Assembly: GCF_006491595.2 (NCBI RefSeq)
Contig: NZ_VEVQ02000003.1
Span: forward strand, 310,001 to 374,000
Direction: 5' to 3'
DNA: 64,000 bases
Source of the DNA: Flavobacterium jejuense
GTDB taxonomy: Bacteria > Bacteroidota > Bacteroidia > Flavobacteriales > Flavobacteriaceae
Position numbers and translations under genes: made by a program. The notes under the pieces are model-generated. The model saw nothing but the letters and a program-made list of their open reading frames with translations, was not told the origin of the DNA and did not search any database. Below, piece after piece: positions 1 to 64,000 of the stretch (position 1 is the first letter of the stretch; each line of letters starts with the position of its first letter).

Positions 1-1
1 A

Positions 2-541
2 CCTGATGCTGGTCAGTGTGCTGTTCCTATAACCATACAAACTACAGTACTTCAACCAACATTGGTAGACATTTCATATACTACATCAGCCACTTTTTCG
101 GAAAATCAAATCATTACCGTTTTGGCTACAGCCAATGGCAATTACCTGTACCAATTGGATCAAGGTCCCTTTCAAGAAAATAATGTTTTTCAAAACGTAA
201 GTAGTGGTTTGCATACTATAACTGTTATTGATGCTAATGGCTGTTCTGCCTCTTTATCTGAAGAAGTTTTGATTGTGGGTTATCCAAAATTTTTTACCCC
301 AAATGGCGATGGATACAATGATACTTGGAACATATCAGCAGTGAATACATTCTCTGATGCTAAACTATTTATTTTTGATCGTTATGGAAAATTAATCAAA
401 CAGATTGCAACTAATGGCTTAGGATGGGATGGTACTTTTAATGGAGAACAGTTACCCGCAACGGATTATTGGTTTGTTATCGATTTTATTGAAAATGGCA
501 ATCCACAAACTTTTAAAGCACATTTTAGTTTAAAGCGATAA
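2..541 (+). CDS. C-terminal end of a large secreted protein with gliding-motility-associated (T9SS type B) sorting domain; 5' truncated
   Basis: The reading frame is open from the window edge, so only the last ~179 residues are seen. The final ~85 residues carry the signature of the gliding-motility-associated C-terminal domain: FFTPNGDGYNDTW, then a beta-strand with FDRYGKLI, then GWDGTFNGEQLPATDYWF and a closing K-R. In Bacteroidota this domain directs export through the type IX secretion system and attachment to or release from the cell surface. The preceding segment (HTITVIDANGCSASL) looks like an extracellular beta-sandwich repeat of the SprB/adhesin kind. The gene ends just before a strong hairpin. 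The activity of the missing N-terminal part cannot be judged. Confidence 0.9.
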   Translation, partial: PDAGQCAVPITIQTTVLQPTLVDISYTTSATFSENQIITVLATANGNYLYQLDQGPFQENNVFQNVSSGLHTITVIDANGCSASLSEEVLIVGYPKFFTPNGDGYNDTWNISAVNTFSDAKLFIFDRYGKLIKQIATNGLGWDGTFNGEQLPATDYWFVIDFIENGNPQTFKAHFSLKR

Positions 542-550
542 GAAATAAAA

Positions 551-578
551 AAGTCCTAACTTCAATAAGTTAGGACTT
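551..578. terminator. Bidirectional hairpin terminator between convergent genes
   Basis: Perfect 12-bp arms (551-562 and 567-578, AAGTCCTAACTT and its complement) enclose a 4-nt loop CAAT, with A-rich flank on the left and T-rich flank on the right. It lies between the + strand T9SS protein and the - strand phosphodiesterase and can serve both. Confidence 0.9.
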
Positions 579-601
579 TCTCTTTATAATTTAAAGGCGT
601 T

Positions 602-1510
602 TTAGTTAATTGCACTACTTTTCAATTGATGCTCTTTGATATAAATAGCCATTTGTTGCGCCACTTCAACAGGTCTATCACTTGAAATAATCATGACACC
701 TGCTTTTACAATATCTAGATATATTTTATCCCCATTAGCTATAGCACTTTTATCTAAATTACCCATAGTTCCAGAAATACACGTAATTCCTTTTGCTTTC
801 ATATACTCCATGACTTCTGATTTTGGGAATGTAGTTCCTACGAAAGCTACCATGTTTTCCGCTTTTACTCCAAGGTTTTCCATACGTTCCACATCTTCTT
901 TTCCTCTTGCCGAAACCGAAAGCATTATATCTGGAGCTAAAGTAGCTACCTCAGCCGCTTGATTGGCATTATATGTAATAATAATCGAATAGTTTTCTGC
1001 TTTATTACGTCTTACAGCCTCTACAATCATTTTGAAAGGCACGCCTCTTTTTACATCTAAAGTATAGACTACTTTTCCTTTTCCCCATTGCAAAACGGCA
1101 TCTAAGGTTTCAATTTTATACGAAGTACGATTCCCTTCATTGTCTTCTAAAAACAATTCTTGTAATTCTTTGTAAGTATAGTCATTAATATTTCCTGTTC
1201 CTGTTGTAGTTCTATCCAAAGTATTATCGTGCATCATTACTAAAACCGAATCTTTGGTTAAAGCAATATCAGTTTCAATTACTGCAGGATTGTATTTGAT
1301 GGTGTTTTCAAAAGTAGCGGTACAATTTTCAGGAAAACCAGTTGTTGGACCACCACGATGAGCACTTACTACTGGATAAAAGTTACTTGAGGCTCTAAAA
1401 AAAGACTTAAAATCATTGTTGTTTTCAAAATGTAACGTATGTAACTTATCTTGTGCTATTACTGAAAACACACTAAAAAGTGCGACTACAAAAACCAATA
1501 TTCTTTTCAA
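602..1510 (-). CDS. Glycerophosphodiester phosphodiesterase family protein, secreted
   Basis: The 302-residue protein starts with a clear signal peptide (about residues 1-19, ending VIAQ) and is then a TIM-barrel GDPD domain. Family catalytic and metal residues are visible: HRGG (general-acid/base His), ENCTATF (Glu), ETDIALTKD (E-x-D), MMHDNTLDRTT (second His) and TLDVKRG. The family hydrolyses glycerophosphodiesters to glycerol 3-phosphate and an alcohol, normally with Ca or Mg. The signal peptide places it in the periplasm or outside, consistent with scavenging of phospholipid head-group diesters. It is a single-gene unit with its own promoter. Substrate is inferred from the family only. 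Confidence 0.88.
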   Translation of the reverse strand: MKRILVFVVALFSVFSVIAQDKLHTLHFENNNDFKSFFRASSNFYPVVSAHRGGPTTGFPENCTATFENTIKYNPAVIETDIALTKDSVLVMMHDNTLDRTTTGTGNINDYTYKELQELFLEDNEGNRTSYKIETLDAVLQWGKGKVVYTLDVKRGVPFKMIVEAVRRNKAENYSIIITYNANQAAEVATLAPDIMLSVSARGKEDVERMENLGVKAENMVAFVGTTFPKSEVMEYMKAKGITCISGTMGNLDKSAIANGDKIYLDIVKAGVMIISSDRPVEVAQQMAIYIKEHQLKSSAIN

Positions 1511-1535
1511 AATAGTATTTTTAAAATTTGAAGCA

Positions 1536-1565
1536 CAAAAGTAGGTATTCTAAAGATTCTTGCAA
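1536..1565 (-). promoter_or_regulatory. Promoter for the GDPD gene
   Basis: On the - strand TTG (1563-1565), 19-nt spacer and TACTTTTG (1536-1543) match the Bacteroidota -33/-7 consensus TTG / TAnnTTTG, 25 nt before the start codon. Confidence 0.7.
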
Positions 1566-1620
1566 TTGAGCAACTGTTAATAAATCGATAAATTATTTTA
1601 GAAAAAGACCAACCATAAAC

Positions 1621-2085
1621 TTAAAGTTTTGGAGGATACTTTTCTAAGAATTGATTTGGCTTAAGAGTATGAACAAGTAAAAATTCCCCGTCTATTTTTT
1701 TTAAATAAAAATAGTAATAAAAATTATCACAATAACTATTGTTTTTACTACATTCAGTACTTTTAATTAATACTTTCCAAACAGAATTTTTATTTACTAA
1801 TTTTGAAGTAACACTAAATTCTTTTATATTTTCCTCTTTACATATATAGTCATAATAAATTAAAGCTATTTTTTCAGCCATTTCATTAGTAGAAATTGCA
1901 TCATAAGCACTAACTCTGTTAGAGCTAAACTCTTTTTTAAATAAAGATTTCTCAATTATATATGTATAATCACCGTCTTGTGTACTTAATGGATCTTTAT
2001 TTAAGTTAAGCGTTTCGCTTTTATAGTTATTCCTTGAACAGCCACTAATCGTAATAACGATAAAAAATATTAATACTTTTTGCAT
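1621..2085 (-). CDS. Hypothetical lipoprotein, possibly NTF2-like fold
   Basis: The 154-residue product begins with a lipoprotein signal (hydrophobic residues 4-13, lipobox ISGC, Cys about residue 16). The mature part has the order of short helices followed by strands seen in small NTF2-like proteins: an N-terminal helix with NEMAEKIALIYYDYIC, then FSVTSKLVNKNSVWKVLIKS, then a C-terminal strand pair with YYFYLKKIDGEFLLVHTLKP. This resembles YbbC/YhhH-type NTF2-fold proteins, but the similarity is judged by eye only. No partner gene or toxin is adjacent, so no immunity role is claimed. Codon use is strongly AT-biased, as in the neighbours. Confidence 0.6.
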   Translation of the reverse strand: MQKVLIFFIVITISGCSRNNYKSETLNLNKDPLSTQDGDYTYIIEKSLFKKEFSSNRVSAYDAISTNEMAEKIALIYYDYICKEENIKEFSVTSKLVNKNSVWKVLIKSTECSKNNSYCDNFYYYFYLKKIDGEFLLVHTLKPNQFLEKYPPKL

Positions 2086-2157
2086 ACTTTTTTTAAAATT
2101 ATTTACTTTTTTTGATTTCTACTGAAATTGTGTTTGATAAACAAAAAGCACTATTCT

Positions 2158-2247
2158 AGCCCTGATAGTAGTGGCATCCTTTTCTTTTTTTCTTTAAAAA
2201 AAGAAAAGATAGAACGGATAGCAGGACTACTTTTCTTTCGAAGGGCT
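2158..2247 (+). ncRNA. Flavo-1-like structured element, copy A
   Basis: Intergenic element with outer arms AGCCCT (2158-2163) and AGGGCT (2242-2247), an internal CCTG/CAGG helix (2161-2164 with 2222-2225), conserved GATAGTAGTGGCATCC and GATAGAACGGATAGC segments, and a variable T-rich/A-rich hairpin between them. It matches my memory of the Flavo-1 RNA motif of Flavobacteria, whose function is unknown. It lies downstream of the VIT-domain gene, on the opposite strand to both neighbours. Confidence 0.6.
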
Positions 2248-2269
2248 ATTTTTCTGCTCCTAAAAAATA

Positions 2270-5200
2270 TTACTCTATTTCAATTTCTGCTAGATTCTGA
2301 TTTTCTTTTACTTTTCCTAATTGGATGGTTTGTAACGTACGTTCTATTTTACCATTTTTTCTTTTGATATAAATTTCCACCATAACAGTTGCTGGACCGC
2401 TTTCGGTTAGTTTAGTTTCTCCGTAATAATTTGTTTTTATCTTATATTTTCCTTTAATAGCATTACGTAATAAGTACTGTTCTGGTCCGTAGCCTTGGGT
2501 GAAATCTTTAGAAAATCGGGCACCTATATCTGTACTGGTGTGGGAATAATAACATTCTTCCCCTGTTGGTTCTATGATATGCAAATCGATATCGGTGTCC
2601 ATTTGGTTCCAATTCAAAATGATACGCACATCCACTGGAATGTGTTCTAAATATTTTTTTTCTAACTTACCAGTATTGATATTTTTATGAGAGGCAACTA
2701 TTCGGTTGATGTCCATTAGAATAATATCTTCAATTCCTTGATAAACACCACTCATTTCTCCGTAATAATTGGTTTCCAAAGCGGTTAGTAAAGCATCAAA
2801 AGCTTCTTGATACAATTTGTTATCTTCTAATGTTAGTGCCAAATCTCTATGCGATTGGGGTTCGTGTGTTCTCCAAGTCACAATTTTTTTCGCAACATGC
2901 AAAGCCATTTCATTCGCTTCCCACTGACGCAATAAATACAATAAGGATTTGTATAATTGGTGATTTTCTAAATCCAATTCGGCAATGTTGCTCAATATTA
3001 ATAACGCATTTGCTCTATCCCCTTTTTCGTAGAAATGATTGGCTACATCAAAATAAAAACTTGGATTATTTTTGTTGACTTCTCGCAATTGCAAATACAA
3101 AGGATATTTTTCTTCCTTAGTTACTTTTGCTAAGGCTTTTAGATAAACTCTATCTGGATTCCAACTGCTTTTTTTCACACTATTCCTATTCTGTAAAGTG
3201 TTTGCATTAGTATTAAAAATAGAATCAGTTGTAATTGCAACTCCAGCAACTTGTCCAGCTAAAGCTTGCTCATAATTTAATCCTACTCTTAATTTGGAAT
3301 CATTTTCTTCTCCATCATAATATTCATAAGCTCTATCTACATTTTCATCATTTGCTACGTCAATTTCTTGAGGGACTGGAGGTGCACTAACTGTTCTTTG
3401 CGCTCTTCTTCTTTCTCTTCTATTTCCTCTGTCTTCAGAAGCGTATGCAGCAACTACAACTTCTTGTAAATCCGAACCGTCGTTTTCAAGAGTAATCGTG
3501 TAATTGGATGGAGATTCTATTCTAATTTCTTGCGCTCTTAAACCAACAAAACTGACAACCAACACATCACCAGTCTTAGCACTTAAACTCCCATTACCAT
3601 CAAAATTGGTACTAGTACCAATAGTAGTATTTTTAACTTGAACAGTAGCTCCTGCTAATGGACCTAATGCATCACTAACTGTAACTGTAATGTTTCTAGA
3701 TAATCCAGTAGGATTGGGTTGTAAATTGGTATTTGCTGTAGTATTACTTCCTTTATTCTTTCTGAATTTTCCAAATTTCGGCTTTACATATTTAATATCT
3801 TTCTTCCACCAAGAGGACAAGCCCTTAAAATAACTATCAATATTGTTCCAATTACTCTTTTTTGTAGCTTCTCTTTCCGCTAATTGGTTCTTTTTTATTT
3901 TGTCGAACTCTTCTCTTAATTCTGCTGGTGGAATAATATCATATAAAATATAATCGTTAATATCTTCCAATACAATTAAAGACGTATTTGGCGTAATGAT
4001 ACCATATTTTTTACCCATGGTTTCAATTGCTTCCGCATTTTTCTCATACTGAATCTCCAAATTGGCTATCTTTTTCTGTGCCCAAAGTTTTTCCACACTA
4101 ATTTCTGCTATAGCTTGGTTCTTTACGTCTAATTGGATTTTCTTTTCCGAAAGCGTATTGGCATCATAACCAAATAATAATGTAATTTCATTAGTTGGCA
4201 ATAGCGAAATACCCGAAACACTAAAATTATCAGTCACCGAAGTGCCAATCATTGGATAAGTTTCTACTAATGTAGGATTATTTTTGACACCAAAAAACAA
4301 TAAATTCTTATATAATAAACGGTCTAAAGCTTCTTCTGTTTTTACTTGATTTAAATTTACAAATGTGCCACCCGTTTGCATCGCATTGTAATTCAGAAAA
4401 GCATAATCAGCTGTAACGGAAGAAGTAATCGTGTACACCGCTTGTTTGGTTTCAGGCAAAGTAGCGTCACTCAAAGTGGATAAACCATCTGTAAAAAATA
4501 GTATTTCGTCTTTTTTAGGAAAAATAATTTCCGAAAAACGAGTACCTCCATCATAGGTTACTTTTTCTAAAACACTTCGTAAAGCTGACCAATCTCCATT
4601 GGTAATGATAAAGTCGGATTTTTTATCAAAAGTAAAACCTACAAAATACAAACTAACCTCAACTTTACCTAACTTTTTAAAGTATGCCTCTAATAGATCC
4701 AATTCTTTTTTTGTATCTCTCTTAGCACTACTCAAAGATACATCCCAAAGTAAACCGATTGATTTTGGTAACGCTTTGGCTTTCTTTTCGGTTTCCAAAT
4801 GCATATTAGCATAGAAATAATACTGATTGTCATTGGCTTGCGCAATTACCGTTGGAATAGCGGAAGTAATGGGTATTTTTACCAATAATTTATCATTAGG
4901 TAAATAATTTTTTTGTTGGATTTTGGCTTGGTAAATGGTGTTGAATTTCTCTATTGTAATTTCTTTACCATCATTGGTAATAATTGGTTTTTCATTTGAC
5001 CCAACTACTGTAACTTCTAATTCGAAATCATCTATTTTCTTCGTATAAGCACTTACCATTTGATAGCCTAAAAAAGAAGTATCATAAGTAGTCAATTCTT
5101 GTTCGTACCCAATAATTACAACGCGTTCTTTATTGGGTAAAATAGGATAAATACGGGTTTTAAAGCTGTTCCCTTCTACTCTTTCTAAAAGTCCTGGATC

Positions 5201-5536
5201 TACTCTCCTATGCTCTATGGCTTCAAAAACTTGCTTTCCTTTGTTTTTATTCACTGGAACCGCTTCTCTCATTTTTCCATTAATATCAATGGCATAACGA
5301 GACACCGAAACGCCTTCTGGCAACGGAAACAATAATTCGGCTTCCATGTCACGAGAAGAAGCATTGAAAAAATGCATTTCGGTTGTAGTATAAGCTATAT
5401 TTCCTACTACTTTCACATTTACTTTAAGCTGGCTCAATCGCACCAAGGAAGAGTCTTTGTCTTTAACAGTAAGTTGCGGATTTTGTCCCAAAACAAATTG
5501 GCTTACAAACAGGAGAAACAGTATTACTTTTTTCAT
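2270..5536 (-). CDS. Large VIT / vWA-like secreted protein with CarboxypepD-reg (SusC-like) module, TPR region and DUF2135-like C-terminus
   Basis: The 1088-residue protein has a signal peptide (1-17, ending VLGQ). A VIT domain covers about 20-150 (ASSRDMEAELLFPLPEGVSV, GLLERVEGNSFKTRI). A vWA-like Rossmann region (about 250-430) keeps a MIDAS-type D-x-S-x-S (WDVSLSS) and FFTDG. Around 610-700 there is a carboxypeptidase-D regulatory-like beta-sandwich (LAGATVQVKNTTIGT, TNFDGNGSL) ending in LQEVVVAAYA, as at the start of SusC-type receptors, followed by ALAGQVAGVAI. A helical TPR-like part (about 820-960) precedes a DUF2135-like C-terminus (WNQMDTDIDLHIIEPTGE). VIT/vWA proteins of this layout are common in Bacteroidota and of unknown function; a periplasmic or surface scaffolding role is inferred. 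No T9SS tail is seen. Confidence 0.82.
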   Translation of the reverse strand: MKKVILFLLFVSQFVLGQNPQLTVKDKDSSLVRLSQLKVNVKVVGNIAYTTTEMHFFNASSRDMEAELLFPLPEGVSVSRYAIDINGKMREAVPVNKNKGKQVFEAIEHRRVDPGLLERVEGNSFKTRIYPILPNKERVVIIGYEQELTTYDTSFLGYQMVSAYTKKIDDFELEVTVVGSNEKPIITNDGKEITIEKFNTIYQAKIQQKNYLPNDKLLVKIPITSAIPTVIAQANDNQYYFYANMHLETEKKAKALPKSIGLLWDVSLSSAKRDTKKELDLLEAYFKKLGKVEVSLYFVGFTFDKKSDFIITNGDWSALRSVLEKVTYDGGTRFSEIIFPKKDEILFFTDGLSTLSDATLPETKQAVYTITSSVTADYAFLNYNAMQTGGTFVNLNQVKTEEALDRLLYKNLLFFGVKNNPTLVETYPMIGTSVTDNFSVSGISLLPTNEITLLFGYDANTLSEKKIQLDVKNQAIAEISVEKLWAQKKIANLEIQYEKNAEAIETMGKKYGIITPNTSLIVLEDINDYILYDIIPPAELREEFDKIKKNQLAEREATKKSNWNNIDSYFKGLSSWWKKDIKYVKPKFGKFRKNKGSNTTANTNLQPNPTGLSRNITVTVSDALGPLAGATVQVKNTTIGTSTNFDGNGSLSAKTGDVLVVSFVGLRAQEIRIESPSNYTITLENDGSDLQEVVVAAYASEDRGNRRERRRAQRTVSAPPVPQEIDVANDENVDRAYEYYDGEENDSKLRVGLNYEQALAGQVAGVAITTDSIFNTNANTLQNRNSVKKSSWNPDRVYLKALAKVTKEEKYPLYLQLREVNKNNPSFYFDVANHFYEKGDRANALLILSNIAELDLENHQLYKSLLYLLRQWEANEMALHVAKKIVTWRTHEPQSHRDLALTLEDNKLYQEAFDALLTALETNYYGEMSGVYQGIEDIILMDINRIVASHKNINTGKLEKKYLEHIPVDVRIILNWNQMDTDIDLHIIEPTGEECYYSHTSTDIGARFSKDFTQGYGPEQYLLRNAIKGKYKIKTNYYGETKLTESGPATVMVEIYIKRKNGKIERTLQTIQLGKVKENQNLAEIEIE

Positions 5537-5627
5537 GTTACTATCTTTTTAAACAGAGGTTATAAAGATATAGAGTATATTTTAAATGAAAAGGTTGGGA
5601 TGAAGGTAAAATTTATCAAAAAAAAAT

Positions 5628-5635
5628 TACTTTTG
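5628..5635 (+). promoter_or_regulatory. -7 box before the methionine aminotransferase gene
   Basis: TACTTTTG fits TAnnTTTG and lies 17 nt before the ATG at 5653. A convincing TTG -33 element at the normal distance is not present, so the promoter may be weak. Confidence 0.45.
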
Positions 5636-5652
5636 TTTTTATACTACATTTT

Positions 5653-6780
5653 ATGTCAAAACTACCCAACATTCCCACAAGTATTTTCTCTGTAATGTCT
5701 CAATTAGCGAATGCACATGGGGCTATTAATTTATCGCAAGGGTTTCCTAATTTTCCTGTAGACGAACGCTTATTACAAATTTCGGAACGTTTGCTTCGCG
5801 AAAATGTACACCAATATACACCTATGGTTGGTTTACCTTCGTTGTTGGATAAAATTGCAGTCTTGACAGCAAAAAACTACAAACGAAAAGTGAACACGGC
5901 TAGCGAACTTTTAATTACTGCGGGTGCCACACAAGGTATCTTTACTGCCATTAATGCCTTAGTCAATCATGGAGATGAAGTAATTATTTTGGACCCAAGT
6001 TATGATAGTTACGAACCTTCGGTTTTAGTAGCGGGTGGAAAACCCGTTCGAATTTCGTTAAATGAAGATTATTCTCCCAATTTTAATACAATTGAAGCAG
6101 GAATTACTGCTAAAACAAAACTAATCATTGTAAATAATCCGCATAATCCAACGGGTAGAATTTGGACGGAAAGCGAATTTGAAGCTTTGGAAACTGTATT
6201 AGATAAACATCCACAAATTTTACTCTTGAGTGATGAAGTCTATGAATACATTTCATTTACTCATCCACATATCTCAGTAAATATTCGTCCTAAATTAATA
6301 GAGAAGACCATTATTGCTTCTTCTTTTGGAAAGTCTTTGCACGTTACAGGTTGGAAAGTAGGTTATTTAATTGCTCCTGAAAAAATCATGAATGAGATTA
6401 AAAAAGTACACCAATTTTTAGTATTTAGTGTCAATAGTCTTTCGCAACACGTCATTTCGGAATACTTAGATGTCGTTGATTTTAAAGAAATTGCCAACAT
6501 GTATGTGCGCAAACGTAATTTATTTCAAGAGTTACTAAAAGACAGTCGCTTTGAATTATTACCTTGTGAGGGAACGTATTTTCAAGTAGTAAATTACAAA
6601 CAAATTAGTACGAAAAACGATATGGATTTTGCGAAAGAATTAATCACAACGCATGGTGTGGCTTCGATTCCTATTTCGGTGTTTTATAAAGATGCAACCG
6701 ACAAACAAATGCTTCGTTTTTGTTTCGCTAAAACAGATGAAACATTGATAGCAGCAGCTGAGAAGTTGAGCAGAATTTAG
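5653..6780 (+). CDS. Methionine aminotransferase-like, PLP-dependent class I/II aminotransferase
   Basis: The 375-residue protein is a full-length fold-type I aminotransferase. It shows the N-terminal NLSQGFPNFPVD and HQYTPMVGLP segments, the NNPHNPTGRIW motif, a D-E-V-Y cofactor motif (LSDEVYEY) and the Schiff-base lysine K227 in SSFGKSLHVTGWKVGY. The closest remembered family is YbdL/KAT-III-like methionine aminotransferase, which transaminates methionine, glutamine and aromatic amino acids. In the cytoplasm it could close the methionine salvage route or serve general transamination. It stands alone, between divergent and convergent neighbours. Substrate is inferred from family resemblance. 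Confidence 0.85.
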   Translation: MSKLPNIPTSIFSVMSQLANAHGAINLSQGFPNFPVDERLLQISERLLRENVHQYTPMVGLPSLLDKIAVLTAKNYKRKVNTASELLITAGATQGIFTAINALVNHGDEVIILDPSYDSYEPSVLVAGGKPVRISLNEDYSPNFNTIEAGITAKTKLIIVNNPHNPTGRIWTESEFEALETVLDKHPQILLLSDEVYEYISFTHPHISVNIRPKLIEKTIIASSFGKSLHVTGWKVGYLIAPEKIMNEIKKVHQFLVFSVNSLSQHVISEYLDVVDFKEIANMYVRKRNLFQELLKDSRFELLPCEGTYFQVVNYKQISTKNDMDFAKELITTHGVASIPISVFYKDATDKQMLRFCFAKTDETLIAAAEKLSRI

Positions 6781-6830
6781 TTTTCTGTTGTCGATTGTAG
6801 GTTTTAAGCTCTAACAAATTAAGAACAAAC

Positions 6831-6882
6831 ACAGATTGCACTAATTTTTACAAATTTATTTGTGTTAATTAGTGCAATCTGT
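6831..6882. terminator. Perfect 16-bp inverted repeat between convergent genes
   Basis: Arms at 6831-6846 (ACAGATTGCACTAATT) and 6867-6882 are exactly complementary around a 20-nt AT-rich loop. It sits between the aminotransferase (+) and the amidohydrolase (-), so a bidirectional terminator is the simplest reading, although T-tracts are weak. It may belong to a dispersed palindrome family. Confidence 0.65.
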
Positions 6883-6892
6883 ATCTGAATCA

Positions 6893-8521
6893 TTACTTAA
6901 CTTGCTTTCCTTTTATATAAACCTTTGTTGGTAATATATAAGGTACTTTATCAATAGGCATGGTCATAATGTCTTCAGAGAAAATGGTAAAATCGGCCCA
7001 TTTTCCTTTTTCTAGACTGCCTTTTTCTTTTTCTTCAAAATTAGAGTAAGCTGCCCAAATGGTCATTCCTTTTAAGGTTTCTTCTCTTGTTAAAGCATTT
7101 TCCATTTGGAATCCGTTTTCTGGGTAGTTTTTTAAATCTTTTCTTGCTACTGCTGCATAAAACGTTAGCATTGGGTTAACCTCTTCGATAGGGAAATCGG
7201 TACCAAGTGCTATTAAACCTGCTTTGTCTAATATTTTTTTATAGGCATACGAATTTTTAATTCGGTCTGAACCTACTCTGTCTTCTGCCCAATACATATC
7301 AGAGGTAGCGTGTGTAGGCTGTACTGATGGAATAATTCCTAAAGCAAAATAATCGAAATCTTGTTCTTGCATAATTTGTGCATGTTCTATTTTCCATCTT
7401 CTATTGGGTTTGTCTTTTAAAATTTCTTTGTAAATTTTTAATAAAACCGTATTCGTAGAATCACCTATCGCATGAGCGTTCATTTGGAAATCAGAGCTGG
7501 CAATTTGTTGGGCAATTCTTCTAGTCTCTTCAATAGGATTTAACAAAGCTCCAAATTGTTTGGGTTTGTCACTATAAGGCAAATGCAAACAAGCTCCTCT
7601 AGAACCCAAAGCTCCATCTCCCATAAATTTAAACGAACGAACATTTAATTTATCGGTTTTATAAATTCCTTTTTTGGTGTAATAGTCTAAATTTTCTTTT
7701 GTAGCAAGTGCCATCGCATAGATATTCAAATCTAGTTGATTGGCTTTTTGTAAACTATCGATTAATTCGATAATATCTCTTTCCAAACCTGCTTCATTCA
7801 AACTAGTTATTCCATAATTAAAGACTGTTTCTTGAGCATCTTTCAAAGCTTGAATTTTAGTTTTTAAATTAGGTTCTGGAGTAATCGCTTTCATCAATTC
7901 CATAGCATTATCAACTAAAATTCCTGTTGTTTTACCCGCAATCACTTCGATTTGACCTCCTTCAATTTTAGTAATTGGTGTAATTCCTGCTAATTCCAAT
8001 GCTTTGCCATTTACTAACATGGCATGACCATCGATTCTAGTTAGTACTATCGGAGTTTCTGGAAATAAGGAATCTAATTTTTCTCTAGAAGGAAATTCTT
8101 TGTTTTCCCAATCGTTTTGATCCCAACCTCTTCCTTCTATAAAATCGACTTTCTTTTCATTTTGAAAGGCTACAACTCTTGCTACTACTTCGTCATAACT
8201 TTTTGTATCTCTCAAATTAACTGTTTGCATAGTAATCCCTAAACGATACAAATGAGCGTGAGCATCATAAAAACCTGGATATACAAATTGGTTTTTAGCA
8301 TTTATGGTTTCTTTTGGTTCATACTTATCGTTAATTTCATTGGTTTTTCCTGTGGCAATAATTTTACCTTCTTTAATTGCTAATGCTTCAACAATCTCAA
8401 AACTATTGTTTACAGTGTAAATTTTAGCATTAGTAAGAATTAAATCGACCAATTCTTTCTTGGGTGAACACGAGAATGTAGTAATTAGTAGTAAAAAGGC
8501 AATTGTTTTTACGGTTTTCAT
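6893..8521 (-). CDS. Amidohydrolase (YtcJ-like) lipoprotein
   Basis: The 542-residue protein has a lipoprotein signal (LLLITTFSC, Cys about 18) and then an amidohydrolase family 3 fold. An N-terminal beta-sandwich (LVDLILTNAKIYTVN) precedes the metal motif FYDAHAHLYRLG (H-x-H), a large central insert, MNAHAIGDSTN (His), KIEHAQI (His) and ALGTDFPIEE (Asp), and the C-terminal strand returns to the sandwich (GKWADFTIFSEDI). Family members hydrolyse amides or formyl groups with a metal-bound water; the true substrate is unknown. Anchoring by a lipid to a periplasmic or outer membrane face is inferred from the lipobox. Start choice is fixed by the signal sequence. Confidence 0.85.
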   Translation of the reverse strand: MKTVKTIAFLLLITTFSCSPKKELVDLILTNAKIYTVNNSFEIVEALAIKEGKIIATGKTNEINDKYEPKETINAKNQFVYPGFYDAHAHLYRLGITMQTVNLRDTKSYDEVVARVVAFQNEKKVDFIEGRGWDQNDWENKEFPSREKLDSLFPETPIVLTRIDGHAMLVNGKALELAGITPITKIEGGQIEVIAGKTTGILVDNAMELMKAITPEPNLKTKIQALKDAQETVFNYGITSLNEAGLERDIIELIDSLQKANQLDLNIYAMALATKENLDYYTKKGIYKTDKLNVRSFKFMGDGALGSRGACLHLPYSDKPKQFGALLNPIEETRRIAQQIASSDFQMNAHAIGDSTNTVLLKIYKEILKDKPNRRWKIEHAQIMQEQDFDYFALGIIPSVQPTHATSDMYWAEDRVGSDRIKNSYAYKKILDKAGLIALGTDFPIEEVNPMLTFYAAVARKDLKNYPENGFQMENALTREETLKGMTIWAAYSNFEEKEKGSLEKGKWADFTIFSEDIMTMPIDKVPYILPTKVYIKGKQVK

Positions 8522-8616
8522 GTTATAGTTGTTTAAAAAACAAATTTATAAGAATATCTTGATTTTTGCTAGCTTGAGAACTTATTTACCCTACCTTTAC
8601 TAAAAACATAGAAATT

Positions 8617-8730
8617 ATGGCAAAGAGTCAGGATGCTAAGAAAACAGCAAAAAAAGAGCCTACTAAGACAGCTAAAGAGAAAAAAGCTGAGAAAAGAGAT
8701 AAGAAAAACAGTCCTAAAAGAGACATTTAA
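8617..8730 (+). CDS. Small lysine-rich basic protein (37 aa)
   Basis: An ATG at 8617 opens a 37-codon frame ending in TAA at 8728-8730, directly followed by a strong terminator. The product begins MAKSQDAKKTAKK and ends KNSPKRDI, with about 15 Lys and 3 Arg and no hydrophobic segment, so it should be an extended, nucleic-acid- or ribosome-associated cytosolic peptide. I recall similar tiny K-rich proteins in Flavobacterium genomes but no assigned function. A longer frame that starts inside it in another register has an implausible composition. Its own terminator and the AT-rich leader support a real short transcript. Confidence 0.65.
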   Translation: MAKSQDAKKTAKKEPTKTAKEKKAEKRDKKNSPKRDI

Positions 8731-8734
8731 TCAC

Positions 8735-8760
8735 AAACACGATTCGGTTCGTGTTTTTTT
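8735..8760 (+). terminator. Rho-independent terminator of the small basic protein gene
   Basis: Arms AAACACGA (8735-8742) and TCGTGTTT (8749-8756) enclose a 6-nt loop, followed by a run of T. It begins 4 nt after the stop codon. Confidence 0.9.
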
Positions 8761-8787
8761 TGTTTTAAAAAGTAACTTTTCTATTTT

Positions 8788-8908
8788 AGCCCCGATAGAA
8801 ACGATATCCTTTTTTACTATTGCATTTTAACTCCATTCTATGTAACAATAGTAAAAAAGATATAGTGAATAGCGGGAAAGAATATATCCTAAATGAAGAT
8901 GTGGTGCT
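8788..8908 (+). ncRNA. Flavo-1-like structured element, copy B
   Basis: It starts AGCCCCGATAGAAACGATATCC and carries GATATAGTGAATAGCGGG on the 3' side. The internal helix is CCCG (8791-8794) with CGGG (8873-8876), a change from CCTG/CAGG in copy A that keeps pairing. The variable hairpin is long, TTTTTTACTATTG pairing with CAATAGTAAAAAA. The outer closing arm (GGTGCT near 8903-8908) is imperfect. The rest of the gap up to parA (8909-8988) shows no other feature. Confidence 0.62.
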
Positions 8909-8988
8909 CCCAAAAAAAGAAATTAAAGTAATTTATTCTTTAAAACAAAGGGCTTCAAATACTTTAATGTATTGTTAACAAATTTGAG

Positions 8989-9018
8989 TTGAAAAAACCA
9001 TAAATAATTGTATTTTTA
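8989..9018 (+). promoter_or_regulatory. Promoter of the parA-parB run
   Basis: TTG (8989-8991), a 19-nt spacer and TATTTTTA (9011-9018) approximate TTG / TAnnTTTG with the last base changed. The predicted start of transcription lies about 20 nt before the parA ATG at 9044. Confidence 0.5.
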
Positions 9019-9043
9019 CCACTCAAAAATTTTTTATAGTCAA

Positions 9044-9808
9044 ATGGGTAAAATCATAGCAATTGCAAATCAAAAAGGTGGTGTAGGAAAAACAACAACG
9101 TCTATTAATCTTGCTGCGTCACTGGGTGTTTTAGAAAAAAAAGTGCTCTTAATCGATGCTGATCCTCAAGCAAATGCTAGTTCGGGATTAGGTATTGATG
9201 TGGAAAGTGTAGAGATAGGTAGTTATCAGGTTTTAGAACACAGTAACACTCCAGATGAAGCTACCATAGTTTCTACAGCTCCAAATGTTTGGGTTATACC
9301 AGCACATATTGACTTAGTAGCTATCGAAATTGAGCTAGTGGATAAAGAGAATCGTGAATACATGCTTAAAAAAGCATTAGAGTCTGTTAAAGACAAATAT
9401 GATTACATTCTTATTGACTGTGCTCCTTCACTAGGCTTACTAACTTTAAATGCACTAACTGTTGCTGATAGTGTTATTATTCCTATCCAATGTGAGTATT
9501 TTGCATTAGAAGGATTAGGAAAGTTATTAAACACTATTAAAAGTGTTCAAAAAATACATAATCCAGATTTAGACATTGAAGGTTTATTGCTAACGATGTA
9601 TGATTCTCGTTTGCGTTTATCGAACCAAGTTGTGGAAGAAGTTCAGAAACATTTTAACGATATGGTTTTTGAAACGGTTATCCAAAGAAATATTAAATTA
9701 AGTGAAGCACCAAGTTATGGAGAAAGCATTATCAATTATGATGCCACCAGTAAAGGAGCAACCAATTATATTAATTTAGCGGAAGAAATTATCAAGAAAA
9801 ATAAGTAG
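9044..9808 (+). CDS. parA: ParA-family chromosome partitioning ATPase
   Basis: The start is set at the ATG 9044 (MGKIIAIANQKGGVGKTTT), because an upstream in-frame extension (9008-9043) is not conserved-looking and overlaps the promoter; this gives 254 residues. The deviant Walker A KGGVGKTT, Walker A' LLIDADPQAN and Walker B YILIDCAPSLG are intact, as in the chromosomal Soj/ParA group. The ATPase binds DNA non-specifically as an ATP dimer and drives segregation of ParB-parS complexes. parB follows after 6 nt, so the two are co-transcribed and probably translationally linked. Confidence 0.96.
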   Translation: MGKIIAIANQKGGVGKTTTSINLAASLGVLEKKVLLIDADPQANASSGLGIDVESVEIGSYQVLEHSNTPDEATIVSTAPNVWVIPAHIDLVAIEIELVDKENREYMLKKALESVKDKYDYILIDCAPSLGLLTLNALTVADSVIIPIQCEYFALEGLGKLLNTIKSVQKIHNPDLDIEGLLLTMYDSRLRLSNQVVEEVQKHFNDMVFETVIQRNIKLSEAPSYGESIINYDATSKGATNYINLAEEIIKKNK

Positions 9809-9814
9809 TAAAAG

Positions 9815-10711
9815 ATGGCGAAAGCAGAAAAAAAACAAGCATTAGGAAGAGGATTATCGGCTTTATTAAAAGACCCTTCAAACGATATTAAATCGGTTGA
9901 GGACAAAGGTGCTGATAAAGTAGTAGGTAGTATTATTGAGCTTGAATTAGATGCAATTGAGATAAATCCGTTTCAACCGAGAAGTAATTTTAACGAAGAA
10001 ACCTTAAAAGAATTAGCAACTTCTATTAAAGAATTAGGAGTTATTCAACCGATTACTGTTCGTAAATTAGATTTTAATAAATTCCAATTAATTTCTGGAG
10101 AGCGTAGACTTCGTGCTTCTAAATTAGCTGGCTTAGAAACTATTCCCGCTTATATTAGAATTGCTAATGATAATGAGTCATTAGTAATGGCTTTAGTAGA
10201 GAATATTCAACGCCATGATTTAGATCCTATTGAGGTAGCACTTTCTTATCAAAGATTAATTGATGAAATAAGCTTAACACAAGAAGAATTAAGTGATCGT
10301 GTAGGAAAAAAACGTTCTACTATTACTAACTATTTACGTCTTTTAAAATTAGATCCAATTATTCAAACAGGAATGAGAGATGGTTTTATTTCTATGGGAC
10401 ATGGTAGAGCTTTAATATCTGTTGAAGATGATGACGTTCAATCTGATATTTATCACAAAGTAGTGAGCCAAAATCTTTCTGTGAGAGAAACAGAAGCTTT
10501 GGTAAAAAAATACCAAGATAGCTTAAAACCACAAGCAGCAAAGCAAACTTCAAAAAGTTTTGAAGTAGGTGAAACAGAACAAAAAACATTTACTGGATTT
10601 TTTGGATCAAAGGTTGATGTTAAAGTTGCCTCTAATGGTAAAGGAAAAATTACTATTCCTTTCCATTCAGAAGAAGATTTTAATCGTATTTTGAAATTGA
10701 TTAATAATTAG
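9815..10711 (+). CDS. parB: ParB/Spo0J chromosome partitioning protein
   Basis: The 298-residue protein has the chromosomal ParB plan. A basic N-terminus (KKQALGRGLSALL) contacts ParA. The CTPase/sulfiredoxin-like domain carries INPFQPRSNF, GERRLRASKLAG and ENIQRHDLDPIEVA. A helix-turn-helix (LTQEELSDRVGKKRSTITNYLRLL) binds parS, and the C-terminal dimer domain follows a variable linker (residues about 215-245). It loads on parS and clamps DNA in a CTP-dependent manner. Its stop codon overlaps the GTG start of the next gene by one base (TAGTG), implying coupling. Confidence 0.96.
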   Translation: MAKAEKKQALGRGLSALLKDPSNDIKSVEDKGADKVVGSIIELELDAIEINPFQPRSNFNEETLKELATSIKELGVIQPITVRKLDFNKFQLISGERRLRASKLAGLETIPAYIRIANDNESLVMALVENIQRHDLDPIEVALSYQRLIDEISLTQEELSDRVGKKRSTITNYLRLLKLDPIIQTGMRDGFISMGHGRALISVEDDDVQSDIYHKVVSQNLSVRETEALVKKYQDSLKPQAAKQTSKSFEVGETEQKTFTGFFGSKVDVKVASNGKGKITIPFHSEEDFNRILKLINN

Positions 10712-11280
10712 TGAAACAACTATTCATCATATCTTTTTTTTGTTTGCTTTTTAGTAATACAGGTTTAGCACAAGAGGAAATTTCTCTAACTGTAAAAGAC
10801 ACTGTGACAACTAAATACAAAGAAATAAACCCATTATCACCAGCAAAAGCAGCATTCTATTCAGCTGTTTTACCTGGTCTTGGACAAGCTTACAATAAAA
10901 AATACTGGAAAATTCCTTTAGTTTATGGAGGTTTAGGTTTAGGGATTTATTATTACACTTGGAATAATAAAAAGTATCACGAATTTAGGGACGAATATAA
11001 AGGACGATTAGACGGAACCATAAAAAAAGGTAATTCTTCTATTTATGGTGCTCTAGATAATGATGGATTAATTAGAGGACAAAAATTCCACCAACGAAAT
11101 CGTGATTTATCAGCACTTATTACTGCTGGAATTTATATTTTAAATATCATTGATGCTAATGTAGATGCTCATTTACTACAATTTAATGTAAATGAAAATT
11201 TATCAGTAAGACCTGAATTATATCAAAATGAAACTGATTATCAATTCAAAACTGGACTAAAACTCACTTATAACTTTTAA
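10711..11280 (+). CDS. DUF5683 domain membrane protein
   Basis: The 189-residue protein starts with GTG overlapping the parB stop. It has a signal peptide (IISFFCLLFSNTGLAQ) and the DUF5683 core: SPAKAAFYSAVLPGLGQAYNKKYWKIPLVYGGLGLGIYYY, with two short hydrophobic helices (about 45-85), then a polar loop and a second helical segment (LSALITAGIYILNIIDANVDAHLL), ending in a beta-like tail LKLTYNF. The family is confined to Bacteroidota and lies between parB and dapB in many flavobacteria. Its role is unknown; an envelope location is inferred. The non-ATG start and 1-nt overlap suggest expression tied to parB. Confidence 0.82.
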   Translation: MKQLFIISFFCLLFSNTGLAQEEISLTVKDTVTTKYKEINPLSPAKAAFYSAVLPGLGQAYNKKYWKIPLVYGGLGLGIYYYTWNNKKYHEFRDEYKGRLDGTIKKGNSSIYGALDNDGLIRGQKFHQRNRDLSALITAGIYILNIIDANVDAHLLQFNVNENLSVRPELYQNETDYQFKTGLKLTYNF

Positions 11281-11324
11281 CATTTCATTGGCTAACAATA
11301 CCAAATAAAAACGTCAAATACTTC

Positions 11325-12023
11325 ATGAAAATTGCACTTTTAGGATACGGAAAAATGGGGAAAGTTATTGAAAAAGTAGCTTTAGAAAGAAATCATGAGA
11401 TTGTATTAAAAAAAGGAAGAAATGACAATTATGATGGTCTAGAAAATGCTGATATTGCTATCGATTTTAGCATTCCAACTAGTGCAGTTGCCAATATTTC
11501 CGCTTGTTTTGAAAGAAATATACCAGTTATTTCTGGAACAACAGGTTGGTTAGAGGACTATGACAAAATGGTAGCTCTTTGTGGAGAAAAAAACGGAAGC
11601 TTTATTTATGGCTCTAATTTTAGTTTGGGTGTGAATGTTTTTTTTGAACTGAATGACTATTTAGCAAAAATGATGGCTAATTTGAAACAATACAACGTTT
11701 CTATGGAAGAAATTCATCATACTCAAAAATTAGATGCTCCTAGTGGAACAGCGATTTCATTGGCAAACGGAATAATAAAAAATACCAATTATGCAAAATG
11801 GACTTTAGAAAAAGCAAGTGCTTCAGAAATTCATATTGAAGCAAAACGTATAGAAAATATTCCAGGAACGCATAGTGTTTATTATGATAGTGAAGTAGAT
11901 CAAATTGAAATAAAACACACCGCTCATACCAGAGAAGGATTTGCACTTGGATCTGTTGTTGCAGCTGAATGGTTATTTGGAAAAAAAGGCGTTTTCACTA
12001 TGAAAGATGTACTTGGAATTTAG
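11325..12023 (+). CDS. dapB: 4-hydroxy-tetrahydrodipicolinate reductase
   Basis: The 232-residue enzyme has the N-terminal dinucleotide-binding motif LLGYGKMGKVIE, the substrate loop EIHHTQKLDAPSGTA (catalytic His and Lys) and the end motif FALGSVVAAEWLFGKKGVFTM. It reduces 4-hydroxytetrahydrodipicolinate with NAD(P)H in the diaminopimelate/lysine pathway, supplying peptidoglycan precursor. At 232 residues it is slightly shorter than the E. coli enzyme, as is usual in Bacteroidota. It follows the DUF5683 gene by 44 nt and precedes lepB by 81 nt on the same strand, consistent with one envelope-biogenesis run. Confidence 0.95.
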   Translation: MKIALLGYGKMGKVIEKVALERNHEIVLKKGRNDNYDGLENADIAIDFSIPTSAVANISACFERNIPVISGTTGWLEDYDKMVALCGEKNGSFIYGSNFSLGVNVFFELNDYLAKMMANLKQYNVSMEEIHHTQKLDAPSGTAISLANGIIKNTNYAKWTLEKASASEIHIEAKRIENIPGTHSVYYDSEVDQIEIKHTAHTREGFALGSVVAAEWLFGKKGVFTMKDVLGI

Positions 12024-12104
12024 AAGTTAAAAATATAGTAATTGTCTATGAGTTTAAAGAACAAAACTTTTAAACAATTTTAAACAATTAAACAAAATTA
12101 AAAT

Positions 12105-13676
12105 ATGTCAGTACAAGGTTGGTTATTATTTATCTTACTAGTACAAGTTATCCACGGATTAGGAACTTGGAAATTATATGTTAAAGCAGGAAGACAAGCA
12201 TGGGAAGCTTTTGTTCCAATTTACAATAGTATTGTTTTAATGAAAATCATCAACAGATCTACTTGGTGGACACTGTTGCTTTTTATACCAGTAATTAATT
12301 TATTTATGTTTCCAATCATTTGGATTGAAACATTAAGAACATTTGGTAAAAAAACCACTTTAGATATGGTTTTAGGAGTGGTTACAATCGGTTTTTACAT
12401 CATGTATGTCAATTATACTCAAGAAGTAACTTACTTTGCTGATCGTGACTTAAAAGCTCCTACAAAAGCAATGGATACTCTAGGCTCTTTAGCATTTGCT
12501 ATTATTGTAGCCACTTTTGTACACACTTATTTTATTCAACCTTATGTTATTCCTACTTCATCTTTAGAAAAATCGTTGTTAATTGGTGATTTCTTATTTG
12601 TAAGTAAGTTTAATTATGGAGCAAGAACGCCTATGACTCCTATTGCAGCTCCAATGGTTCATGATTCTCTTCCTTTAATAGGAACTTTATCTTACTTAAA
12701 AAAACCACAACTACCTTATTTTAGGTTTCCAAAATTAGAAAAGATTAAAAACAATGACATAGTAGTTTTTAACTGGCCTAGAGATACTTTAGACAATATG
12801 TATCATCCTTCTAATAGAAGAATTGATAAACCTATCGATAAAAAAACCAATTATGTTAAGCGTTGTGTGGGAATTGCTGGAGATTCATTAGAAATTAAAG
12901 GTGGAATTGTATTTATTAATGGTAAAGAATTAATCTTACCAGAACGTGCCAAACCTCAATATTCGTATAATGTAGCTTTTGATAGAAATCAAATAAACAT
13001 CGATTATATTGTTTCTGAATTAAGTATTACTGACGGTTATGGTTTAGTCGCACAAGACACTTTAATCTTTAGCGCATTAACTTTTGATTCTGCAGAAAGA
13101 TTGAAAAACTTTCCCGGTATTTTAAATGTAAAAAGAAATATAAGAAAAGGTGCTGAAGATGGTACTTTTCCAGATTTCAAGGATGGAAAAGCATCACCTA
13201 ATAGAGATTGGAATGGAGATAACTTTGGTCCTATTTATATTCCTGAAGCAGGAAAAACAGTTGCTTTAACCAAAGAATCTCTTCCTTTATATAAAATTAT
13301 TATAACTGAATATGAAGGGAATACACTTGAAGTTAATGGAGATGAAATAAAAATTAATGGTCAAGTAACAAAAACCTATACTTTCAAGCAAAATTACTAT
13401 TGGATGATGGGAGACAATCGTCACAATTCTCTTGATGCACGTTATTTTGGATACACTCCTGAAGATCACATAGTAGGAAAACCAGTATTTATCTGGATGA
13501 GTTGGAATTCTAACGGAAAAGGAATAAATAAAATTCGTTGGGAAAGACTTTTTACCACAGTTTCAGGTGATGGTCAACCAAAATCGTATTTTAAATATTT
13601 TTTAGTCTTATTAGCACTTTACTTTGTTGGTGAGCACTTTTATAAAAAGAAAAAGAAAGAAAAAGAAAGTTTATAA
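12105..13676 (+). CDS. lepB: Signal peptidase I with N-terminal multi-helix extension
   Basis: The 523-residue protein is much longer than classical LepB. Residues about 1-110 form several membrane helices (DUF5684-like, WEAFVPIYNSIVLMKII), then a helix at 125-140 leads into the peptidase. The catalytic Ser is S153 (IPTSSLEKSLLIGD) and the general-base Lys is K252 (NYVKRCVGIAGDSLE). The conserved GDNRHNSLDARYFG box is at about 440. Between these boxes lie long inserts (about 180-235 and 285-410). A C-terminal helix (FLVLLALYFVGEHF) and a basic tail follow. It cleaves signal peptides of exported proteins at the inner membrane. Confidence 0.93.
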   Translation: MSVQGWLLFILLVQVIHGLGTWKLYVKAGRQAWEAFVPIYNSIVLMKIINRSTWWTLLLFIPVINLFMFPIIWIETLRTFGKKTTLDMVLGVVTIGFYIMYVNYTQEVTYFADRDLKAPTKAMDTLGSLAFAIIVATFVHTYFIQPYVIPTSSLEKSLLIGDFLFVSKFNYGARTPMTPIAAPMVHDSLPLIGTLSYLKKPQLPYFRFPKLEKIKNNDIVVFNWPRDTLDNMYHPSNRRIDKPIDKKTNYVKRCVGIAGDSLEIKGGIVFINGKELILPERAKPQYSYNVAFDRNQINIDYIVSELSITDGYGLVAQDTLIFSALTFDSAERLKNFPGILNVKRNIRKGAEDGTFPDFKDGKASPNRDWNGDNFGPIYIPEAGKTVALTKESLPLYKIIITEYEGNTLEVNGDEIKINGQVTKTYTFKQNYYWMMGDNRHNSLDARYFGYTPEDHIVGKPVFIWMSWNSNGKGINKIRWERLFTTVSGDGQPKSYFKYFLVLLALYFVGEHFYKKKKKEKESL

Positions 13677-13739
13677 AAAACTCAAGGTGTTTCATTGACT
13701 ACAGTGAAACACTTTCTGTTTGAACATAATCCTATTCAA

Positions 13740-14351
13740 ATGAATATTTTATTACACCCAACCTATTTCCCTTCTATAAGTCATTACACAGCAATGCTTC
13801 AGGCAGATTCTATTACTTTTGAAATGGAAGATAATTTTCAGAAGCAAACAAATCGTAATCGCATGTATATTTACAGTCCTAATGGCGTTCAAATGCTAAA
13901 TATTCCCATAAAACATAGTAAAGAAAAGCATCAGAAATACAAAGATGTTAAAATTGAAAATGCCTTTGGCTGGCAAAAAAATCATTTTAAGTCTTTAGAA
14001 GCCGCTTACAGAACTTCTCCTTTTTTTGAATATTTTGAAGACGACATACTTCCTGTTTTTGAGAAAAATCATACTTTCATAATGGATTTAAATTTTGAAA
14101 TAATCGAAATTATAAATAACTGTTTAGGCATTTCTTTACCTTTTTCAAAAACAGAAGAATACTTTCATGAAGTAACTAATTATATAGATTTTAGACCTTT
14201 AGCTAACGGAAAAAAAGACACTTTTAGCAACGATTCTTACACACAAGTTTTCAATGAAAAAGAAGGTTTCATTCCTAATTTAAGTATTTTAGATTTATTA
14301 TTTAATGAAGGAAGACATGCGAAGGACTATTTATTACAACAAAAATTATAA
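13740..14351 (+). CDS. WbqC family protein
   Basis: The start is placed at ATG 13740 (MNILLHPTYFPS), giving 203 residues; a TTG 45 nt upstream in frame lacks the family's typical N-terminus. The WbqC-like pattern is present: the opening HPTYFPSISHYTAML, RNRMYIYSPNGVQMLNIPIKH, then W-x-x-x-H (GWQKNHFKSLEAAYRTSPFFEYF). Family members occur in O-antigen and lipopolysaccharide loci and may modify nucleotide sugars, but the reaction is not established. It follows lepB by 63 nt and converges with the next gene with only 8 nt between stops. Confidence 0.82.
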   Translation: MNILLHPTYFPSISHYTAMLQADSITFEMEDNFQKQTNRNRMYIYSPNGVQMLNIPIKHSKEKHQKYKDVKIENAFGWQKNHFKSLEAAYRTSPFFEYFEDDILPVFEKNHTFIMDLNFEIIEIINNCLGISLPFSKTEEYFHEVTNYIDFRPLANGKKDTFSNDSYTQVFNEKEGFIPNLSILDLLFNEGRHAKDYLLQQKL

Positions 14352-14359
14352 GATTAATT

Positions 14360-15403
14360 CTATTTTTGTGTTTTATCTATCATTTTCAAACGAGTAATCA
14401 CTGGAAAATGATCGCTTAATTTTACTTGATTATCTGTTATAAATTCTTTTACCAAAAAAGATTTTTCCACAAATACATAATCAATGCGAGCTGGATAATA
14501 TTTAAAATTATACGATTTCCCAAAACCAGAGCCTGCTTCTTGAAAAGCATCTTTCATCTCACCTTTTATATTTCGATACACATAAGAAAATGCACTATTA
14601 TTCATATCTCCACATATAATTTTAGCATAGGAACAACTATCATAATGTGTTTTTATAAGTTCTGACTGTTGCTGTTGCTGTTTAAAAGCTTCGCTAATTC
14701 TTTTAAAAATAAACTTAGACTTACTTTCATTTAATTTTTCATGAATATCTGTGCTAATCTTAATCGATTGTAAATGCATACTATATACTCGTATAGTATC
14801 ATTTTTTTTTAAAATATCTGCAAAAATGATATTATTACTAGAATTTGGAAAAGTAATTTTACCTGTATTAATTATTTCAAATTTTGAAAAAATAGCTTGC
14901 CCGTATTTATTTTTATTTCCTTCTAATTGAACGTTTTTATAGGGATAATTTCTTAATCTTACATCTTCATCAGGTGTATATTCTTGTAGACATAAAATAT
15001 CTGGGTTGTAATCTTGAATTACATCAGAAATATCACTTGGCACTTTTTTATTAGGCAACCATTCATATTTATTAAACAAACGAACATTATAGCTCATCAC
15101 AATAAAATCATCTGGTTCTAGTTCTAAAGTAGTTTCATTAAAACGATATAATTTACTTATAAAGGTAATCCCTAATAACAAAACTATACCTGAGAGCAAC
15201 ATTTTTCTTTTTAGTTGTAATGCCCAAACAATAAAAAAAGCAGCATTCAATAATAGAAACAAAGGCAATAACAAAGTGAGTACACTTAAAAAAGGAAATA
15301 ATTTTGGAGCAAGAAAAGGCAAAATATAAGCGAGAAAAGTTAACAAAGCTAAAACTTTATTACAAAAAAAGACTATCCTACTTATTAATGATTCTCTTTC
15401 CAA
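14360..15403 (-). CDS. Endonuclease/exonuclease/phosphatase-fold membrane protein
   Basis: The 347-residue protein has three hydrophobic helices at its N-terminus (about 10-30, 35-60, 65-85) and then an EEP-superfamily domain: FIVMSYNVRLFN (Asn), ILCLQEYTPD (catalytic Glu), YSMHLQSI, ICGDMNNSAFSYVYR (D-x-N) and RIDYVFVEKSF, KLSDHFPVITRL (Asp-His pair). These are the metal-dependent phosphoesterase residues of the fold, so it is probably active; whether on nucleic acid, sphingolipid or phosphoinositide cannot be said. The active domain is likely periplasmic. It is the last gene of the mutL-rhomboid run, 4 nt after the rhomboid gene upstream. Confidence 0.83.
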   Translation of the reverse strand: MERESLISRIVFFCNKVLALLTFLAYILPFLAPKLFPFLSVLTLLLPLFLLLNAAFFIVWALQLKRKMLLSGIVLLLGITFISKLYRFNETTLELEPDDFIVMSYNVRLFNKYEWLPNKKVPSDISDVIQDYNPDILCLQEYTPDEDVRLRNYPYKNVQLEGNKNKYGQAIFSKFEIINTGKITFPNSSNNIIFADILKKNDTIRVYSMHLQSIKISTDIHEKLNESKSKFIFKRISEAFKQQQQQSELIKTHYDSCSYAKIICGDMNNSAFSYVYRNIKGEMKDAFQEAGSGFGKSYNFKYYPARIDYVFVEKSFLVKEFITDNQVKLSDHFPVITRLKMIDKTQK

Positions 15404-15407
15404 TTAT

Positions 15408-16265
15408 TTATTTATTACCTGCTTTAAATAGAAATTCCTTTTCCTCTTTACTTAAACTGTCGTAACCCGATTTACTAATTTTATCCAAAATATCATCAAT
15501 TTTTTTCTGATTTATATCTTTAGAAGCATTGGTAAAGGTAGTGTTCTGATTTTTATTCTTGTGTACTTTTTTAAAAGGAGTTTTCTTACTTGGCAAAATA
15601 ATTCCTTCTACTATATCTTGTAATTTTGAAATTCCTTTAGATAAATCAGTACCATTATTTAGTAATTTAACATATAAAAAACCAAAAAAAGCACCTCCTA
15701 AATGAGCTAAATGTCCACCTCCATTATTCATTGGCAATTGAATTAAATCCAATAAGACAATAACAAAAGCTACTTGCCATAACTTTACAGTTCCTATTAG
15801 CGGAATACGCAATAACATGTAAGGAGCATAAGTTGCTGTTGCAATTAGGATAGCCATAATTGCTCCACTAGCACCCACTAAAACGGAATGTATTCCTAGC
15901 AAATAATATGAGGCTATAAACACTATTCCTGCAAAAATACCTCCTAAAACGTATACCCCAAACAACTGTCTTCCTGTAAAATAAGTCAAGAATAATCTTC
16001 CTGAAAAATGCAATACTAACATATTGAACAGCAAGTGCAAAAAGCTAGCATGCAGAAACATATAGCTAATTAATGTCCATGGTTTAGTGATGAGTTGATC
16101 ACTAAAAGAGTACAAACCCAACCATTCTGGATAAGAAAAATTTCTTGTACCAAAAGAGAAGAAAAAAATAATCGACAAAACAAAAACACCTATGTTCCAA
16201 AAGATTAACCTTTGAACAATGCCTCCCATTTTATATTGTAATTTTAAGTCTTCTAAAATATTCAT
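15408..16265 (-). CDS. Rhomboid family intramembrane serine protease (second of two)
   Basis: The 285-residue protein has six hydrophobic helices with the rhomboid catalytic dyad: Ser in LVGASGAIMAIL and His in GGGHLAHLGGAFFG, plus the HASFLHLLFNMLVL segment (H-x-x-H-x-x-x-N). It ends with a cytosolic tail of about 80 residues containing KKTPFKKVHKNKNQN and a short acidic helix (EEKEFLFKAGNK) that is also seen in other flavobacterial rhomboids. It should cut membrane helices of client proteins. It lies 10 nt downstream of a second rhomboid gene; the two differ in length and tail, so they are probably not redundant. Confidence 0.9.
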   Translation of the reverse strand: MNILEDLKLQYKMGGIVQRLIFWNIGVFVLSIIFFFSFGTRNFSYPEWLGLYSFSDQLITKPWTLISYMFLHASFLHLLFNMLVLHFSGRLFLTYFTGRQLFGVYVLGGIFAGIVFIASYYLLGIHSVLVGASGAIMAILIATATYAPYMLLRIPLIGTVKLWQVAFVIVLLDLIQLPMNNGGGHLAHLGGAFFGFLYVKLLNNGTDLSKGISKLQDIVEGIILPSKKTPFKKVHKNKNQNTTFTNASKDINQKKIDDILDKISKSGYDSLSKEEKEFLFKAGNK

Positions 16266-16275
16266 AAGTCAAAAA

Positions 16276-17028
16276 TTATCTATCCCAACGATGTTTATCA
16301 AACTGATTTTTCTTCCAATACCAAACAATGATCAAGCCTATTATAGCACCACCTAAGTGGGCAAAATGACCAAAGTTACTATTACTAAACCCTAAATAAC
16401 CACCAATTATACCGTAAAAAACATCAAACCCTAAAATCCAAGCAGGAACAAAGTATTTTGCCTTTATTGGAACAGGTATAAACATCAATGCTAATTCTGC
16501 ATTAGGATACAAATAGGTAAAAGCTATCAATAAACCGTAAATTGCTCCAGAAGCACCAACCATTGGTGTTAAAAATGCAGAAAGCATTCTATCTAATGAA
16601 CCTGGAGATAAAAACTGACTCCAATTAGAATCGTATTTACTTTCATTTAATATTTCAAAAACATGAGCTTTGTCAACTCCGTTATCGATTAATAAATTCA
16701 AACCATGATGAAAAGAGAAATAATCAACAGCTGTACTTAACAAGAAAGCTCCAATACCACATGAAAAATAGAAAAACAAGAACTTCTTTCCTCCCCAAAG
16801 TTGTTCTAAAGCACTTCCAAAAGAAACTAAGGCAAACATATTAAAGAAAATATGACCAATACCTCCATGCATAAACATATGAGTTATAGGTTGCCAAAAT
16901 CGAAACTTATCGCTTTCAAAATAATGCAAAGCTAATAAATCAAAAGAAGTAGGAACTAAATAGCTTCCTACAAAAAATATTATGTTAATGATTAGCAGAT
17001 GCTTAACCATTTCTGTCATTCTCATCAT
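16276..17028 (-). CDS. Rhomboid family intramembrane serine protease (first of two)
   Basis: The 250-residue protein has the rhomboid core: FMHGGIGHIFFNMFALVSFG (H-x-x-x-N region), the catalytic Ser in MVGASGAIYGLLI and His in FGHFAHLGGAIIGL. A loop of about 50 residues (LLIDNGVDKAHVFEIL to PGSLDRMLSAF) interrupts the helices between TM3 and TM4, longer than in GlpG. Its start codon overlaps the mutL stop by 4 nt (ATGA), so translation is coupled. Several Met codons at the N-terminus (MMRMTEM) leave the exact start uncertain by a few residues. Confidence 0.9.
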   Translation of the reverse strand: MMRMTEMVKHLLIINIIFFVGSYLVPTSFDLLALHYFESDKFRFWQPITHMFMHGGIGHIFFNMFALVSFGSALEQLWGGKKFLFFYFSCGIGAFLLSTAVDYFSFHHGLNLLIDNGVDKAHVFEILNESKYDSNWSQFLSPGSLDRMLSAFLTPMVGASGAIYGLLIAFTYLYPNAELALMFIPVPIKAKYFVPAWILGFDVFYGIIGGYLGFSNSNFGHFAHLGGAIIGLIIVWYWKKNQFDKHRWDR

Positions 17029-18887
17029 AAGGTAAATTTTTTATCTAAATCTTCTACACTCAAAGTAATAAAAGTAGGTTTATTAAAAGGTGAAACATTT
17101 GGATCTTTGCAAGCAAACAAACCATTCACCAAGTTTTCTTGTTCTAATTCTGTTAAATAAGTTCCTGTTTTTACCGCAAGACTTTTAGCCATAGTTTTAG
17201 CAATTCCATCATTTAAAGAAAAAGTACTTTCTGGCATATCATTTTGTAAACCATTAATTAGTTCTTCCAGTAAAATGCTTACTTCACTTTCTTGAATTGA
17301 AACAGGAATTCCAGTAATGTGAATATTATCTTCCTGTATTCCATCAAAAATAAAACCAGTATTCTCTAAAGAAGGTAATAATTCTTGTATAAAAGAAATT
17401 TCTTCTCTTGAAAAATGTAGCTCTAAAGGGAAAAGCAATTGCTGACTAGATGCTTTTTTAACCGTTATGCTAGTAAGGTATTGTTCATATAAAATACGTT
17501 GATGCGCTTTATTTTGATCCACTACTAACATTCCAGATTTAATAGAACTTACAATATATTTCTTATGAATTTGATAGGTTCTTGAAGGTGTTATTTCAGT
17601 TTCTTTACTTTCAAAAAAAGATCCCGTTACTTCCTCGCTTTCAAAAGCTATACTTTCTACTTCTTTTGTATCTTGACGTAAATCAACATACAAACTTTCC
17701 CAAGAATTAGATGTATCCCTTTTTGCATAATTTCCGCTAGAAGCATAAGAATTAGAATTAGTTCTTATTGGCTTCTCCTCAGCAAAAGGATTAAAATTAG
17801 CATCCACTTGGATTAAAGGAGCATCAGTACCTTTATTTTTATATTCATATGGAGTATCCAAATTAGGATCTCGTTCGAAATCTAAAACAGGTGCTACATT
17901 GAACTGTCCTAAACTATGTTTTACAGAGGAACGTAAAATCGCATATAAAGCCTGCTCGTCGTCAAATTTTATCTCAGTTTTTGTAGGATGAATATTGATA
18001 TCAATAGTATGAGGAGGCACTTTTAAATATAGAAAATAACTTGGTTGATTGCCTTCTTTAAGTAAACCGTCATAAGCATTCATAATGGCATGATGTAAAT
18101 AACCACTTTTTATGAACCTATCATTCACAAAAAAGAATTGTTCACTTCTACTCTTTTTAGCATATTCTGGTTTACCTACAAAACCACTAATAGTAACTAT
18201 TTCAGTATCCTCAGACACAGGAACTAATTTCTCATTGGTTTTACCTCCTAGCATATTTACAATACGTTGCCTGTAATTTGAAGAGGGTAAATTATAGTTT
18301 TCGCTTCCGTTATGAATTAAAGTAAAATAAATTGAAGGGTGAGCTAACGCTACACGTTGAAATTCATCCATTATATGCTTCATTTCAACAGTTTCCGATT
18401 TTAAGAAATTACGTCTAGCAGGAATGTTAAAAAATAAATTTTTAACTAAGAAAGAAGTTCCTTTTGGCAAAACCGCAACCTCTTGAGAAACAAATTTACT
18501 GCCTTCTATAATAATATGGTGACCTAATTCTTCTTGATCTTGTTTAGTTTTTAATTCTACATGTGCAATTGCAGCTATAGATGCTAATGCCTCTCCACGA
18601 AAACCTTTTGTATGCAAATCAAATAAATCCTCAGCATGACGAATTTTTGAAGTAGCATGACGTTCAAAACACAAACGAGCATCTGTAACTGTCATTCCAA
18701 CTCCATTATCAATAACTTGAATTAATGTTTTACCTGCATCTTTTACAATTAACTTTATATCTGTTGCTTTTGCATCAATAGCATTTTCTAGTAGCTCTTT
18801 TACTACAGAAGCAGGTCGTTGAACAACCTCACCAGCTGCAATTTGATTAGCAACATGATCGGGTAATAACTGAATTATACTAGACAT
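17025..18887 (-). CDS. mutL: DNA mismatch repair protein MutL
   Basis: The 620-residue protein has the GHKL ATPase N-terminus: IAAGEVVQRPASVVKELLENAIDA, IDNGVGM, ATSKI and GFRGEALASIA. The transducer domain carries FFVNDRFIKSGYLHHAI and IDINIHPTKTEIKF. A Ser-rich linker (about 355-430) leads to the dimerisation domain. The metal-endonuclease motif DQHAxHERxxYE of MutL in organisms without MutH is altered here to DQNKAHQRILYEQY: the first His of the motif is Asn and the downstream Glu is Gln, although the C-terminal AVKTGTYLTELEQENLVNGLFACKDP region is present. The protein couples MutS to strand removal. It heads a tightly packed run with the rhomboids. Confidence 0.95.
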   Translation of the reverse strand: MSSIIQLLPDHVANQIAAGEVVQRPASVVKELLENAIDAKATDIKLIVKDAGKTLIQVIDNGVGMTVTDARLCFERHATSKIRHAEDLFDLHTKGFRGEALASIAAIAHVELKTKQDQEELGHHIIIEGSKFVSQEVAVLPKGTSFLVKNLFFNIPARRNFLKSETVEMKHIMDEFQRVALAHPSIYFTLIHNGSENYNLPSSNYRQRIVNMLGGKTNEKLVPVSEDTEIVTISGFVGKPEYAKKSRSEQFFFVNDRFIKSGYLHHAIMNAYDGLLKEGNQPSYFLYLKVPPHTIDINIHPTKTEIKFDDEQALYAILRSSVKHSLGQFNVAPVLDFERDPNLDTPYEYKNKGTDAPLIQVDANFNPFAEEKPIRTNSNSYASSGNYAKRDTSNSWESLYVDLRQDTKEVESIAFESEEVTGSFFESKETEITPSRTYQIHKKYIVSSIKSGMLVVDQNKAHQRILYEQYLTSITVKKASSQQLLFPLELHFSREEISFIQELLPSLENTGFIFDGIQEDNIHITGIPVSIQESEVSILLEELINGLQNDMPESTFSLNDGIAKTMAKSLAVKTGTYLTELEQENLVNGLFACKDPNVSPFNKPTFITLSVEDLDKKFTL

Positions 18888-18890
18888 TTA

Positions 18891-19175
18891 TTATTTTTTG
18901 AAGATCGACAAATCGAATCCTATGATAAGCAAGAAAACAAGTACCAAAACACATATTATAATCAAAATACGTCTATTAGCCTCTCTATTTTGATTATGCT
19001 TCAAATCTCTTAAAGCATTTGTGAATTTAGCTTTCAACCCTCTGTCTGAACCAACTGTCACCCGATATTCGTCAAATTTATGCTTAAACTCATAAGGATT
19101 ACCTTCACCCTTATCATCGAAATATCTAGGCTGATAGCTAAATTTTTTATTTTTCTTCTTGCTCAAAAAACCCAT
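18891..19175 (-). CDS. Small C-tail membrane protein (often mislabelled riboflavin synthase subunit beta)
   Basis: The 94-residue protein is basic at its start (MGFLSKKKNKKFSYQPRYFDD), has a charged middle and a single hydrophobic helix near the end (residues about 70-90, ILIIICVLVLVFLLIIG). It has no similarity to lumazine or riboflavin synthase; that label in databases probably came from proximity to ribH. The stop is 3 nt before the mutL start, so it is co-transcribed with mutL. It shares the F-x-Y-x-P-R-(Y/F) motif and layout with the next gene upstream. Function unknown; a cytosolic domain anchored in the inner membrane is inferred. Confidence 0.78.
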   Translation of the reverse strand: MGFLSKKKNKKFSYQPRYFDDKGEGNPYEFKHKFDEYRVTVGSDRGLKAKFTNALRDLKHNQNREANRRILIIICVLVLVFLLIIGFDLSIFKK

Positions 19176-19192
19176 TTTGCTTTTACTTTTAA

Positions 19193-19423
19193 TTATTTAA
19201 TGTAGGAATCTAATACATACATACCAATCAATAATAATACCAAGAATAGTATTAATGTAACTATTGGCAAAGCAGTTTTTACTTTTCTATTTTTTTTATG
19301 CACCTCTTTCCATTCAGAAATAAAATCATTTTTGGAAGAAAAATCTCCATTGGAATTGTCTTGATTCTCTTTTGAAAATCGAGGTTTGTAATTGAAGTTT
19401 CTATTTTTTGACTTATATAACAA
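19193..19423 (-). CDS. Small C-tail membrane protein, paralogue of the neighbour
   Basis: The 76-residue protein opens LYKSKNRNFNYKPRFSKE, has a short polar middle and ends in one membrane helix (about 52-72, LPIVTLILFLVLLLIGMYVL). The NFNYKPRF segment matches KFSYQPRYF in the next gene, with the same charged linker and C-terminal helix, so the two look like an old tandem duplication. No enzyme motif is present. It lies 17 nt upstream of its paralogue. Function unknown. Confidence 0.7.
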   Translation of the reverse strand: MLYKSKNRNFNYKPRFSKENQDNSNGDFSSKNDFISEWKEVHKKNRKVKTALPIVTLILFLVLLLIGMYVLDSYIK

Positions 19424-19509
19424 TTTTAAATGTTTTATAGAATCAAAAATACTTAAAATTAGATAGAATTAGAAATACAAAATGATAAATTTTGTTAATT
19501 GTAAAATAT

Positions 19510-19540
19510 AAAAGCTAAAAAGAATATTTATTTAGCTTTT
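19510..19540 (-). terminator. Hairpin spanning the ribH stop codon
   Basis: Arms AAAAGCTAAA (19510-19519) and its complement (19531-19540) include the last Lys-Ala-Lys codons and stop of ribH. The - strand runs into a TTTTATATTTTA tract, so partial termination after ribH is plausible. Confidence 0.6.
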
Positions 19541-20019
19541 TTATTTAAATCTACCATTTTAATAGCAGCTATTGCTGTCTCTGTTCCTTTGTTACCATGT
19601 TTTCCTCCACTTCTATCAATGGATTGCTGCATAGTATTATCTGTTAACAAACAAAAAATAGTTGGAACATCATATTTAACATTTAAATCTTTTATGCCTT
19701 GCGTTACTCCATCACACACAAATTCAAAATGCATGGTTTCACCTTTTACTACACACCCAATAGCAATGACACAATCTACATTTTGAGTTTGAATCATTTT
19801 TTTAGATCCAAAAATCAATTCAAAACTACCTGGAACATCCCATCTAACAATATTTTCTGACAAAGCTCCACAATCTAGTAAAGTTGCTTTTGCACCTTCA
19901 AATAAACCATTAGTAATTGTATCATTCCATTCTGAAACAACAATCCCAAATCGAAAATCTTTCGCATTTGGGATTGTGTTTTTATCGTATTGAGATAAAT
20001 TTTTATTTTCAGTAGCCAT
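19528..20019 (-). CDS. ribH: 6,7-dimethyl-8-ribityllumazine synthase
   Basis: The 163-residue protein has all lumazine synthase landmarks: VSEWNDTITNGLFEGAK (Trp stacking on the pyrimidine), VPGSFELIFG, AIGCVVKGETMHFEFV (phosphate and butanone-phosphate site) and DRSGGKHGNKGTETA. It condenses 5-amino-6-ribitylaminouracil with dihydroxybutanone phosphate, the penultimate step of riboflavin synthesis, and assembles as a pentamer or 60-mer. It lies 4 nt downstream of the TPR protein gene. No FMN riboswitch is seen upstream; other rib genes are not in the window. Confidence 0.96.
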   Translation of the reverse strand: MATENKNLSQYDKNTIPNAKDFRFGIVVSEWNDTITNGLFEGAKATLLDCGALSENIVRWDVPGSFELIFGSKKMIQTQNVDCVIAIGCVVKGETMHFEFVCDGVTQGIKDLNVKYDVPTIFCLLTDNTMQQSIDRSGGKHGNKGTETAIAAIKMVDLNKKAK

Positions 20020-20023
20020 AAGC

Positions 20024-20806
20024 TTATTCTGTCATTGCGATTAAAGCATCAATATTTATTGCTTCTCTAGAAGTTTCGTACTTTTCTTTAATTGTAGTAA
20101 ACATAGCATGTGCTTCAGCCTTTTTATTGTTTAAGTAAGCTAATTGAGCTGCTTTCATTAAAAACTTAGGAGTTGTAAAATCATCCTCTTCAACCTCAGC
20201 TGCTTTTTTGTATGAATTTATTGCTTCTTCTACTTTATTTAATTCTGAATAAGCATCACCTAATGCTCCTAAAGCAATAGCTTTGGTAGTTGCATCTTTT
20301 GCATCATATTTTAAAAGATACTTCTCTGCATTTTTAAAATCTTTAATATGTAAGTATGACATACCTGCATAATAATTAGCAATGTTACCAGCTTTTGAAC
20401 CAGAATATTCATCTGCCAAATTAATCAATCCTAATTTCCCTTCACCACCTTTAAGTGCTAAATTGAATAATGAATCTGGATTTTGTGTATTAGTCAATGC
20501 ATCATTAAAATATACCTGTGCTTGGTAAATATCATTTAACGCTTGATCTTGTTTTGGCTCAGCCACAAACTTATTAAACAATAAATATCCAATAGTTGCT
20601 AATGCAATAACACCAACTACTCCTAAAATCAATTTTTGGTTTTTAGCCACCCATTCTTCTGTTCTAGATGCTGTTTGGTCAAGTGTATTAAATACTTCTT
20701 CCGTAGTACTTTCACCTGATTCTAACACTTCATCAAATTCATTTTCGTTATCTAAAACTTCTTTTGGTTTTGGTGTTTTATAACCTCTTTTGTTATATGT
20801 TGCCAT
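20024..20806 (-). CDS. TPR-containing single-pass membrane protein (YfgM-like)
   Basis: The 260-residue protein has a basic and then acidic cytosolic N-terminus (ENEFDEVLESGESTTEE), one membrane helix (about 58-78, LILGVVGVIALATIGYLLF) and a periplasmic TPR domain of about four to five repeats (for example GNIANYYAGMSYLHIKDFKNAEKYL and GALGDAYSELNKVEEAINSYKKA). The architecture resembles YfgM, which works with SecYEG and periplasmic chaperones, but equivalence is an inference. It is the first gene of the unit leading into ribH. Confidence 0.8.
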   Translation of the reverse strand: MATYNKRGYKTPKPKEVLDNENEFDEVLESGESTTEEVFNTLDQTASRTEEWVAKNQKLILGVVGVIALATIGYLLFNKFVAEPKQDQALNDIYQAQVYFNDALTNTQNPDSLFNLALKGGEGKLGLINLADEYSGSKAGNIANYYAGMSYLHIKDFKNAEKYLLKYDAKDATTKAIALGALGDAYSELNKVEEAINSYKKAAEVEEDDFTTPKFLMKAAQLAYLNNKKAEAHAMFTTIKEKYETSREAINIDALIAMTE

Positions 20807-20830
20807 TTATTAATACATTTATTAGAGGTG

Positions 20831-20862
20831 CAAAAATATAATTTTTATTCAAACACACACAA
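20831..20862 (-). promoter_or_regulatory. Promoter of the TPR-ribH unit
   Basis: TTG (20860-20862), a 21-nt spacer and TATTTTTG (20831-20838) on the - strand, about 25 nt before the start codon. Confidence 0.55.
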
Positions 20863-21052
20863 AAAATATTTTAAAATAATCATTATTTATACAATAAAGA
20901 CTATAGAACAACAATTCTATAGCTAATAATTTGCATTTTACACCTTCTGTAGTCTCAATTTAAAAATCATAATTCATAAGAAAACAGTCACTTTACTGTG
21001 TTTTCATTTTTATTTTCTTTTAAAAACAGTTCGTAAATCCTTTATTTACTAT

Positions 21053-21060
21053 TACTTTTG
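21053..21060 (+). promoter_or_regulatory. -7 box before recF
   Basis: TACTTTTG matches TAnnTTTG; a TTC at 21030-21032 takes the place of the usual TTG 20 nt upstream. The rest of the 285-nt divergent spacer (20807-21091) shows nothing else recognisable. Confidence 0.5.
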
Positions 21061-21091
21061 TCCTCTCTACATTTTTAAAGAAATAACGATA

Positions 21092-22177
21092 GTGTTTTTA
21101 AAACATCTCACCTTATTAAATTACAAGAATATTACTTCTAAATCTTTAGATTTTGACAGTAAGATAAACTGTTTTGTTGGCAAAAATGGCATTGGCAAAA
21201 CCAATATATTAGATGCCATCTACCATTTAGCTTATGGAAAAAGTTATTTCAATCCACTAGCATCACAAAACATAAAACATGATGAGGATTTTTTTTTATT
21301 AGATGCTATTTTTATTAAAAAAGAAAAGGAAGAAAAAATATCATGTAGTGTAAAAAGAGGCCAAAAAAAAATAATTAAAAGAAACAACAAAATTTATGAT
21401 AAAGTATCAGAACACATTGGTTTTATTCCTTTAGTAATCATTTCTCCATCAGATACCGATTTAATTATTGAAGGAAGTGAAACTAGACGTAAATTTATTG
21501 ATAGCGTTATTTCTACATTAGACCACAAATACTTGAACGAATTAATTCAATATCAAAAATTAATTGCTCAAAGAAATGCATTACTTAAATATTTTGCTCT
21601 AAATCAAGCTTTCGACTTAGATAATCTTTCTGTTTATGACGAACAATTAGAGCCGTTAGGAAAAAGTATATTTGAAAAAAGAAAAAAATTTCTCCAACAA
21701 TTCACCCCTATTTTTCAAAAATATCATGCTATCATTACCAATGAAAGCGAATCTGTACAATTGGTTTACCAAAGTCAACTTTCTAATTCGACAATGAATG
21801 TACTTTTTAAACAAAATCTTTCAAAAGATAGAGCATTACAATATACAAGTAGTGGTATTCACAAAGATGATTTGTCTTTTGAAATAGAAGGATACCCAAT
21901 TAAAAAATTTGGTTCACAAGGTCAACAAAAATCTTTTTTAATTGCTTTAAAACTAGCCCAATTTGAATTTATAAAACAACAAAGTGGCGAATTACCTTTA
22001 TTATTGTTTGATGATATTTTTGACAAACTAGACGAAACTAGAGTAGAAAAAATTGTTTCAATGGTTAATGACGCTGTTTTTGGACAAATTTTTATTTCAG
22101 ACACTCACGCAGAACGAACCGAAGATATTATAAAAAGTACCCATCAATCCTATACCATTTACAATCTTAATTCTTAG
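21092..22177 (+). CDS. recF: DNA replication and repair protein RecF
   Basis: The 361-residue SMC-like ATPase starts with GTG ([14 protein letters not shown]). Walker A is [17 protein letters not shown], the signature motif is [17 protein letters not shown] and Walker B is [12 protein letters not shown]. The characteristic [20 protein letters not shown] segment is present. RecF with RecO and RecR loads RecA on gapped DNA. It is monocistronic or followed by murB after 41 nt. Here it is not next to dnaA/dnaN as in many other phyla. Confidence 0.95.
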
Positions 22178-22218
22178 CAAATAATTATTATTTTTACCTT
22201 ATTAAATTAAATTTAAGT

Positions 22219-23226
22219 ATGATTTTTGAAACGGATTTTTCTTTAAAGAAATATAATACTTTTGGTATTGATGCCAAAGCAAAACAATTTAAAGCTATTC
22301 ACTCCAAAGAAGAATTAGCTAATTTATTAAAAAATCATGATGATATCTTTATTTTAGGTGGTGGAAGTAATATGCTATTAACTAAAGATATTGAAAAACT
22401 AGTTGTACATATAGATATTAAAGGTATTGAAGTAATCGATACCAATGAAGATTTTGTTTGGATAAGAGCTAATGCTGGTGAAAATTGGCATCATTTTGTT
22501 TTATACTGTATTGAAAATGGATATGGAGGCATTGAAAACTTATCCTTGATTCCTGGAAATGTAGGAACTACTCCTATTCAAAACATAGGTGCTTATGGAG
22601 TAGAAATTAAAGACACTTTCTTTAGTTGTGAAGCGATGGAAATTGCTACTCAAAAACTAGTTACTTTTAACAAAGAAAACTGTGCTTTTGGATACAGAGA
22701 GAGTGTTTTTAAAAACGAATTAAAAAACCAATACATTATTACCTCTGTAACTTTTAAACTAACAAAAAGAAATCATCTTCTAAATACATCTTACGGTGCT
22801 ATAGAAACGGAATTAGTCAGTAAAAACATTAGTTTACCAACTCTAAAAGACATAAGCAACGCAGTAATCAATATAAGAAAGAGCAAACTTCCAGATCCAA
22901 AAGAGCTAGGAAATAGTGGTAGTTTTTTCAAAAACCCAATAATACCTTTAACTGTTTACCAAAAAGCTACCATTGATTATCCTAAAATGCCTCATTATAA
23001 GGTTTCAGAAACTAAAGTAAAAGTGCCTGCTGGATGGCTTATTGAACAAGCAGGTTTTAAAGGAAAACGTTTTGGTGATGCTGGAATTCATAAAGACCAA
23101 GCTCTTGTTTTGGTCAATTACGGAAATGCTACAGGAGAAGAAATTTTAGCTATTTCTAGAGACATACAAAAAACTATTTTTAACAAATTCGGTATATCTA
23201 TTGAAACAGAGGTTAATATTATTTAA
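22219..23226 (+). CDS. murB: UDP-N-acetylenolpyruvoylglucosamine reductase
   Basis: The 335-residue flavoenzyme is of MurB type I. It shows the FAD-binding FILGGGSNMLLT and NLSLIPGNVGTTPIQNIGAYG motifs, the type-I YRESVFKNE loop, the catalytic Ser in GNSGSFFKNP and the end motif GDAGIHKDQALVLVNYGNAT. It reduces the enolpyruvyl group with NADPH to give UDP-MurNAc, the second committed step of peptidoglycan synthesis. Length is normal for the type-I form. No fusion or truncation is seen. Confidence 0.96.
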   Translation: MIFETDFSLKKYNTFGIDAKAKQFKAIHSKEELANLLKNHDDIFILGGGSNMLLTKDIEKLVVHIDIKGIEVIDTNEDFVWIRANAGENWHHFVLYCIENGYGGIENLSLIPGNVGTTPIQNIGAYGVEIKDTFFSCEAMEIATQKLVTFNKENCAFGYRESVFKNELKNQYIITSVTFKLTKRNHLLNTSYGAIETELVSKNISLPTLKDISNAVINIRKSKLPDPKELGNSGSFFKNPIIPLTVYQKATIDYPKMPHYKVSETKVKVPAGWLIEQAGFKGKRFGDAGIHKDQALVLVNYGNATGEEILAISRDIQKTIFNKFGISIETEVNII

Positions 23227-23282
23227 AAATCAAAATCCTTTTCAAAATCTAAAATTAACATACAACTCAAAATTGTTTTTTG

Positions 23283-23290
23283 TATCTTTG
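23283..23290 (+). promoter_or_regulatory. -7 box before the small Cys-rich gene
   Basis: TATCTTTG matches TAnnTTTG exactly, 26 nt before the ATG at 23316. No TTG at the usual spacing. Confidence 0.5.
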
Positions 23291-23315
23291 TACTAGATTT
23301 TTTTATTAAATAAAG

Positions 23316-23519
23316 ATGAAATTAATATTACTTACAATAGGACTTCTTGCTGTAGCAGTGTTAGGAATTACCATTAAAATTTGGGGGAAAAAAGATGGAA
23401 AATTTGCTGGTACCTGTGCCAGTCAAAGCCCTTTCTTGAATCCTGATGGAGAAAATTGTAGTTTTTGCGGTAAAACAGCCGAAGAAATGAAAGATTGCAA
23501 AGAAAGCTCACATTCCTAA
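23316..23519 (+). CDS. Small membrane or secreted protein with CxxC motif
   Basis: The 67-residue protein has an N-terminal hydrophobic helix (LILLTIGLLAVAVLGITIKIWG) that could be an anchor or signal, then a short Cys-containing domain: GTCASQSPFLNPDGENCSFCGKTAEEMKDC. The five cysteines, including C-x-x-C, suggest a metal site or disulfide-bonded knot outside the cytoplasm. Similar short proteins are common in flavobacteria without known function. It lies 15 nt upstream of a glycosyltransferase gene and is probably co-transcribed with it. Confidence 0.7.
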   Translation: MKLILLTIGLLAVAVLGITIKIWGKKDGKFAGTCASQSPFLNPDGENCSFCGKTAEEMKDCKESSHS

Positions 23520-23534
23520 TTTTAGATTCCTGAT

Positions 23535-24647
23535 ATGGTTTTCACAATCTTACTAATCACTTTAGCAGTTATAGTTGGTATTCAATTTATATACTATATA
23601 TTTATTTTTGGGCAATTTTCGTTTGCAAAAAAAACAACAAGCACCACTCTTACTAAAGTTCCTGTATCTGTTATTGTATGTGCTAAGAATGAAGTAGAAA
23701 ACATAAAGAAATTCTTTCCTATTTTAATTACTCAAAATTATCCTGAATACGAAATAGTCCTCATAGATGATGCTTCAACAGATGAAACACTTGAATTATT
23801 TGAAGAGTATGAAAAAGAATATACTAATGTAAAAGTAGTTAAAGTTAAAAACAATGAAACCTTTTGGGGAAACAAAAAATACGCTTTAACATTAGGAATT
23901 AAAGCTGCAAAAAATGATTATCTCCTTTTTACCGATGCAGATTGTTTTCCAAACACTAAAAATTGGATTAGCCAAATGGCTGAACAGTTTACCAATGAAA
24001 AAAGTATTATTCTAGGATATGGTGCTTATGAAAAAATCAAGAATTCCTTTTTAAATAAAATTATTCGATTAGAAACACTTCTAACAGCTACACAATATTT
24101 TGGATGGGCAAAAATTGGAAAACCATATATGGGTGTAGGTCGAAATTTAGCTTATACAAAAAAAGAATTTTATAGTGCTGGTGGATTTATTGAACACATG
24201 AAAGTAAGATCTGGTGATGATGACTTGTTTGTAAATCAAGTAGCAAATAAATCCAATACAGCAATTTGCTTCACTCCAGAAAGTTTTACTTATTCTGAAC
24301 CTAAAAAATCTTTTAAAGATTGGTTCAACCAAAAAAGAAGACATGTTTCTACCGCAAAGCTATATAAAGGTTTTGACCGTTTTCAATTGGGTCTATTTTA
24401 TATTTCACAGTTATTATTCATTTTACTTGCTGTGATTCTTTTAGCTTTTCAGTTTGAATGGATGTTGGTTTTAGGCTTAATTATCTTTAGATATGCCTTC
24501 ACATGGGTTAGTTTAGGGTATGCTGCAGGAAAATTAAATGAAAAAGACACTTTGCCTTGGTTTCCAATTATCGAAATACTACTAATATTTACACAACTAA
24601 ACGTTTTCTTTACTAATCTTTTTTCAAAACCAGTACATTGGAAATAA
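23535..24647 (+). CDS. Membrane glycosyltransferase family 2
   Basis: The 370-residue protein has an N-terminal membrane helix, a GT2 GT-A domain and two to three C-terminal helices. GT2 hallmarks are VIVCAKNEVENI, LIDDASTDETLELF, FTDADCFPNTKNW (D-x-D metal site), VRSGDDDLFVNQVA and a Q-x-x-R-R-H motif (FNQKRRHVSTAK) in place of QxxRW. Processive or polymer-type transferases of this layout add sugars at the cytosolic membrane face; donor and acceptor are unknown. The last 10 nt overlap the start of the sigma-factor gene. Confidence 0.88.
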   Translation: MVFTILLITLAVIVGIQFIYYIFIFGQFSFAKKTTSTTLTKVPVSVIVCAKNEVENIKKFFPILITQNYPEYEIVLIDDASTDETLELFEEYEKEYTNVKVVKVKNNETFWGNKKYALTLGIKAAKNDYLLFTDADCFPNTKNWISQMAEQFTNEKSIILGYGAYEKIKNSFLNKIIRLETLLTATQYFGWAKIGKPYMGVGRNLAYTKKEFYSAGGFIEHMKVRSGDDDLFVNQVANKSNTAICFTPESFTYSEPKKSFKDWFNQKRRHVSTAKLYKGFDRFQLGLFYISQLLFILLAVILLAFQFEWMLVLGLIIFRYAFTWVSLGYAAGKLNEKDTLPWFPIIEILLIFTQLNVFFTNLFSKPVHWK

Positions 24648-25219
24648 ATTCTGAAATTATCCAAAAAAACATTGAATCAGCCAAAACTGGTGACCAAGTT
24701 GCATTTACTTTTTTACTTGACTTTTTCTGGAATGAGGTATACGGTTTTATGTTAAAAAGAACAGAAAATGAGACCGACACAGATGATATTACTATAGAAA
24801 CATTTGCTAAAGCTTTTGACAAGATTACGACCTATAATCCTGAATTTGGCTTTAATACTTGGTTAATAACCATTGCAAAGAATGTTCATATAGACATGCT
24901 ACGCAAGAAAAAATCATCTTTATTTATTGATATTTCTGACAGTGATGACGATAGTGCCTTTAATGTAGCAGACGAAACTCCTTCTATAGAAGATGAAATC
25001 ATTACTGAGCAAAACTTGTCTCAACTTTTGAGTTACATTAAAAGATTAAAACCTGCATATCAAGAAGTGATTCAGCTACGTTATTTTCAAGAAATGAGCT
25101 ATCAAGATATGTCAGAGACACTGGAAGAACCTCTTAACAATATTAAGATTAAATTACTTCGTGCTAAAAAGTTGCTAGCCGAAATTATTACTAAAAAAGA
25201 GAAAAAGAAATCTAAATAA
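24638..25219 (+). CDS. ECF-type RNA polymerase sigma factor
   Basis: The 193-residue protein has sigma region 2 (AFTFLLDFFWNEVYGFML, DDITIETFAKAFDKI, FNTWLITIAKNVHIDMLRKK) and region 4 (LSQLLSYIKRLKPAYQEVIQLRYFQEMSYQDMSETL, then IKIKLLRAKKLL), with an acidic linker (DISDSDDDSAFNVADE). It lacks regions 1 and 3, as in ECF factors. The proposed start is TTG at 24638, inside the end of the glycosyltransferase gene, so expression should be coupled to it. No anti-sigma gene follows. Confidence 0.9.
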   Translation: MEINSEIIQKNIESAKTGDQVAFTFLLDFFWNEVYGFMLKRTENETDTDDITIETFAKAFDKITTYNPEFGFNTWLITIAKNVHIDMLRKKKSSLFIDISDSDDDSAFNVADETPSIEDEIITEQNLSQLLSYIKRLKPAYQEVIQLRYFQEMSYQDMSETLEEPLNNIKIKLLRAKKLLAEIITKKEKKKSK

Positions 25220-25257
25220 CTTTTCTATATTTGGGTATAATCCAATTTTAGAAATTA

Positions 25258-26502
25258 ATGAATTCATTTACTACTTCTCAAAAATTAAAACATTTATTTT
25301 CTTTACCTGTAATTGTTGCTGCATTAGGCTATTTTGTTGATATTTATGATTTACTCCTTTTTGGAATTGTACGCATTCCTAGTTTAGAGTCTTTAGGATT
25401 GAATATTGACAAATCTGGATCGATGATTTTAAATGCTCAAATGTTCGGATTATTGATTGGTGGAATCATTTGGGGCGTTTTTGGGGATAAAAAAGGAAGA
25501 CTTTCTGTTCTCTTTGGTTCTATTTTAGTGTATTCGTTGGCTAATATTGCTTGTGGCTTCTTACCCTACTTTCCACAAGAAAATATTGACATTACCTATG
25601 CTCTTATCCGTTTTATAGCAGGAATAGGTTTAGCTGGTGAATTAGGAGCAGGAATTACATTGGTTTCAGAATCCTTACCTAAAGAATTAAGAGCTATTGG
25701 CACTTCTATTGTAGCTGGTTTTGGTTTGTTAGGTGCTGTTGTTGCACAACTAACTGTACAATTAGCAGAAAATTGGACAATTGCCTATTTCGTTGGTGGC
25801 GGTTTAGGCTTACTACTACTGTTTCTACGTCTAGGAGTTGTAGAATCTGGCATGTTTAAAGAGATCAAAAAATCAGAGCACATTCAAAAAGGGAATTTCT
25901 TCTATTTGTTTACCAATTTCAATCGGTTTATAAAATATTTGAAATGTATTGCTATTGGTTTACCAACATGGTTTTGTGTTGGAATTCTTGCTGTAATGGG
26001 AAATCAATTTGCTAGTGCTTTTGGCATTGAAAGCATAAATCCTGGAAAAGCCATCATGTGGACTTATATTGGAATTTCGGTTGGTGATTTTGCCAGTGGT
26101 TTTATTTCACATTGGTTACATTCTCGTAAGAAAGCTATATTCTATATGATGCTATTCACAATAATTGGAGTTTGTTTGATGCTTTTTGGTGGTACGAAAA
26201 CAGAGAACATGTATTATTTCTATTGTGCATGGCTAGGTTTAGGGACTGGTTACTGGGCCATGTTTGTAACCGTTGGAGCAGAACAATTTGGTACTAACAT
26301 TAGAAGTACTGCTGCTACAACAATTCCTAACATGGTTAGAGGATTACTTCCTCTAATGTTGTTTAGTTTTGATTCTTTAAAGATTAATAATGGTGTAATA
26401 ACTGCTGCTTCAATTGTTGGATTTGTGGTTTTTGCTTTAGGCATTTACTCTGCTTTAACTATTCCAGAAACACACAATACGGATTTAGATTTTACAGAAT
26501 AA
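25258..26502 (+). CDS. MFS transporter
   Basis: The 414-residue protein has about 12 hydrophobic helices and the MFS motif A after TM2 (GGIIWGVFGDKKGRLSVLFG) with the related motif in the second half (GDFASGFISHWLHSRKKAIFYM). The sequence LIRFIAGIGLAGELGAGITLVSESLPKELRAIG resembles sugar/metabolite:H+ symporters of the SHS family. Substrate cannot be told from the sequence. It is 38 nt after the sigma factor gene and is followed by a Flavo-1-like element. Confidence 0.85.
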   Translation: MNSFTTSQKLKHLFSLPVIVAALGYFVDIYDLLLFGIVRIPSLESLGLNIDKSGSMILNAQMFGLLIGGIIWGVFGDKKGRLSVLFGSILVYSLANIACGFLPYFPQENIDITYALIRFIAGIGLAGELGAGITLVSESLPKELRAIGTSIVAGFGLLGAVVAQLTVQLAENWTIAYFVGGGLGLLLLFLRLGVVESGMFKEIKKSEHIQKGNFFYLFTNFNRFIKYLKCIAIGLPTWFCVGILAVMGNQFASAFGIESINPGKAIMWTYIGISVGDFASGFISHWLHSRKKAIFYMMLFTIIGVCLMLFGGTKTENMYYFYCAWLGLGTGYWAMFVTVGAEQFGTNIRSTAATTIPNMVRGLLPLMLFSFDSLKINNGVITAASIVGFVVFALGIYSALTIPETHNTDLDFTE

Positions 26503-26522
26503 CAAACTTTAGAGGTTCATCT

Positions 26523-26605
26523 GCGTTAGTGATGGAAACGGCATCCTTTTGTGTAATAAAATGAAACAAAAGATACAGTGAACAGCACGACCCTTGTGGG
26601 AACGC
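26523..26605 (+). ncRNA. Flavo-1-like structured element, copy C
   Basis: Outer arms are GCGTT (26523-26527) and AACGC (26601-26605). The internal helix here is GTG (26529-26531) with CAC (26586-26588), replacing CTG/CAG of copies A and D, with pairing kept. The conserved strands are GATGGAAACGGCATCC and GATACAGTGAACAGC around a short TTTTGT/ACAAAA hairpin. A short GACCCTTGTGGG hairpin precedes the 3' closing arm. It lies between the MFS gene and lipA. Confidence 0.65.
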
Positions 26606-26680
26606 CCAAAAACAAAATTCAACGTTTTATTAAAGTTTGCTTTTTTTCTAACTTCTGACTGCTACCTTATAACTTCTTAT

Positions 26681-26688
26681 TATCTTTG
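26681..26688 (+). promoter_or_regulatory. -7 box before lipA
   Basis: TATCTTTG, 19 nt before the lipA ATG, matches TAnnTTTG. No TTG at the usual distance. Confidence 0.5.
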
Positions 26689-26706
26689 TAGTTCAAAATA
26701 AATTCT

Positions 26707-27582
26707 ATGAATACAGTTTTAGAAAATGTTTTTCCACCAAGAGAACCGAAGCCAAAATGGTTGCGTGTGAAGCTACCTACTGGTAAAAAATATACTGAAT
26801 TAAGAAGTTTAGTTGACAAATATAAATTGAATACGATTTGTACCTCTGGAAGTTGTCCGAATATGGGTGAATGTTGGGGAGAAGGCACAGCTACATTCAT
26901 GATTTTAGGAAATATTTGTACCCGTTCTTGTGGTTTTTGCGGTGTAAAAACAGGAAGACCAGAAACAGTGGACTGGGACGAACCCGAAAAAGTAGCACGT
27001 TCAATAAAATTAATGCAAATTAAACATGCAGTTATTACTAGTGTAGACAGAGATGATATAAAAGATATGGGATCCATCATTTGGGCTGAAACAGTGAAAG
27101 CCATCAGAAGAATGAACCCGAATACTACACTAGAAACCCTTATTCCAGATTTTCAAGGCAATACAAGAAATTTAGATCGTATTATTGAAGTAGCTCCTGA
27201 AGTGGTTTCTCACAATATGGAAACCGTAAAACGTTTAACAAGAGAAGTGCGTATACAAGCTAAATATGAAAAAAGTTTAGAAGTATTACGTTACTTAAAA
27301 ACGCAAGGAATCAAAAGAACGAAATCGGGAATTATGCTTGGTTTAGGAGAAACGGAAGAAGAAGTGATTCAAACCTTGCATGATTTGAGAGATGCCAATG
27401 TTGACATTGTGACTATTGGTCAATATTTACAACCTTCAAAAAAACACTTACCAGTAAAAGAGTATATTAAACCTGAGCAATTTGAGAAATACGAAAAAAT
27501 AGGAAAAGAATTAGGTTTCAGACATGTAGAAAGTGGTGCGCTTGTGCGTTCTTCTTATCATGCAGAGAAACATATTTTATAA
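26707..27582 (+). CDS. lipA: Lipoyl synthase
   Basis: The 291-residue radical-SAM enzyme has both iron-sulfur motifs: the auxiliary cluster C-x4-C-x5-C ([16 protein letters not shown]) and the radical-SAM C-x3-C-x2-C ([10 protein letters not shown]). Further signatures are [38 protein letters not shown] and the C-terminal [13 protein letters not shown] with the R-S-S-Y ligand to the auxiliary cluster. It inserts two sulfurs into octanoyl groups on lipoyl domains. Length is typical for Bacteroidota. Confidence 0.97.
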
Positions 27583-27662
27583 ATACATTTAGTTGTATGC
27601 TGTAAGTTGTTCGTTACTACAAAGTACTAACAACTGATAACAAACAACTGATAACTCGAAAA

Positions 27663-28679
27663 ATGAAAAAAACACGAATTGCAATTAATGGTTTCGGAAG
27701 AATTGGTAGAAATGTTTTCCGATTATTACTAAATCATCCTACTATAGAAGTTGTTGCTATCAACGATATTGCAGACAATAAGACCATGAGTCATCTCATA
27801 AAATATGATAGCATTCATGGTGTTTTACAAGAAAAAGTGAGTTTCAACAACAAAGCAATAGTTATTAATGAGAAGGAGTATCTATTCTTTCATGAGAAAG
27901 AAATTCAAAATTTAGATTGGAAATCTTTAGCTATTGATTTTGTAATTGAATCTACTGGGAAATTTAAAACTTGGGAAACTATTAACCAACATATTTTGGC
28001 TGGAGCCAAAAAAGTAATTTTATCCGTTCCTCCAGAAGATGAAACTATTAAAACGGTTGTTCTTGGTGTAAATGAAGATATCTTAGATGGTTCTGAAGTC
28101 ATCGTTTCGAATGCAAGTTGCACCACCAATAATGCTGCACCAATGATAAAAGTGATTCAAGAACTTTGCGAAATTGAGCAAGCTTATATAACAACAGTCC
28201 ATTCCTACACAACTGATCAAAGTTTACACGATCAACCCCATAAAGATTTAAGAAGAGCTAGAGGCGCTTCACAATCTATTGTACCTACTACAACTGGAGC
28301 CGCAAAGGCTTTGACCAAAATTTTTCCAGAATTAGAAGGTAAAATTGGTGGTTGTGGTATTCGAGTTCCAGTTCCAGACGGTTCCTTAACAGACATTACC
28401 TTAAATGTAAAAAAACAAGTAAGCATACAAGAAATCAATGCTGCTTTTAAACTAGCCTCAGAAACACATTTAAAAGGCATTTTAGATTATACCGAAGATC
28501 CAATTGTTTCCGTAGACATTATTGGTAATAAAAATTCTTGCTTGTTTGATGCTCAATTAACATCTGTTATTGATAAGATGGTAAAAATTGTGGGTTGGTA
28601 TGATAATGAAATTGGTTATTCCTCAAGATTAATTAATCTAATAGAATATATATCAAAGAATAATTTAAATTTTGGCTAA
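27663..28679 (+). CDS. gapA: Glyceraldehyde-3-phosphate dehydrogenase, type I
   Basis: The 338-residue enzyme has the NAD-binding INGFGRIGRNVFR, the catalytic C153 in SNASCTTNNAAP and the His of the TTVHSYTTDQ segment. Phosphate-binding SQSIVPTTTGAAKAL and the end motif WYDNEIGYSSRL are intact. It converts glyceraldehyde 3-phosphate to 1,3-bisphosphoglycerate. It has the aspartate after the Rossmann turn (VVAINDIAD), which usually favours NAD over NADP. The 80-nt leader after lipA holds a repeat of CAACTGATAAC (27631-27641 and 27645-27655) that can fold back on the upstream part. Flavobacteria often have two GAPDH genes; this may be either one. Confidence 0.94.
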   Translation: MKKTRIAINGFGRIGRNVFRLLLNHPTIEVVAINDIADNKTMSHLIKYDSIHGVLQEKVSFNNKAIVINEKEYLFFHEKEIQNLDWKSLAIDFVIESTGKFKTWETINQHILAGAKKVILSVPPEDETIKTVVLGVNEDILDGSEVIVSNASCTTNNAAPMIKVIQELCEIEQAYITTVHSYTTDQSLHDQPHKDLRRARGASQSIVPTTTGAAKALTKIFPELEGKIGGCGIRVPVPDGSLTDITLNVKKQVSIQEINAAFKLASETHLKGILDYTEDPIVSVDIIGNKNSCLFDAQLTSVIDKMVKIVGWYDNEIGYSSRLINLIEYISKNNLNFG

Positions 28680-28721
28680 TTTATTCCAAACAAAAAAATA
28701 GCTTTCAAAAGAAAAAAAACA

Positions 28722-28729
28722 TATTTTTG
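28722..28729 (+). promoter_or_regulatory. -7 box before the hybrid histidine kinase
   Basis: TATTTTTG matches TAnnTTTG; it lies 40 nt before the ATG. The -33 element is unclear. Confidence 0.45.
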
Positions 28730-28768
28730 TTGGTAACTGTTTGACTAAAACTTTAAAATTCGATTTTA

Positions 28769-30973
28769 ATGAAAAGCTACTTAATTGCTTTTTTTTTCAT
28801 TTGTACTTTTAGTAATTCACAATCACTTCTAAAAGAAACAACGCAAATAAATGATAGTATTGACTATTATTTAGAAATAGCATCGTTTAATAAAGAAGAC
28901 AAACATTCGTTCAACAAAGCTATTATATATACAGAAAAAGCCATTCTTTATGCTAAAAATAAAAAAATAGATAAGAAACTCCCTAATTGCTATTTAATTC
29001 TTGGAAGTATTTATTATGATTTAGAAAAAACAGACACTGCTATTGAAAACTTTATTCGAAGCATTAATCTTTACAAAGCTAAAGAGCCCTCAGCAAATTT
29101 AGCATTAGCCTATTACAGTTTAGGAAAGTGTTATTTAGAAAAAGACAAAGTAGAACTTTCGGAAGTATATTTTAAAAAAGCTAGCGAAATTTATGAAAAA
29201 TTAAATTTCACAGATGCAATTCAGCTTATAAAAATTCAAAAGGGAATTATTCAAAAAAACAAAAGGGAATATGATAATGCCATTTCAATTTTTTCATCTG
29301 TAATCAATAACATTAGTAATGATGCTTTTATTGAAACAAAAATTGAAGCCTATTACCAAATTGGAGAGATAGAAATTATTAAAAAACATTATGAAGAAGC
29401 CATTACAAATTTTAACATTGCGTTGAAATTAAATGAGAAAAATTCTGAAAACATACCACTCCAGAAAAAAATTTTAAAACAATTAAGTCTGACTCATAAA
29501 ATTAACAATGAGTTTACTGAATCACAAATGTATTTAGAAAAATATGTAGCTATTGTTGATTCATTAGGCAATTATTACAATCATTCCTTAACAGAAAATA
29601 CTTTTGATAAAATTCAATTTGACAAACAACTAAAAACTATTGAACAACTCGATAAAGACAAAAAAATTCAGCAACGTTCACTACGCTTTAATAAATTGAT
29701 CAGTATACTTAGCATTGCTTTAATTTCTATTTTATCACTACTTAGTTTATCGCTTTACAAAAACAATAAAATTAGGATTAGCACTAATAAGCTTCTTAAA
29801 GAAAAAAATAAAGAACTTACCATTGAAAAAAACAAAGCTGAAAGAGCAAGTAAAGCAAGAGCCGAATTTCTAGCAACTGTTAGCCATGAACTTAGAACTC
29901 CATTAAATGCAATAAATGGAATTACCTACTTGTTATTAAATGAAAAACCAAAAGCAACTCAATTAAACTATTTAAAATCATTAGAATTTTCTGGAAAATA
30001 TCTTTTGACATTTATTAATGATATTTTAGAAATAAATAGATTAGAATCTGACAAAGTACTGGTTGAAAAAATTAATTTCAATTTACCTGAACTTCTTGAA
30101 AACATTAAAACTTCATTTAATGAATTTATTGAAGAAAACAATATTAATTTCCATCTCTTAATAGACAAGAGTATAGAGCCAAATATTATTGGCGACCCAA
30201 CAAAAATATCTCAAATCATAATTAACTTAGTAAATAATGCTATTAAGTTTAGTAAAAATGGAGATGTTTGGCTTTCTATAAAGAAGAAAAAAGATTTCGA
30301 TAATAAAGTCGTTTTATCATTTGAAGTAAAAGATAATGGTATAGGTATTCCTAAAGAAAAGCAAGCTACTATTTTTGAAAGTTTTAGTCAAGGTTCAGTT
30401 GAAGTAAACAGAACTTATGGTGGCACAGGATTAGGATTATCTATTGTAAAAAAAATAGTAGAAATTTTAGGTAGTGAAATTTACTTAGAAAGTGATACAA
30501 ATAAAGGAACTAGCCTGAAGTTTGATTTAACATTCAAAAAGGGAAAAGAAGAAGTAAAAAAAATAGCTGAAATTATTTCAAAAGAAAATTTAATTTTAGG
30601 CAAAAAGAAAAAAATACTCTTGGTTGAAGATAATAAAATCAACCAAATGATAACACAGAAAATGCTAGAACAAAAAGGCATTTCTTGTTTTACCATAGAT
30701 AACGGTGAAGAAGCTATCAATCACTTAATGGAAAATGAGTATGACTTGGTTTTAATGGATGTTCATTTACCAGGTATAAATGGTACTGAAGCAACATTAG
30801 AAATAAGAAAGTTTAGCCCAACAATACCTATTATAGCTTTAACCGCTATTTCTCTTAATGAAAATAGAGAGATGTTACTTTCCTATGGAATGGACGAGGT
30901 TATCATGAAACCATTTGTTCCTGAAGAATTTTATGAAATATTATTCCGTTTTTTAGCTAAAAATCAAGAATAA
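28769..30973 (+). CDS. TPR hybrid sensor histidine kinase with C-terminal receiver domain
   Basis: The 734-residue protein has a signal peptide (about 1-18), a periplasmic TPR array (about 30-280, for example IENFIRSINLYKA and EAITNFNIALKLNEK), one membrane helix (about 310-330) and a short coiled coil. The HisKA domain follows with phospho-acceptor H373 in SHELRTPLNAI, then HATPase_c (NLVNNAIKFSKNG, KDNGIGIP, GGTGLGLSIVK). The receiver domain has acidic E620/D621, phospho-Asp D664 in LVLMDVHLPG and K714. The TPR sensor type is common in Bacteroidota. No Hpt or DNA-binding output is attached, so phosphate must go to a distant partner. The last 17 nt overlap the end of the convergent punA gene. 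Confidence 0.9.
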   Translation: MKSYLIAFFFICTFSNSQSLLKETTQINDSIDYYLEIASFNKEDKHSFNKAIIYTEKAILYAKNKKIDKKLPNCYLILGSIYYDLEKTDTAIENFIRSINLYKAKEPSANLALAYYSLGKCYLEKDKVELSEVYFKKASEIYEKLNFTDAIQLIKIQKGIIQKNKREYDNAISIFSSVINNISNDAFIETKIEAYYQIGEIEIIKKHYEEAITNFNIALKLNEKNSENIPLQKKILKQLSLTHKINNEFTESQMYLEKYVAIVDSLGNYYNHSLTENTFDKIQFDKQLKTIEQLDKDKKIQQRSLRFNKLISILSIALISILSLLSLSLYKNNKIRISTNKLLKEKNKELTIEKNKAERASKARAEFLATVSHELRTPLNAINGITYLLLNEKPKATQLNYLKSLEFSGKYLLTFINDILEINRLESDKVLVEKINFNLPELLENIKTSFNEFIEENNINFHLLIDKSIEPNIIGDPTKISQIIINLVNNAIKFSKNGDVWLSIKKKKDFDNKVVLSFEVKDNGIGIPKEKQATIFESFSQGSVEVNRTYGGTGLGLSIVKKIVEILGSEIYLESDTNKGTSLKFDLTFKKGKEEVKKIAEIISKENLILGKKKKILLVEDNKINQMITQKMLEQKGISCFTIDNGEEAINHLMENEYDLVLMDVHLPGINGTEATLEIRKFSPTIPIIALTAISLNENREMLLSYGMDEVIMKPFVPEEFYEILFRFLAKNQE

Positions 30974-31769
30974 AGTTTTTAATTAAATTTCTAACATGAG
31001 GTTCCGCTTTTTTAGCAGCTTCTAAAACTTCCTCATGGTTTACTTCATGAATTTGCCCTTCATTACCCATATCTGTAATAACAGAAATACCTAAGCAATC
31101 CATATTCATATGTTTCGCGACAATTACTTCAGGAACGGTTGACATTCCAACGCAATCTGCCCCCATATTTTTTACCATTTTGTATTCTGCCAAAGTTTCA
31201 AAAGTAGGTCCTTGTAAAGCCAAATAAACTCCTTCTTTAACATCGATTTTTAACTCTTTCGCAATTTGTTTTACTTTATCAATCATTTCTTTAGAATAAG
31301 GCTCGCTCATATTCACAAAACGCGGTCCAAATCTTTCATCATTATGTCCACGTAAAGGATGTTCTGGCATCATATTTATATGATCTTTTATAATCATTAC
31401 ATCGCCCACTTTAAAAGAAGAATTTACACCTCCAGAAGCATTTGAAACAATTAACTTTTCAATTCCCAATTGTTTCATCACACGAATAGGAAAAGTAACT
31501 TGTCTCATATCGTACCCTTCATAATAATGAAAACGACCTTGCATAGCCATTATTTTTCTATCTCCAATGGTTCCAAATAATAATGCTCCCTTATGTCCTT
31601 GCACGGTAGAAACTGGAAAATTAGGAATATCACTATAAGAAATAGAACATTCAACTGAAATATCATCAGCAAAACCACCTAATCCAGAACCTAAAACTAC
31701 TGCATATTCAGGTTTGAAATTAGTTTTAGAACTAATAAAACTAGCTGTTTCTTGTACTTTTTCCCACAT
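30957..31769 (-). CDS. punA: Purine-nucleoside phosphorylase
   Basis: The 270-residue protein is a class I (trimeric) PNP. It has the phosphate-binding VVLGSGLGGFAD, the GRFHYYEGYDM loop, VSNASGGVN and YLALQGPTFET (substrate Glu). ITDMGNEG carries the residue position that separates guanosine/inosine-specific enzymes; the usual Asn is seen as T-D. It cleaves purine nucleosides with phosphate for salvage. Its first 29 nt overlap the end of lpxK, so the pair is coupled. Its 3' end overlaps the convergent histidine kinase by 17 nt. Confidence 0.92.
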   Translation of the reverse strand: MWEKVQETASFISSKTNFKPEYAVVLGSGLGGFADDISVECSISYSDIPNFPVSTVQGHKGALLFGTIGDRKIMAMQGRFHYYEGYDMRQVTFPIRVMKQLGIEKLIVSNASGGVNSSFKVGDVMIIKDHINMMPEHPLRGHNDERFGPRFVNMSEPYSKEMIDKVKQIAKELKIDVKEGVYLALQGPTFETLAEYKMVKNMGADCVGMSTVPEVIVAKHMNMDCLGISVITDMGNEGQIHEVNHEEVLEAAKKAEPHVRNLIKNFILDF

Positions 31770-32748
31770 AATCTAAAATTTTAGTATTAAAATTGGTTTC
31801 ATTTTGTATCAATCTACTTTGAATGGGCAAATAATACAATTGACTACTTGGAATTTTTCCATCTAATCTCATATAATCTTTTTCAGTAGTTATTATTTTT
31901 CTGTTATTGGCTGTCACCAAAATCTTTTTAATATCATCTTCACTAAAATCATGATGATCTGGAAAAGTTATTTTTTCGTCGCTTTGGTTTCCCAAAAAAT
32001 CAAAAAACAAATCGGGTTTTGCAATTCCTGCTACTAATACTTTCTCTTCTTTAAAAGAATTTATTTCAATTTTATTTGTTTTAGAATAAATATATTGATC
32101 ATAAACAATTGTACTGAAATAAACAGGAACCTCAACCATTAATTGCTGTTTAATTTTCATTTGTGCAATATCCGATAAATCATTAGGACATTTTGTGACA
32201 ATTATCAGGTTTGCCCTTTTTTTTCCCATTTCTGGTTCTCTTAAATTACCAAAGGGTAAAATATAATCATCACTAAACAAATCGTTATAAGTTGTAAGCA
32301 AAATATAGAAACCTGCTTTTACTTTTCTATGTTGAAAAGCATCATCAAGTAAAACAACATCTGGTTTGTGATTTAATAATTCAGTTATTCCATTTCTTCT
32401 ATTAGCATCAACAGCAACTAAAACTTCTGGAAACTTCGTATAAAACTGAAAAGGTTCATCCCCTAGATCTTTCTCAGATGTATTTTCATTGGCTAAAATA
32501 TACCCTTTAGAAGCTCTTTTATAACCTCTACTCAAAGTTGCTACTTTATAATTTTTTAACAAACGAATTAAATATTCAATTTGAGGTGTTTTACCTGTTC
32601 CACCAACACTCAAATTTCCAACAGCGATAATAGGAATACTGAAAGACTGGCTTTTGAATAGTCCAATATCATATAAAAAATTACGCAAATAGGTAATTAC
32701 CCAATAAGGTAAGGATAAAGGAAATAATATTTTTCTTAAAAAAATCAT
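31741..32748 (-). CDS. lpxK: Tetraacyldisaccharide 4'-kinase
   Basis: The 335-residue protein has a membrane-associated N-terminal helix (ILFPLSLPYWVITYLRNFLYD) and the LpxK P-loop VGNLSVGGTGKTPQIEYLI. Further signatures are LSRGYKRASKGYI, DEPFQFYTKFP, VLLDDAFQHRKV and LREPEMGKKRANLIIVTKCP, with the conserved C-terminal ITTEKDYMRL. It adds the 4'-phosphate of lipid A at the inner membrane. Its end overlaps the punA start by 29 nt. Confidence 0.94.
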   Translation of the reverse strand: MIFLRKILFPLSLPYWVITYLRNFLYDIGLFKSQSFSIPIIAVGNLSVGGTGKTPQIEYLIRLLKNYKVATLSRGYKRASKGYILANENTSEKDLGDEPFQFYTKFPEVLVAVDANRRNGITELLNHKPDVVLLDDAFQHRKVKAGFYILLTTYNDLFSDDYILPFGNLREPEMGKKRANLIIVTKCPNDLSDIAQMKIKQQLMVEVPVYFSTIVYDQYIYSKTNKIEINSFKEEKVLVAGIAKPDLFFDFLGNQSDEKITFPDHHDFSEDDIKKILVTANNRKIITTEKDYMRLDGKIPSSQLYYLPIQSRLIQNETNFNTKILDYVGKSTRNS

Positions 32749-32769
32749 AGCACGAAAGTAGCAATTTTT

Positions 32770-32777
32770 TATCTTTG
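32770..32777 (+). promoter_or_regulatory. -7 box before the Nif3-like gene
   Basis: TATCTTTG matches TAnnTTTG and lies 16 nt before the ATG at 32794. The complementary strand has TACTTTCG close by, a possible -7 for lpxK. Confidence 0.5.
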
Positions 32778-32793
32778 AAATAAATATATCGTA

Positions 32794-33888
32794 ATGAAAC
32801 TTTTTGAAATACTTCCAATCCTTGAAGAACTAGCTCCACTAGCCTATGCTGAAGATTTTGACAACGTAGGATTGTTAGTCGGTAACCCAAACGAGACTAT
32901 AAATGGCATTTTAGTTTGTCATGATGCGTTAGAAAATGTTGTTGATGAAGCCGTTTCAAAAAAATGCAATCTTATCGTTTGTTTTCATCCTATTCTTTTT
33001 AGTGGATTAAAGAAAATTACAGGTAAAAACTATGTAGAAAGAGCTATTGTAAAAGCTATAAAAAATGACATTGCTATTTACGCGGTTCACACAGCTTTAG
33101 ACAACCATCAAAAAGGTGTAAATAAAATATTTTGTGATGCATTAGGACTTACAAATACTAAAATTTTGATTCCTAAAGAAAATTACATCAAAAAACTAGT
33201 AACTTACACCATTCCTGAAAACGCTACTTCTTTAAGAGATACCTTATTTGAAGCTGGAGCTGGAAAAATAGGAAATTATGAAGATTGTAGTTTTAATAGT
33301 CAAGGTATTGGTACCTATTTAGGCAATGAAAACAGTAATCCTGAAATTGGAGAGCGATTTGAATTTGTTGAAAATAAAGAAATAAAAATAGAAGTTACTT
33401 TTGAAAAGCATTTAGAGTCCAAAATTTTAAAAGCGCTATTTAAAAATCATGTTTACGAAGAGGTTGCTTACGAAATTTACGCACTAACCAATAAACATCA
33501 AAATATAGGTTTAGGAATGATTGGTGAATTTCCTGAAGCTATGAATGAGAAACAATTTTTATCCTTAGTAAAAAACAAAATGCAAAGTGGTGGCATTAGA
33601 CATAGCGCTTTTTTAAATAAAGAAATTAAAAAAGTAGCCGTTTTAGGAGGTTCTGGAAGTTTTGCTATTAAGGCTGCTTTACAAGCTGGAGCAGATGCTT
33701 TTTTGACCTCCGATTTAAAATATCACCAATTTTACGAAGCAGAAGGCAAGCTACTTTTAGCTGATATTGGTCACTTTGAGAGTGAAAGATACACAAAAAA
33801 TTATATTGTTGATTATCTTAAAGAAAAAATCACTAATTTTGCAGTCGTTTTATCAGAAGAAAATACAAATCCTGTTCAATACTTTTAA
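32794..33888 (+). CDS. Nif3-like dinuclear metal-centre protein
   Basis: The 364-residue protein has the Nif3/DUF34 fold. Metal-ligand segments visible are VCFHPILFSGLK and YAVHTALDNHQKGV at the N-terminal half and DIGHFESERY at the C-terminal half. Between them (about 125-235) lies the PII-like inserted domain typical of longer members (RDTLFEAGAGKIGNYEDCSF). The family forms hexameric toroids with two metals per site; proposed roles range from GTP cyclohydrolase-related to metabolite repair and none is certain. It is followed at 1 nt by the coiled-coil protein gene, a pairing conserved in Bacteroidota. Confidence 0.9.
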   Translation: MKLFEILPILEELAPLAYAEDFDNVGLLVGNPNETINGILVCHDALENVVDEAVSKKCNLIVCFHPILFSGLKKITGKNYVERAIVKAIKNDIAIYAVHTALDNHQKGVNKIFCDALGLTNTKILIPKENYIKKLVTYTIPENATSLRDTLFEAGAGKIGNYEDCSFNSQGIGTYLGNENSNPEIGERFEFVENKEIKIEVTFEKHLESKILKALFKNHVYEEVAYEIYALTNKHQNIGLGMIGEFPEAMNEKQFLSLVKNKMQSGGIRHSAFLNKEIKKVAVLGGSGSFAIKAALQAGADAFLTSDLKYHQFYEAEGKLLLADIGHFESERYTKNYIVDYLKEKITNFAVVLSEENTNPVQYF

Positions 33889-33889
33889 T

Positions 33890-34669
33890 ATGGCAAACAA
33901 AAAAGAACTTAGCGTAGAAGATAAATTAAGAGCACTTTATGCTTTACAGCTAGTTGACTCAAAGATTGATGAAATACGTAACGTTAGAGGAGAGCTTCCT
34001 CTAGAAGTGGAAGATTTAGAAGACGAAGTTGCCGGTCTAACTACTCGTTTAGATAAATTAAAATCAGATTTAGAAACTATCGATGTGCAAATCAAGGAAA
34101 AGAAAAATGCCATTGATGATCATAAAGCTAACATCAAGAAATACTTAGAACAACAAAAAAATGTTCGTAATAACAGAGAATTTAATTCTTTAACAAAAGA
34201 AGTTGAGTTTCAAGAATTAGAAATTCAATTGGCTGAAAAGCACATTAAAGAAATGAAAGGTTCTATTGAACATAAAAAAGAAGTTTTAGGACAATCTAAA
34301 GAAAGATTAGATGCTAAACAACAACATTTAAAACACAAAAAAGCAGAATTAAGCGCTATTATGTCTGAAACTGAAAAAGAAGAAAACTTCTTAACAGAAA
34401 AATCAGCAGAATATCAAACACAAATTGAAGAGCGTTTATTAAGTGCTTACAATAGAATTAGAACAAGTGTTCGTAATGGATTAGCTGTTGTATCTATTGA
34501 AAGAGGTGCTTCTGCAGGTTCATTCTTTACTATTCCACCACAAACGCAAATGGAAATTGCTGGTCGTAAAAAAATCATCACAGATGAACACAGTGGAAGA
34601 ATATTAGTAGATAACGTTCTTGCTGAAGAAGTAAAAGAAGAAATGGAAAAATTATTTGCAAAATTGTAA
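33890..34669 (+). CDS. Coiled-coil protein of the C4 zinc-ribbon (CT398/CdsZ-like) family, ligand cysteines lost
   Basis: The start is ATG 33890 (MANKKELSVEDKLRALYALQ), 1 nt after the Nif3 stop; an upstream in-frame extension lies entirely inside that gene. The 259-residue product is a long antiparallel coiled coil (about 20-195, rich in Glu, Lys and Gln) followed by a small C-terminal domain. In the family this domain binds Zn through two Cys pairs around (L/I)PPQ and CGRIL. Here the equivalent positions read SAGSFFTIPPQ and ITDEHSGRIL, so all four are Ser, Ser, Asp and Ser. The protein has no Cys in this part. A role in ribosome or secretion biology is proposed for relatives; here it is unknown. 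Confidence 0.8.
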   Translation: MANKKELSVEDKLRALYALQLVDSKIDEIRNVRGELPLEVEDLEDEVAGLTTRLDKLKSDLETIDVQIKEKKNAIDDHKANIKKYLEQQKNVRNNREFNSLTKEVEFQELEIQLAEKHIKEMKGSIEHKKEVLGQSKERLDAKQQHLKHKKAELSAIMSETEKEENFLTEKSAEYQTQIEERLLSAYNRIRTSVRNGLAVVSIERGASAGSFFTIPPQTQMEIAGRKKIITDEHSGRILVDNVLAEEVKEEMEKLFAKL

Positions 34670-34686
34670 TTCTCAGAATATATATA

Positions 34687-34718
34687 AAACCGATGATTTA
34701 AATAAATCATCGGTTTTT
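34687..34718. terminator. Bidirectional terminator, 14-bp stem
   Basis: Arms AAACCGATGATTTA (34687-34700) and its complement (34703-34716) with a tiny loop, flanked by A and T runs, between convergent genes. Confidence 0.92.
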
Positions 34719-34737
34719 ATGTTTAAATATGTTTTTA

Positions 34738-34989
34738 TTATCCAACAAAACAAATATAAACCTGTGTTTCTGGTAACATAGCAACATTACCAGTTAAAGT
34801 ATACCCATTATTTATAGCACATTGCTGAGTACTAAAGTAAATAGTTGTACCATTTTTCACTGCTTCATACCCTTGCACCATTGGTGGACTTACTTCTAAT
34901 GCTGAAGAACTAGATGATTCTTGCAAAGTAAAACTAGCCATTGTTACAAATAGAAGCATTAAACCAAAAACATTAAAGAAATTTTTCAT
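34738..34989 (-). CDS. Small secreted protein, unknown
   Basis: The 83-residue protein has a signal peptide (FFNVFGLMLLFVTMASFTLQ), a Ser-rich linker and a short mature domain with two Cys (QQCAINNGYTLTG and QVYICFVG) that could form a disulfide. I do not recognise the family. It is a lone gene facing the coiled-coil protein gene, with a shared bidirectional terminator. The 246-nt region upstream of it (34990-35235) shows no clear promoter for it, only AT-rich sequence and the rluF promoter on the other strand. Confidence 0.6.
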   Translation of the reverse strand: MKNFFNVFGLMLLFVTMASFTLQESSSSSALEVSPPMVQGYEAVKNGTTIYFSTQQCAINNGYTLTGNVAMLPETQVYICFVG

Positions 34990-35223
34990 AATTAAGTTAA
35001 TTTATTTATATGCTTACTTTTTATTTTAAGTCGCCTTCAGCTTTTCGACTTTTTATTTGAATAGATACTTTCTCAAAAACAACTTACTAACTTACACTTT
35101 TATACAAAAATAGCTACAAGTCATCTTAATTCATGTACAGTAAATCTGTAAAAAAAGTTAATTTTTAAGCAAACATGGCCATAGTGTTTTTTAAAAATAG
35201 ATTTACAAATACTTTAAAAAACT

Positions 35224-35231
35224 TATCTTTG
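35224..35231 (+). promoter_or_regulatory. -7 box directly before rluF
   Basis: TATCTTTG ends 4 nt before the rluF ATG (35236), so a transcript starting at the usual distance would be leaderless or nearly so. Confidence 0.5.
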
Positions 35232-35235
35232 TAAC

Positions 35236-36027
35236 ATGAAAGAAGACAAATTAGTTCGCATCAATAAATTTTTATCAGAATCTGGATTTTGTTCTCGTAG
35301 AGAAGCCGATCGCTTAATTGAGCAAGGAAGAGTAACAATTAATGGAGTTGTTCCAGAAATGGGTACTAAAATTGGCCCAAGCGATGAAGTAAGAGTCAAT
35401 GGAACACTGATACAAGAAAAAAAAGAAGCAAAAGTATATTTGGCTTTCAATAAACCACCAGGTATTGAGTGTACTACAAATCTTGATGTAAGAGACAATA
35501 TAATTGATTATATTAATTATCCAGAACGTGTATTTCCCATTGGACGATTAGATAAAGGCAGTGAAGGTTTGATTTTCTTGACAAATGATGGAGATATCGT
35601 TAATAAAATACTTCGTGCCAGAAACAATCACGAGAAAGAGTATATTGTAACTGTAAACAAACCTATTACTGAACGTTTTATACAACAGATGAGTGATGGC
35701 ATCCCAATACTTGAAACTATTACAAGAAAATGTAAAGTACAACAAGTAAGTAAATACATTTTTAGAATTGTCTTAACTCAAGGTTTAAATCGCCAAATTC
35801 GTAGAATGTGTGAATATTTAGATTACGAAGTAACAGCTTTAAAACGTACTCGAATCATTAATATTTCACTCGACGTTCCTCTAGGACAATATCGTTTATT
35901 AACAGAAAAAGAAATAGTCGATTTAAACCAGCTTATTGCTCCTTCTAGCAAAACAGAAGAAGCTAGTTTACCAAGCAATAAAAGTAAATTTACAGGGAAA
36001 AGAAATTACGGAGATAGGAATAGGTAG
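35236..36027 (+). CDS. rluF: 23S rRNA pseudouridine synthase, RluF/RluB-like
   Basis: The 263-residue enzyme has an N-terminal S4 RNA-binding domain (LVRINKFLSESGFCSRREADRLI) and the RsuA/RluB/RluE/RluF-type catalytic domain: VYLAFNKPPGIECTT, FPIGRLDKGSEGLIFLTNDG (catalytic Asp) and GLNRQIRRMCEYLDYEVTALKR. RluF isomerises U2604 of 23S rRNA in E. coli; the relevant segment NHEKEYIVTVNKPI fits RluF better than RsuA, but the target base is inferred. It has a short basic tail (KFTGKRNYGDRNR). Confidence 0.88.
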   Translation: MKEDKLVRINKFLSESGFCSRREADRLIEQGRVTINGVVPEMGTKIGPSDEVRVNGTLIQEKKEAKVYLAFNKPPGIECTTNLDVRDNIIDYINYPERVFPIGRLDKGSEGLIFLTNDGDIVNKILRARNNHEKEYIVTVNKPITERFIQQMSDGIPILETITRKCKVQQVSKYIFRIVLTQGLNRQIRRMCEYLDYEVTALKRTRIINISLDVPLGQYRLLTEKEIVDLNQLIAPSSKTEEASLPSNKSKFTGKRNYGDRNR

Positions 36028-36047
36028 TTTGATTTTATAAACAATCC

Positions 36048-36500
36048 ATGAAAAAAACATACATTTTCGCTTTAATTATTTTAGCGTCTAGTTGTGCATC
36101 TACAGAAATGACAATTCCTGATAAATTAGATCCTATTCACATAGCAAATGCCAAAGAGTTTGCTTTTTCACAATTTCAAAGTTGCACAACAGAAAGCTAT
36201 ATTCCTATTACAACTAAAATAGCAACACCTAGTTTCTCAAGAAGTTTGACAATCGATGTTTTAAAAGAATCTTGTAAGGAAATTAATGAAAGCAATGGAA
36301 CTCTATTAAAATTGGAGATACAACAAACTTTAGTCTATAAAAAAACATTAATTTATAGATTTAAAGCTACTTATTCAAAAATTGAACATCATCCAGAAAT
36401 TAGAGTATACTCAACTCTTGCTAATAAGTATAATGGATTAATTTTAAAACCTGAGTATTTAGAAAAATACACACCGTTTAAACCAGAAACAAAAATTTAG
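36048..36500 (+). CDS. Hypothetical lipoprotein
   Basis: The 150-residue protein has a lipoprotein signal (IFALIILASSCAS, Cys about 16). The mature part reads as an NTF2-like or small alpha+beta domain (HIANAKEFAFSQFQSC, then KLEIQQTLVYKKTLIYRFKATYSK and HHPEIRVYSTLANKYNGLIL). The two central strands resemble those of Bacteroidota lipoproteins of unknown function. It follows rluF by 20 nt and precedes the helicase by 38 nt on the same strand. Confidence 0.68.
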   Translation: MKKTYIFALIILASSCASTEMTIPDKLDPIHIANAKEFAFSQFQSCTTESYIPITTKIATPSFSRSLTIDVLKESCKEINESNGTLLKLEIQQTLVYKKTLIYRFKATYSKIEHHPEIRVYSTLANKYNGLILKPEYLEKYTPFKPETKI

Positions 36501-36538
36501 GAGAAACAAAACTCCTACCAATAAAAAAACATAAAAAA

Positions 36539-37879
36539 ATGCCAAATCAATTTTCCAAATTAGGAATTGCTGTCCCAATACTAAAAAGTTTAGCCGATTT
36601 AAAAATCGACATTCCAACAGAAATTCAAGAGAAAACAATTCCTTTTTTATTAAACAAAACGGATGATTTTGTTGGATTAGCCAAAACTGGAACTGGAAAA
36701 ACAGCAGCTTTTGGTTTGCCTTTATTACAATTAATTGAACTAAATAATAAAAATATTCAGGCTGTTATTCTAGTTCCGACAAGAGAATTAGGACATCAGA
36801 TTTTTACTAACATGGAAGCTTTTGCTACCTATTTACCCGAAATTTCTATTGCTACAACCTGTGGAGGAATTCCTATCAAACCACAAATAGAACGTCTATC
36901 AAAACCCACTCATATAGTTATTGCAACTCCAGGACGTTTAATTGATTTAATTAAGCGAAATGCTATCAATATAAAGCATGCCAAATATTTAGTTCTAGAT
37001 GAAGCGGATGAAATGGTAACCGTTTTGAAAGAAGGCTTAGATGAAATTATAGCAGAACTTCCAAAAAACAGAAGAACCATGTTGTTTTCTGCAACAATGC
37101 CTGGAACAATTAAGCAATTAATTCAAAACTACATGTCTAAGCACGTTACACAAATAAGTGCAAGCATGGAGACTATAGGAAACAACAGTATCAATCATCA
37201 ATATGTAGTAGTAGATCCTATTGAAAAACTAGATATTTTAATGCATTTTCTTACCTCAAAAGAAGGTGAACGTGGTATTATTTTTTGTAAAACTAAAGCA
37301 GCAGTTAATAAATTAGCTAAAAATTTAGCGATAAATCGTTTTTCCTCTGGAGCTTTGCATGGTAGCTTAACACAACCTATTCGTGATCGCATTATGGATC
37401 AATTCCGTGAAGGTCATATCAATATATTAGTAGCCACTGATTTAGCAGCAAGAGGAATTGATGTAAAAGAGATTTCTTATGTAGTAAATTATCATCTACC
37501 AGATATTTATGAAGCCTACGTTCATAGAAGCGGAAGAACAGCTAGAGCTGGAGCAAATGGGTTATCGTTGACGGTTTTACAAGAAGAGGAAACTGCTGAA
37601 TTAGCTGATTTTGAAAAGGAATTAGGTATTCGTTTTAAAGAATTTAAGAAACCGGATTATCAAAGTATAGAAGATAACAATGCTTTTTTATGGGCGAAAC
37701 AAATTTTTAAAACAAAACCAAATAATGAAATTCCTCCTCTCTTAAAAGATAAAATTAAAACCGTTTTTCATCATTTAACGAAAGACGAATTAATTGAAAA
37801 ATTGTTAGCCAATTATTTATTACAAAATAAAAATGAAGTTCTTGTGAAAGAAAAAACAACTTCAAAGAAGAAAAGATAA
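36539..37879 (+). CDS. DEAD-box RNA helicase
   Basis: The 446-residue protein has the full DEAD-box set: Q-motif (FSKLGIAVPILKSL, PTEIQEKTIP), motif I AKTGTGKT, Ia PTRELGHQ, Ib TPGRLIDL, II DEADEM, III SATMP, IV IIFCKT, V ATDLAARGID and VI HRSGRTARAG. A short C-terminal part (380-446) lacks RGG or cold-shock extensions. Bacterial relatives remodel RNA in ribosome assembly and mRNA turnover. The motif II order D-E-A-D is canonical. Confidence 0.92.
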   Translation: MPNQFSKLGIAVPILKSLADLKIDIPTEIQEKTIPFLLNKTDDFVGLAKTGTGKTAAFGLPLLQLIELNNKNIQAVILVPTRELGHQIFTNMEAFATYLPEISIATTCGGIPIKPQIERLSKPTHIVIATPGRLIDLIKRNAINIKHAKYLVLDEADEMVTVLKEGLDEIIAELPKNRRTMLFSATMPGTIKQLIQNYMSKHVTQISASMETIGNNSINHQYVVVDPIEKLDILMHFLTSKEGERGIIFCKTKAAVNKLAKNLAINRFSSGALHGSLTQPIRDRIMDQFREGHINILVATDLAARGIDVKEISYVVNYHLPDIYEAYVHRSGRTARAGANGLSLTVLQEEETAELADFEKELGIRFKEFKKPDYQSIEDNNAFLWAKQIFKTKPNNEIPPLLKDKIKTVFHHLTKDELIEKLLANYLLQNKNEVLVKEKTTSKKKR

Positions 37880-37928
37880 ATTTAGCTTTTTAAAGTATTT
37901 GGTACTATAATATTCTACTGAAGTCCTA

Positions 37929-37975
37929 ATAAAGGTTCCTTTTAAACAATATAGAAGAAACCTTTATCTTTTTTA
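37929..37975 (+). terminator. Terminator after the DEAD-box helicase
   Basis: Arms ATAAAGGTT (37929-37937) and AACCTTTAT (37959-37967) followed by CTTTTTTAT. Confidence 0.75.
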
Positions 37976-38023
37976 TCTAGCTTTGATTATAACTAATTGT
38001 AAATTAATAACTTAATTTTAATT

Positions 38024-38334
38024 TCACACTCTTATTTTCAACTTATCGATCTCATCATAATCAAAAACATAAGATTCACTTCTTATTTCATTTGCTTTGC
38101 AGTAATCAAAGTCTTGTAATTCACTATACCTTAAAGTAGACAAAGGATAAACTTTTGATGTTCCACATAAATTTAAAACCATTGTTCTTTACACTATAAA
38201 CTATATCGCTTAAAAAAGCAATATCTGTAGAATTCATATTTCCTTTTTTATTTCTTTTAAACAATTGATTGTGTACTCTTGGGAAAAAGTATTTCAGAAA
38301 ATGACAAAATAGATAACAAGAGTAATTGCTTCAT
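38024..38334 (-). pseudogene. Possible decayed small gene (frameshifted remnant)
   Basis: In the 473-nt gap 37880-38352 the - strand holds pieces of coherent protein in different frames. An ATG at 38334 begins a signal-like start (MKQLLLLSILSF). A second frame continues with YFFPRVHNQLFKRNKKGNM and STDIAFLSDIVYSVKNN. A third frame, ATG 38182 to stop 38024, reads LNLCGTSKVYPLSTLRYSEL and ends YDEIDKLKIRV. Joined, they would make one protein of about 100 residues broken by two frameshifts. AT-rich sequence can give such frames by chance, so this is tentative; the last 52-codon frame could also be a real small gene. Confidence 0.35.
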
Positions 38335-38352
38335 TTTAATTTAAAAGTTATA

Positions 38353-38847
38353 TTAAATCTCAACTTCCATTACATAATCATCCATTACATAATTGTTTCC
38401 AATATCTATTACTTCCTCTTTCACAATCTCAAAACCTAGTTTTTCGTAGAAGAATTTGGCTTTATTATATTTGTTTACATTTAAAAAAATAGCCTTTTGA
38501 TTATTTTCTAACGCTTTTTCTTTAACATGGTAAAACAATTTTTTCCCTAAACCTGTTCCTTGTGTTTCGGGCAAAACGTATATTCTATGAATCTTTGTTT
38601 TTTCTGGTTTACAATTCAATTCATAAGATACAAATCCTAAGGGTTTATCTTTTTTGTCAATAGCAATATAAAAAACGTGTTTTGCTTCATTCCATAAACT
38701 CTCAAGAGCTTCAATAGAATAAAACTTTTCTAACATATACTTTAATTGTTCTTTTGATAAAATCTCTCCATAAGCCAAAGGCCAAACAGCATAAGCCAAA
38801 TCTTTAATAATTTGGAGTTGGTTTTTATTTATTTTAATTATTCTCAT
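38353..38847 (-). CDS. GNAT-family N-acetyltransferase
   Basis: The 164-residue protein has the GNAT acetyl-CoA motif A: IHRIYVLPETQGTGLGKKLFYHV (Q-x-x-G-x-G), followed by AIFLNVNKYNKAKFFYEKLGFEIV. The N-terminal part (VWPLAYGEILSKEQLKYMLEKFY) matches the group sometimes annotated as small-molecule or protein acetyltransferases in Bacteroidota. Acceptor unknown. It lies alone after DUF3467, on the same strand but with a hairpin between them. Confidence 0.85.
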   Translation of the reverse strand: MRIIKINKNQLQIIKDLAYAVWPLAYGEILSKEQLKYMLEKFYSIEALESLWNEAKHVFYIAIDKKDKPLGFVSYELNCKPEKTKIHRIYVLPETQGTGLGKKLFYHVKEKALENNQKAIFLNVNKYNKAKFFYEKLGFEIVKEEVIDIGNNYVMDDYVMEVEI

Positions 38848-38908
38848 ACTATTATAATTAAAAAATGAATTTTAAGTAAATCTCTTCCGAAGAGTTAATA
38901 AAATTATA

Positions 38909-38956
38909 AACCATTTAGCTATCATAAAATTGAAATAATTTTTCTTCTAAATGGTT
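38909..38956 (-). terminator. Probable terminator after the DUF3467 gene
   Basis: 10-bp arms AACCATTTAG (38909-38918) and complement (38947-38956) with a 28-nt loop, 19 nt after the DUF3467 stop on the - strand, followed by an AT-rich tract. Confidence 0.5.
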
Positions 38957-38974
38957 CATAAATATTTAAAAATG

Positions 38975-39283
38975 TTATGCTTGACCTGTTGGACCAAAAT
39001 TTAAAGGAATTTGTGGTTGTTCTCCTTCTTCTATTTTACCATGTGCAGCTTCAAATCTTTGAATATTTTCTGCCATTGCTTTTAACAATCTTTTAGCATG
39101 CTGTGGAGTCAACACTATTCTTGATTTTACTTTAGCCTTTGGAACACCTGGCATAATTGCAATAAAATCTAATACAAATTCACTATTTGAATGATTAATG
39201 ATAGCTAAATTAGAATAAATTCCTTCAGCCGTTTTTTCATCTAATTCAATATTAATCTGTCCTTGTGGGTTATTATTTTCCAT
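38975..39283 (-). CDS. DUF3467 protein
   Basis: The 102-residue protein has the DUF3467 pattern: GQINIELDEKTAEGIYSNLAIINHS, EFVLDFIAIMPGVPKAKVKSRIVLTPQHAKRLL and a short Pro/Gly tail. The family is short, cytosolic and of unknown function, found widely in bacteria; a compact beta-rich fold is expected. It follows rpoC in Flavobacteriaceae. A strong terminator stands between rpoC and this gene and no TAnnTTTG box is seen after that terminator, so it may depend on read-through from rpoBC. Confidence 0.87.
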   Translation of the reverse strand: MENNNPQGQINIELDEKTAEGIYSNLAIINHSNSEFVLDFIAIMPGVPKAKVKSRIVLTPQHAKRLLKAMAENIQRFEAAHGKIEEGEQPQIPLNFGPTGQA

Positions 39284-39297
39284 AATTTTTTAATTTA

Positions 39298-39328
39298 AAA
39301 AAACCTAACAGAAAAATCTGTTAGGTTT
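39298..39328 (-). terminator. Terminator downstream of rpoC
   Basis: 11-bp arms AAACCTAACAG (39301-39311) and complement (39318-39328) around a 6-nt loop. On the - strand it ends in TTTTTTT. It lies after rpoC and before DUF3467. Confidence 0.9.
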
Positions 39329-39357
39329 TGGTTATATGCATATTTTATAATCAACTA

Positions 39358-42300
39358 CTAGTAATTAAATTCTTCTTTAGCAGCCATTAATTCATTATAT
39401 TCTTCTTTAGATCCTACGATAGTATTATCATATTCTCTCATCCCTGTACCTGCAGGAATTCTATGACCTACAATTACATTTTCTTTCAATCCTTCTAATG
39501 TATCTATTTTACCTGCAACCGCAGCCTCATTTAATACTTTAGTCGTTTCTTGGAAAGAAGCAGCTGAAATGAATGATTTCGTTTGTAACGAAGCTCTTGT
39601 AATACCTTGAAGAACTGGTGTAGCTGTTGCTGTAATTACATCTCTAGCTTCCACTAAGTTTTTATCTTCACGTTTTAACAATGAATTTTCATCACGCAAT
39701 TGACGAGGAGAAATAATCTGACCTGCTTTAAGGTTTTGAGAATCTCCAGCATCTTCAACCACTTTCATTCCGTATAATTTATCATTCTCAACGATAAAGT
39801 CTCTAGTATGAGCTAATTGATCCTCTAAGAATAAAGTATCACCAGCATCAACAATTCTTACTTTACGCATCATTTGACGAATTACTACCTCAAAGTGCTT
39901 GTCATTAATTTTAACCCCTTGTAAACGGTATACTTCTTGAATTTCATTTACCAAATACTGTTGAACAGCAGAAGGTCCTTTAATTCTTAAAATATCCTCT
40001 GGAGTAATAGCTCCATCAGACAAAGGAGTTCCAGCTTTCACGTAGTCATTTTCTTGAACTAATATTTGATTTGAAAGTTTTACTAAGTATTTCTTTATTT
40101 CACCAAACTTAGATTCAATAGCCAACTCACGGTTACCTCTTTTAATTTTACCAAAAGTAACAACACCATCAATCTCAGAAACTACAGCTGGGTTTGAAGG
40201 ATTACGAGCCTCTAACAACTCAGTAATTCTCGGTAAACCTCCAGTAATATCACTTGATTTAGAAGAACGACGAGGAATTTTTACAAGAATTTTACCTGCT
40301 TTAATTTTCTCTCCATCGTCTACCATAAGGTGAGCTCCAACTGGTAAGTTGTAAGAACGTATTAACTCTCCATCTTTACCATAAATTAATAAAGTAGGAA
40401 TTAATTTTTTATTACGAGCTTCAGAAACTACTTTCTCTTGGAAACCAGTTTGCTCATCAATTTCAACTACAAAAGTTTCACCTTGCTTGATATCTTCGTA
40501 TTCTACTTTACCAGTAAATTCAGAAATAATTACACCATTATATGGATCCCATTTACAAATTAAAGTTCCTTTATCTACCACTTCTCCATCTTTAATAAAG
40601 ATACTTGAACCGTAAGGAATATTATGTGTGTTTAAAATAATTCCTGTTTTTTCATCTACTAATTTTAATTCAGTAGAACGCGAAATAACAATATCAACTG
40701 CATTACCATCAGTATCTTCACCTTTTACAGTTTTTAAATCCTCTACTTCTAAACGACCTTTAAACTTAGTTACAATACTAGATTCTTCTGATAAACCTCC
40801 AGCTACCCCACCAACGTGGAATGTACGAAGTGTTAACTGAGTTCCTGGCTCTCCAATTGATTGAGCTGCAATTACTCCAACGGCCTCACCTTTTTGAGTC
40901 ATTTTTCCAGTAGCTAGGTTACGACCATAACATTTAGCACAAATACCTTTTTGAGCTTCACAAGTTAATGGAGAACGTACTTCCACTTTTTCAAGAGGAG
41001 ATGCTTCAATTTTCTTAACAATAGCATCTGTAATTTGTTCACCAGCTTCAACTAATACTTCTGAAGTTAATGGATTAATTACATCTTGTAATGTTACACG
41101 TCCTAAAATTCTTTCTCCTAAAGTTTCAACAATCTCTTCATTTTTCTTTAAAGCAGAAACTTCAATACCTCTTAAAGTACCACAATCAACAGAATTCACA
41201 ATAACATCCTGAGAAACATCATGTAATCTTCTTGTTAAATAACCTGCATCGGCAGTTTTAAGAGCCGTATCGGCAAGACCTTTACGAGCACCGTGAGTAG
41301 AAATAAAGTACTCAAGAATAGAAAGACCTTCTTTAAAGTTAGAAAGAATCGGATTTTCAATAATTTCACCACCACCAGCAGTAGATTTTTTAGGTTTAGC
41401 CATCAAACCACGCATACCTGTTAACTGACGAATTTGTTCTTTAGATCCCCTTGCTCCAGAATCAAGCATCATATATACCGAGTTAAAACCTTGTTGGTCT
41501 TCTCTAATATTTTTCATTGCTAATTCAGTCAATTGAGCATTTGCAGAAGTCCAAATATCAATAACTTGATTATAACGCTCGTTATTTGTGATAAGTCCCA
41601 TGTTATAATTCAAAGATATAGCGTCAACTTGCTCACGAGCATCTATAATTAATTGTCCTTTTTGCTCAGGAATTCTAATATCACCTAATGAGAATGATAA
41701 ACCACCTTTGAAAGCGAATTTATACCCCATATCTTTCATATTATCTAAGAAAGCAGCTGTAACTGGTACACTAGTAACATTTAAAATTCCTCCAATAATA
41801 TCACGAAGTGACTTTTTAGTCAATACCTCATTAATATAACCAGCTTCAGCTGGTACTACTTCATTAAATAATACTCTACCAACGGTAGTTTGGATTATTT
41901 TATAAACTAATTCTCCTTCTTCATTAAAATCTTTTGCTCTTACTTTAATACGAGCATTTAATTCAACTTTCCCTTCATTTAAAGCTATGTTCACTTCTTC
42001 TGCTGAATAGAATGTCATACCTTCTCCTAAGATTTTTTTCTCTGGAGTTGATAAACGTTCTTTTGTCATATAATATAAACCAAGAACCATGTCCTGAGAA
42101 GGTACCGTAATAGGTGCTCCATTAGCAGGATTCAAGATATTATGTGAAGCTAACATTAATAATTGTGCTTCCAAAATAGCTTCTGGTCCTAACGGCAAGT
42201 GAACTGCCATCTGATCCCCATCAAAATCCGCGTTAAACGCTGTACAAACTAAAGGGTGCAATTGGATTGCTTTTCCCTCAATCAATTTTGGTTGGAAAGC

Positions 42301-43656
42301 TTGAATACCCAATCTGTGCAAAGTAGGAGCACGATTCAGTAATACTGGATGTCCTTTAATTACATTTTCAAGAATATCCCAAACTACTGGTTCTTTTTTA
42401 TCTATAATTTTCTTAGCAGACTTAACTGTTTTTACAATTCCTCTTTCTATCAATTTACGGATAACGAAAGGTTTGTATAATTCAGCTGCCATATCTTTTG
42501 GCAATCCACATTCAAATAATTTTAATTCAGGTCCAACAACAATTACAGAACGAGCAGAATAATCTACACGCTTACCTAATAAGTTTTGACGGAAACGTCC
42601 TTGTTTACCTTTTAACGAATCAGATAAAGATTTTAAAGGTCTATTAGATTCTGTTTTAACTGCTGATGCTTTTCTTGTATTATCAAATAATGAATCCACC
42701 GCTTCTTGAAGCATACGTTTTTCATTACGTAAAATCACTTCAGGAGCTTTAATTTCAACTAATCTTTTCAAACGATTATTACGGATGATTACTCTTCTGT
42801 ATAAATCATTTAAATCTGAAGTAGCGAAACGACCTCCATCAAGTGGAACAAGTGGACGTAATTCTGGTGGAATAACCGGAATTACTTTTAATATCATCCA
42901 TTCTGGAAGGTTTTCTCTATTCAAGTTAGCCTCACGGAAAGATTCTACTATATTTAAACGCTTTAATGCTTCTGTTTTACGTTGTTTAGATGTTTCTGTA
43001 TTTGCTGCGTGACGCAAATCAAATGACAGGGTATCTAAATCAATTCTTGATAATAAATCCATGATACATTCAGCACCCATTTTGGCAATGAATTTATTAG
43101 GATCTGTATCATCTAAATATTGATTCTCCATTGGAAGTGTATCTAAAATATTCAAATACTCTTCTTCTGTTAAGAAATCTAATTTACTTAATGTTTCACC
43201 TTCTGGTCCCTTAGCGATACCTGCTTGAATTACTACGTATCTTTCGTAGTAAATAATCATATCTAATTTCTTAGAAGGTAATCCTAAAATATAACCAATT
43301 TTATTTGGTAACGAACGGAAATACCAGATATGAGCAATTGGCACAACTAAATTGATGTGTCCTACTCTATCTCTACGAACTTTCTTTTCTGTTACTTCAA
43401 CACCACAACGGTCACAAACAATTCCTTTGTAACGTATTCTTTTATACTTACCGCAGGCACATTCATAATCCTTTACTGGACCGAAAATTCGTTCACAGAA
43501 AAGACCATCTCTTTCTGGTTTGTGAGTACGATAGTTTATGGTTTCTGGTTTTAAAACCTCACCTCTTGACTCTGCCAAAATAGATTCTGGTGAAGCCAAT
43601 CCTATCGTAATTCTGTTAAATCTCTTAACGGTGTTTTTATCTTTTAATCTTGTCAT
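39358..43656 (-). CDS. rpoC: DNA-directed RNA polymerase beta' subunit
   Basis: The start is set at ATG 43656 ([16 protein letters not shown]), giving 1432 residues, the usual flavobacterial length; an upstream 25-codon extension is not conserved-looking and overlaps the palindrome before rpoC. The Zn1 site reads CACGKYKR and CDRCGVEVT, the active-site motif is [14 protein letters not shown], and Zn2 is in [16 protein letters not shown]. The trigger-loop region ([12 protein letters not shown]) is intact. It forms the clamp and active centre of the enzyme together with RpoB, encoded directly upstream. Confidence 0.98.
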
Positions 43657-43693
43657 GATATGATTACTATCGATTTTTGTAAAAAACTTTTCT

Positions 43694-43761
43694 TCAGTTA
43701 TACAGTTACCAGTCCCAGTTTTCAGTCGCAAAACTGATTACTGCGACTGAGACTGTTTACT
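43694..43761. repeat. Palindrome of CAGT / ACTG units between rpoB and rpoC
   Basis: On the + strand five CAGT units spaced by 2-4 nt (43694, 43702, 43709, 43715, 43722) are followed by five ACTG units (starting near 43731), so the two halves can pair; the core TCAGTCGCA is complementary to TGCGACTGA. It lies wholly in the rpoB-rpoC spacer and would be transcribed with the operon. Confidence 0.75.
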
Positions 43762-43767
43762 GTTTAT

Positions 43768-46700
43768 TTATTCTTCTAATCTGATGTCTAAACCAAGACC
43801 TTTCAATTCATGCATTAATACATTGAATGATTCAGGTAATCCTGGTTCTGGCATTGTTTCTCCTTTAACGATTGCTTCGTAAGTTTTAGCTCTACCGATT
43901 ACATCATCAGATTTAACCGTCAATATCTCTCTTAAAGTACTTGATGCTCCATAAGCTTCAAGTGCCCAAACCTCCATTTCTCCGAAACGTTGACCTCCAA
44001 ATTGCGCCTTACCACCTAAAGGTTGTTGCGTAATTAAAGAGTAAGGACCTATAGAACGAGCATGCATTTTATCGTCAACCATATGTCCTAATTTAAGCAT
44101 ATAGATAACTCCTACTGTAGCTGCCTGATGGAAACGCTCACCAGTTCCACCATCATAAAGATGTGTGTGTCCAAATCTTGGTACACCGGCTTCATCAGTT
44201 AACTCATTAATTTGATCTAAAGATGCACCATCAAAAATTGGTGTTGCAAACTTTCTACCTAAATTCATACCAGCCCAACCAAGAACAGTTTCATATATCT
44301 GACCAATGTTCATACGTGAAGGTACTCCAAGTGGATTCAATACAATATCAACAGGTGTTCCGTCCTCTAAAAATGGCATATCTTCATGACGTACAATTCT
44401 TGCAACGATACCTTTGTTACCGTGACGACCAGCCATTTTATCACCTACTTTAAGTTTACGTTTCTTAGCAATATAAACTTTAGCTAATTTTAAAATCCCT
44501 GCTGGTAACTCATCACCTACTGTAATTGTAAATTTCTCTCTTCTTAACCAACCTTGTAAGTCATTCAACTTAATTTTATAGTTATGAACTAAGTCATTTA
44601 CCATTTTATTTGTAGCATCATCTGTTGTCCATTGTCCTTTTGTTAAGTGAGCAAAATCGTCAACTGATTGCAACATTTTTTTAGTAAATTTCTTACCTTT
44701 TGGTAATACTTCTTCTCCTAGATCGTTCATTACACCTTGAGAAGTTTTACCATCAATGATAACAAATAACTTTTCGATTAACTTGTCTTTTAATTCGTTG
44801 AATTTTACTTCAAACTCTATATCAAGTTTATCGATGTCTTCTTTATCTTTTGAACGCTTACGTTTATCTTTTACCGCTTTAGCAAATAATTTTTTATCTA
44901 AAACTACACCATGTAATGATGGAGAAGCTTTTAATGAAGCGTCTTTTACATCACCTGCTTTATCTCCAAAGATTGCACGAAGTAATTTCTCTTCAGGTGT
45001 TGGATCAGATTCTCCTTTAGGAGTAATTTTACCAATTAAAATATCACCTGGTTTCACTTCTGCACCAATACGAATCATTCCGTTTTCATCCAAGTCTTTA
45101 GTAGCCTCTTCGGAAACGTTAGGAATATCATTAGTTAACTCTTCATTACCTAATTTTGTATCACGCACTTCTAATGAATAGTCATCAATATGAATAGAAG
45201 TGAATATATCATCACGAACTACTTTTTCAGAAATTACAATTGCATCCTCAAAGTTATATCCTTTCCAAGGCATGAAAGCTACTTTTAAGTTTCTACCTAA
45301 AGCTAACTCTCCATTTTGTGTTGCATATCCTTCGCAAAGAACTTGTCCTTTGTTAACTTTATCTCCTTTTCTCACAATAGGTTTTAAGTTAATAGAAGTA
45401 CTTTGATTCGTTTTTCTGAATTTGATTAACTGGTATGTTTTTTCATCTTCTTCAAAACTTACCATTCGCTCTTCTTCAGTTCTATCATATTTAATAGTAA
45501 TTTTGTTTGCATCAACATAAGTTACTATACCATCACCCTCAGCATTAATAAGAACTCTAGAATCAGAAGCTACTTGTCTTTCCAAACCAGTTCCTACAAT
45601 AGGAGCTTCTGGTCTTAATAAAGGAACTGCTTGACGCATCATGTTTGAACCCATCAACGCACGGTTAGCATCATCATGTTCCAAGAAAGGAATTAATGAA
45701 GCTGAAATAGATGCGATCTGATTTGGAGCAACATCTGTATAATCAACTACATTAGGTTCAACAACTGGAAAATCACCCTCTTCTCTAGCAATAACTTTTT
45801 CAGCAGTAATTTTACCATCTTCATTCATTTCAATGTTTGCCTGCGCAATCATTTTTCCTTCTTCCTCTTCGGCACTTAAATAAATAGGCGTCGATTCTAA
45901 ATCAACAACACCATCAGTTACTTTACGATATGGTGTTTCAATGAATCCCATTCCATTCACTTTAGCATAAACTCCTAAAGAAGAAATCAAACCAATATTT
46001 GGTCCCTCAGGTGTTTCAATAGGACACAAACGACCATAATGCGTATAGTGAACGTCACGAACCTCAAATCCAGCTCTTTCTCTAGATAAACCTCCAGGTC
46101 CTAGAGCAGATAAACGACGTTTGTGAGTAATCTCTGCTAATGGATTTGTTTGATCCATAAACTGAGATAACTGATTCGTTCCAAAGAAAGAATTGATTAC
46201 AGATGATAATGTTTTAGCATTAATCAAGTCTATTGGTGTAAACACCTCGTTATCTCTAACGTTCATTCTTTCTCTAATTGTTCTTGCCATACGAGCTAGA
46301 CCAACACCAAATTGTGAAGACAATTGCTCACCAACAGTTCTAACACGTCTGTTAGACAAGTGATCAATATCATCAATCTCTGCTTTAGAGTTAATTAATT
46401 CGATCAAATATTTAACAATAGTTATGATATCTTCTTTGGTTAAGACTTGCTTTTCCATTGGAATATCTAACTGCAATTTTTTATTCATTCTATAACGACC
46501 TACTTCACCTAAGTTATAGCGTTGATCTGAAAAGAATAATTTATCTATAATACCACGAGCCGTTTCCTCATCAGGTGGTTCTGCGTTACGTAATTGTCTA
46601 TAAATATGTTCAACAGCTTCTTTTTCAGAATTTGTTGGATCTTTTTGTAAAGTATTATGGATTATTGTATAATCAGCAGCATTGTTATCTTCTTTGTGTA

Positions 46701-47583
46701 AAAGAATAGCTTTAACGTCTGCATCAATAATTTCTTCAATATTATCTTTATCTAAAATAGTATCACGATCTAGAATAATCTCGTTACGTTCAATCGACAC
46801 TACTTCTCCAGTATCTTCATCTACGAAATCTTCATGCCATGTATTCAATACACGAGCAGCTAATTTTCGTCCAATATATTTTTTAATACCTGTTTTTGAT
46901 ACTTTTATTTCTTCTGCTAAGTCGAAAATTTCTAAGATATCCTTATCTCTTTCAAATCCGATTGCTCTAAATAAAGTAGTAACTGGTAATTTTTTCTTTC
47001 TATCAATATAAGCATACATTACACTATTGATATCAGTTGCGAATTCTATCCAAGAACCTTTAAAAGGAATAATTCTTGCAGAATAAAGTTTAGTTCCATT
47101 TGCATGGAAGGATTGTCCAAAGAAAACACCCGGTGAACGGTGTAATTGAGAAACAACAACACGCTCAGCTCCATTAATTACAAATGTTCCACTAGGAGTC
47201 ATATAAGGAATAGTCCCTAAATAAACATCTTGAACAATAGTTTCAAAATCTTCATGTTCAGGATCTGTACAGTATAACTTCAGCCTTGCCTTTAAGGGCA
47301 CACTGTAAGTTAAACCTCTATCAATACATTCTTCAATTGTATACCTTGGTGGATCTATAAAATAATCAAGAAACTCTAAAACGAATTGATTTCTCGTATC
47401 CGTTATTGGGAAATTTTCCATGAAGGTGTTATAGAGACCTTCGTTGCCTCTTTCATCAGATTTCGTTTCCAATTGGAAGAAATCTTTAAAAGATTTTACC
47501 TGAATATCAAGAAAATCTGGATAATTAGGTATATTCTTAGTAGAAGCAAAATTTAATCTTTCAGTCTGATTAGTAATCATCAA
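43768..47583 (-). CDS. rpoB: DNA-directed RNA polymerase beta subunit
   Basis: The 1271-residue protein (first two codons are both Met, so 1270 is equally possible) shows every beta-subunit landmark: [22 protein letters not shown], the rifampicin-cluster segment [20 protein letters not shown] and [39 protein letters not shown], and the C-terminal [24 protein letters not shown]. The rifampicin residues look wild type (Q, D, H, R, S at the equivalent positions), so no resistance mutation is visible. It is preceded by a long hairpin after rplL. Confidence 0.98.
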
Positions 47584-47643
47584 TGGACAAATTTTTATTT
47601 AGAAAAAAATTAAAAACGTATAAAACGATAATATACGCAAAAT

Positions 47644-47681
47644 GGTTTAGGTCATTGAGAGATAATCTCAAGACCTAAACC
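47644..47681 (-). promoter_or_regulatory. Long hairpin between rplL and rpoB, possible attenuator or processing site
   Basis: Arms GGTTTAGGTC-A-TTGAGA (47644-47660) and TCTCAA-GACCTAAACC (47666-47681) pair over 16 bp with one bulge and a 5-nt loop. On the - strand it is followed only by CATTTTGCG, not a proper U-tract. It sits where many bacteria place an attenuator or RNase III site that sets the RpoB to L12 ratio. Confidence 0.7.
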
Positions 47682-47703
47682 TGCTTTGTAAACTAAGTTT
47701 AGC

Positions 47704-48072
47704 TTATTTAAGCTCAACTACAGCTCCAGCTTCTTCTAAAGCTTTCTTAAGACCTTCAGCCTCATCTTTAGAAACTCCTTCTTTAACATTTGCAGGAGCA
47801 CTATCTACCATATCTTTAGCCTCTTTAAGACCTAAACCAGTTAATTCTTTAACTGCTTTTACTACAGCTAATTTAGAAGCACCAGCTTCTTTTAATACAA
47901 CTGTAAATTCTGATTGCTCAGCAGCAGCACCAGCATCACCTCCACCAGAAACCACAACAGCAGCTGCAGCTGGCTCAATACCATACTCGTCTTTTAATAT
48001 TGTTGCTAACTCATTAACTTCTTTAACAGTTAAGTTAACTAATTGTTCTGCGAATTGTTTCAAATCTGCCAT
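47704..48072 (-). CDS. rplL: 50S ribosomal protein bL12 (L7/L12)
   Basis: The 122-residue protein has the N-terminal dimerisation domain ([25 protein letters not shown]), the Ala/Gly-rich hinge ([19 protein letters not shown]) and the C-terminal factor-binding domain ([33 protein letters not shown] and [11 protein letters not shown]). Several copies form the stalk that recruits EF-Tu, EF-G and IF2. It follows rplJ by 57 nt on the same strand. Confidence 0.98.
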
Positions 48073-48129
48073 TTTTCTATCTTTTAAAATGTTTTGTAAA
48101 AAATTATAATTTATTAAAGCGCGTTCTTT

Positions 48130-48627
48130 TTATTCAGCAACCTCTTCCTTACCTTCTTGATTTTGAAGTGCAGAGATAACTCTTTGAGCTGGAGATTGTA
48201 ACAATCCGATGATTTCTCCAATAACTTCAGCTCTAGATTTAATAGAAGCTAATTTATCTAATTGATCATCACCAATATAAACATCCTCAGTAATATAAGC
48301 TCCCTTTAAAATAGGCTTACTACCCTTTTTACGAAATTCTTTTATAATTTTAGCTGGTGCATTAGCAACATCTGAAATCATAACAGAAGTATTTCCTTTT
48401 AAAACTGATGGTAAATCACCAAAATCTGTATCAGAAGCTTCCATAGCTTTTTCAAGCAATGTATTTTTAACTACTTCTAATTTGATTCCTGCTTTAAAAC
48501 AAGCTCTTCTTAAGTTTGAAGTAGAATCTGCATCTAGTCCTGAAGTATCTGCTAAATAAATAACAGTTACTCCCGCTAACTTTGCAGTTAAATCTTCAAT
48601 AGCGATTGATTTTTCTTCTCTAGTCAT
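48130..48627 (-). CDS. rplJ: 50S ribosomal protein uL10
   Basis: The 165-residue protein has the uL10 N-terminal rRNA-binding region (MTREEKSIAIEDLTAKL, LRRACFKAGIKLEVVKNTLLEKAM) and a C-terminal helix (LLQSPAQRVISALQNQEGK) that binds bL12 dimers. uL10 often binds its own leader to repress rplJL translation; the 23-nt spacer upstream is too short to show that structure by eye. It lies between rplA and rplL. Confidence 0.97.
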   Translation of the reverse strand: MTREEKSIAIEDLTAKLAGVTVIYLADTSGLDADSTSNLRRACFKAGIKLEVVKNTLLEKAMEASDTDFGDLPSVLKGNTSVMISDVANAPAKIIKEFRKKGSKPILKGAYITEDVYIGDDQLDKLASIKSRAEVIGEIIGLLQSPAQRVISALQNQEGKEEVAE

Positions 48628-48650
48628 ACTAAAAATTTTTAACTACCAAA

Positions 48651-49340
48651 TTATACTGCCTTAGGATCTAAAGCAATAGCAGGACTCATTGTACTAGATA
48701 AGTGTATTGACTTAATATAAGTACCTTTAGCTGCAGTTGGTTTTAATTTTATTAATGTTTGAATAATTTCGTGAGCATTGTCATAGATTTTATCAGCATC
48801 AAAAGACACTTTACCTATACCTGCATGTACTATACCAGTTTTATCAACTTTGAAGTCAATTTTACCAGCTTTTACCTCTTGAACAGCTTTAGCAACATCC
48901 ATTGTTACTGTACCTGTCTTAGGGTTTGGCATCAATCCTCTTGGTCCTAAAATACGTCCTAATGGACCTAATTTACCCATAACAGCTGGCATAGTGATTA
49001 TTACATCAATATCAGTCCAACCATCTTTAATTTTTTGAAGATATTCATCTAAACCTACGTGATCTGCACCAGCAGCTTTAGCTTCTTCTTCTTTATCTGG
49101 AGTTACTAATGCTAACACACGAACATCTTTACCTGTTCCGTGAGGTAACGTAACAACACCTCTTACCATTTGATTCGCTTTTCTTGGATCTACTCCAAGG
49201 CGAACAGCGATATCTACAGACTCATCAAATTTTGCAGAAGAAACAACTTTAATTAATGCAGCAGCATCTTTTAAAGTATAGTGTTTGTTCTTTTCAATTT
49301 TTGAAGCAGCCTCTTTTTGCTTTTTTGTCAATTTTGCCAT
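48651..49340 (-). CDS. rplA: 50S ribosomal protein uL1
   Basis: The 229-residue protein has the uL1 signatures: [60 protein letters not shown] and the conserved C-terminal [20 protein letters not shown]. It forms the L1 stalk that moves the E-site tRNA and often represses its own operon. It follows rplK by 19 nt. Confidence 0.98.
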
Positions 49341-49359
49341 GTCTAATTCTCTTTAACGA

Positions 49360-49797
49360 TTAAAAAGGAGCGTCTCCTGATACTGTTATACCCATAGATC
49401 TAGCTGTTCCTGCAACCATACTCATTGCTTTTTCAATTGTAAAAGCATTAAGATCTGGCATTTTGTCTTCAGCAATAGTTCTGATTTGATCCCAAGTAAC
49501 ATTTGCTACTTTTTTACGATTAGGTTCACCTGAACCAGACTTAACTTTTGCTGCCTCTAAAATTTGAATTGCAGCAGGTGGCGTTTTTACAACAAAGTCA
49601 AAAGACTTGTCTTTATACACTGTAATTTGTACTGGTAAAACTTTGCCAGGTTTATCCTGAGTTCTTGCATTAAACTGCTTACAGAACTCCATGATGTTAA
49701 CCCCAGCAGCCCCCAAAGCAGGTCCAACCGGTGGCGATGGATTCGCTGCACCTCCCTTAACTTGTAGTTTAACTACTTTACTAACTTCTTTTGCCAT
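49360..49797 (-). CDS. rplK: 50S ribosomal protein uL11
   Basis: The 145-residue protein has the uL11 N-terminal motif [20 protein letters not shown], the A-G-V-N-I-M-E-F-C segment and the C-terminal rRNA-binding domain with [24 protein letters not shown] and [10 protein letters not shown]. It forms part of the GTPase centre near the bL12 stalk. It starts 66 nt after nusG. Confidence 0.98.
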
Positions 49798-49862
49798 TTT
49801 TTAAAAAAATTTAGCACATCTATCAATTGGAAGCGATTGATGTGATTTATATATGTAACTGA

Positions 49863-50414
49863 TTATACTTTTTCTACTTGCATAAAACTCAACTCTAAAG
49901 GTGTTTTTCTTCCGAAAATCTTAACCATTACTTCAAGTTTACGCTTTTCTTCATTAACCTTTTCAATTGCTCCATTGAAGCCATTAAAAGGCCCATCAAT
50001 AACCTTAACTGTTTCTCCCACTGAAAATGGTATTGAGATATTATCCACTTTAACAGATAATTCATCTACTTTACCTAACATTCTATTTACTTCAGACATC
50101 CTTAAAGGCACAGGATCACCTCCTTTAGTCTCTCCAAGGAAACCAATTACACCAGGAATAGATTTAATGATATGAGGAACCTCACCTGTAAGACTAGCTT
50201 CAATCATAATATAACCAGGAAAGTAAACCTTTTCCTTAGCTATTTTTTTTCCATCTCTAATTTGTACAACTTTTTCAGTAGGTACCAAAACTTGAGAAAC
50301 ATAGTCAGACATTCCTAAACGCAGTGTTTCAGATTCTATATAAGCCTTAACCTTATTCTCTTGCCCACTTACCGCTCTTACAACATACCACTTTTTAACA
50401 TTATTATCTGCCAT
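49863..50414 (-). CDS. nusG: Transcription termination/antitermination protein NusG
   Basis: The 183-residue protein has the NusG N-terminal domain (KWYVVRAVSGQENKVKAYIE, VYFPGYIMIEASL, GVIGFLG) and the KOW domain (SVGETVKVIDGPFNGFNGAIEKV). It binds the RNA polymerase clamp and links it to ribosomal uS10 or Rho. It lies directly upstream of rplK as in most bacteria and 4 nt after secE. Confidence 0.98.
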   Translation of the reverse strand: MADNNVKKWYVVRAVSGQENKVKAYIESETLRLGMSDYVSQVLVPTEKVVQIRDGKKIAKEKVYFPGYIMIEASLTGEVPHIIKSIPGVIGFLGETKGGDPVPLRMSEVNRMLGKVDELSVKVDNISIPFSVGETVKVIDGPFNGFNGAIEKVNEEKRKLEVMVKIFGRKTPLELSFMQVEKV

Positions 50415-50418
50415 GATA

Positions 50419-50613
50419 TTATTTTAGTAAGTTAAAAAAGCCCTCAAGAGCCTTAACAAACAATTGATCTACACCATAAGTCAAAAGCGCAAAAATAACT
50501 GAAAACAAAGCCACTATTATAGTTAAACGTTGTACTTCTGACCATTCTGGCCAAGTTACATTAGATTTCAATTCTTGAAATGCTTCTGAAATATAATTAA
50601 CAAATTTCATCAT
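50419..50613 (-). CDS. secE: Preprotein translocase subunit SecE
   Basis: The start is set at ATG 50613 (MMKFVNYISEAFQELK), because an in-frame extension upstream runs into tRNA-Trp. The resulting 64-residue protein has the SecE short form: an amphipathic N-terminal helix ending NVTWPEWSEVQRLT and a single membrane helix (IIVALFSVIFALLTYGVDQLF). It clamps SecY in the inner-membrane channel. It is 16 nt downstream of tRNA-Trp and 4 nt before nusG. Confidence 0.93.
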   Translation of the reverse strand: MMKFVNYISEAFQELKSNVTWPEWSEVQRLTIIVALFSVIFALLTYGVDQLFVKALEGFFNLLK

Positions 50614-50628
50614 TACTTTATTGATTTG

Positions 50629-50700
50629 CACGGGCGGAGGGATTCGAACCCCCATCAATGGTTTTGGAGACCACTATACTAGCCCTTGTACTACGCCCGT
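50629..50700 (-). tRNA. tRNA-Trp (CCA)
   Basis: The - strand folds as a cloverleaf with acceptor ACGGGCG/CGCCCGT, a TGGT-CTCCAAA-ACCA anticodon arm (anticodon CCA) and the T-arm GGGGGTTCGAATCCCTC. It lies between tuf and secE, as in many Bacteroidota. No CCA end is encoded. Confidence 0.95.
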
Positions 50701-50707
50701 TTATTAG

Positions 50708-50733
50708 AAGCCAGTCGAAAAATCAACTGGCTT
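50708..50733. repeat. Hairpin between tuf and tRNA-Trp
   Basis: Arms AAGCCAGT (50708-50715) and ACTGGCTT (50726-50733). The run of T follows on the + strand, whereas the genes are on the - strand, where it is followed only by CTAATAA before the tRNA. It may be a processing or stability hairpin. Confidence 0.6.
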
Positions 50734-50757
50734 TTTTTTAATATATAAACTAATTAA

Positions 50758-51945
50758 TTAGTCTAAAATTTCAGTTACCTGACCAGCACCAACCGTTCTA
50801 CCACCTTCACGAACTGCAAAACGTAATCCAACAGATAATGCAATAGCACTTAATAATTGAACTTCAATTGTTAAGTTATCTCCAGGCATAACCATTTCTA
50901 CACCAGCTGGTAAAGTAATAGTACCAGTAACATCAGTTGTACGTACATAAAACTGTGGACGGTAGTTATTATGGAACGGAGTATGACGTCCACCTTCTTC
51001 TTTTTTCAAGATATACACCTCAGCTTTAAAGTGAGCGTGTGGCTTAACAGATCCTGGCTTAACAATAACCATTCCTCTTTTAATATCTTCTTTAGCAATA
51101 CCTCTTAATAAGATACCAGCGTTATCTCCAGCCTCACCTCTATCAAGGATTTGACGGAACATTTCGATACCAGTTATAGTAGATGTTAATTTCTCAGCAC
51201 CCATACCAATAATCTCAACCGCGTCACCTGTATTAGCAATACCCGTCTCAATACGACCTGTAGCAACAGTTCCACGACCAGTAATTGTAAACACATCTTC
51301 AACTGGCATCAAGAAAGGCTTCTCAACATCACGAGCAGGCAATTCAATCCAATTATCAACAGCTTCCATTAATTCTAAAACTGTATCAACCCATTTTTGT
51401 TCTCCATTCAAAGCTCCTAAAGCAGATCCTTGGATAACTGGACCATTATCACCATCATACTGATAGAAAGATAATAAATCTCTAATTTCCATTTCAACAA
51501 GCTCTAACAACTCAGCATCATCAACCATATCAACTTTATTCATGAATACAACCATTCTTGGAACACCCACTTGGCGACCTAAAAGGATATGCTCACGAGT
51601 TTGTGGCATAGGACCATCAGTAGCAGCAACTACTAAGATAGCTCCATCCATTTGCGCAGCTCCAGTTACCATGTTCTTAACATAATCCGCGTGACCTGGA
51701 CAGTCAACGTGAGCATAGTGACGGTTAGCTGTAGCATATTCTACGTGAGAAGTATTAATAGTAATACCTCTTTCTTTTTCTTCTGGTGCGTTATCAATTT
51801 GATCAAACGATTTTGCTTCTGAAAAACCAGCATCAGATAACACTTTAGTTATTGCTGCAGTTAAAGTTGTTTTACCGTGATCTACGTGTCCAATAGTACC
51901 AATGTTTAAGTGTGGTTTGGAACGATCAAAATTTCCTTTTGCCAT
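50758..51945 (-). CDS. tuf: Elongation factor Tu
   Basis: The 395-residue GTPase has G1 [10 protein letters not shown], switch [14 protein letters not shown]3 [13 protein letters not shown]4 NKVD and G5 GSALGAL, followed by beta-barrel domains 2 and 3 ending [11 protein letters not shown]. It brings aminoacyl-tRNA to the ribosome. Length and sequence are normal. It lies between two tRNA groups, downstream of tRNA-Thr(GGT) and upstream of tRNA-Trp. No second tuf copy is in the window. Confidence 0.99.
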
Positions 51946-52003
51946 GATTTAATAATTTAATCTTAGTTATATATTAGTGTTCAAAAATTATAAACATTTC
52001 CAG

Positions 52004-52075
52004 AGCCAATGACGGGAATTGAACCCGTGACCTCTTCCTTACCAAGGAAGCACTCTACCCCTGAGCTACACCGGC
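52004..52075 (-). tRNA. tRNA-Thr (GGT)
   Basis: - strand cloverleaf with acceptor GCCGGTG/CATTGGC (G-U pairs), D-arm AGCTCAGGGGTAGAGT, anticodon arm CTTCC-TTGGTAA-GGAAG (anticodon GGT) and T-arm CGGGTTCAATTCCCG. It is 58 nt upstream of tuf. Confidence 0.95.
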
Positions 52076-52103
52076 TTACATCTGTCATCAACAGGAATGT
52101 TTG

Positions 52104-52184
52104 TGGGGAGAGCAGGATTCGAACCTGCGAAGGTTACCCAGCAGATTTACAGTCTGCCCTCGTTGGCCGCTTGAGTATCTCCCC
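52104..52184 (-). tRNA. tRNA-Tyr (GTA)
   Basis: - strand class II tRNA with acceptor GGGGAGA/TCTCCCC, anticodon arm GCAGA-CTGTAAA-TCTGC (anticodon GTA), a long variable arm and T-arm GCAGGTTCGAATCCTGC. Confidence 0.95.
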
Positions 52185-52217
52185 ATACCATTTTATTATC
52201 AGTTACTTAACTCTTTG

Positions 52218-52291
52218 AGCCGATGGAGGGACTCGAACCCACGACCTGCTGATTACAAATCAGCTGCTCTAGCCAGCTGAGCTACACCGGC
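52218..52291 (-). tRNA. tRNA-Thr (TGT)
   Basis: - strand cloverleaf with acceptor GCCGGTG/CATCGGC, D-arm AGCTCAGCTGGCTAGAGC, anticodon arm GCTGA-TTTGTAA-TCAGC (anticodon TGT) and T-arm GTGGGTTCGAGTCCCTC. It is the first gene of the tRNA-tuf transcript. Confidence 0.95.
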
Positions 52292-52300
52292 AACTATAAT

Positions 52301-52328
52301 AAAAAAAGTCCGCTATTTCTAACGGACT
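52301..52328 (-). terminator. Terminator of hpf, lying just downstream of the tRNA promoter
   Basis: On the - strand arms AGTCCG (52323-52328) and CGGACT (52307-52312) with a 10-nt loop are followed by TTTTTT. It sits between the hpf end and tRNA-Thr. Confidence 0.8.
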
Positions 52329-52329
52329 G

Positions 52330-52358
52330 CAAATGTATAGAATTTATTTTTTATTCAA
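52330..52358 (-). promoter_or_regulatory. Promoter of the tRNA-tuf operon
   Basis: TTG (52356-52358), an 18-nt spacer and TACATTTG (52330-52337) on the - strand give an ideal Bacteroidota promoter, 39 nt before tRNA-Thr(TGT). Confidence 0.75.
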
Positions 52359-52382
52359 AACTTTTTTTGTCTTTTTTTTCAT

Positions 52383-52685
52383 TTAAGCATGAGCTCTTAT
52401 TTTTTCCTTATACTTTATCAAAATTCTTTCTAGGGATTCTTCCGAAATATCAACAGCCTCTTCAAAAGTCTTACATGTTTTTTTTACCACAAACTCCTCT
52501 CCTGGCACATGTATTTTCACTTCAACCGTTTTATTTTCTTTATCACTAGTGTTTTCTAATTTTAAAAAAACATCAGAAGAAATAACTTTATCAAAATATT
52601 TCTCCAATTTATCTAATCGTTCTTGAACAAAGTTGATTAATTTTTTATCAACATTAAAATTAACTGCCTGAACATTTACTTTCAT
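52383..52685 (-). CDS. hpf: Ribosome hibernation promoting factor, short form
   Basis: The 100-residue protein matches the HPF/YfiA fold: VNVQAVNFNVDKKLINFVQERLDKLEKYFDKVI, EVKIHVPGEEFVVKKTCKTFEEAVDISEESLERILIKYKEKI. The C-terminal dimerisation extension of long HPF is absent, so this is the short type. It binds the decoding centre and silences ribosomes in stationary phase. It lies between xerC and the tRNA-tuf operon. Confidence 0.92.
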   Translation of the reverse strand: MKVNVQAVNFNVDKKLINFVQERLDKLEKYFDKVISSDVFLKLENTSDKENKTVEVKIHVPGEEFVVKKTCKTFEEAVDISEESLERILIKYKEKIRAHA

Positions 52686-52719
52686 ACTCTTTAATAATTA
52701 CTTAGGTTAGACAAGTGAA

Positions 52720-53616
52720 TTATTTTTGGTTTCTAGGATGCGACTTTTGATACACTTTCTTTAACTCAGCTAAACTACTATGAGTATAAATTTGTGTAGA
52801 TGACAAACTAGCATGACCTAATAATTCTTTAACTGAATTTAAATCGGCACCATTATTTAGCAAATGAGTTGCAAATGAATGCCTAAGAACGTGAGGACTC
52901 TTTTTTACCTTAAGAGACACACTACTAAAGTAATCATTAATTAATCGATAGACAAACGATTCACTAATTTTATTTCCAGTTTTAGACAAAATTAACACAT
53001 CAGAAAAAGCCGGTTTCACTTTCTCTAATCGAAAAGCCAAATATTCCTTCAACAAATCCTTAGTACACAGCAACAAAGGAATAATCCTCTCTTTATTCCT
53101 TTTCCCCAACACCTTCAATACTTGTTTTGAAAAATCAATATTAGATAGCTTTAAATTAATCAATTCCGCCCTTCTTATTCCTGTTGTATAAAAAAGTTCT
53201 ATAACCAACCTATTCCTAACACCTTCAAAATCATTAAAAAAATGATCTAAATTAAAAACATTATCAACTTCTTTCTCCGAAAAAGGAATTTGCACTTTCT
53301 TGGGAGTTTTTAACGACTTATGTTTTAACAGAGGATTAACTTCTATTTGTTTAATTTTTAGCAAAAACCTATAATACGACTTTAAAGAAGAGACTTTTCT
53401 ATTAACAGAATTATTTGAAATTTTATTTTCTACCAAAAAAACAATCCAACTTCTTATTAGCGGGTAAACCACCTCTTCCAAAGACACCTCATCACAACTA
53501 ACAATCAAAAACTCTTGAAAAGACATCACATCTCTTAAATACGCATTCACTGTAAGAAGAGAGTAATTCTTTTCTTTTACTAAATAATCTTGATAAGCTT
53601 GAAGATTTGTAGACAT
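52720..53616 (-). CDS. xerC: Tyrosine recombinase XerC-like
   Basis: The 298-residue protein has the SAM-like N-terminal domain (YLVKEKNYSLLTVNAYLRDVMSFQEFL) and the catalytic domain with the first Arg in TTGIRRAELINLKL, then H-x-x-R in PHVLRHSFATHLL, LLGHASLSSTQIY and the nucleophile Tyr in TQIYTH. It resolves chromosome dimers at dif with XerD. Context (rpsU on one side, hpf on the other) is housekeeping, so a phage or integron integrase is unlikely. Confidence 0.93.
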   Translation of the reverse strand: MSTNLQAYQDYLVKEKNYSLLTVNAYLRDVMSFQEFLIVSCDEVSLEEVVYPLIRSWIVFLVENKISNNSVNRKVSSLKSYYRFLLKIKQIEVNPLLKHKSLKTPKKVQIPFSEKEVDNVFNLDHFFNDFEGVRNRLVIELFYTTGIRRAELINLKLSNIDFSKQVLKVLGKRNKERIIPLLLCTKDLLKEYLAFRLEKVKPAFSDVLILSKTGNKISESFVYRLINDYFSSVSLKVKKSPHVLRHSFATHLLNNGADLNSVKELLGHASLSSTQIYTHSSLAELKKVYQKSHPRNQK

Positions 53617-53622
53617 AAAAAA

Positions 53623-53665
53623 AAACCATTAGACAACAAAGTTACACTTTATTACCTAACGGTTT
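53623..53665 (-). terminator. rpsU terminator with the xerC -7 box in its loop
   Basis: On the - strand arms AAACCGTTAG (53656-53665) and CTAATGGTTT (53623-53632), with one G-U pair, enclose 23 nt and end in a run of T. It follows rpsU. Confidence 0.7.
53637..53644 (-). promoter_or_regulatory. -7 box of xerC, inside the rpsU terminator loop
   Basis: TAACTTTG on the - strand matches TAnnTTTG and lies 21 nt before the xerC start. No clear TTG upstream. Confidence 0.5.
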
Positions 53666-53687
53666 TATATTTTGAATTCAAAAAAAA

Positions 53688-53882
53688 TTAAGACTCTAAT
53701 GAATCTCTTAATTTTTGAATATAAGCTGCTTTTTGAATTTGAGCTCTTTTTACAATTGACGGTTTATGGAAAGCTTGTCTTGATCTCAACTGACGAACTG
53801 TTCCTGTTTTGTCGAATTTTCTCTTATAACGTTTTAACGCTTTATCGATATTTTCTCCGTCTTTAATTGGTATAATTAACAT
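53688..53882 (-). CDS. rpsU: 30S ribosomal protein bS21
   Basis: The start is set at ATG 53882 (MLIIPIKDGENIDKALKRYK), giving 64 residues, the normal size; an in-frame ATG 21 nt upstream (53903) would read through the Shine-Dalgarno. The basic helices (RYKRKFDKTGTVRQLRSRQAF, KPSIVKRAQIQKAAYIQKLRD) are typical of the Bacteroidota form. In this phylum bS21 with bS18 and bS6 hides the anti-Shine-Dalgarno at the 30S platform, and rpsU itself keeps a strong SD, suggesting autoregulation. Confidence 0.96.
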   Translation of the reverse strand: MLIIPIKDGENIDKALKRYKRKFDKTGTVRQLRSRQAFHKPSIVKRAQIQKAAYIQKLRDSLES

Positions 53883-53890
53883 AGTTTTGG

Positions 53891-53899
53891 CACCCCCTT
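53891..53899 (-). promoter_or_regulatory. Strong Shine-Dalgarno before rpsU
   Basis: AAGGGGGTG on the - strand pairs along its length with the 16S 3' end (CACCTCCTT), with one G-U, and lies 8 nt before the rpsU ATG. Other leaders in the window are A-rich without such a match. Confidence 0.85.
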
Positions 53900-53911
53900 T
53901 CATTTAGACTG

Positions 53912-53940
53912 CAAAAGTAGAAATTTATTTTTAATATCAA
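53912..53940 (-). promoter_or_regulatory. Promoter of rpsU
   Basis: TTG (53938-53940), an 18-nt spacer and TACTTTTG (53912-53919) on the - strand, about 30 nt before the rpsU start. Confidence 0.7.
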
Positions 53941-53996
53941 ATATTAAAGTTAAAAAAAATCAATTATAAATAAAACATTATTCTTTTTATTTAAAA

Positions 53997-55166
53997 TTAT
54001 TCAACTGCAGGTTTATAATTTTTATTATCAATTATCATTTTTGACAATATTTCTTTTAAGATTTCAGAAGTTCCTCCACCAATTGGTCCTAAACGACTAT
54101 CTCTCAATAACCGTGCTAATGGATATTCTTCCATATACCCATAACCTCCTAACATTTGCAAACAACTATAAATAGTTTCATCTGCTATTTTTGTAGATTT
54201 CAATTTAGCCATCGTGGCTTCTTTTACTACATACTCACCTTTATCTAAACGAGCTACTGCTTCATAATTAAACACTTTACAATGTTCAACATCTGTTGCA
54301 TGTTCTACAATTTTGTGACGTAGTGCTTGGAATTTATCAATTGTTTTTCCAAAGGCTTCTCTTTGTGACATATATTCTATTGTGTATTCAATAGCATATT
54401 CAGATCTAGCATGTGCATTAATAGCCATAATCAAACGCTCTAAAGCAAAATGCTGCATAATATAAGGAAATCCTTTTCCTTCTTCACCCATTAAATTCTC
54501 TACAGAAATCTCTACATTATCAAACGCAATTTCAGCAGTATCCGAAGCCCTCCAACCTAATTTATCTAATTTTGTAGCAGAAATGCCAGGAGTTTTTGTA
54601 TCTATCAAAAACATGCTTATTCCTTTATTACCAAGTTCAATATTAGTTTTAGCAGCAACTACATAATAATCCGCATATACACCGTTAGTTATAAATGTTT
54701 TAGACCCATTAACAATGTATTTATCTCCTTTTTTAATAGCTGTTGTTCTCATACCAGCCACATCACTACCTCCAAAAGGTTCTGTAATACATAACGCCCC
54801 TATAATATCTCCTGCAATACTTGGTGCTAAGTAATTTTGTTTAATTCGCTCATCTCCTTCCGCATTTAAATGTGTCATTGCTAAATAAGAATGTGCCCAC
54901 ATAGCCGCAGCAAAACCAGCAGATTTTATTTTTTGAAGTTCTTCCAAAAAAATTACAGTGTAAAATAAATCTAAATTCATTCCACCATAGGCTTCTGGAT
55001 AATTTATTCCGAAAAACCCCATTTCTCCAAATTTTTTCCAAATAAAGCGTTCAATTATACCTGTTTTTTCCCATTTTTCAATATGAGGTACCACTTCTTT
55101 TTGTAAAAAATCTCGTAAACTTGATCTAAATAATTGATGTTCTTCTGTGAAGTATTTTGAATTCAT
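53997..55166 (-). CDS. Acyl-CoA dehydrogenase
   Basis: The 389-residue flavoprotein has the three-domain acyl-CoA dehydrogenase fold: N-terminal helices (EEHQLFRSSLRDFLQKEVVPHIE), the FAD motif ALCITEPFGGSDVAGM, middle strands with GSKTFITNG, and the C-terminal helices with DKFQALRHKIVEHATDVEHC and GYGYMEEYPLARLLRDSRLGPIGGGTSEI. It oxidises acyl-CoA at C2-C3 and passes electrons to ETF. Chain-length preference is not evident. It is alone, with no ETF or thiolase nearby. Confidence 0.92.
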   Translation of the reverse strand: MNSKYFTEEHQLFRSSLRDFLQKEVVPHIEKWEKTGIIERFIWKKFGEMGFFGINYPEAYGGMNLDLFYTVIFLEELQKIKSAGFAAAMWAHSYLAMTHLNAEGDERIKQNYLAPSIAGDIIGALCITEPFGGSDVAGMRTTAIKKGDKYIVNGSKTFITNGVYADYYVVAAKTNIELGNKGISMFLIDTKTPGISATKLDKLGWRASDTAEIAFDNVEISVENLMGEEGKGFPYIMQHFALERLIMAINAHARSEYAIEYTIEYMSQREAFGKTIDKFQALRHKIVEHATDVEHCKVFNYEAVARLDKGEYVVKEATMAKLKSTKIADETIYSCLQMLGGYGYMEEYPLARLLRDSRLGPIGGGTSEILKEILSKMIIDNKNYKPAVE

Positions 55167-55203
55167 GAATTTATATTTGATATCTTTAAATTGAACTATT
55201 TTT

Positions 55204-56091
55204 TTAGAATTCCAAATATAAGGCGATTATTTTTAATTTTTCTAAAGGACAGTTGTTAATTTTTGCTAAATCTTCAATAGAACTCAAAACTCCATTCATA
55301 CTTCGGTAGGTTACAATCTCTTTTGCGAAGGCATAATTAAAATAAGGAAATTTCATTAATTCTTTTGTAGAAGCTGTATTGATATTAATTTTTTTCAGAG
55401 ATGAATTTGGCTGCACAAAAAATCGAAGTTTACAATCCTCTAAAACCTCTGAAGAAATACCCCAAACAAATTCTAGCTGATCAACTGATGCAAAAGTGCC
55501 AAACTTTTCTTTTTCCTTGAGAACAATATCCGATATTTTATCACCAATACCATAAACCTTCATTAAATCTTCTTTAGTCGCACTATTCAAGTCAATTGAA
55601 ACTATTTTTTCTTCAACTTTTTTATTGAAATTACCATAGGGTTTAAAATCCTTTTTAGCATTTACCCAATCAGGAAATTTGAACAGAGGTGAAATTTTAG
55701 TCAATAAAGAATCTGAAACCTGTGTGACTTTTTGAAACTCATATGCAGAATTCACAAACTTATTTAACGCCCTATATTGATGTAATCTATCAATTTCAGC
55801 CAAAGACATACCTAATAAATATCCTTTATAATCAGTAATAAAATTAGGATTGAATGCTTTTGGTTGATATCCTGTTTCTATTTTACTTTTTTTAATACTA
55901 TCAATCTTATTTTGGACTAAAAGCCATTCTTTATCATGTAATTGTTTCGATGTATAAAAAAAATTATTAGATTTTAAAATAAAATAAATAGATTGTATTA
56001 AAATGACGAGTATAAACAATAAAAAAATCCCACTTCTATGTTCTCTCGAAAATAGAAAGTAGGATTTAAATTCTTTCATCTGTTTTTTCAA
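55204..56091 (-). CDS. Helix-hairpin-helix (ComEA-like) membrane protein
   Basis: The 295-residue protein has an N-terminal membrane helix (about 20-38, IFLLFILVILIQSIYFIL) and at least three HhH DNA-binding-like repeats: one in DYKGYLLGMSLAEIDRLHQYRAL, one in DLNSATKEDLMKVYGIGDKISDIVLKEKEKFG and one in NINTASTKELMKFPYFNYAFAKEIVTYR. The pattern resembles ComEA, which binds incoming DNA in competence, but similar proteins are found in non-competent Bacteroidota, so uptake is only a possibility. It is a single gene on the - strand. Confidence 0.83.
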   Translation of the reverse strand: MKKQMKEFKSYFLFSREHRSGIFLLFILVILIQSIYFILKSNNFFYTSKQLHDKEWLLVQNKIDSIKKSKIETGYQPKAFNPNFITDYKGYLLGMSLAEIDRLHQYRALNKFVNSAYEFQKVTQVSDSLLTKISPLFKFPDWVNAKKDFKPYGNFNKKVEEKIVSIDLNSATKEDLMKVYGIGDKISDIVLKEKEKFGTFASVDQLEFVWGISSEVLEDCKLRFFVQPNSSLKKININTASTKELMKFPYFNYAFAKEIVTYRSMNGVLSSIEDLAKINNCPLEKLKIIALYLEF

Positions 56092-56129
56092 AATAAGACT
56101 TATATCAGATGGATAAATATTTATCTAAA

Positions 56130-56288
56130 TTATTCTGGCTTTTGTCTTACCAATTCATCATCATTCTCACTGTAAGAATCTGGTTCTTGTTTAGGTGGAA
56201 TGGTTAATACTTTATAGAAAAAAAAGCTTGCAAAAGAAATCACTATTCCTTGAGCTGCTAACATTGTTATTAAAGCTGATGTATTCAT
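56130..56288 (-). CDS. MetS-type small subunit of the NSS transporter (52 aa)
   Basis: The - strand frame from ATG 56288 to TAA 56130-56132 encodes a 52-residue protein: a single membrane helix (LITMLAAQGIVISFASFFFY), then a short Pro-rich and acidic tail (TIPPKQEPD, ENDDELVRQKPE). This is the form of the MetS subunit that accompanies NSS-family methionine/alanine transporters. It begins 21 nt after the transporter stop on the same strand, so both are from one mRNA. It is shorter than most gene-finding cut-offs. Confidence 0.8.
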   Translation of the reverse strand: MNTSALITMLAAQGIVISFASFFFYKVLTIPPKQEPDSYSENDDELVRQKPE

Positions 56289-56309
56289 TTTTAGTTTTTT
56301 TTTAAAATT

Positions 56310-58130
56310 TTATAATGTTGCTCTACCTTCTTTCACTCTTTTCTTATAAGCAAAATATACTATTACACTTATAAAGATAAATAAAGAAAGTAATAACATT
56401 CTTCCCATGAACTTGTACAAAGTATCATTTTTAAAATCCCCTGTTGCAATAATATCATTTGGTTTAACAATATCTCCTTTTTGAACAACAACAACTTGAT
56501 TCTTTTTAGCTTTAAACTTATATTCTTTATAATTTGTATAAGTAATTGTTTTCACTGTTTCCGTTTCTTTGTCAAACACTTTTTTAATATCCTCAAATGA
56601 AAACTTAACTGTATTAGTACCTACTTCTTCAACAGTACCTGCATTTTTACCAGCTGCATCAAAGTTTTCTGCATAAAACTCTTTAGCAAACCATTCTTTA
56701 TTATTTGTATCGTTATCTTTTACTTTATCAATCCAGTCAGGGATACTTGATACTAAAACCCAACCTAATAGTAGCGGTGTAACAATTAAAATAATATATT
56801 TATAAAAACCAGGTATTTTAATATCTGCTCCTTGATTAATTTCAGCCCATCCTTTTTTGATTCCAAATATATAAGAAAACAAAACTGTTTCTAGAAAAGC
56901 AAAAACTACCAAACTTACTGTTCCTGCCCAATAGTCATATTGATCAAACAAACCTTCGTTATAAAAAATAACTGTTGGTAGACCCATTATCAAAACTAAA
57001 GCTCCAAAAGACCAAGCTCCTTTATTTTTAGACCAATTGAATTCATCCTGCATGAAGCCCATCCAAGGTGTACCCATCGCAAGAGAGGAAGTAATACCTG
57101 CAAAAAACAATAACCCAAACCAACAAACTCCAGCTACTATTGCTAAACCACTTCCCCATTGTTGAAATAAGTAAGGCATTGTTTGAAATGCCATACCAAA
57201 ACCTGCATTTTGAATTACCCAGTCTAAACCAAGATATCCTGCAGCAATTGGAATTACTATTAAACTACCTAAAACCACTTCCACAAATTCATTCATAAAT
57301 CCGGCAGAAACTGCATTTAAAGCAATATCATCTTTAGATTTTAAGTAAGCAGCATAACAATGAATTGTTCCCATACCTACAGAAAGTGTAAAGAATATTT
57401 GACCTGCAGCTGCTAACCATACTTTTGGGCTAGTTAACGAATCAAATTGTGGTGTCCATAAGAAATTTAAACCATCCCATGCATTTGCATCTGGAAAAAT
57501 ATCAGAAGCTCCTGAAGTCCCTAATGTTAAACCTCTAACAGCTAAAACAACTCCAAACGTTATCAACAAAGGCATACCAATCTTAGCTACTTTTTCAATT
57601 CCTCCTAAACCTTTTGAAAGAATAAATGTATTCAACAATAAACATATAATATAAAATATTACAGCTTCATAAGGAATACCAGTAGTTGATTCAGCAATAT
57701 TAGTATAGGAATTGAAAAATCCCGCAACATCTGCTTGACTCATTTCATTAAAAGTTCCCACTATTGAATGATACACATAAGACATTGTCCAAGATTCAAT
57801 GTAACAATAATAAGCAGCAACTGCTATATTAGTAAAAATCCCAAATACTCCAATATATTTCCAAACTCTACCTTTTGCCATAGAATCTAAAATATAAGGT
57901 GTACTATGATTGCCTGAACGACCACCAAAACGACCTGAAGACCATTCAATGAATAATAATGGAATACCCATTACTAAGAAACATACTAAATAAGGAATTA
58001 TAAAAGCTCCACCTCCATTTTGAACTGCTTGTACAGGGAAACGTAGAAAATTACCTAATCCAACAGCATTTCCAGCCATTGCCAAGATGAGTCCAACTCT
58101 AGAACCCCATGAGTCTGATTTTGTTGACAT
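56310..58130 (-). CDS. Sodium-dependent transporter, NSS (MetP-like) family
   Basis: The 606-residue protein has about 12 membrane helices, with the NSS signature in TM1 (GNAVGLGNFLRFPVQAVQNGGGAF) and TM6/TM8 segments (FFTLSVGMGTIHCYAAYL, GITSSLAMGTPWMGF). Unlike LeuT it has a polar region of about 100 residues near the C-terminus (about 475-580, WIDKVKDNDTNNKEWF to PNDIIATGDFKNDTLYK) before a last helix. The partner of MetS in other bacteria takes up methionine and alanine with Na+. Substrate here is inferred from the adjacent MetS-like subunit. Confidence 0.9.
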   Translation of the reverse strand: MSTKSDSWGSRVGLILAMAGNAVGLGNFLRFPVQAVQNGGGAFIIPYLVCFLVMGIPLLFIEWSSGRFGGRSGNHSTPYILDSMAKGRVWKYIGVFGIFTNIAVAAYYCYIESWTMSYVYHSIVGTFNEMSQADVAGFFNSYTNIAESTTGIPYEAVIFYIICLLLNTFILSKGLGGIEKVAKIGMPLLITFGVVLAVRGLTLGTSGASDIFPDANAWDGLNFLWTPQFDSLTSPKVWLAAAGQIFFTLSVGMGTIHCYAAYLKSKDDIALNAVSAGFMNEFVEVVLGSLIVIPIAAGYLGLDWVIQNAGFGMAFQTMPYLFQQWGSGLAIVAGVCWFGLLFFAGITSSLAMGTPWMGFMQDEFNWSKNKGAWSFGALVLIMGLPTVIFYNEGLFDQYDYWAGTVSLVVFAFLETVLFSYIFGIKKGWAEINQGADIKIPGFYKYIILIVTPLLLGWVLVSSIPDWIDKVKDNDTNNKEWFAKEFYAENFDAAGKNAGTVEEVGTNTVKFSFEDIKKVFDKETETVKTITYTNYKEYKFKAKKNQVVVVQKGDIVKPNDIIATGDFKNDTLYKFMGRMLLLSLFIFISVIVYFAYKKRVKEGRATL

Positions 58131-58155
58131 ATTAATTTATTGGTTGTTAATTTTC

Positions 58156-58184
58156 CAAAGATAAGAAAAGTATCGAAAAAACAA
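58156..58184 (-). promoter_or_regulatory. Promoter of the NSS transporter operon
   Basis: TTG (58182-58184), an 18-nt spacer and TATCTTTG (58156-58163) on the - strand, about 25 nt before the start codon. Confidence 0.75.
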
Positions 58185-58213
58185 AGAAAAGTTAAGGCTT
58201 TGAGATTCAGCAA

Positions 58214-58432
58214 TTATAAATCAAAAACTGAAGAACGCTTAGTATAAATCATATCTTTGAGCTTTAATAAAAAAGCTAAAGTAAGATAAAACCCAAAACC
58301 TAAACCTGCAGTTACAAAAGATATGTATATAAAAAACAAGCGTACATTTGTAGCTCTCATTCCCAATTTATCGGCTAATCTTGAGGCTACAAAAAAACCA
58401 TGCTTCTCAAAAAAATGAAGTATTTTATACAT
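58214..58432 (-). CDS. PspC-domain protein
   Basis: The 72-residue protein is a short PspC-like domain: FFEKHGFFVASRLADKLGMRATNVRLFFIYISFVTAGLGFGFYLTLAFLLK, with one or two hydrophobic segments. PspC domains in other bacteria sense envelope stress; here there is no PspA or PspB nearby. It lies 32 nt after the DUF2851 gene on the same strand and has a promoter-like sequence over that gene's end. Confidence 0.8.
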   Translation of the reverse strand: MYKILHFFEKHGFFVASRLADKLGMRATNVRLFFIYISFVTAGLGFGFYLTLAFLLKLKDMIYTKRSSVFDL

Positions 58433-58452
58433 TTTCGCTTTAATTTAGTATC

Positions 58453-58479
58453 CAAATATACTGATTAATTTTTAATCAA
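58453..58479 (-). promoter_or_regulatory. Promoter-like sequence of the PspC gene
   Basis: TTG (58477-58479), 16-nt spacer and TATATTTG (58453-58460) on the - strand; the TTG lies inside the last codons of the DUF2851 gene. Confidence 0.5.
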
Positions 58480-59736
58480 ACTTATTCCGATGTTACAACT
58501 AAGACATCTATTTCCATCACAATATTCTTTTTTTAATTGTAATAAGCTTTGTGAATCAAATGCCGTTTTTACTTTTACATTAAAATGGTTAAACTTTTTA
58601 ATTATTGAGTTTTTTTCAGGTTGAATTTGTCTAATTAAATGAATTATTTCTTCTAAATTATCTTTCCCAATATAATTTAAATAAGCAAACTGAAGAGGTA
58701 TAATAGTATTGATTATAATTAAATCTATAAAACTTTTTGAAATTAATTTCTTTTTAAAAGTACTTTCTTTATCAAAATTATAATGATTATCCCAATATTT
58801 ACTTGCCTTAACCGCAAACAATTCATATAACTTTTCTATTTCTTTAACGTTACAACTTTGTTGAAAAATATTATGTCTAGTATGGTATAAAACCGCTAAT
58901 TGAGACAATCTAATAGTAGGAAAATTATCAGGTCTTAATTTATAAAACTGCAAAGTTTCTTCATTGCGTTTTTCATTTAATCTATATTTATTTTTCAAAA
59001 ATTTCCATTTTGAGTTTAAATTTTGAAAGTAAGTATCTTCTAGTTTATCATTCAATAAATTAGTACAACCATAAAACAAAGCTTCTATATTTTCTAACTG
59101 ATTAGATTCTTTTCTTATTATGGCAAATGATAATTCTTTTGCCATTTTATAAATAATTTCACCATTTGTATTTAAACCAAAATTCTTGGCAAGCAAGCAA
59201 AATAAAACAGCATCCCAATCGTTTTTTGTTTCTTTTAGCAATTCTAATACTGTTTTTGATTTTCTCTCTAACCTTTCAAAGAAAAGTCTTTCTTTCCAGT
59301 TCTCAACAATAATTTTATCGACATTACTAATTTGATTTTCACAATTAATCCACGTTTTGGAAAGCATCAGTTTTTTGTAATTATCTATTTCATTTAATGA
59401 CACATACTGTTTAAGTTCAAGAACAGGAATTTCTAAATTATTTTTCCTATAAATTTCTACATCATGTTCCCAAACAACATGTAGAATAACATTGTTATAG
59501 TTTTCGTCTATTTCATGGTTATGCAAATACCAATCTGAAGATTTTAGATGAATTTCGATATTTCCTGCCCACTTTTGATTTCCTATGATGAGTTGGGCAT
59601 TAAAAAAATCGGGACCAGCAGTTTGTAAATACTGACCGAAACTAAGAATTTCAATTTTTTCTTTCTTAAGAGTAAATAATTTAGTTACATCGAGTTTTTT
59701 ATGTAACCAAATATAATGCAAGAAGTCTTCTTTCAT
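58465..59736 (-). CDS. DUF2851 family protein
   Basis: The 423-residue protein has the DUF2851 pattern: EDFLHYIWLHKKLD, IEILSFGQYLQTAGPDFFNAQLIIG, WAGNIEIHLKSSDWYLH and HVVWEHD, then a mostly helical C-terminal half ending with a Cys-rich motif (CDGNRCLSCNIG). The N-terminal part looks like a nuclease-type fold: G-P-D-F-x-x-A, E-I-H and the K-S-S-D-W segment match the spacing of a restriction-endonuclease-like core. No activity is established. The four Cys at the end may bind a metal. It is a single gene. Confidence 0.82.
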   Translation of the reverse strand: MKEDFLHYIWLHKKLDVTKLFTLKKEKIEILSFGQYLQTAGPDFFNAQLIIGNQKWAGNIEIHLKSSDWYLHNHEIDENYNNVILHVVWEHDVEIYRKNNLEIPVLELKQYVSLNEIDNYKKLMLSKTWINCENQISNVDKIIVENWKERLFFERLERKSKTVLELLKETKNDWDAVLFCLLAKNFGLNTNGEIIYKMAKELSFAIIRKESNQLENIEALFYGCTNLLNDKLEDTYFQNLNSKWKFLKNKYRLNEKRNEETLQFYKLRPDNFPTIRLSQLAVLYHTRHNIFQQSCNVKEIEKLYELFAVKASKYWDNHYNFDKESTFKKKLISKSFIDLIIINTIIPLQFAYLNYIGKDNLEEIIHLIRQIQPEKNSIIKKFNHFNVKVKTAFDSQSLLQLKKEYCDGNRCLSCNIGISLIKN

Positions 59737-59778
59737 TTGTATGGCTTATAATTAATCTAATTGGCTTATAATAAAGTA

Positions 59779-59808
59779 CAAATATATACAAAAAACAAAA
59801 ACCTGCAA
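59779..59808 (-). promoter_or_regulatory. Promoter of the DUF2851 gene, overlapping the upstream terminator
   Basis: TTG (59806-59808), a 19-nt spacer and TATATTTG (59779-59786) on the - strand. The TTG is in the loop of the upstream terminator hairpin. Confidence 0.7.
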
Positions 59809-59828
59809 ATCATAGACTTACAGGTTTT
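59797..59828 (-). terminator. Terminator of the cystathionine/cysteine synthase gene
   Basis: On the - strand AAAACCTG (59821-59828) and its complement (59797-59804) pair across a 16-nt loop, followed by TTTTTGTTTTTT. Confidence 0.8.
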
Positions 59829-59848
59829 CTTAAACTATTTCAAAGCTC

Positions 59849-61210
59849 TTACTTTATAGAGCTAATAACATCATGTTTTGTTATAATATGATACTTTCCA
59901 TTTTCTAGCTCAACTAAAACAGCCTGATTGTCTTTATTGATTAGCTTAGAGACCTCTTCAATTGACGTATTTTCTTTTACAATCGGAAATGGCTTACCCA
60001 TTACTTCTTTTATAGGTTTGTCAGCAATATTCTTATCTTCAACATAACTCCTAAACAGGTCAGTTTCATCTAAACTTCCAACAAAACCAGTTGTATCAAT
60101 TACTGGGATTTGAGAGATTTTGTATTTTTTTAATCTTTCAATAGCATGAGAAACCAATTCTTCTGTACGAACCACAATTAATGGTTTATCTTGATGTTCT
60201 TTAATTAAATCTGTTGCTTTTGTAACTTCTTCTTCCAAGAAACCTCTTTCACGCATCCAATCATCATTGAACATTTTACCTACATATCTACTTCCTGAAT
60301 CGTGAAATAAAACCACTACTACGTCTTCTGGCTTAAAATGTTCTTTTAATTGCAATACGCCCTTAATAGCAGCACCAGCAGAATTACCAACAAAAATACC
60401 TTCTTCTAAAGCAAGTCTTCTTGTATAAACAGCAGCATCTTTATCGGTTACTTTAGTAAAACCATCAATTAAAGAAAAATCAACGTTTTTAGGCAAAATA
60501 TCTTCTCCAATACCTTCCGTTATGTAAGAATAAATTTCGTTTTCATCAAAAACTCCTGTTTCATGGTATTTTTTAAATACTGAACCATAGGTATCTATTC
60601 CCCAAATTTTAACATTTGGATTTCTCTCTTTTAAGTATTTTGCTACACCAGAAATAGTTCCACCTGTTCCAACACCAACTACAAAATGTGTAATTTTCCC
60701 TTCTGTTTGTTCCCAAATTTCAGGTGCAGTTTGCTCATAGTGAGCAATTGCATTACTAGGATTGTCATACTGATTTACATACCAAGCATTTTTAGTTTCA
60801 GTTGCTAAACGCTTAGAAACAGAGTAATAAGAACGAGGATCAGTTGGTTCCACATCCGTAGGACAAACAACAACTTTTGCTCCAACAGCTCTAAGAATAT
60901 CCATTTTTTCTTTAGATTGCTTATCAGAAATCACACAGATTAATTTGTACCCTTTAACAATTGCTGCTAAAGCCAAACCCATTCCTGTATTTCCTGAGGT
61001 TCCTTCAATAATAGTACCTCCAGGTTTTAATCTTCCATCAGCTTCAGCATCTTCAATCATTTTTACAGCCATTCTATCCTTTACTGAGTTACCTGGATTA
61101 AAAGTTTCTACTTTAGCTAAAACTAAAGCGTCTATTTCTTTAGTTAATTTATTGATTTTAACTAATGGTGTATTTCCAATAGTTTCTAGTATGTTTTTTG
61201 CGTATTTCAT
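59849..61210 (-). CDS. PLP-dependent cysteine/cystathionine beta-synthase with C-terminal CBS domains
   Basis: The 453-residue protein has a cysteine-synthase-type PLP domain (1-310): K44 in FNPGNSVKDRMAV forms the Schiff base, EGTSGNTGMGLA binds substrate and GVGTGGTISGVAKYL binds the PLP phosphate. Residues about 330-453 are a CBS-domain pair (LIVVRTEELVSHAIERLKKYKISQIPV and VMGKPFPIVKENTSIEEVSKLINKDN), as in eukaryotic cystathionine beta-synthase. The haem-binding N-terminal region of the human enzyme is absent. It condenses serine or O-acetylserine with homocysteine or sulfide; the CBS pair may bind SAM or AMP. Confidence 0.9.
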   Translation of the reverse strand: MKYAKNILETIGNTPLVKINKLTKEIDALVLAKVETFNPGNSVKDRMAVKMIEDAEADGRLKPGGTIIEGTSGNTGMGLALAAIVKGYKLICVISDKQSKEKMDILRAVGAKVVVCPTDVEPTDPRSYYSVSKRLATETKNAWYVNQYDNPSNAIAHYEQTAPEIWEQTEGKITHFVVGVGTGGTISGVAKYLKERNPNVKIWGIDTYGSVFKKYHETGVFDENEIYSYITEGIGEDILPKNVDFSLIDGFTKVTDKDAAVYTRRLALEEGIFVGNSAGAAIKGVLQLKEHFKPEDVVVVLFHDSGSRYVGKMFNDDWMRERGFLEEEVTKATDLIKEHQDKPLIVVRTEELVSHAIERLKKYKISQIPVIDTTGFVGSLDETDLFRSYVEDKNIADKPIKEVMGKPFPIVKENTSIEEVSKLINKDNQAVLVELENGKYHIITKHDVISSIK

Positions 61211-61266
61211 TTTGTCATTTAGAAATTAGAATACAGAATTTAGTTATAAAAACATAAATTCGTTTG

Positions 61267-61295
61267 CAAAGATAGTGTGAATATTGCGAATACAA
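61267..61295 (-). promoter_or_regulatory. Promoter of the cystathionine/cysteine synthase gene
   Basis: TTG (61293-61295), an 18-nt spacer and TATCTTTG (61267-61274) on the - strand. Confidence 0.75.
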
Positions 61296-61317
61296 AAATG
61301 AAAATGAAAACCTAACT

Positions 61318-61380
61318 AACCCTGATGGTAGTGACAGCTTCCTAAACTAGTTTAGGAACTAAAACGGACAGCAGGAATAT
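61318..61380 (+). ncRNA. Flavo-1-like structured element, copy D
   Basis: It starts AACCCTGATGGTAGTGACAG and has the 3' part AAAACGGACAGCAGGAAT. The CCTG/CAGG helix (61321-61324 with 61372-61375) is kept. The variable stem is the perfect palindrome TTCCTAAACTAGTTTAGGAA (61339-61358). The junction AG-C-TT replaces AT-CC and pairs with AACT in place of GAT, so the bulged C and helix are preserved with changed bases. No outer closing arm is seen. Confidence 0.6.
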
Positions 61381-61414
61381 GGCAAACAAGAATGCCTTCA
61401 CTTTCGTTTCTTAA

Positions 61415-63349
61415 TTATTGAAAGAAATTCCAAACAATACCAAATCTCACAATAAAATCGCGGTAAGGATAATTGGGTGCTGAATAAAAATTGTATCCAG
61501 TCATAGCTGAATTAAAATGTTCTGCTTTTAAGAAAATTCTAGCTTGACGTACTTTTGCATTAATGAAGAAATCTATCATTGGAAAACCACCAATTTTCCT
61601 TTCACTTTGAACATAAAACTCACCTAACAGTGGATTATAATCGTTAGCGTAGTATTCTGTAAAATAATTAAAAACAATTCCAGTTTGGATAAACATTGCT
61701 TTTTTAAATACATGCTCAGAAAAATATAAAGAATTTCTAGTTACTAGCTGGGGAACATTTAACGTTTTGTCTGAATTTTCAACATTTTGATACAACAAAG
61801 TATTATCTAAACCAAACTTCCAAAATTTAATATCTTTTGAAGCTTTTACAGCAGCATAAGTTATTGTATTATTATTTTGAAATGGTTTAACAGTTAACTT
61901 TTCGATATCATTTGTAATATTATCGAAATACAAATAATCATCTAAAATAGAGTATTGCCCCTCTAAATTTAACCATTTTGACAGAATTGTAAACTGAAAT
62001 TGATTACGCTTTTCATTTTTAAAATTATTAAACCAATTATAATCAACATAATTACTTTGATACAAAGTATAATTCAAATTAGGCAAACTATTTAATTTTT
62101 GATATTTGAATTGGAATTCATAATCCTCATTTAACTTATAGTTCAATGTAGCTTCAATATTTGAAACAGATTGATCTGTTATTGAGTTCGACAATAATAA
62201 ATTTGCTTTTAAATTATTAGCATAGTAGGTATAATTACCACCTAAAGATGTAATTCTATCATTTATAGCATTTGGAACCAAAGTATTTCCTACATTATCA
62301 AATACTAAGCTTTTATAAAAATAGTTATAAACATCATCCTCAATAAAAAAGGAGACATCTCCATATTTTTTTGTTGTAAAACCAACTCCTATTTTATTAT
62401 AGAAATGATTATATCTCGTTTTATTGTTTATAAAACTTGAATATGAATCTCCAAATCTATCATTGGCTATAGTTTGTTCAAAATTAAAAAATTTATACTC
62501 ATGGTTGAATTGATGTGTAAATAACAAACTGTTTGGATTACTCTTATTTAACTTGAAAGAATGATCTATTAAAAAACGGTTTCCTTTTAATAAAGAAGTA
62601 GCGTCATTAAAATAAACATCTAATCGTTCTCTTTCATTAAATGGAGGTTCACTAGTTTCAAAAATAGTTACATCTTGAATTCCTCCGTTTTCTTGATTTG
62701 AAATATCTTGACCCGTAAAATGAGCATTGAGAATATAACGCTTGTCCTTTGTAAAGTAACTAGTAGTAAATCTAAAATTTCCTGAACTTGCAATATTGTT
62801 GATATATTTTCCAATTGAACGTAGCCCTTTATAAGCAATAGAAAAATTAAGATTTGGCTTTGTATTTACTGTCAGAAATGCATCTACAGATTGACCTTGT
62901 TCCATTACTGTCTTAAAATACAGGTCAGACAAAGGTGTTGGCACATTGTAATATTTAATATCATCAACTTCTAAATAATTAAAATGTTTTCCAGAAAAAC
63001 CCATTGAAGGAATAACATTTTTTTTCACTAAAGAATAGTTTAAAGTATTATAAGTATGTCCTTCATTTGCAAAAGGTAATAATCCAAAAATATCTTTCCT
63101 TAATAAATTGAACTTATATTCTTTTTGTATTGACAAAGTGGTGTCTAAATAGGTAGTATCTTTTTGAAGTGTATATATTTTATATAAATCTATTGGAGGT
63201 TTTTCTTTAATTTCATTAATCGTTTTTTTTGCTCTACCTAATGTATCACTAGATTTATTTGATATTTTTCCAAACCCATTAGCATCTCTTATTTGAGAGT
63301 TTAAAAAAACTGAAAAAAACAGGAATAAAATAATTATAAAATTTTTCAT
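61415..63349 (-). CDS. Putative outer-membrane porin
   Basis: The 644-residue protein has a signal peptide (FIIILFLFFSVFLNSQ) and is rich in alternating aromatic/polar beta strands ending in an outer-membrane-type C-terminus (YPYRDFIVRFGIVWNFFQ, last residue Gln after F-F). It matches the Bacteroidota 'putative porin' family: an N-terminal soluble part (residues 20-110) then about 16-20 predicted strands (for example LNFSIAYKGLRSIGKY, RFTTSYFTKDKRYIL). No TonB plug is seen. Transport substrate is unknown. Confidence 0.85.
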   Translation of the reverse strand: MKNFIIILFLFFSVFLNSQIRDANGFGKISNKSSDTLGRAKKTINEIKEKPPIDLYKIYTLQKDTTYLDTTLSIQKEYKFNLLRKDIFGLLPFANEGHTYNTLNYSLVKKNVIPSMGFSGKHFNYLEVDDIKYYNVPTPLSDLYFKTVMEQGQSVDAFLTVNTKPNLNFSIAYKGLRSIGKYINNIASSGNFRFTTSYFTKDKRYILNAHFTGQDISNQENGGIQDVTIFETSEPPFNERERLDVYFNDATSLLKGNRFLIDHSFKLNKSNPNSLLFTHQFNHEYKFFNFEQTIANDRFGDSYSSFINNKTRYNHFYNKIGVGFTTKKYGDVSFFIEDDVYNYFYKSLVFDNVGNTLVPNAINDRITSLGGNYTYYANNLKANLLLSNSITDQSVSNIEATLNYKLNEDYEFQFKYQKLNSLPNLNYTLYQSNYVDYNWFNNFKNEKRNQFQFTILSKWLNLEGQYSILDDYLYFDNITNDIEKLTVKPFQNNNTITYAAVKASKDIKFWKFGLDNTLLYQNVENSDKTLNVPQLVTRNSLYFSEHVFKKAMFIQTGIVFNYFTEYYANDYNPLLGEFYVQSERKIGGFPMIDFFINAKVRQARIFLKAEHFNSAMTGYNFYSAPNYPYRDFIVRFGIVWNFFQ

Positions 63350-63367
63350 TATATTTTTTAATTCTTA

Positions 63368-63375
63368 CAAATGTA
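63368..63375 (-). promoter_or_regulatory. -7 box of the porin gene
   Basis: TACATTTG on the - strand, 18 nt before the start codon; no TTG at the usual distance. Confidence 0.5.
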
Positions 63376-63430
63376 ATGAGAAATAATAATAAATATAAAA
63401 AGCTAAACTCATAATTTTAATATAAAAAAA

Positions 63431-63452
63431 GAGCTCGATAAATATCGAGCTC
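63431..63452 (-). terminator. Terminator before the porin gene
   Basis: 10-bp arms GAGCTCGATA (63431-63440) and complement (63443-63452), with a T run on the - strand, 36 nt after the stop of the truncated gene. Confidence 0.9.
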
Positions 63453-63488
63453 TCAATCTGATTAAAAATCATTTTATAATTTCCCTAC

Positions 63489-64000
63489 TTAAAAAGTAAA
63501 ATTAAATGAAGTAGAACCTCCAAAATTACCGCCATCTGAAGCTAAAGTAGTTGTCCCTGAAGTTAAAGTAAATCCTCCTGGAGCATTGATCCCATCACTA
63601 TAAACATCATAAACTACAAATGTATAATCTCCATCAGGTAAACACAAATTTTGAGAATAAGTTGCTAAACCAGTATAATCACCTGCTGCAGCAGAAGCAT
63701 ATAAAGTAACACCTTGATATAGTTCCCAAGATGTTTCTTCAGGATAAGAATCAAATGTAAAAGATAAAACTACTGGATTTAGGAAACAAGCTTGAGTAAT
63801 TTTGATTGTAATTTTACTATTACTAGCAGCAACACTATTTGTGTATATAGCAGTAGAAGGAACCAATTTCAAAACGATATCCTTTCCATTACCTAAGTCT
63901 GTACCTGTAACATTAACAGGAATAACACCAACATTTGTGTTTGCTGGTACAGTAACAGTTCCTGGTACGGAATAATATTGTGTATCTGCAGTGGTAGCTC
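63489..64000 (-). CDS. Secreted beta-sandwich protein, 5' truncated
   Basis: The - strand frame is open to the window edge, so the 5' end is missing. The visible 170 residues include a Calx-beta/DUF4843-like segment (GTVTVPANTNVGVIPVNVTG, then GTDLGNGKDIVLKLVPS) and a C-terminal jelly-roll-like domain with LPDGDYTFVVYDVYSDGI and GGFTLTSGTTTLASDGGNFG. Such domains in Bacteroidota are extracellular or periplasmic. An internal TTG at 63870-63872 could be mistaken for a start. The gene ends with a clear terminator. Function unknown. Confidence 0.75.
   Translation of the reverse strand, partial: ATTADTQYYSVPGTVTVPANTNVGVIPVNVTGTDLGNGKDIVLKLVPSTAIYTNSVAASNSKITIKITQACFLNPVVLSFTFDSYPEETSWELYQGVTLYASAAAGDYTGLATYSQNLCLPDGDYTFVVYDVYSDGINAPGGFTLTSGTTTLASDGGNFGGSTSFNFTF

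Follow-up and report, generated by a model that had tools for sequence, protein, structure and literature searches.

Copy C, a repeat lying between an MFS-transporter-like gene (mfs) and lipA, is a genuine Flavo-1 element (Rfam RF01705) of a distinct form, here termed type 2, which folds as a three-way junction composed of a closing stem (P1), a long hairpin (P2) and a short hairpin (P3). It lies in a 64-kb stretch (the window) of a Flavobacterium genome (G000; 4.75 Mb in 74 contigs). Type-2 Flavo-1 is a repeat of ~85–95 bases, or more in copies with extended arms, and the form spans the Bacteroidota, being found in other families and in another class. Flavo-1 as a whole is read here, with roughly even confidence, as a structured repeat, scattered and mobile in origin, whose settled copies are constrained, and neither as a dedicated sRNA gene nor as an element with a role specific to mfs or lipA.

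An Rfam search gives four Flavo-1 matches in the window (starting at 2154, 8784, 26515 and 61314), and the score of copy C lies above the gathering cut-off (Table 1). The parts of copy C described in the initial annotation were all located where it had placed them when the sequence was re-read, including the extra GACCC..GGG hairpin near the 3′ end, formed by CCC at 26591–26593 and GGG at 26598–26600. Copy C has the P2 hairpin and internal loops in common with the Flavo-1 RNA motif as presented in the text of Weinberg et al. (2010, PMC2864571), whereas the RF01705 model, of 76 positions, ends at P2, its printed structure having neither P1 nor P3. The Flavo-1 consensus arms (UAGCC ccGAU ... AGCggGA) are not matched by copy C, which reads GCGTTAGTGAT ... 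AGCACGACC; its P2 is GTG/CAC versus CCG/CGG in the consensus, with an outer P2 pair of G-C versus C-G. As the curated criterion for Flavo-1 is the score, copy C is filed as a divergent form. It has every feature by which type 2 is defined: a P1 of five pairs in five, a P2 whose outer pair is G-C and which is followed by GACC, and P3.

Table 1. Flavo-1 matches, parts of copy C and adjacent genes in the window, by position.
Feature	Position	Strand	Evidence or remark
Type-1 Flavo-1 copy, the sole one of 63 with AGCCCT/AGGGCT	2154..2232	+	78.4 bits
Type-1 Flavo-1 copy; same site occupied in two relatives	8784..8883	+	71.5 bits
MFS-transporter-like gene (mfs)	25258..26502	+	NCBIfam MFS family matches, all below cut-offs
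RF01705 (Flavo-1) match, the portion of copy C covered by the public model	26515..26596	+	52.8 bits, cut-off 42
Complete type-2 element as modelled, three-way junction	26520..26609	+	R1 105.4 bits, R2 98.7 bits; not independent, copy C being among the building sequences of both models
P1, 5′ strand GCGTT	26523..26527	+	3/5 pairs double-changed in 30 copies
P2, 5′ strand GTG; GCG or GGG in sister copies	26529..26531	+	30-copy alignment
Symmetric GNA/GNA internal loop, 5′ side	26535..26537	+	Opposite side 26580–26582
Apical hairpin, A+T-rich; hairpin conserved rather than sequence	26547..26571	+	Apical identity 0.52 vs arms 0.86 at orthologous sites of other copies
P2, 3′ strand CAC	26586..26588	+	30-copy alignment; sequence position
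P3, CCC TTGT GGG	26591..26600	+	Mostly fixed CC/GG in genus; longer hairpins in other families
P1, 3′ strand AACGC	26601..26605	+	Alignment of 30 copies; sequence position
lipA, lipoyl synthase	26707..27582	+	NCBIfam TIGR00510, above cut-off
Type-1 Flavo-1 copy; same site occupied in three relatives	61314..61382	+	51.2 bits

The type-2 fold is supported by covariation within the genus. The minimum-energy fold of copy C contains P1, the apical hairpin and P3, but its stability does not exceed that of shuffled versions (z -0.84; z -0.89), and this single-sequence fold is weak evidence. The four type-2 copies of the genome (copy C, L052, L058 and L060) have standard pairs in 92 of 92 pair cells, and in their alignment (n=4) six pairs are changed on both sides, while slid partners pair in only 37–59%. 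Across 30 genus copies, 99.0% of 685 cells are paired, compared with 85.5% for shuffled and 37–55% for slid partners, and 88 cells are changed on both sides versus a shuffled mean of 23.4; these rows are the best match of each genome, found through a fold model from the genome's four copies, which biases them towards pairing, and three that were longer or misplaced (L144, L153 and L155) are left out. From the same set RNAalifold recovers P1 and P2 unaided. The middle P2 pair is G-C in 21 copies, U-A in six and C-G in three, and P1 variants include GCGTT/AACGC, GTGTT/AACAC, GCATT/AATGC, GCGTG/CACGC and GCATA/TATGC. P3 is paired in 90% of its cells in the genus, without covariation because it is mostly fixed as CC/GG; in other families it is a longer hairpin of unrelated sequence, with nine pairs in L294. 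P2 of the type-2 fold carries symmetric GNA/GNA loops and an A.G mismatch, GNA/GNA being the most frequent 3x3 loop among 178 copies drawn from the genome and three relatives (111 of the relatives' 114 Flavo-1 matches were retrieved for this set).

The genome has at least 67 Flavo-1 matches, possibly a low count as 150 of 1380 candidates were scored, of which four are type 2 and 63 are others. Copy C and its three sisters all exceed the RF01705 gathering score, and a type-2 model built from these four copies gives them 102–105 bits, with the next copy at 60.2. Among the 178 copies, 16 have the G-C outer P2 pair of type 2, and all 16 continue with G[A/C]CC after P2. None of the other 161 has a G-C outer pair, the remaining copy, L234, being a degenerate intermediate, and no element joins the type-1 lead (TAGCC/TAACC) to the outer pair of type 2. 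In five type-1 copies P2 is followed by the letters GACC, but none of the five has a complete closing stem. The proposal of the initial annotation that one genome holds at least two subfamilies is thereby borne out, the 178 copies falling into discrete forms, with that single intermediate, and not into a continuum. Its view of AGCCCT/AGGGCT as the closing stem of the other copies did not hold: these arms are present in one of 63, the copy at 2154, and as a family closing stem they were rejected as the coincidence of one copy. The further idea that the subfamilies differ in partner or function drew nothing from gene context, the neighbouring genes of the genome's four type-2 copies, judged from their sequences, showing no common theme.

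It could be argued that copy C is an ordinary Flavo-1 copy with fortuitously pairing flanks, in keeping with its non-significant single-sequence fold and with the 10 of 156 other copies that form a 5/5 stem if any of 11 offsets is allowed. However, P1 is complete (5/5) in 15 of the 16 copies with a G-C outer pair, all at one of two offsets, and the same stem is present in other families; its covariation in 30 copies already refutes this explanation, to which we attach a negligible probability.

The flanks of type 1 separate it in turn into three or more classes, in which, under a strict rule, the site is common to the three relatives for one of 11 copies (class A), seven of eight (class B) and six of 12 (class C); a class-A copy is also present in a relative (L338). 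RNAalifold found no structure beyond P2 in 21 class-A type-1 copies. By eye, many type-1 copies carry a terminal GGAGC when read on the opposite strand; a GTAG/GGAG-type head beside a 20–40 bp palindrome is a mark of REP/RAYT repeats. Also by eye, a Flavo-1 copy at ~5001 of L065 has an apparent foreign palindrome within its 5′ arm.

Copy number is patchy across the genus, ranging from 0 in two of 36 relatives to 81 matches in one genome (G036). With model R1, matches arise in 92 of 101 genomes of the genus, many of these matches being type-1 copies. R2 matches below ~62 bits may likewise be type 1, as one type-1 copy of the genome reaches 62.4 bits, and R2 match counts alone therefore cannot number the type-2 genomes. 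By eye, 29 of the 30 best R1 loci (one per genome, L155 among them being read at the wrong place) show the type-2 layout, and P2 of L153 is AGG/CCT. Two pairs of type-2 copies, L137/L150 and L139/L147, appear by eye to have similar flanks across species and to be inherited in place. All 10 loci read in further genera of the order (L283, L290, L291, L294 and L296–L301) have a complete P1 (5/5). Outside the order, eight of nine stretches, from seven genomes of which two belong to another class, start with the type-2 pattern; L422 is without P3, no 3′ P1 strand could be seen in L417, and the P1 partner of L416 was identified by eye, the scripted pick being spurious. These comparisons suggest that, of the two forms, the three-way one is the more widespread, and it may also be older than type 1.

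At its own site, P1 of copy C starts 20 bases past the mfs stop codon on the same strand, and a promoter-like sequence (TATCTTTG) lies between copy C and lipA. Among 66 loci with a relative of the MFS gene, lipA adjoins in 29. No element was found in 23 of these 29, including the six closest by mfs identity (L384 and L349–L353), the longer intergenic stretches being read over their first 190 bases and beyond that by R2, which missed the copy in L364. The six occupied loci differ in the form and place of their element: L372 has a type-2 element abutting the MFS frame end, L377 an element matched by R2 that is type 1 or type 2, and L391, L410, L411 and, by eye, L364 have type-1-like elements between mfs and lipA. 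In L381, where lipA is not adjacent, an element on the opposite strand directly follows the MFS gene. The site thus appears to have gained elements of different forms on several occasions, or to have lost them on many, and such varied occupancy is not like that of a conserved regulator of mfs or lipA. Elsewhere, a type-1-like copy was seen by eye upstream of lipA in a locus of a relative where no mfs was found (L103, genome G073). Terminator-like sites (a G+C-rich hairpin with a T run) number zero in 26400–26760. A terminator hairpin around copy C was considered, an outer inverted repeat (CAAACTTTA/TAAAGTTTG) and a T run being present, and was taken as chance because the left arm is unseen in element-free relatives and the terminator search of that interval came up empty.

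At least 26 of the 67 copies occupy sites common to one to three relatives with flanks ~80% identical, which indicates slow turnover; a shared site is one where both flanks match, and the count is a lower bound, L016 being shared with G084 and yet failing the rule. The other three type-2 copies are at shared sites in all three relatives, but copy C is not. The relatives' own 59 sites are found in all three (22), in two (eight) or in one (29), many of the last matching on one side only, at rRNA operons or at the ends of contigs. Of the 483 pair cells of the 26 shared sites, 420 are unchanged, eight are broken, and the rest remain paired after a change on both sides (44) or on one side (11), with the caveats that the arm register, here and in the 178-copy counts, was partly set by pairing and so favours paired cells, that three of 69 comparisons (L058) are in the wrong register, and that the relatives are not independent. 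At orthologous sites identity is 86% in the arms, 52% in the apical loop and 73–77% in the nearby flanks. Together, these identities and pair counts indicate that the fold is retained while the sequence drifts, though gene conversion by another copy could also yield the double changes.

One type-1 copy, L001, has no element in the same interval of two relatives, nor in the visible part of a third, and three relatives (L342, L343 and L345) have there a different short repeat with TCAGTTCGAGTG cores, repeated within the stretch. At one orthologous site (L010 versus L176, L178 and L218), the apical arm has been swapped for unrelated palindromes of TCTCGACTGCGCTCGAG type and of GTCATTGCG..AATG type, with the base of the fold kept.

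The Rfam strand is probably the folding one, a conclusion well supported by the excess of G-U over A-C cells: 14 versus 3 in the 178 copies (13:3 over distinct arms, p 0.02) and 8 versus 0 in the 30 genus copies outside P3. Between tandem genes, as called by a plain ORF script, the folding strand is antisense rather than sense by 28:10 in the genome and 27:5 per site in the three relatives, two sets that share sites, and by 20:6 for matches to the type-2 model, some of which are orthologous. Within the genome, the ratio is 15:3 for settled copies versus 13:7 for other copies; in two further genomes the copies with the highest scores are evenly oriented relative to genes (8:8), and the genome's four type-2 copies are divided 2:2. 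An orientation bias that increases with copy age would account for the difference between the settled copies, the others and the 8:8 set. Promoter-like boxes directed into elements are at the level of chance (6 versus 6.0 on the folding strand; 8 versus 5.4), and those directed away number 12 versus 4.1 expected on each side. At the rRNA operons of relatives, Flavo-1 was seen ~750–850 bases upstream of 16S (L179 and L232), with a flank in common with L004 and L005 of the own genome, and ~180 bases downstream of 5S (L181).

These patterns bear on whether Flavo-1 instead acts as RNA in the untranslated parts of read-through transcripts, perhaps by affecting stability or termination. Such a role would suit the position of copy C relative to the mfs stop codon, the 26 stop-codon versus 13 start-codon adjacencies (≤50 bases) at 47 type-2-model loci, and compensatory change in place at shared sites. 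In the passages on Flavo-1 of an RNA-seq study of F. psychrophilum (PMC9723704), hits lie sense or antisense of newly defined transcribed regions, with many outside them, which suits a dispersed repeat, and several 5′ transcribed regions coincide with hits, from which no function was drawn; these coincidences suit a role as RNA and count against a mobile repeat. However, the strand that keeps its pairs is antisense to its tandem neighbours in both the genome and the relatives, and terminator-like sites are lacking around copy C, and a read-through role seems to us rather unlikely.

An independent sRNA gene family, as in the Rfam type 'Gene; sRNA', with types 1 and 2 having different targets, would agree with the conserved structure of the 30 copies and with the text of Weinberg et al., who class Flavo-1 as probably RNA and not cis-regulatory (PMC2864571). 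On the folding strand, promoter-like sites directed into elements are nevertheless no more frequent than chance, copy number ranges widely from genome to genome, and the F. psychrophilum RNA-seq passages give no functional clue and place many hits outside transcribed regions (PMC9723704), making this a poor prospect. A chromosome-structure site of the BIME kind, in which duplex or cruciform DNA between transcription units would be bound by gyrase or a nucleoid protein, fits the placement between transcription units, the promoter-like boxes directed away, the copies at rRNA operons and the fold retained at settled sites. It is nonetheless unlikely, since the G-U/A-C asymmetry and the orientation bias indicate one strand, a preference that binding to a duplex would not require, and several genus genomes are without a match.

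The reading of Flavo-1 as a dispersed mobile repeat would involve a trans-acting factor that recognises the element through the conserved base of its fold, and that either copies it, as single-stranded DNA or via RNA, or binds it. Copies would land between transcription units, those whose folding strand lies inside an mRNA would be lost more often, and selection would maintain the fold of copies that settle. Mobility is suggested by the sequence comparisons, and several results run against it. No gene for a mobilising or partner protein of Flavo-1 was found in the search made for one. No Y1-type transposase gene was found in 10 of 36 genus relatives, a few of them with incomplete genomes, and nine of these 10 carry Flavo-1. 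Among 30 Y1 loci, each from a different genome and read over ≤1.5 kb each side, two have one Flavo-1 copy and none has two; a RAYT/Y1 partner was accordingly rejected, both as necessary and as element-flanked. The only Y1 gene found in the own genome (L081, G000 C3:141410-141754), one of these two loci, has Flavo-1 copies ~1.0 kb and ~3.7 kb away, on either side. No clean target duplication, such as a miniature inverted-repeat transposable element would leave, was seen; element-free sites exist, but divergence of their intergenic flanks would obscure one. The replication-strand bias that single-stranded-DNA transposition might give is not consistent (39:42, 26:33 and 25:12), and such a preference was rejected, the last ratio (p 0.047) running the other way. 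The slow turnover and the absence of orientation bias in the two further genomes are likewise points against a mobile repeat.

A survey based on Rfam counts Flavo-1 with its most abundant sRNA families but gives it no function in the passages concerned (PMC9029176). The titles, abstracts and passages on Flavo-1/RF01705 covered here describe no subfamilies and no three-way junction. A public model limited to one hairpin conceals a second, phylum-wide form, and separating the forms alters how Flavo-1 hits count in genome annotation. The separated forms, together with pairs that are kept while the flanks diverge, make a concrete test of RNA gene versus mobile DNA repeat. We tentatively put forward, as a proposal more apt to fail than to stand, that Flavo-1 has been misfiled as sRNA and is a mobile repeat of the whole Bacteroidota that folds strand-specifically: the three-way form would be broad and probably the older, the type 1 of Flavobacterium would be derived, stripped and bursting, and the partner would be a novel nuclease, transposase or RNA-binding protein.

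Integron attC sites are imperfect palindromes recognised as one folded strand, a system to which Flavo-1 may be likened. REP elements with their RAYT transposases, as described in part of the literature, are like Flavo-1 in being dispersed extragenic palindromes with compensated changes and a patchy distribution between species (PMC2817692); they differ in size, REPs being given as 20–40 bp (PMC3733652), much shorter than the type-2 Flavo-1 element.
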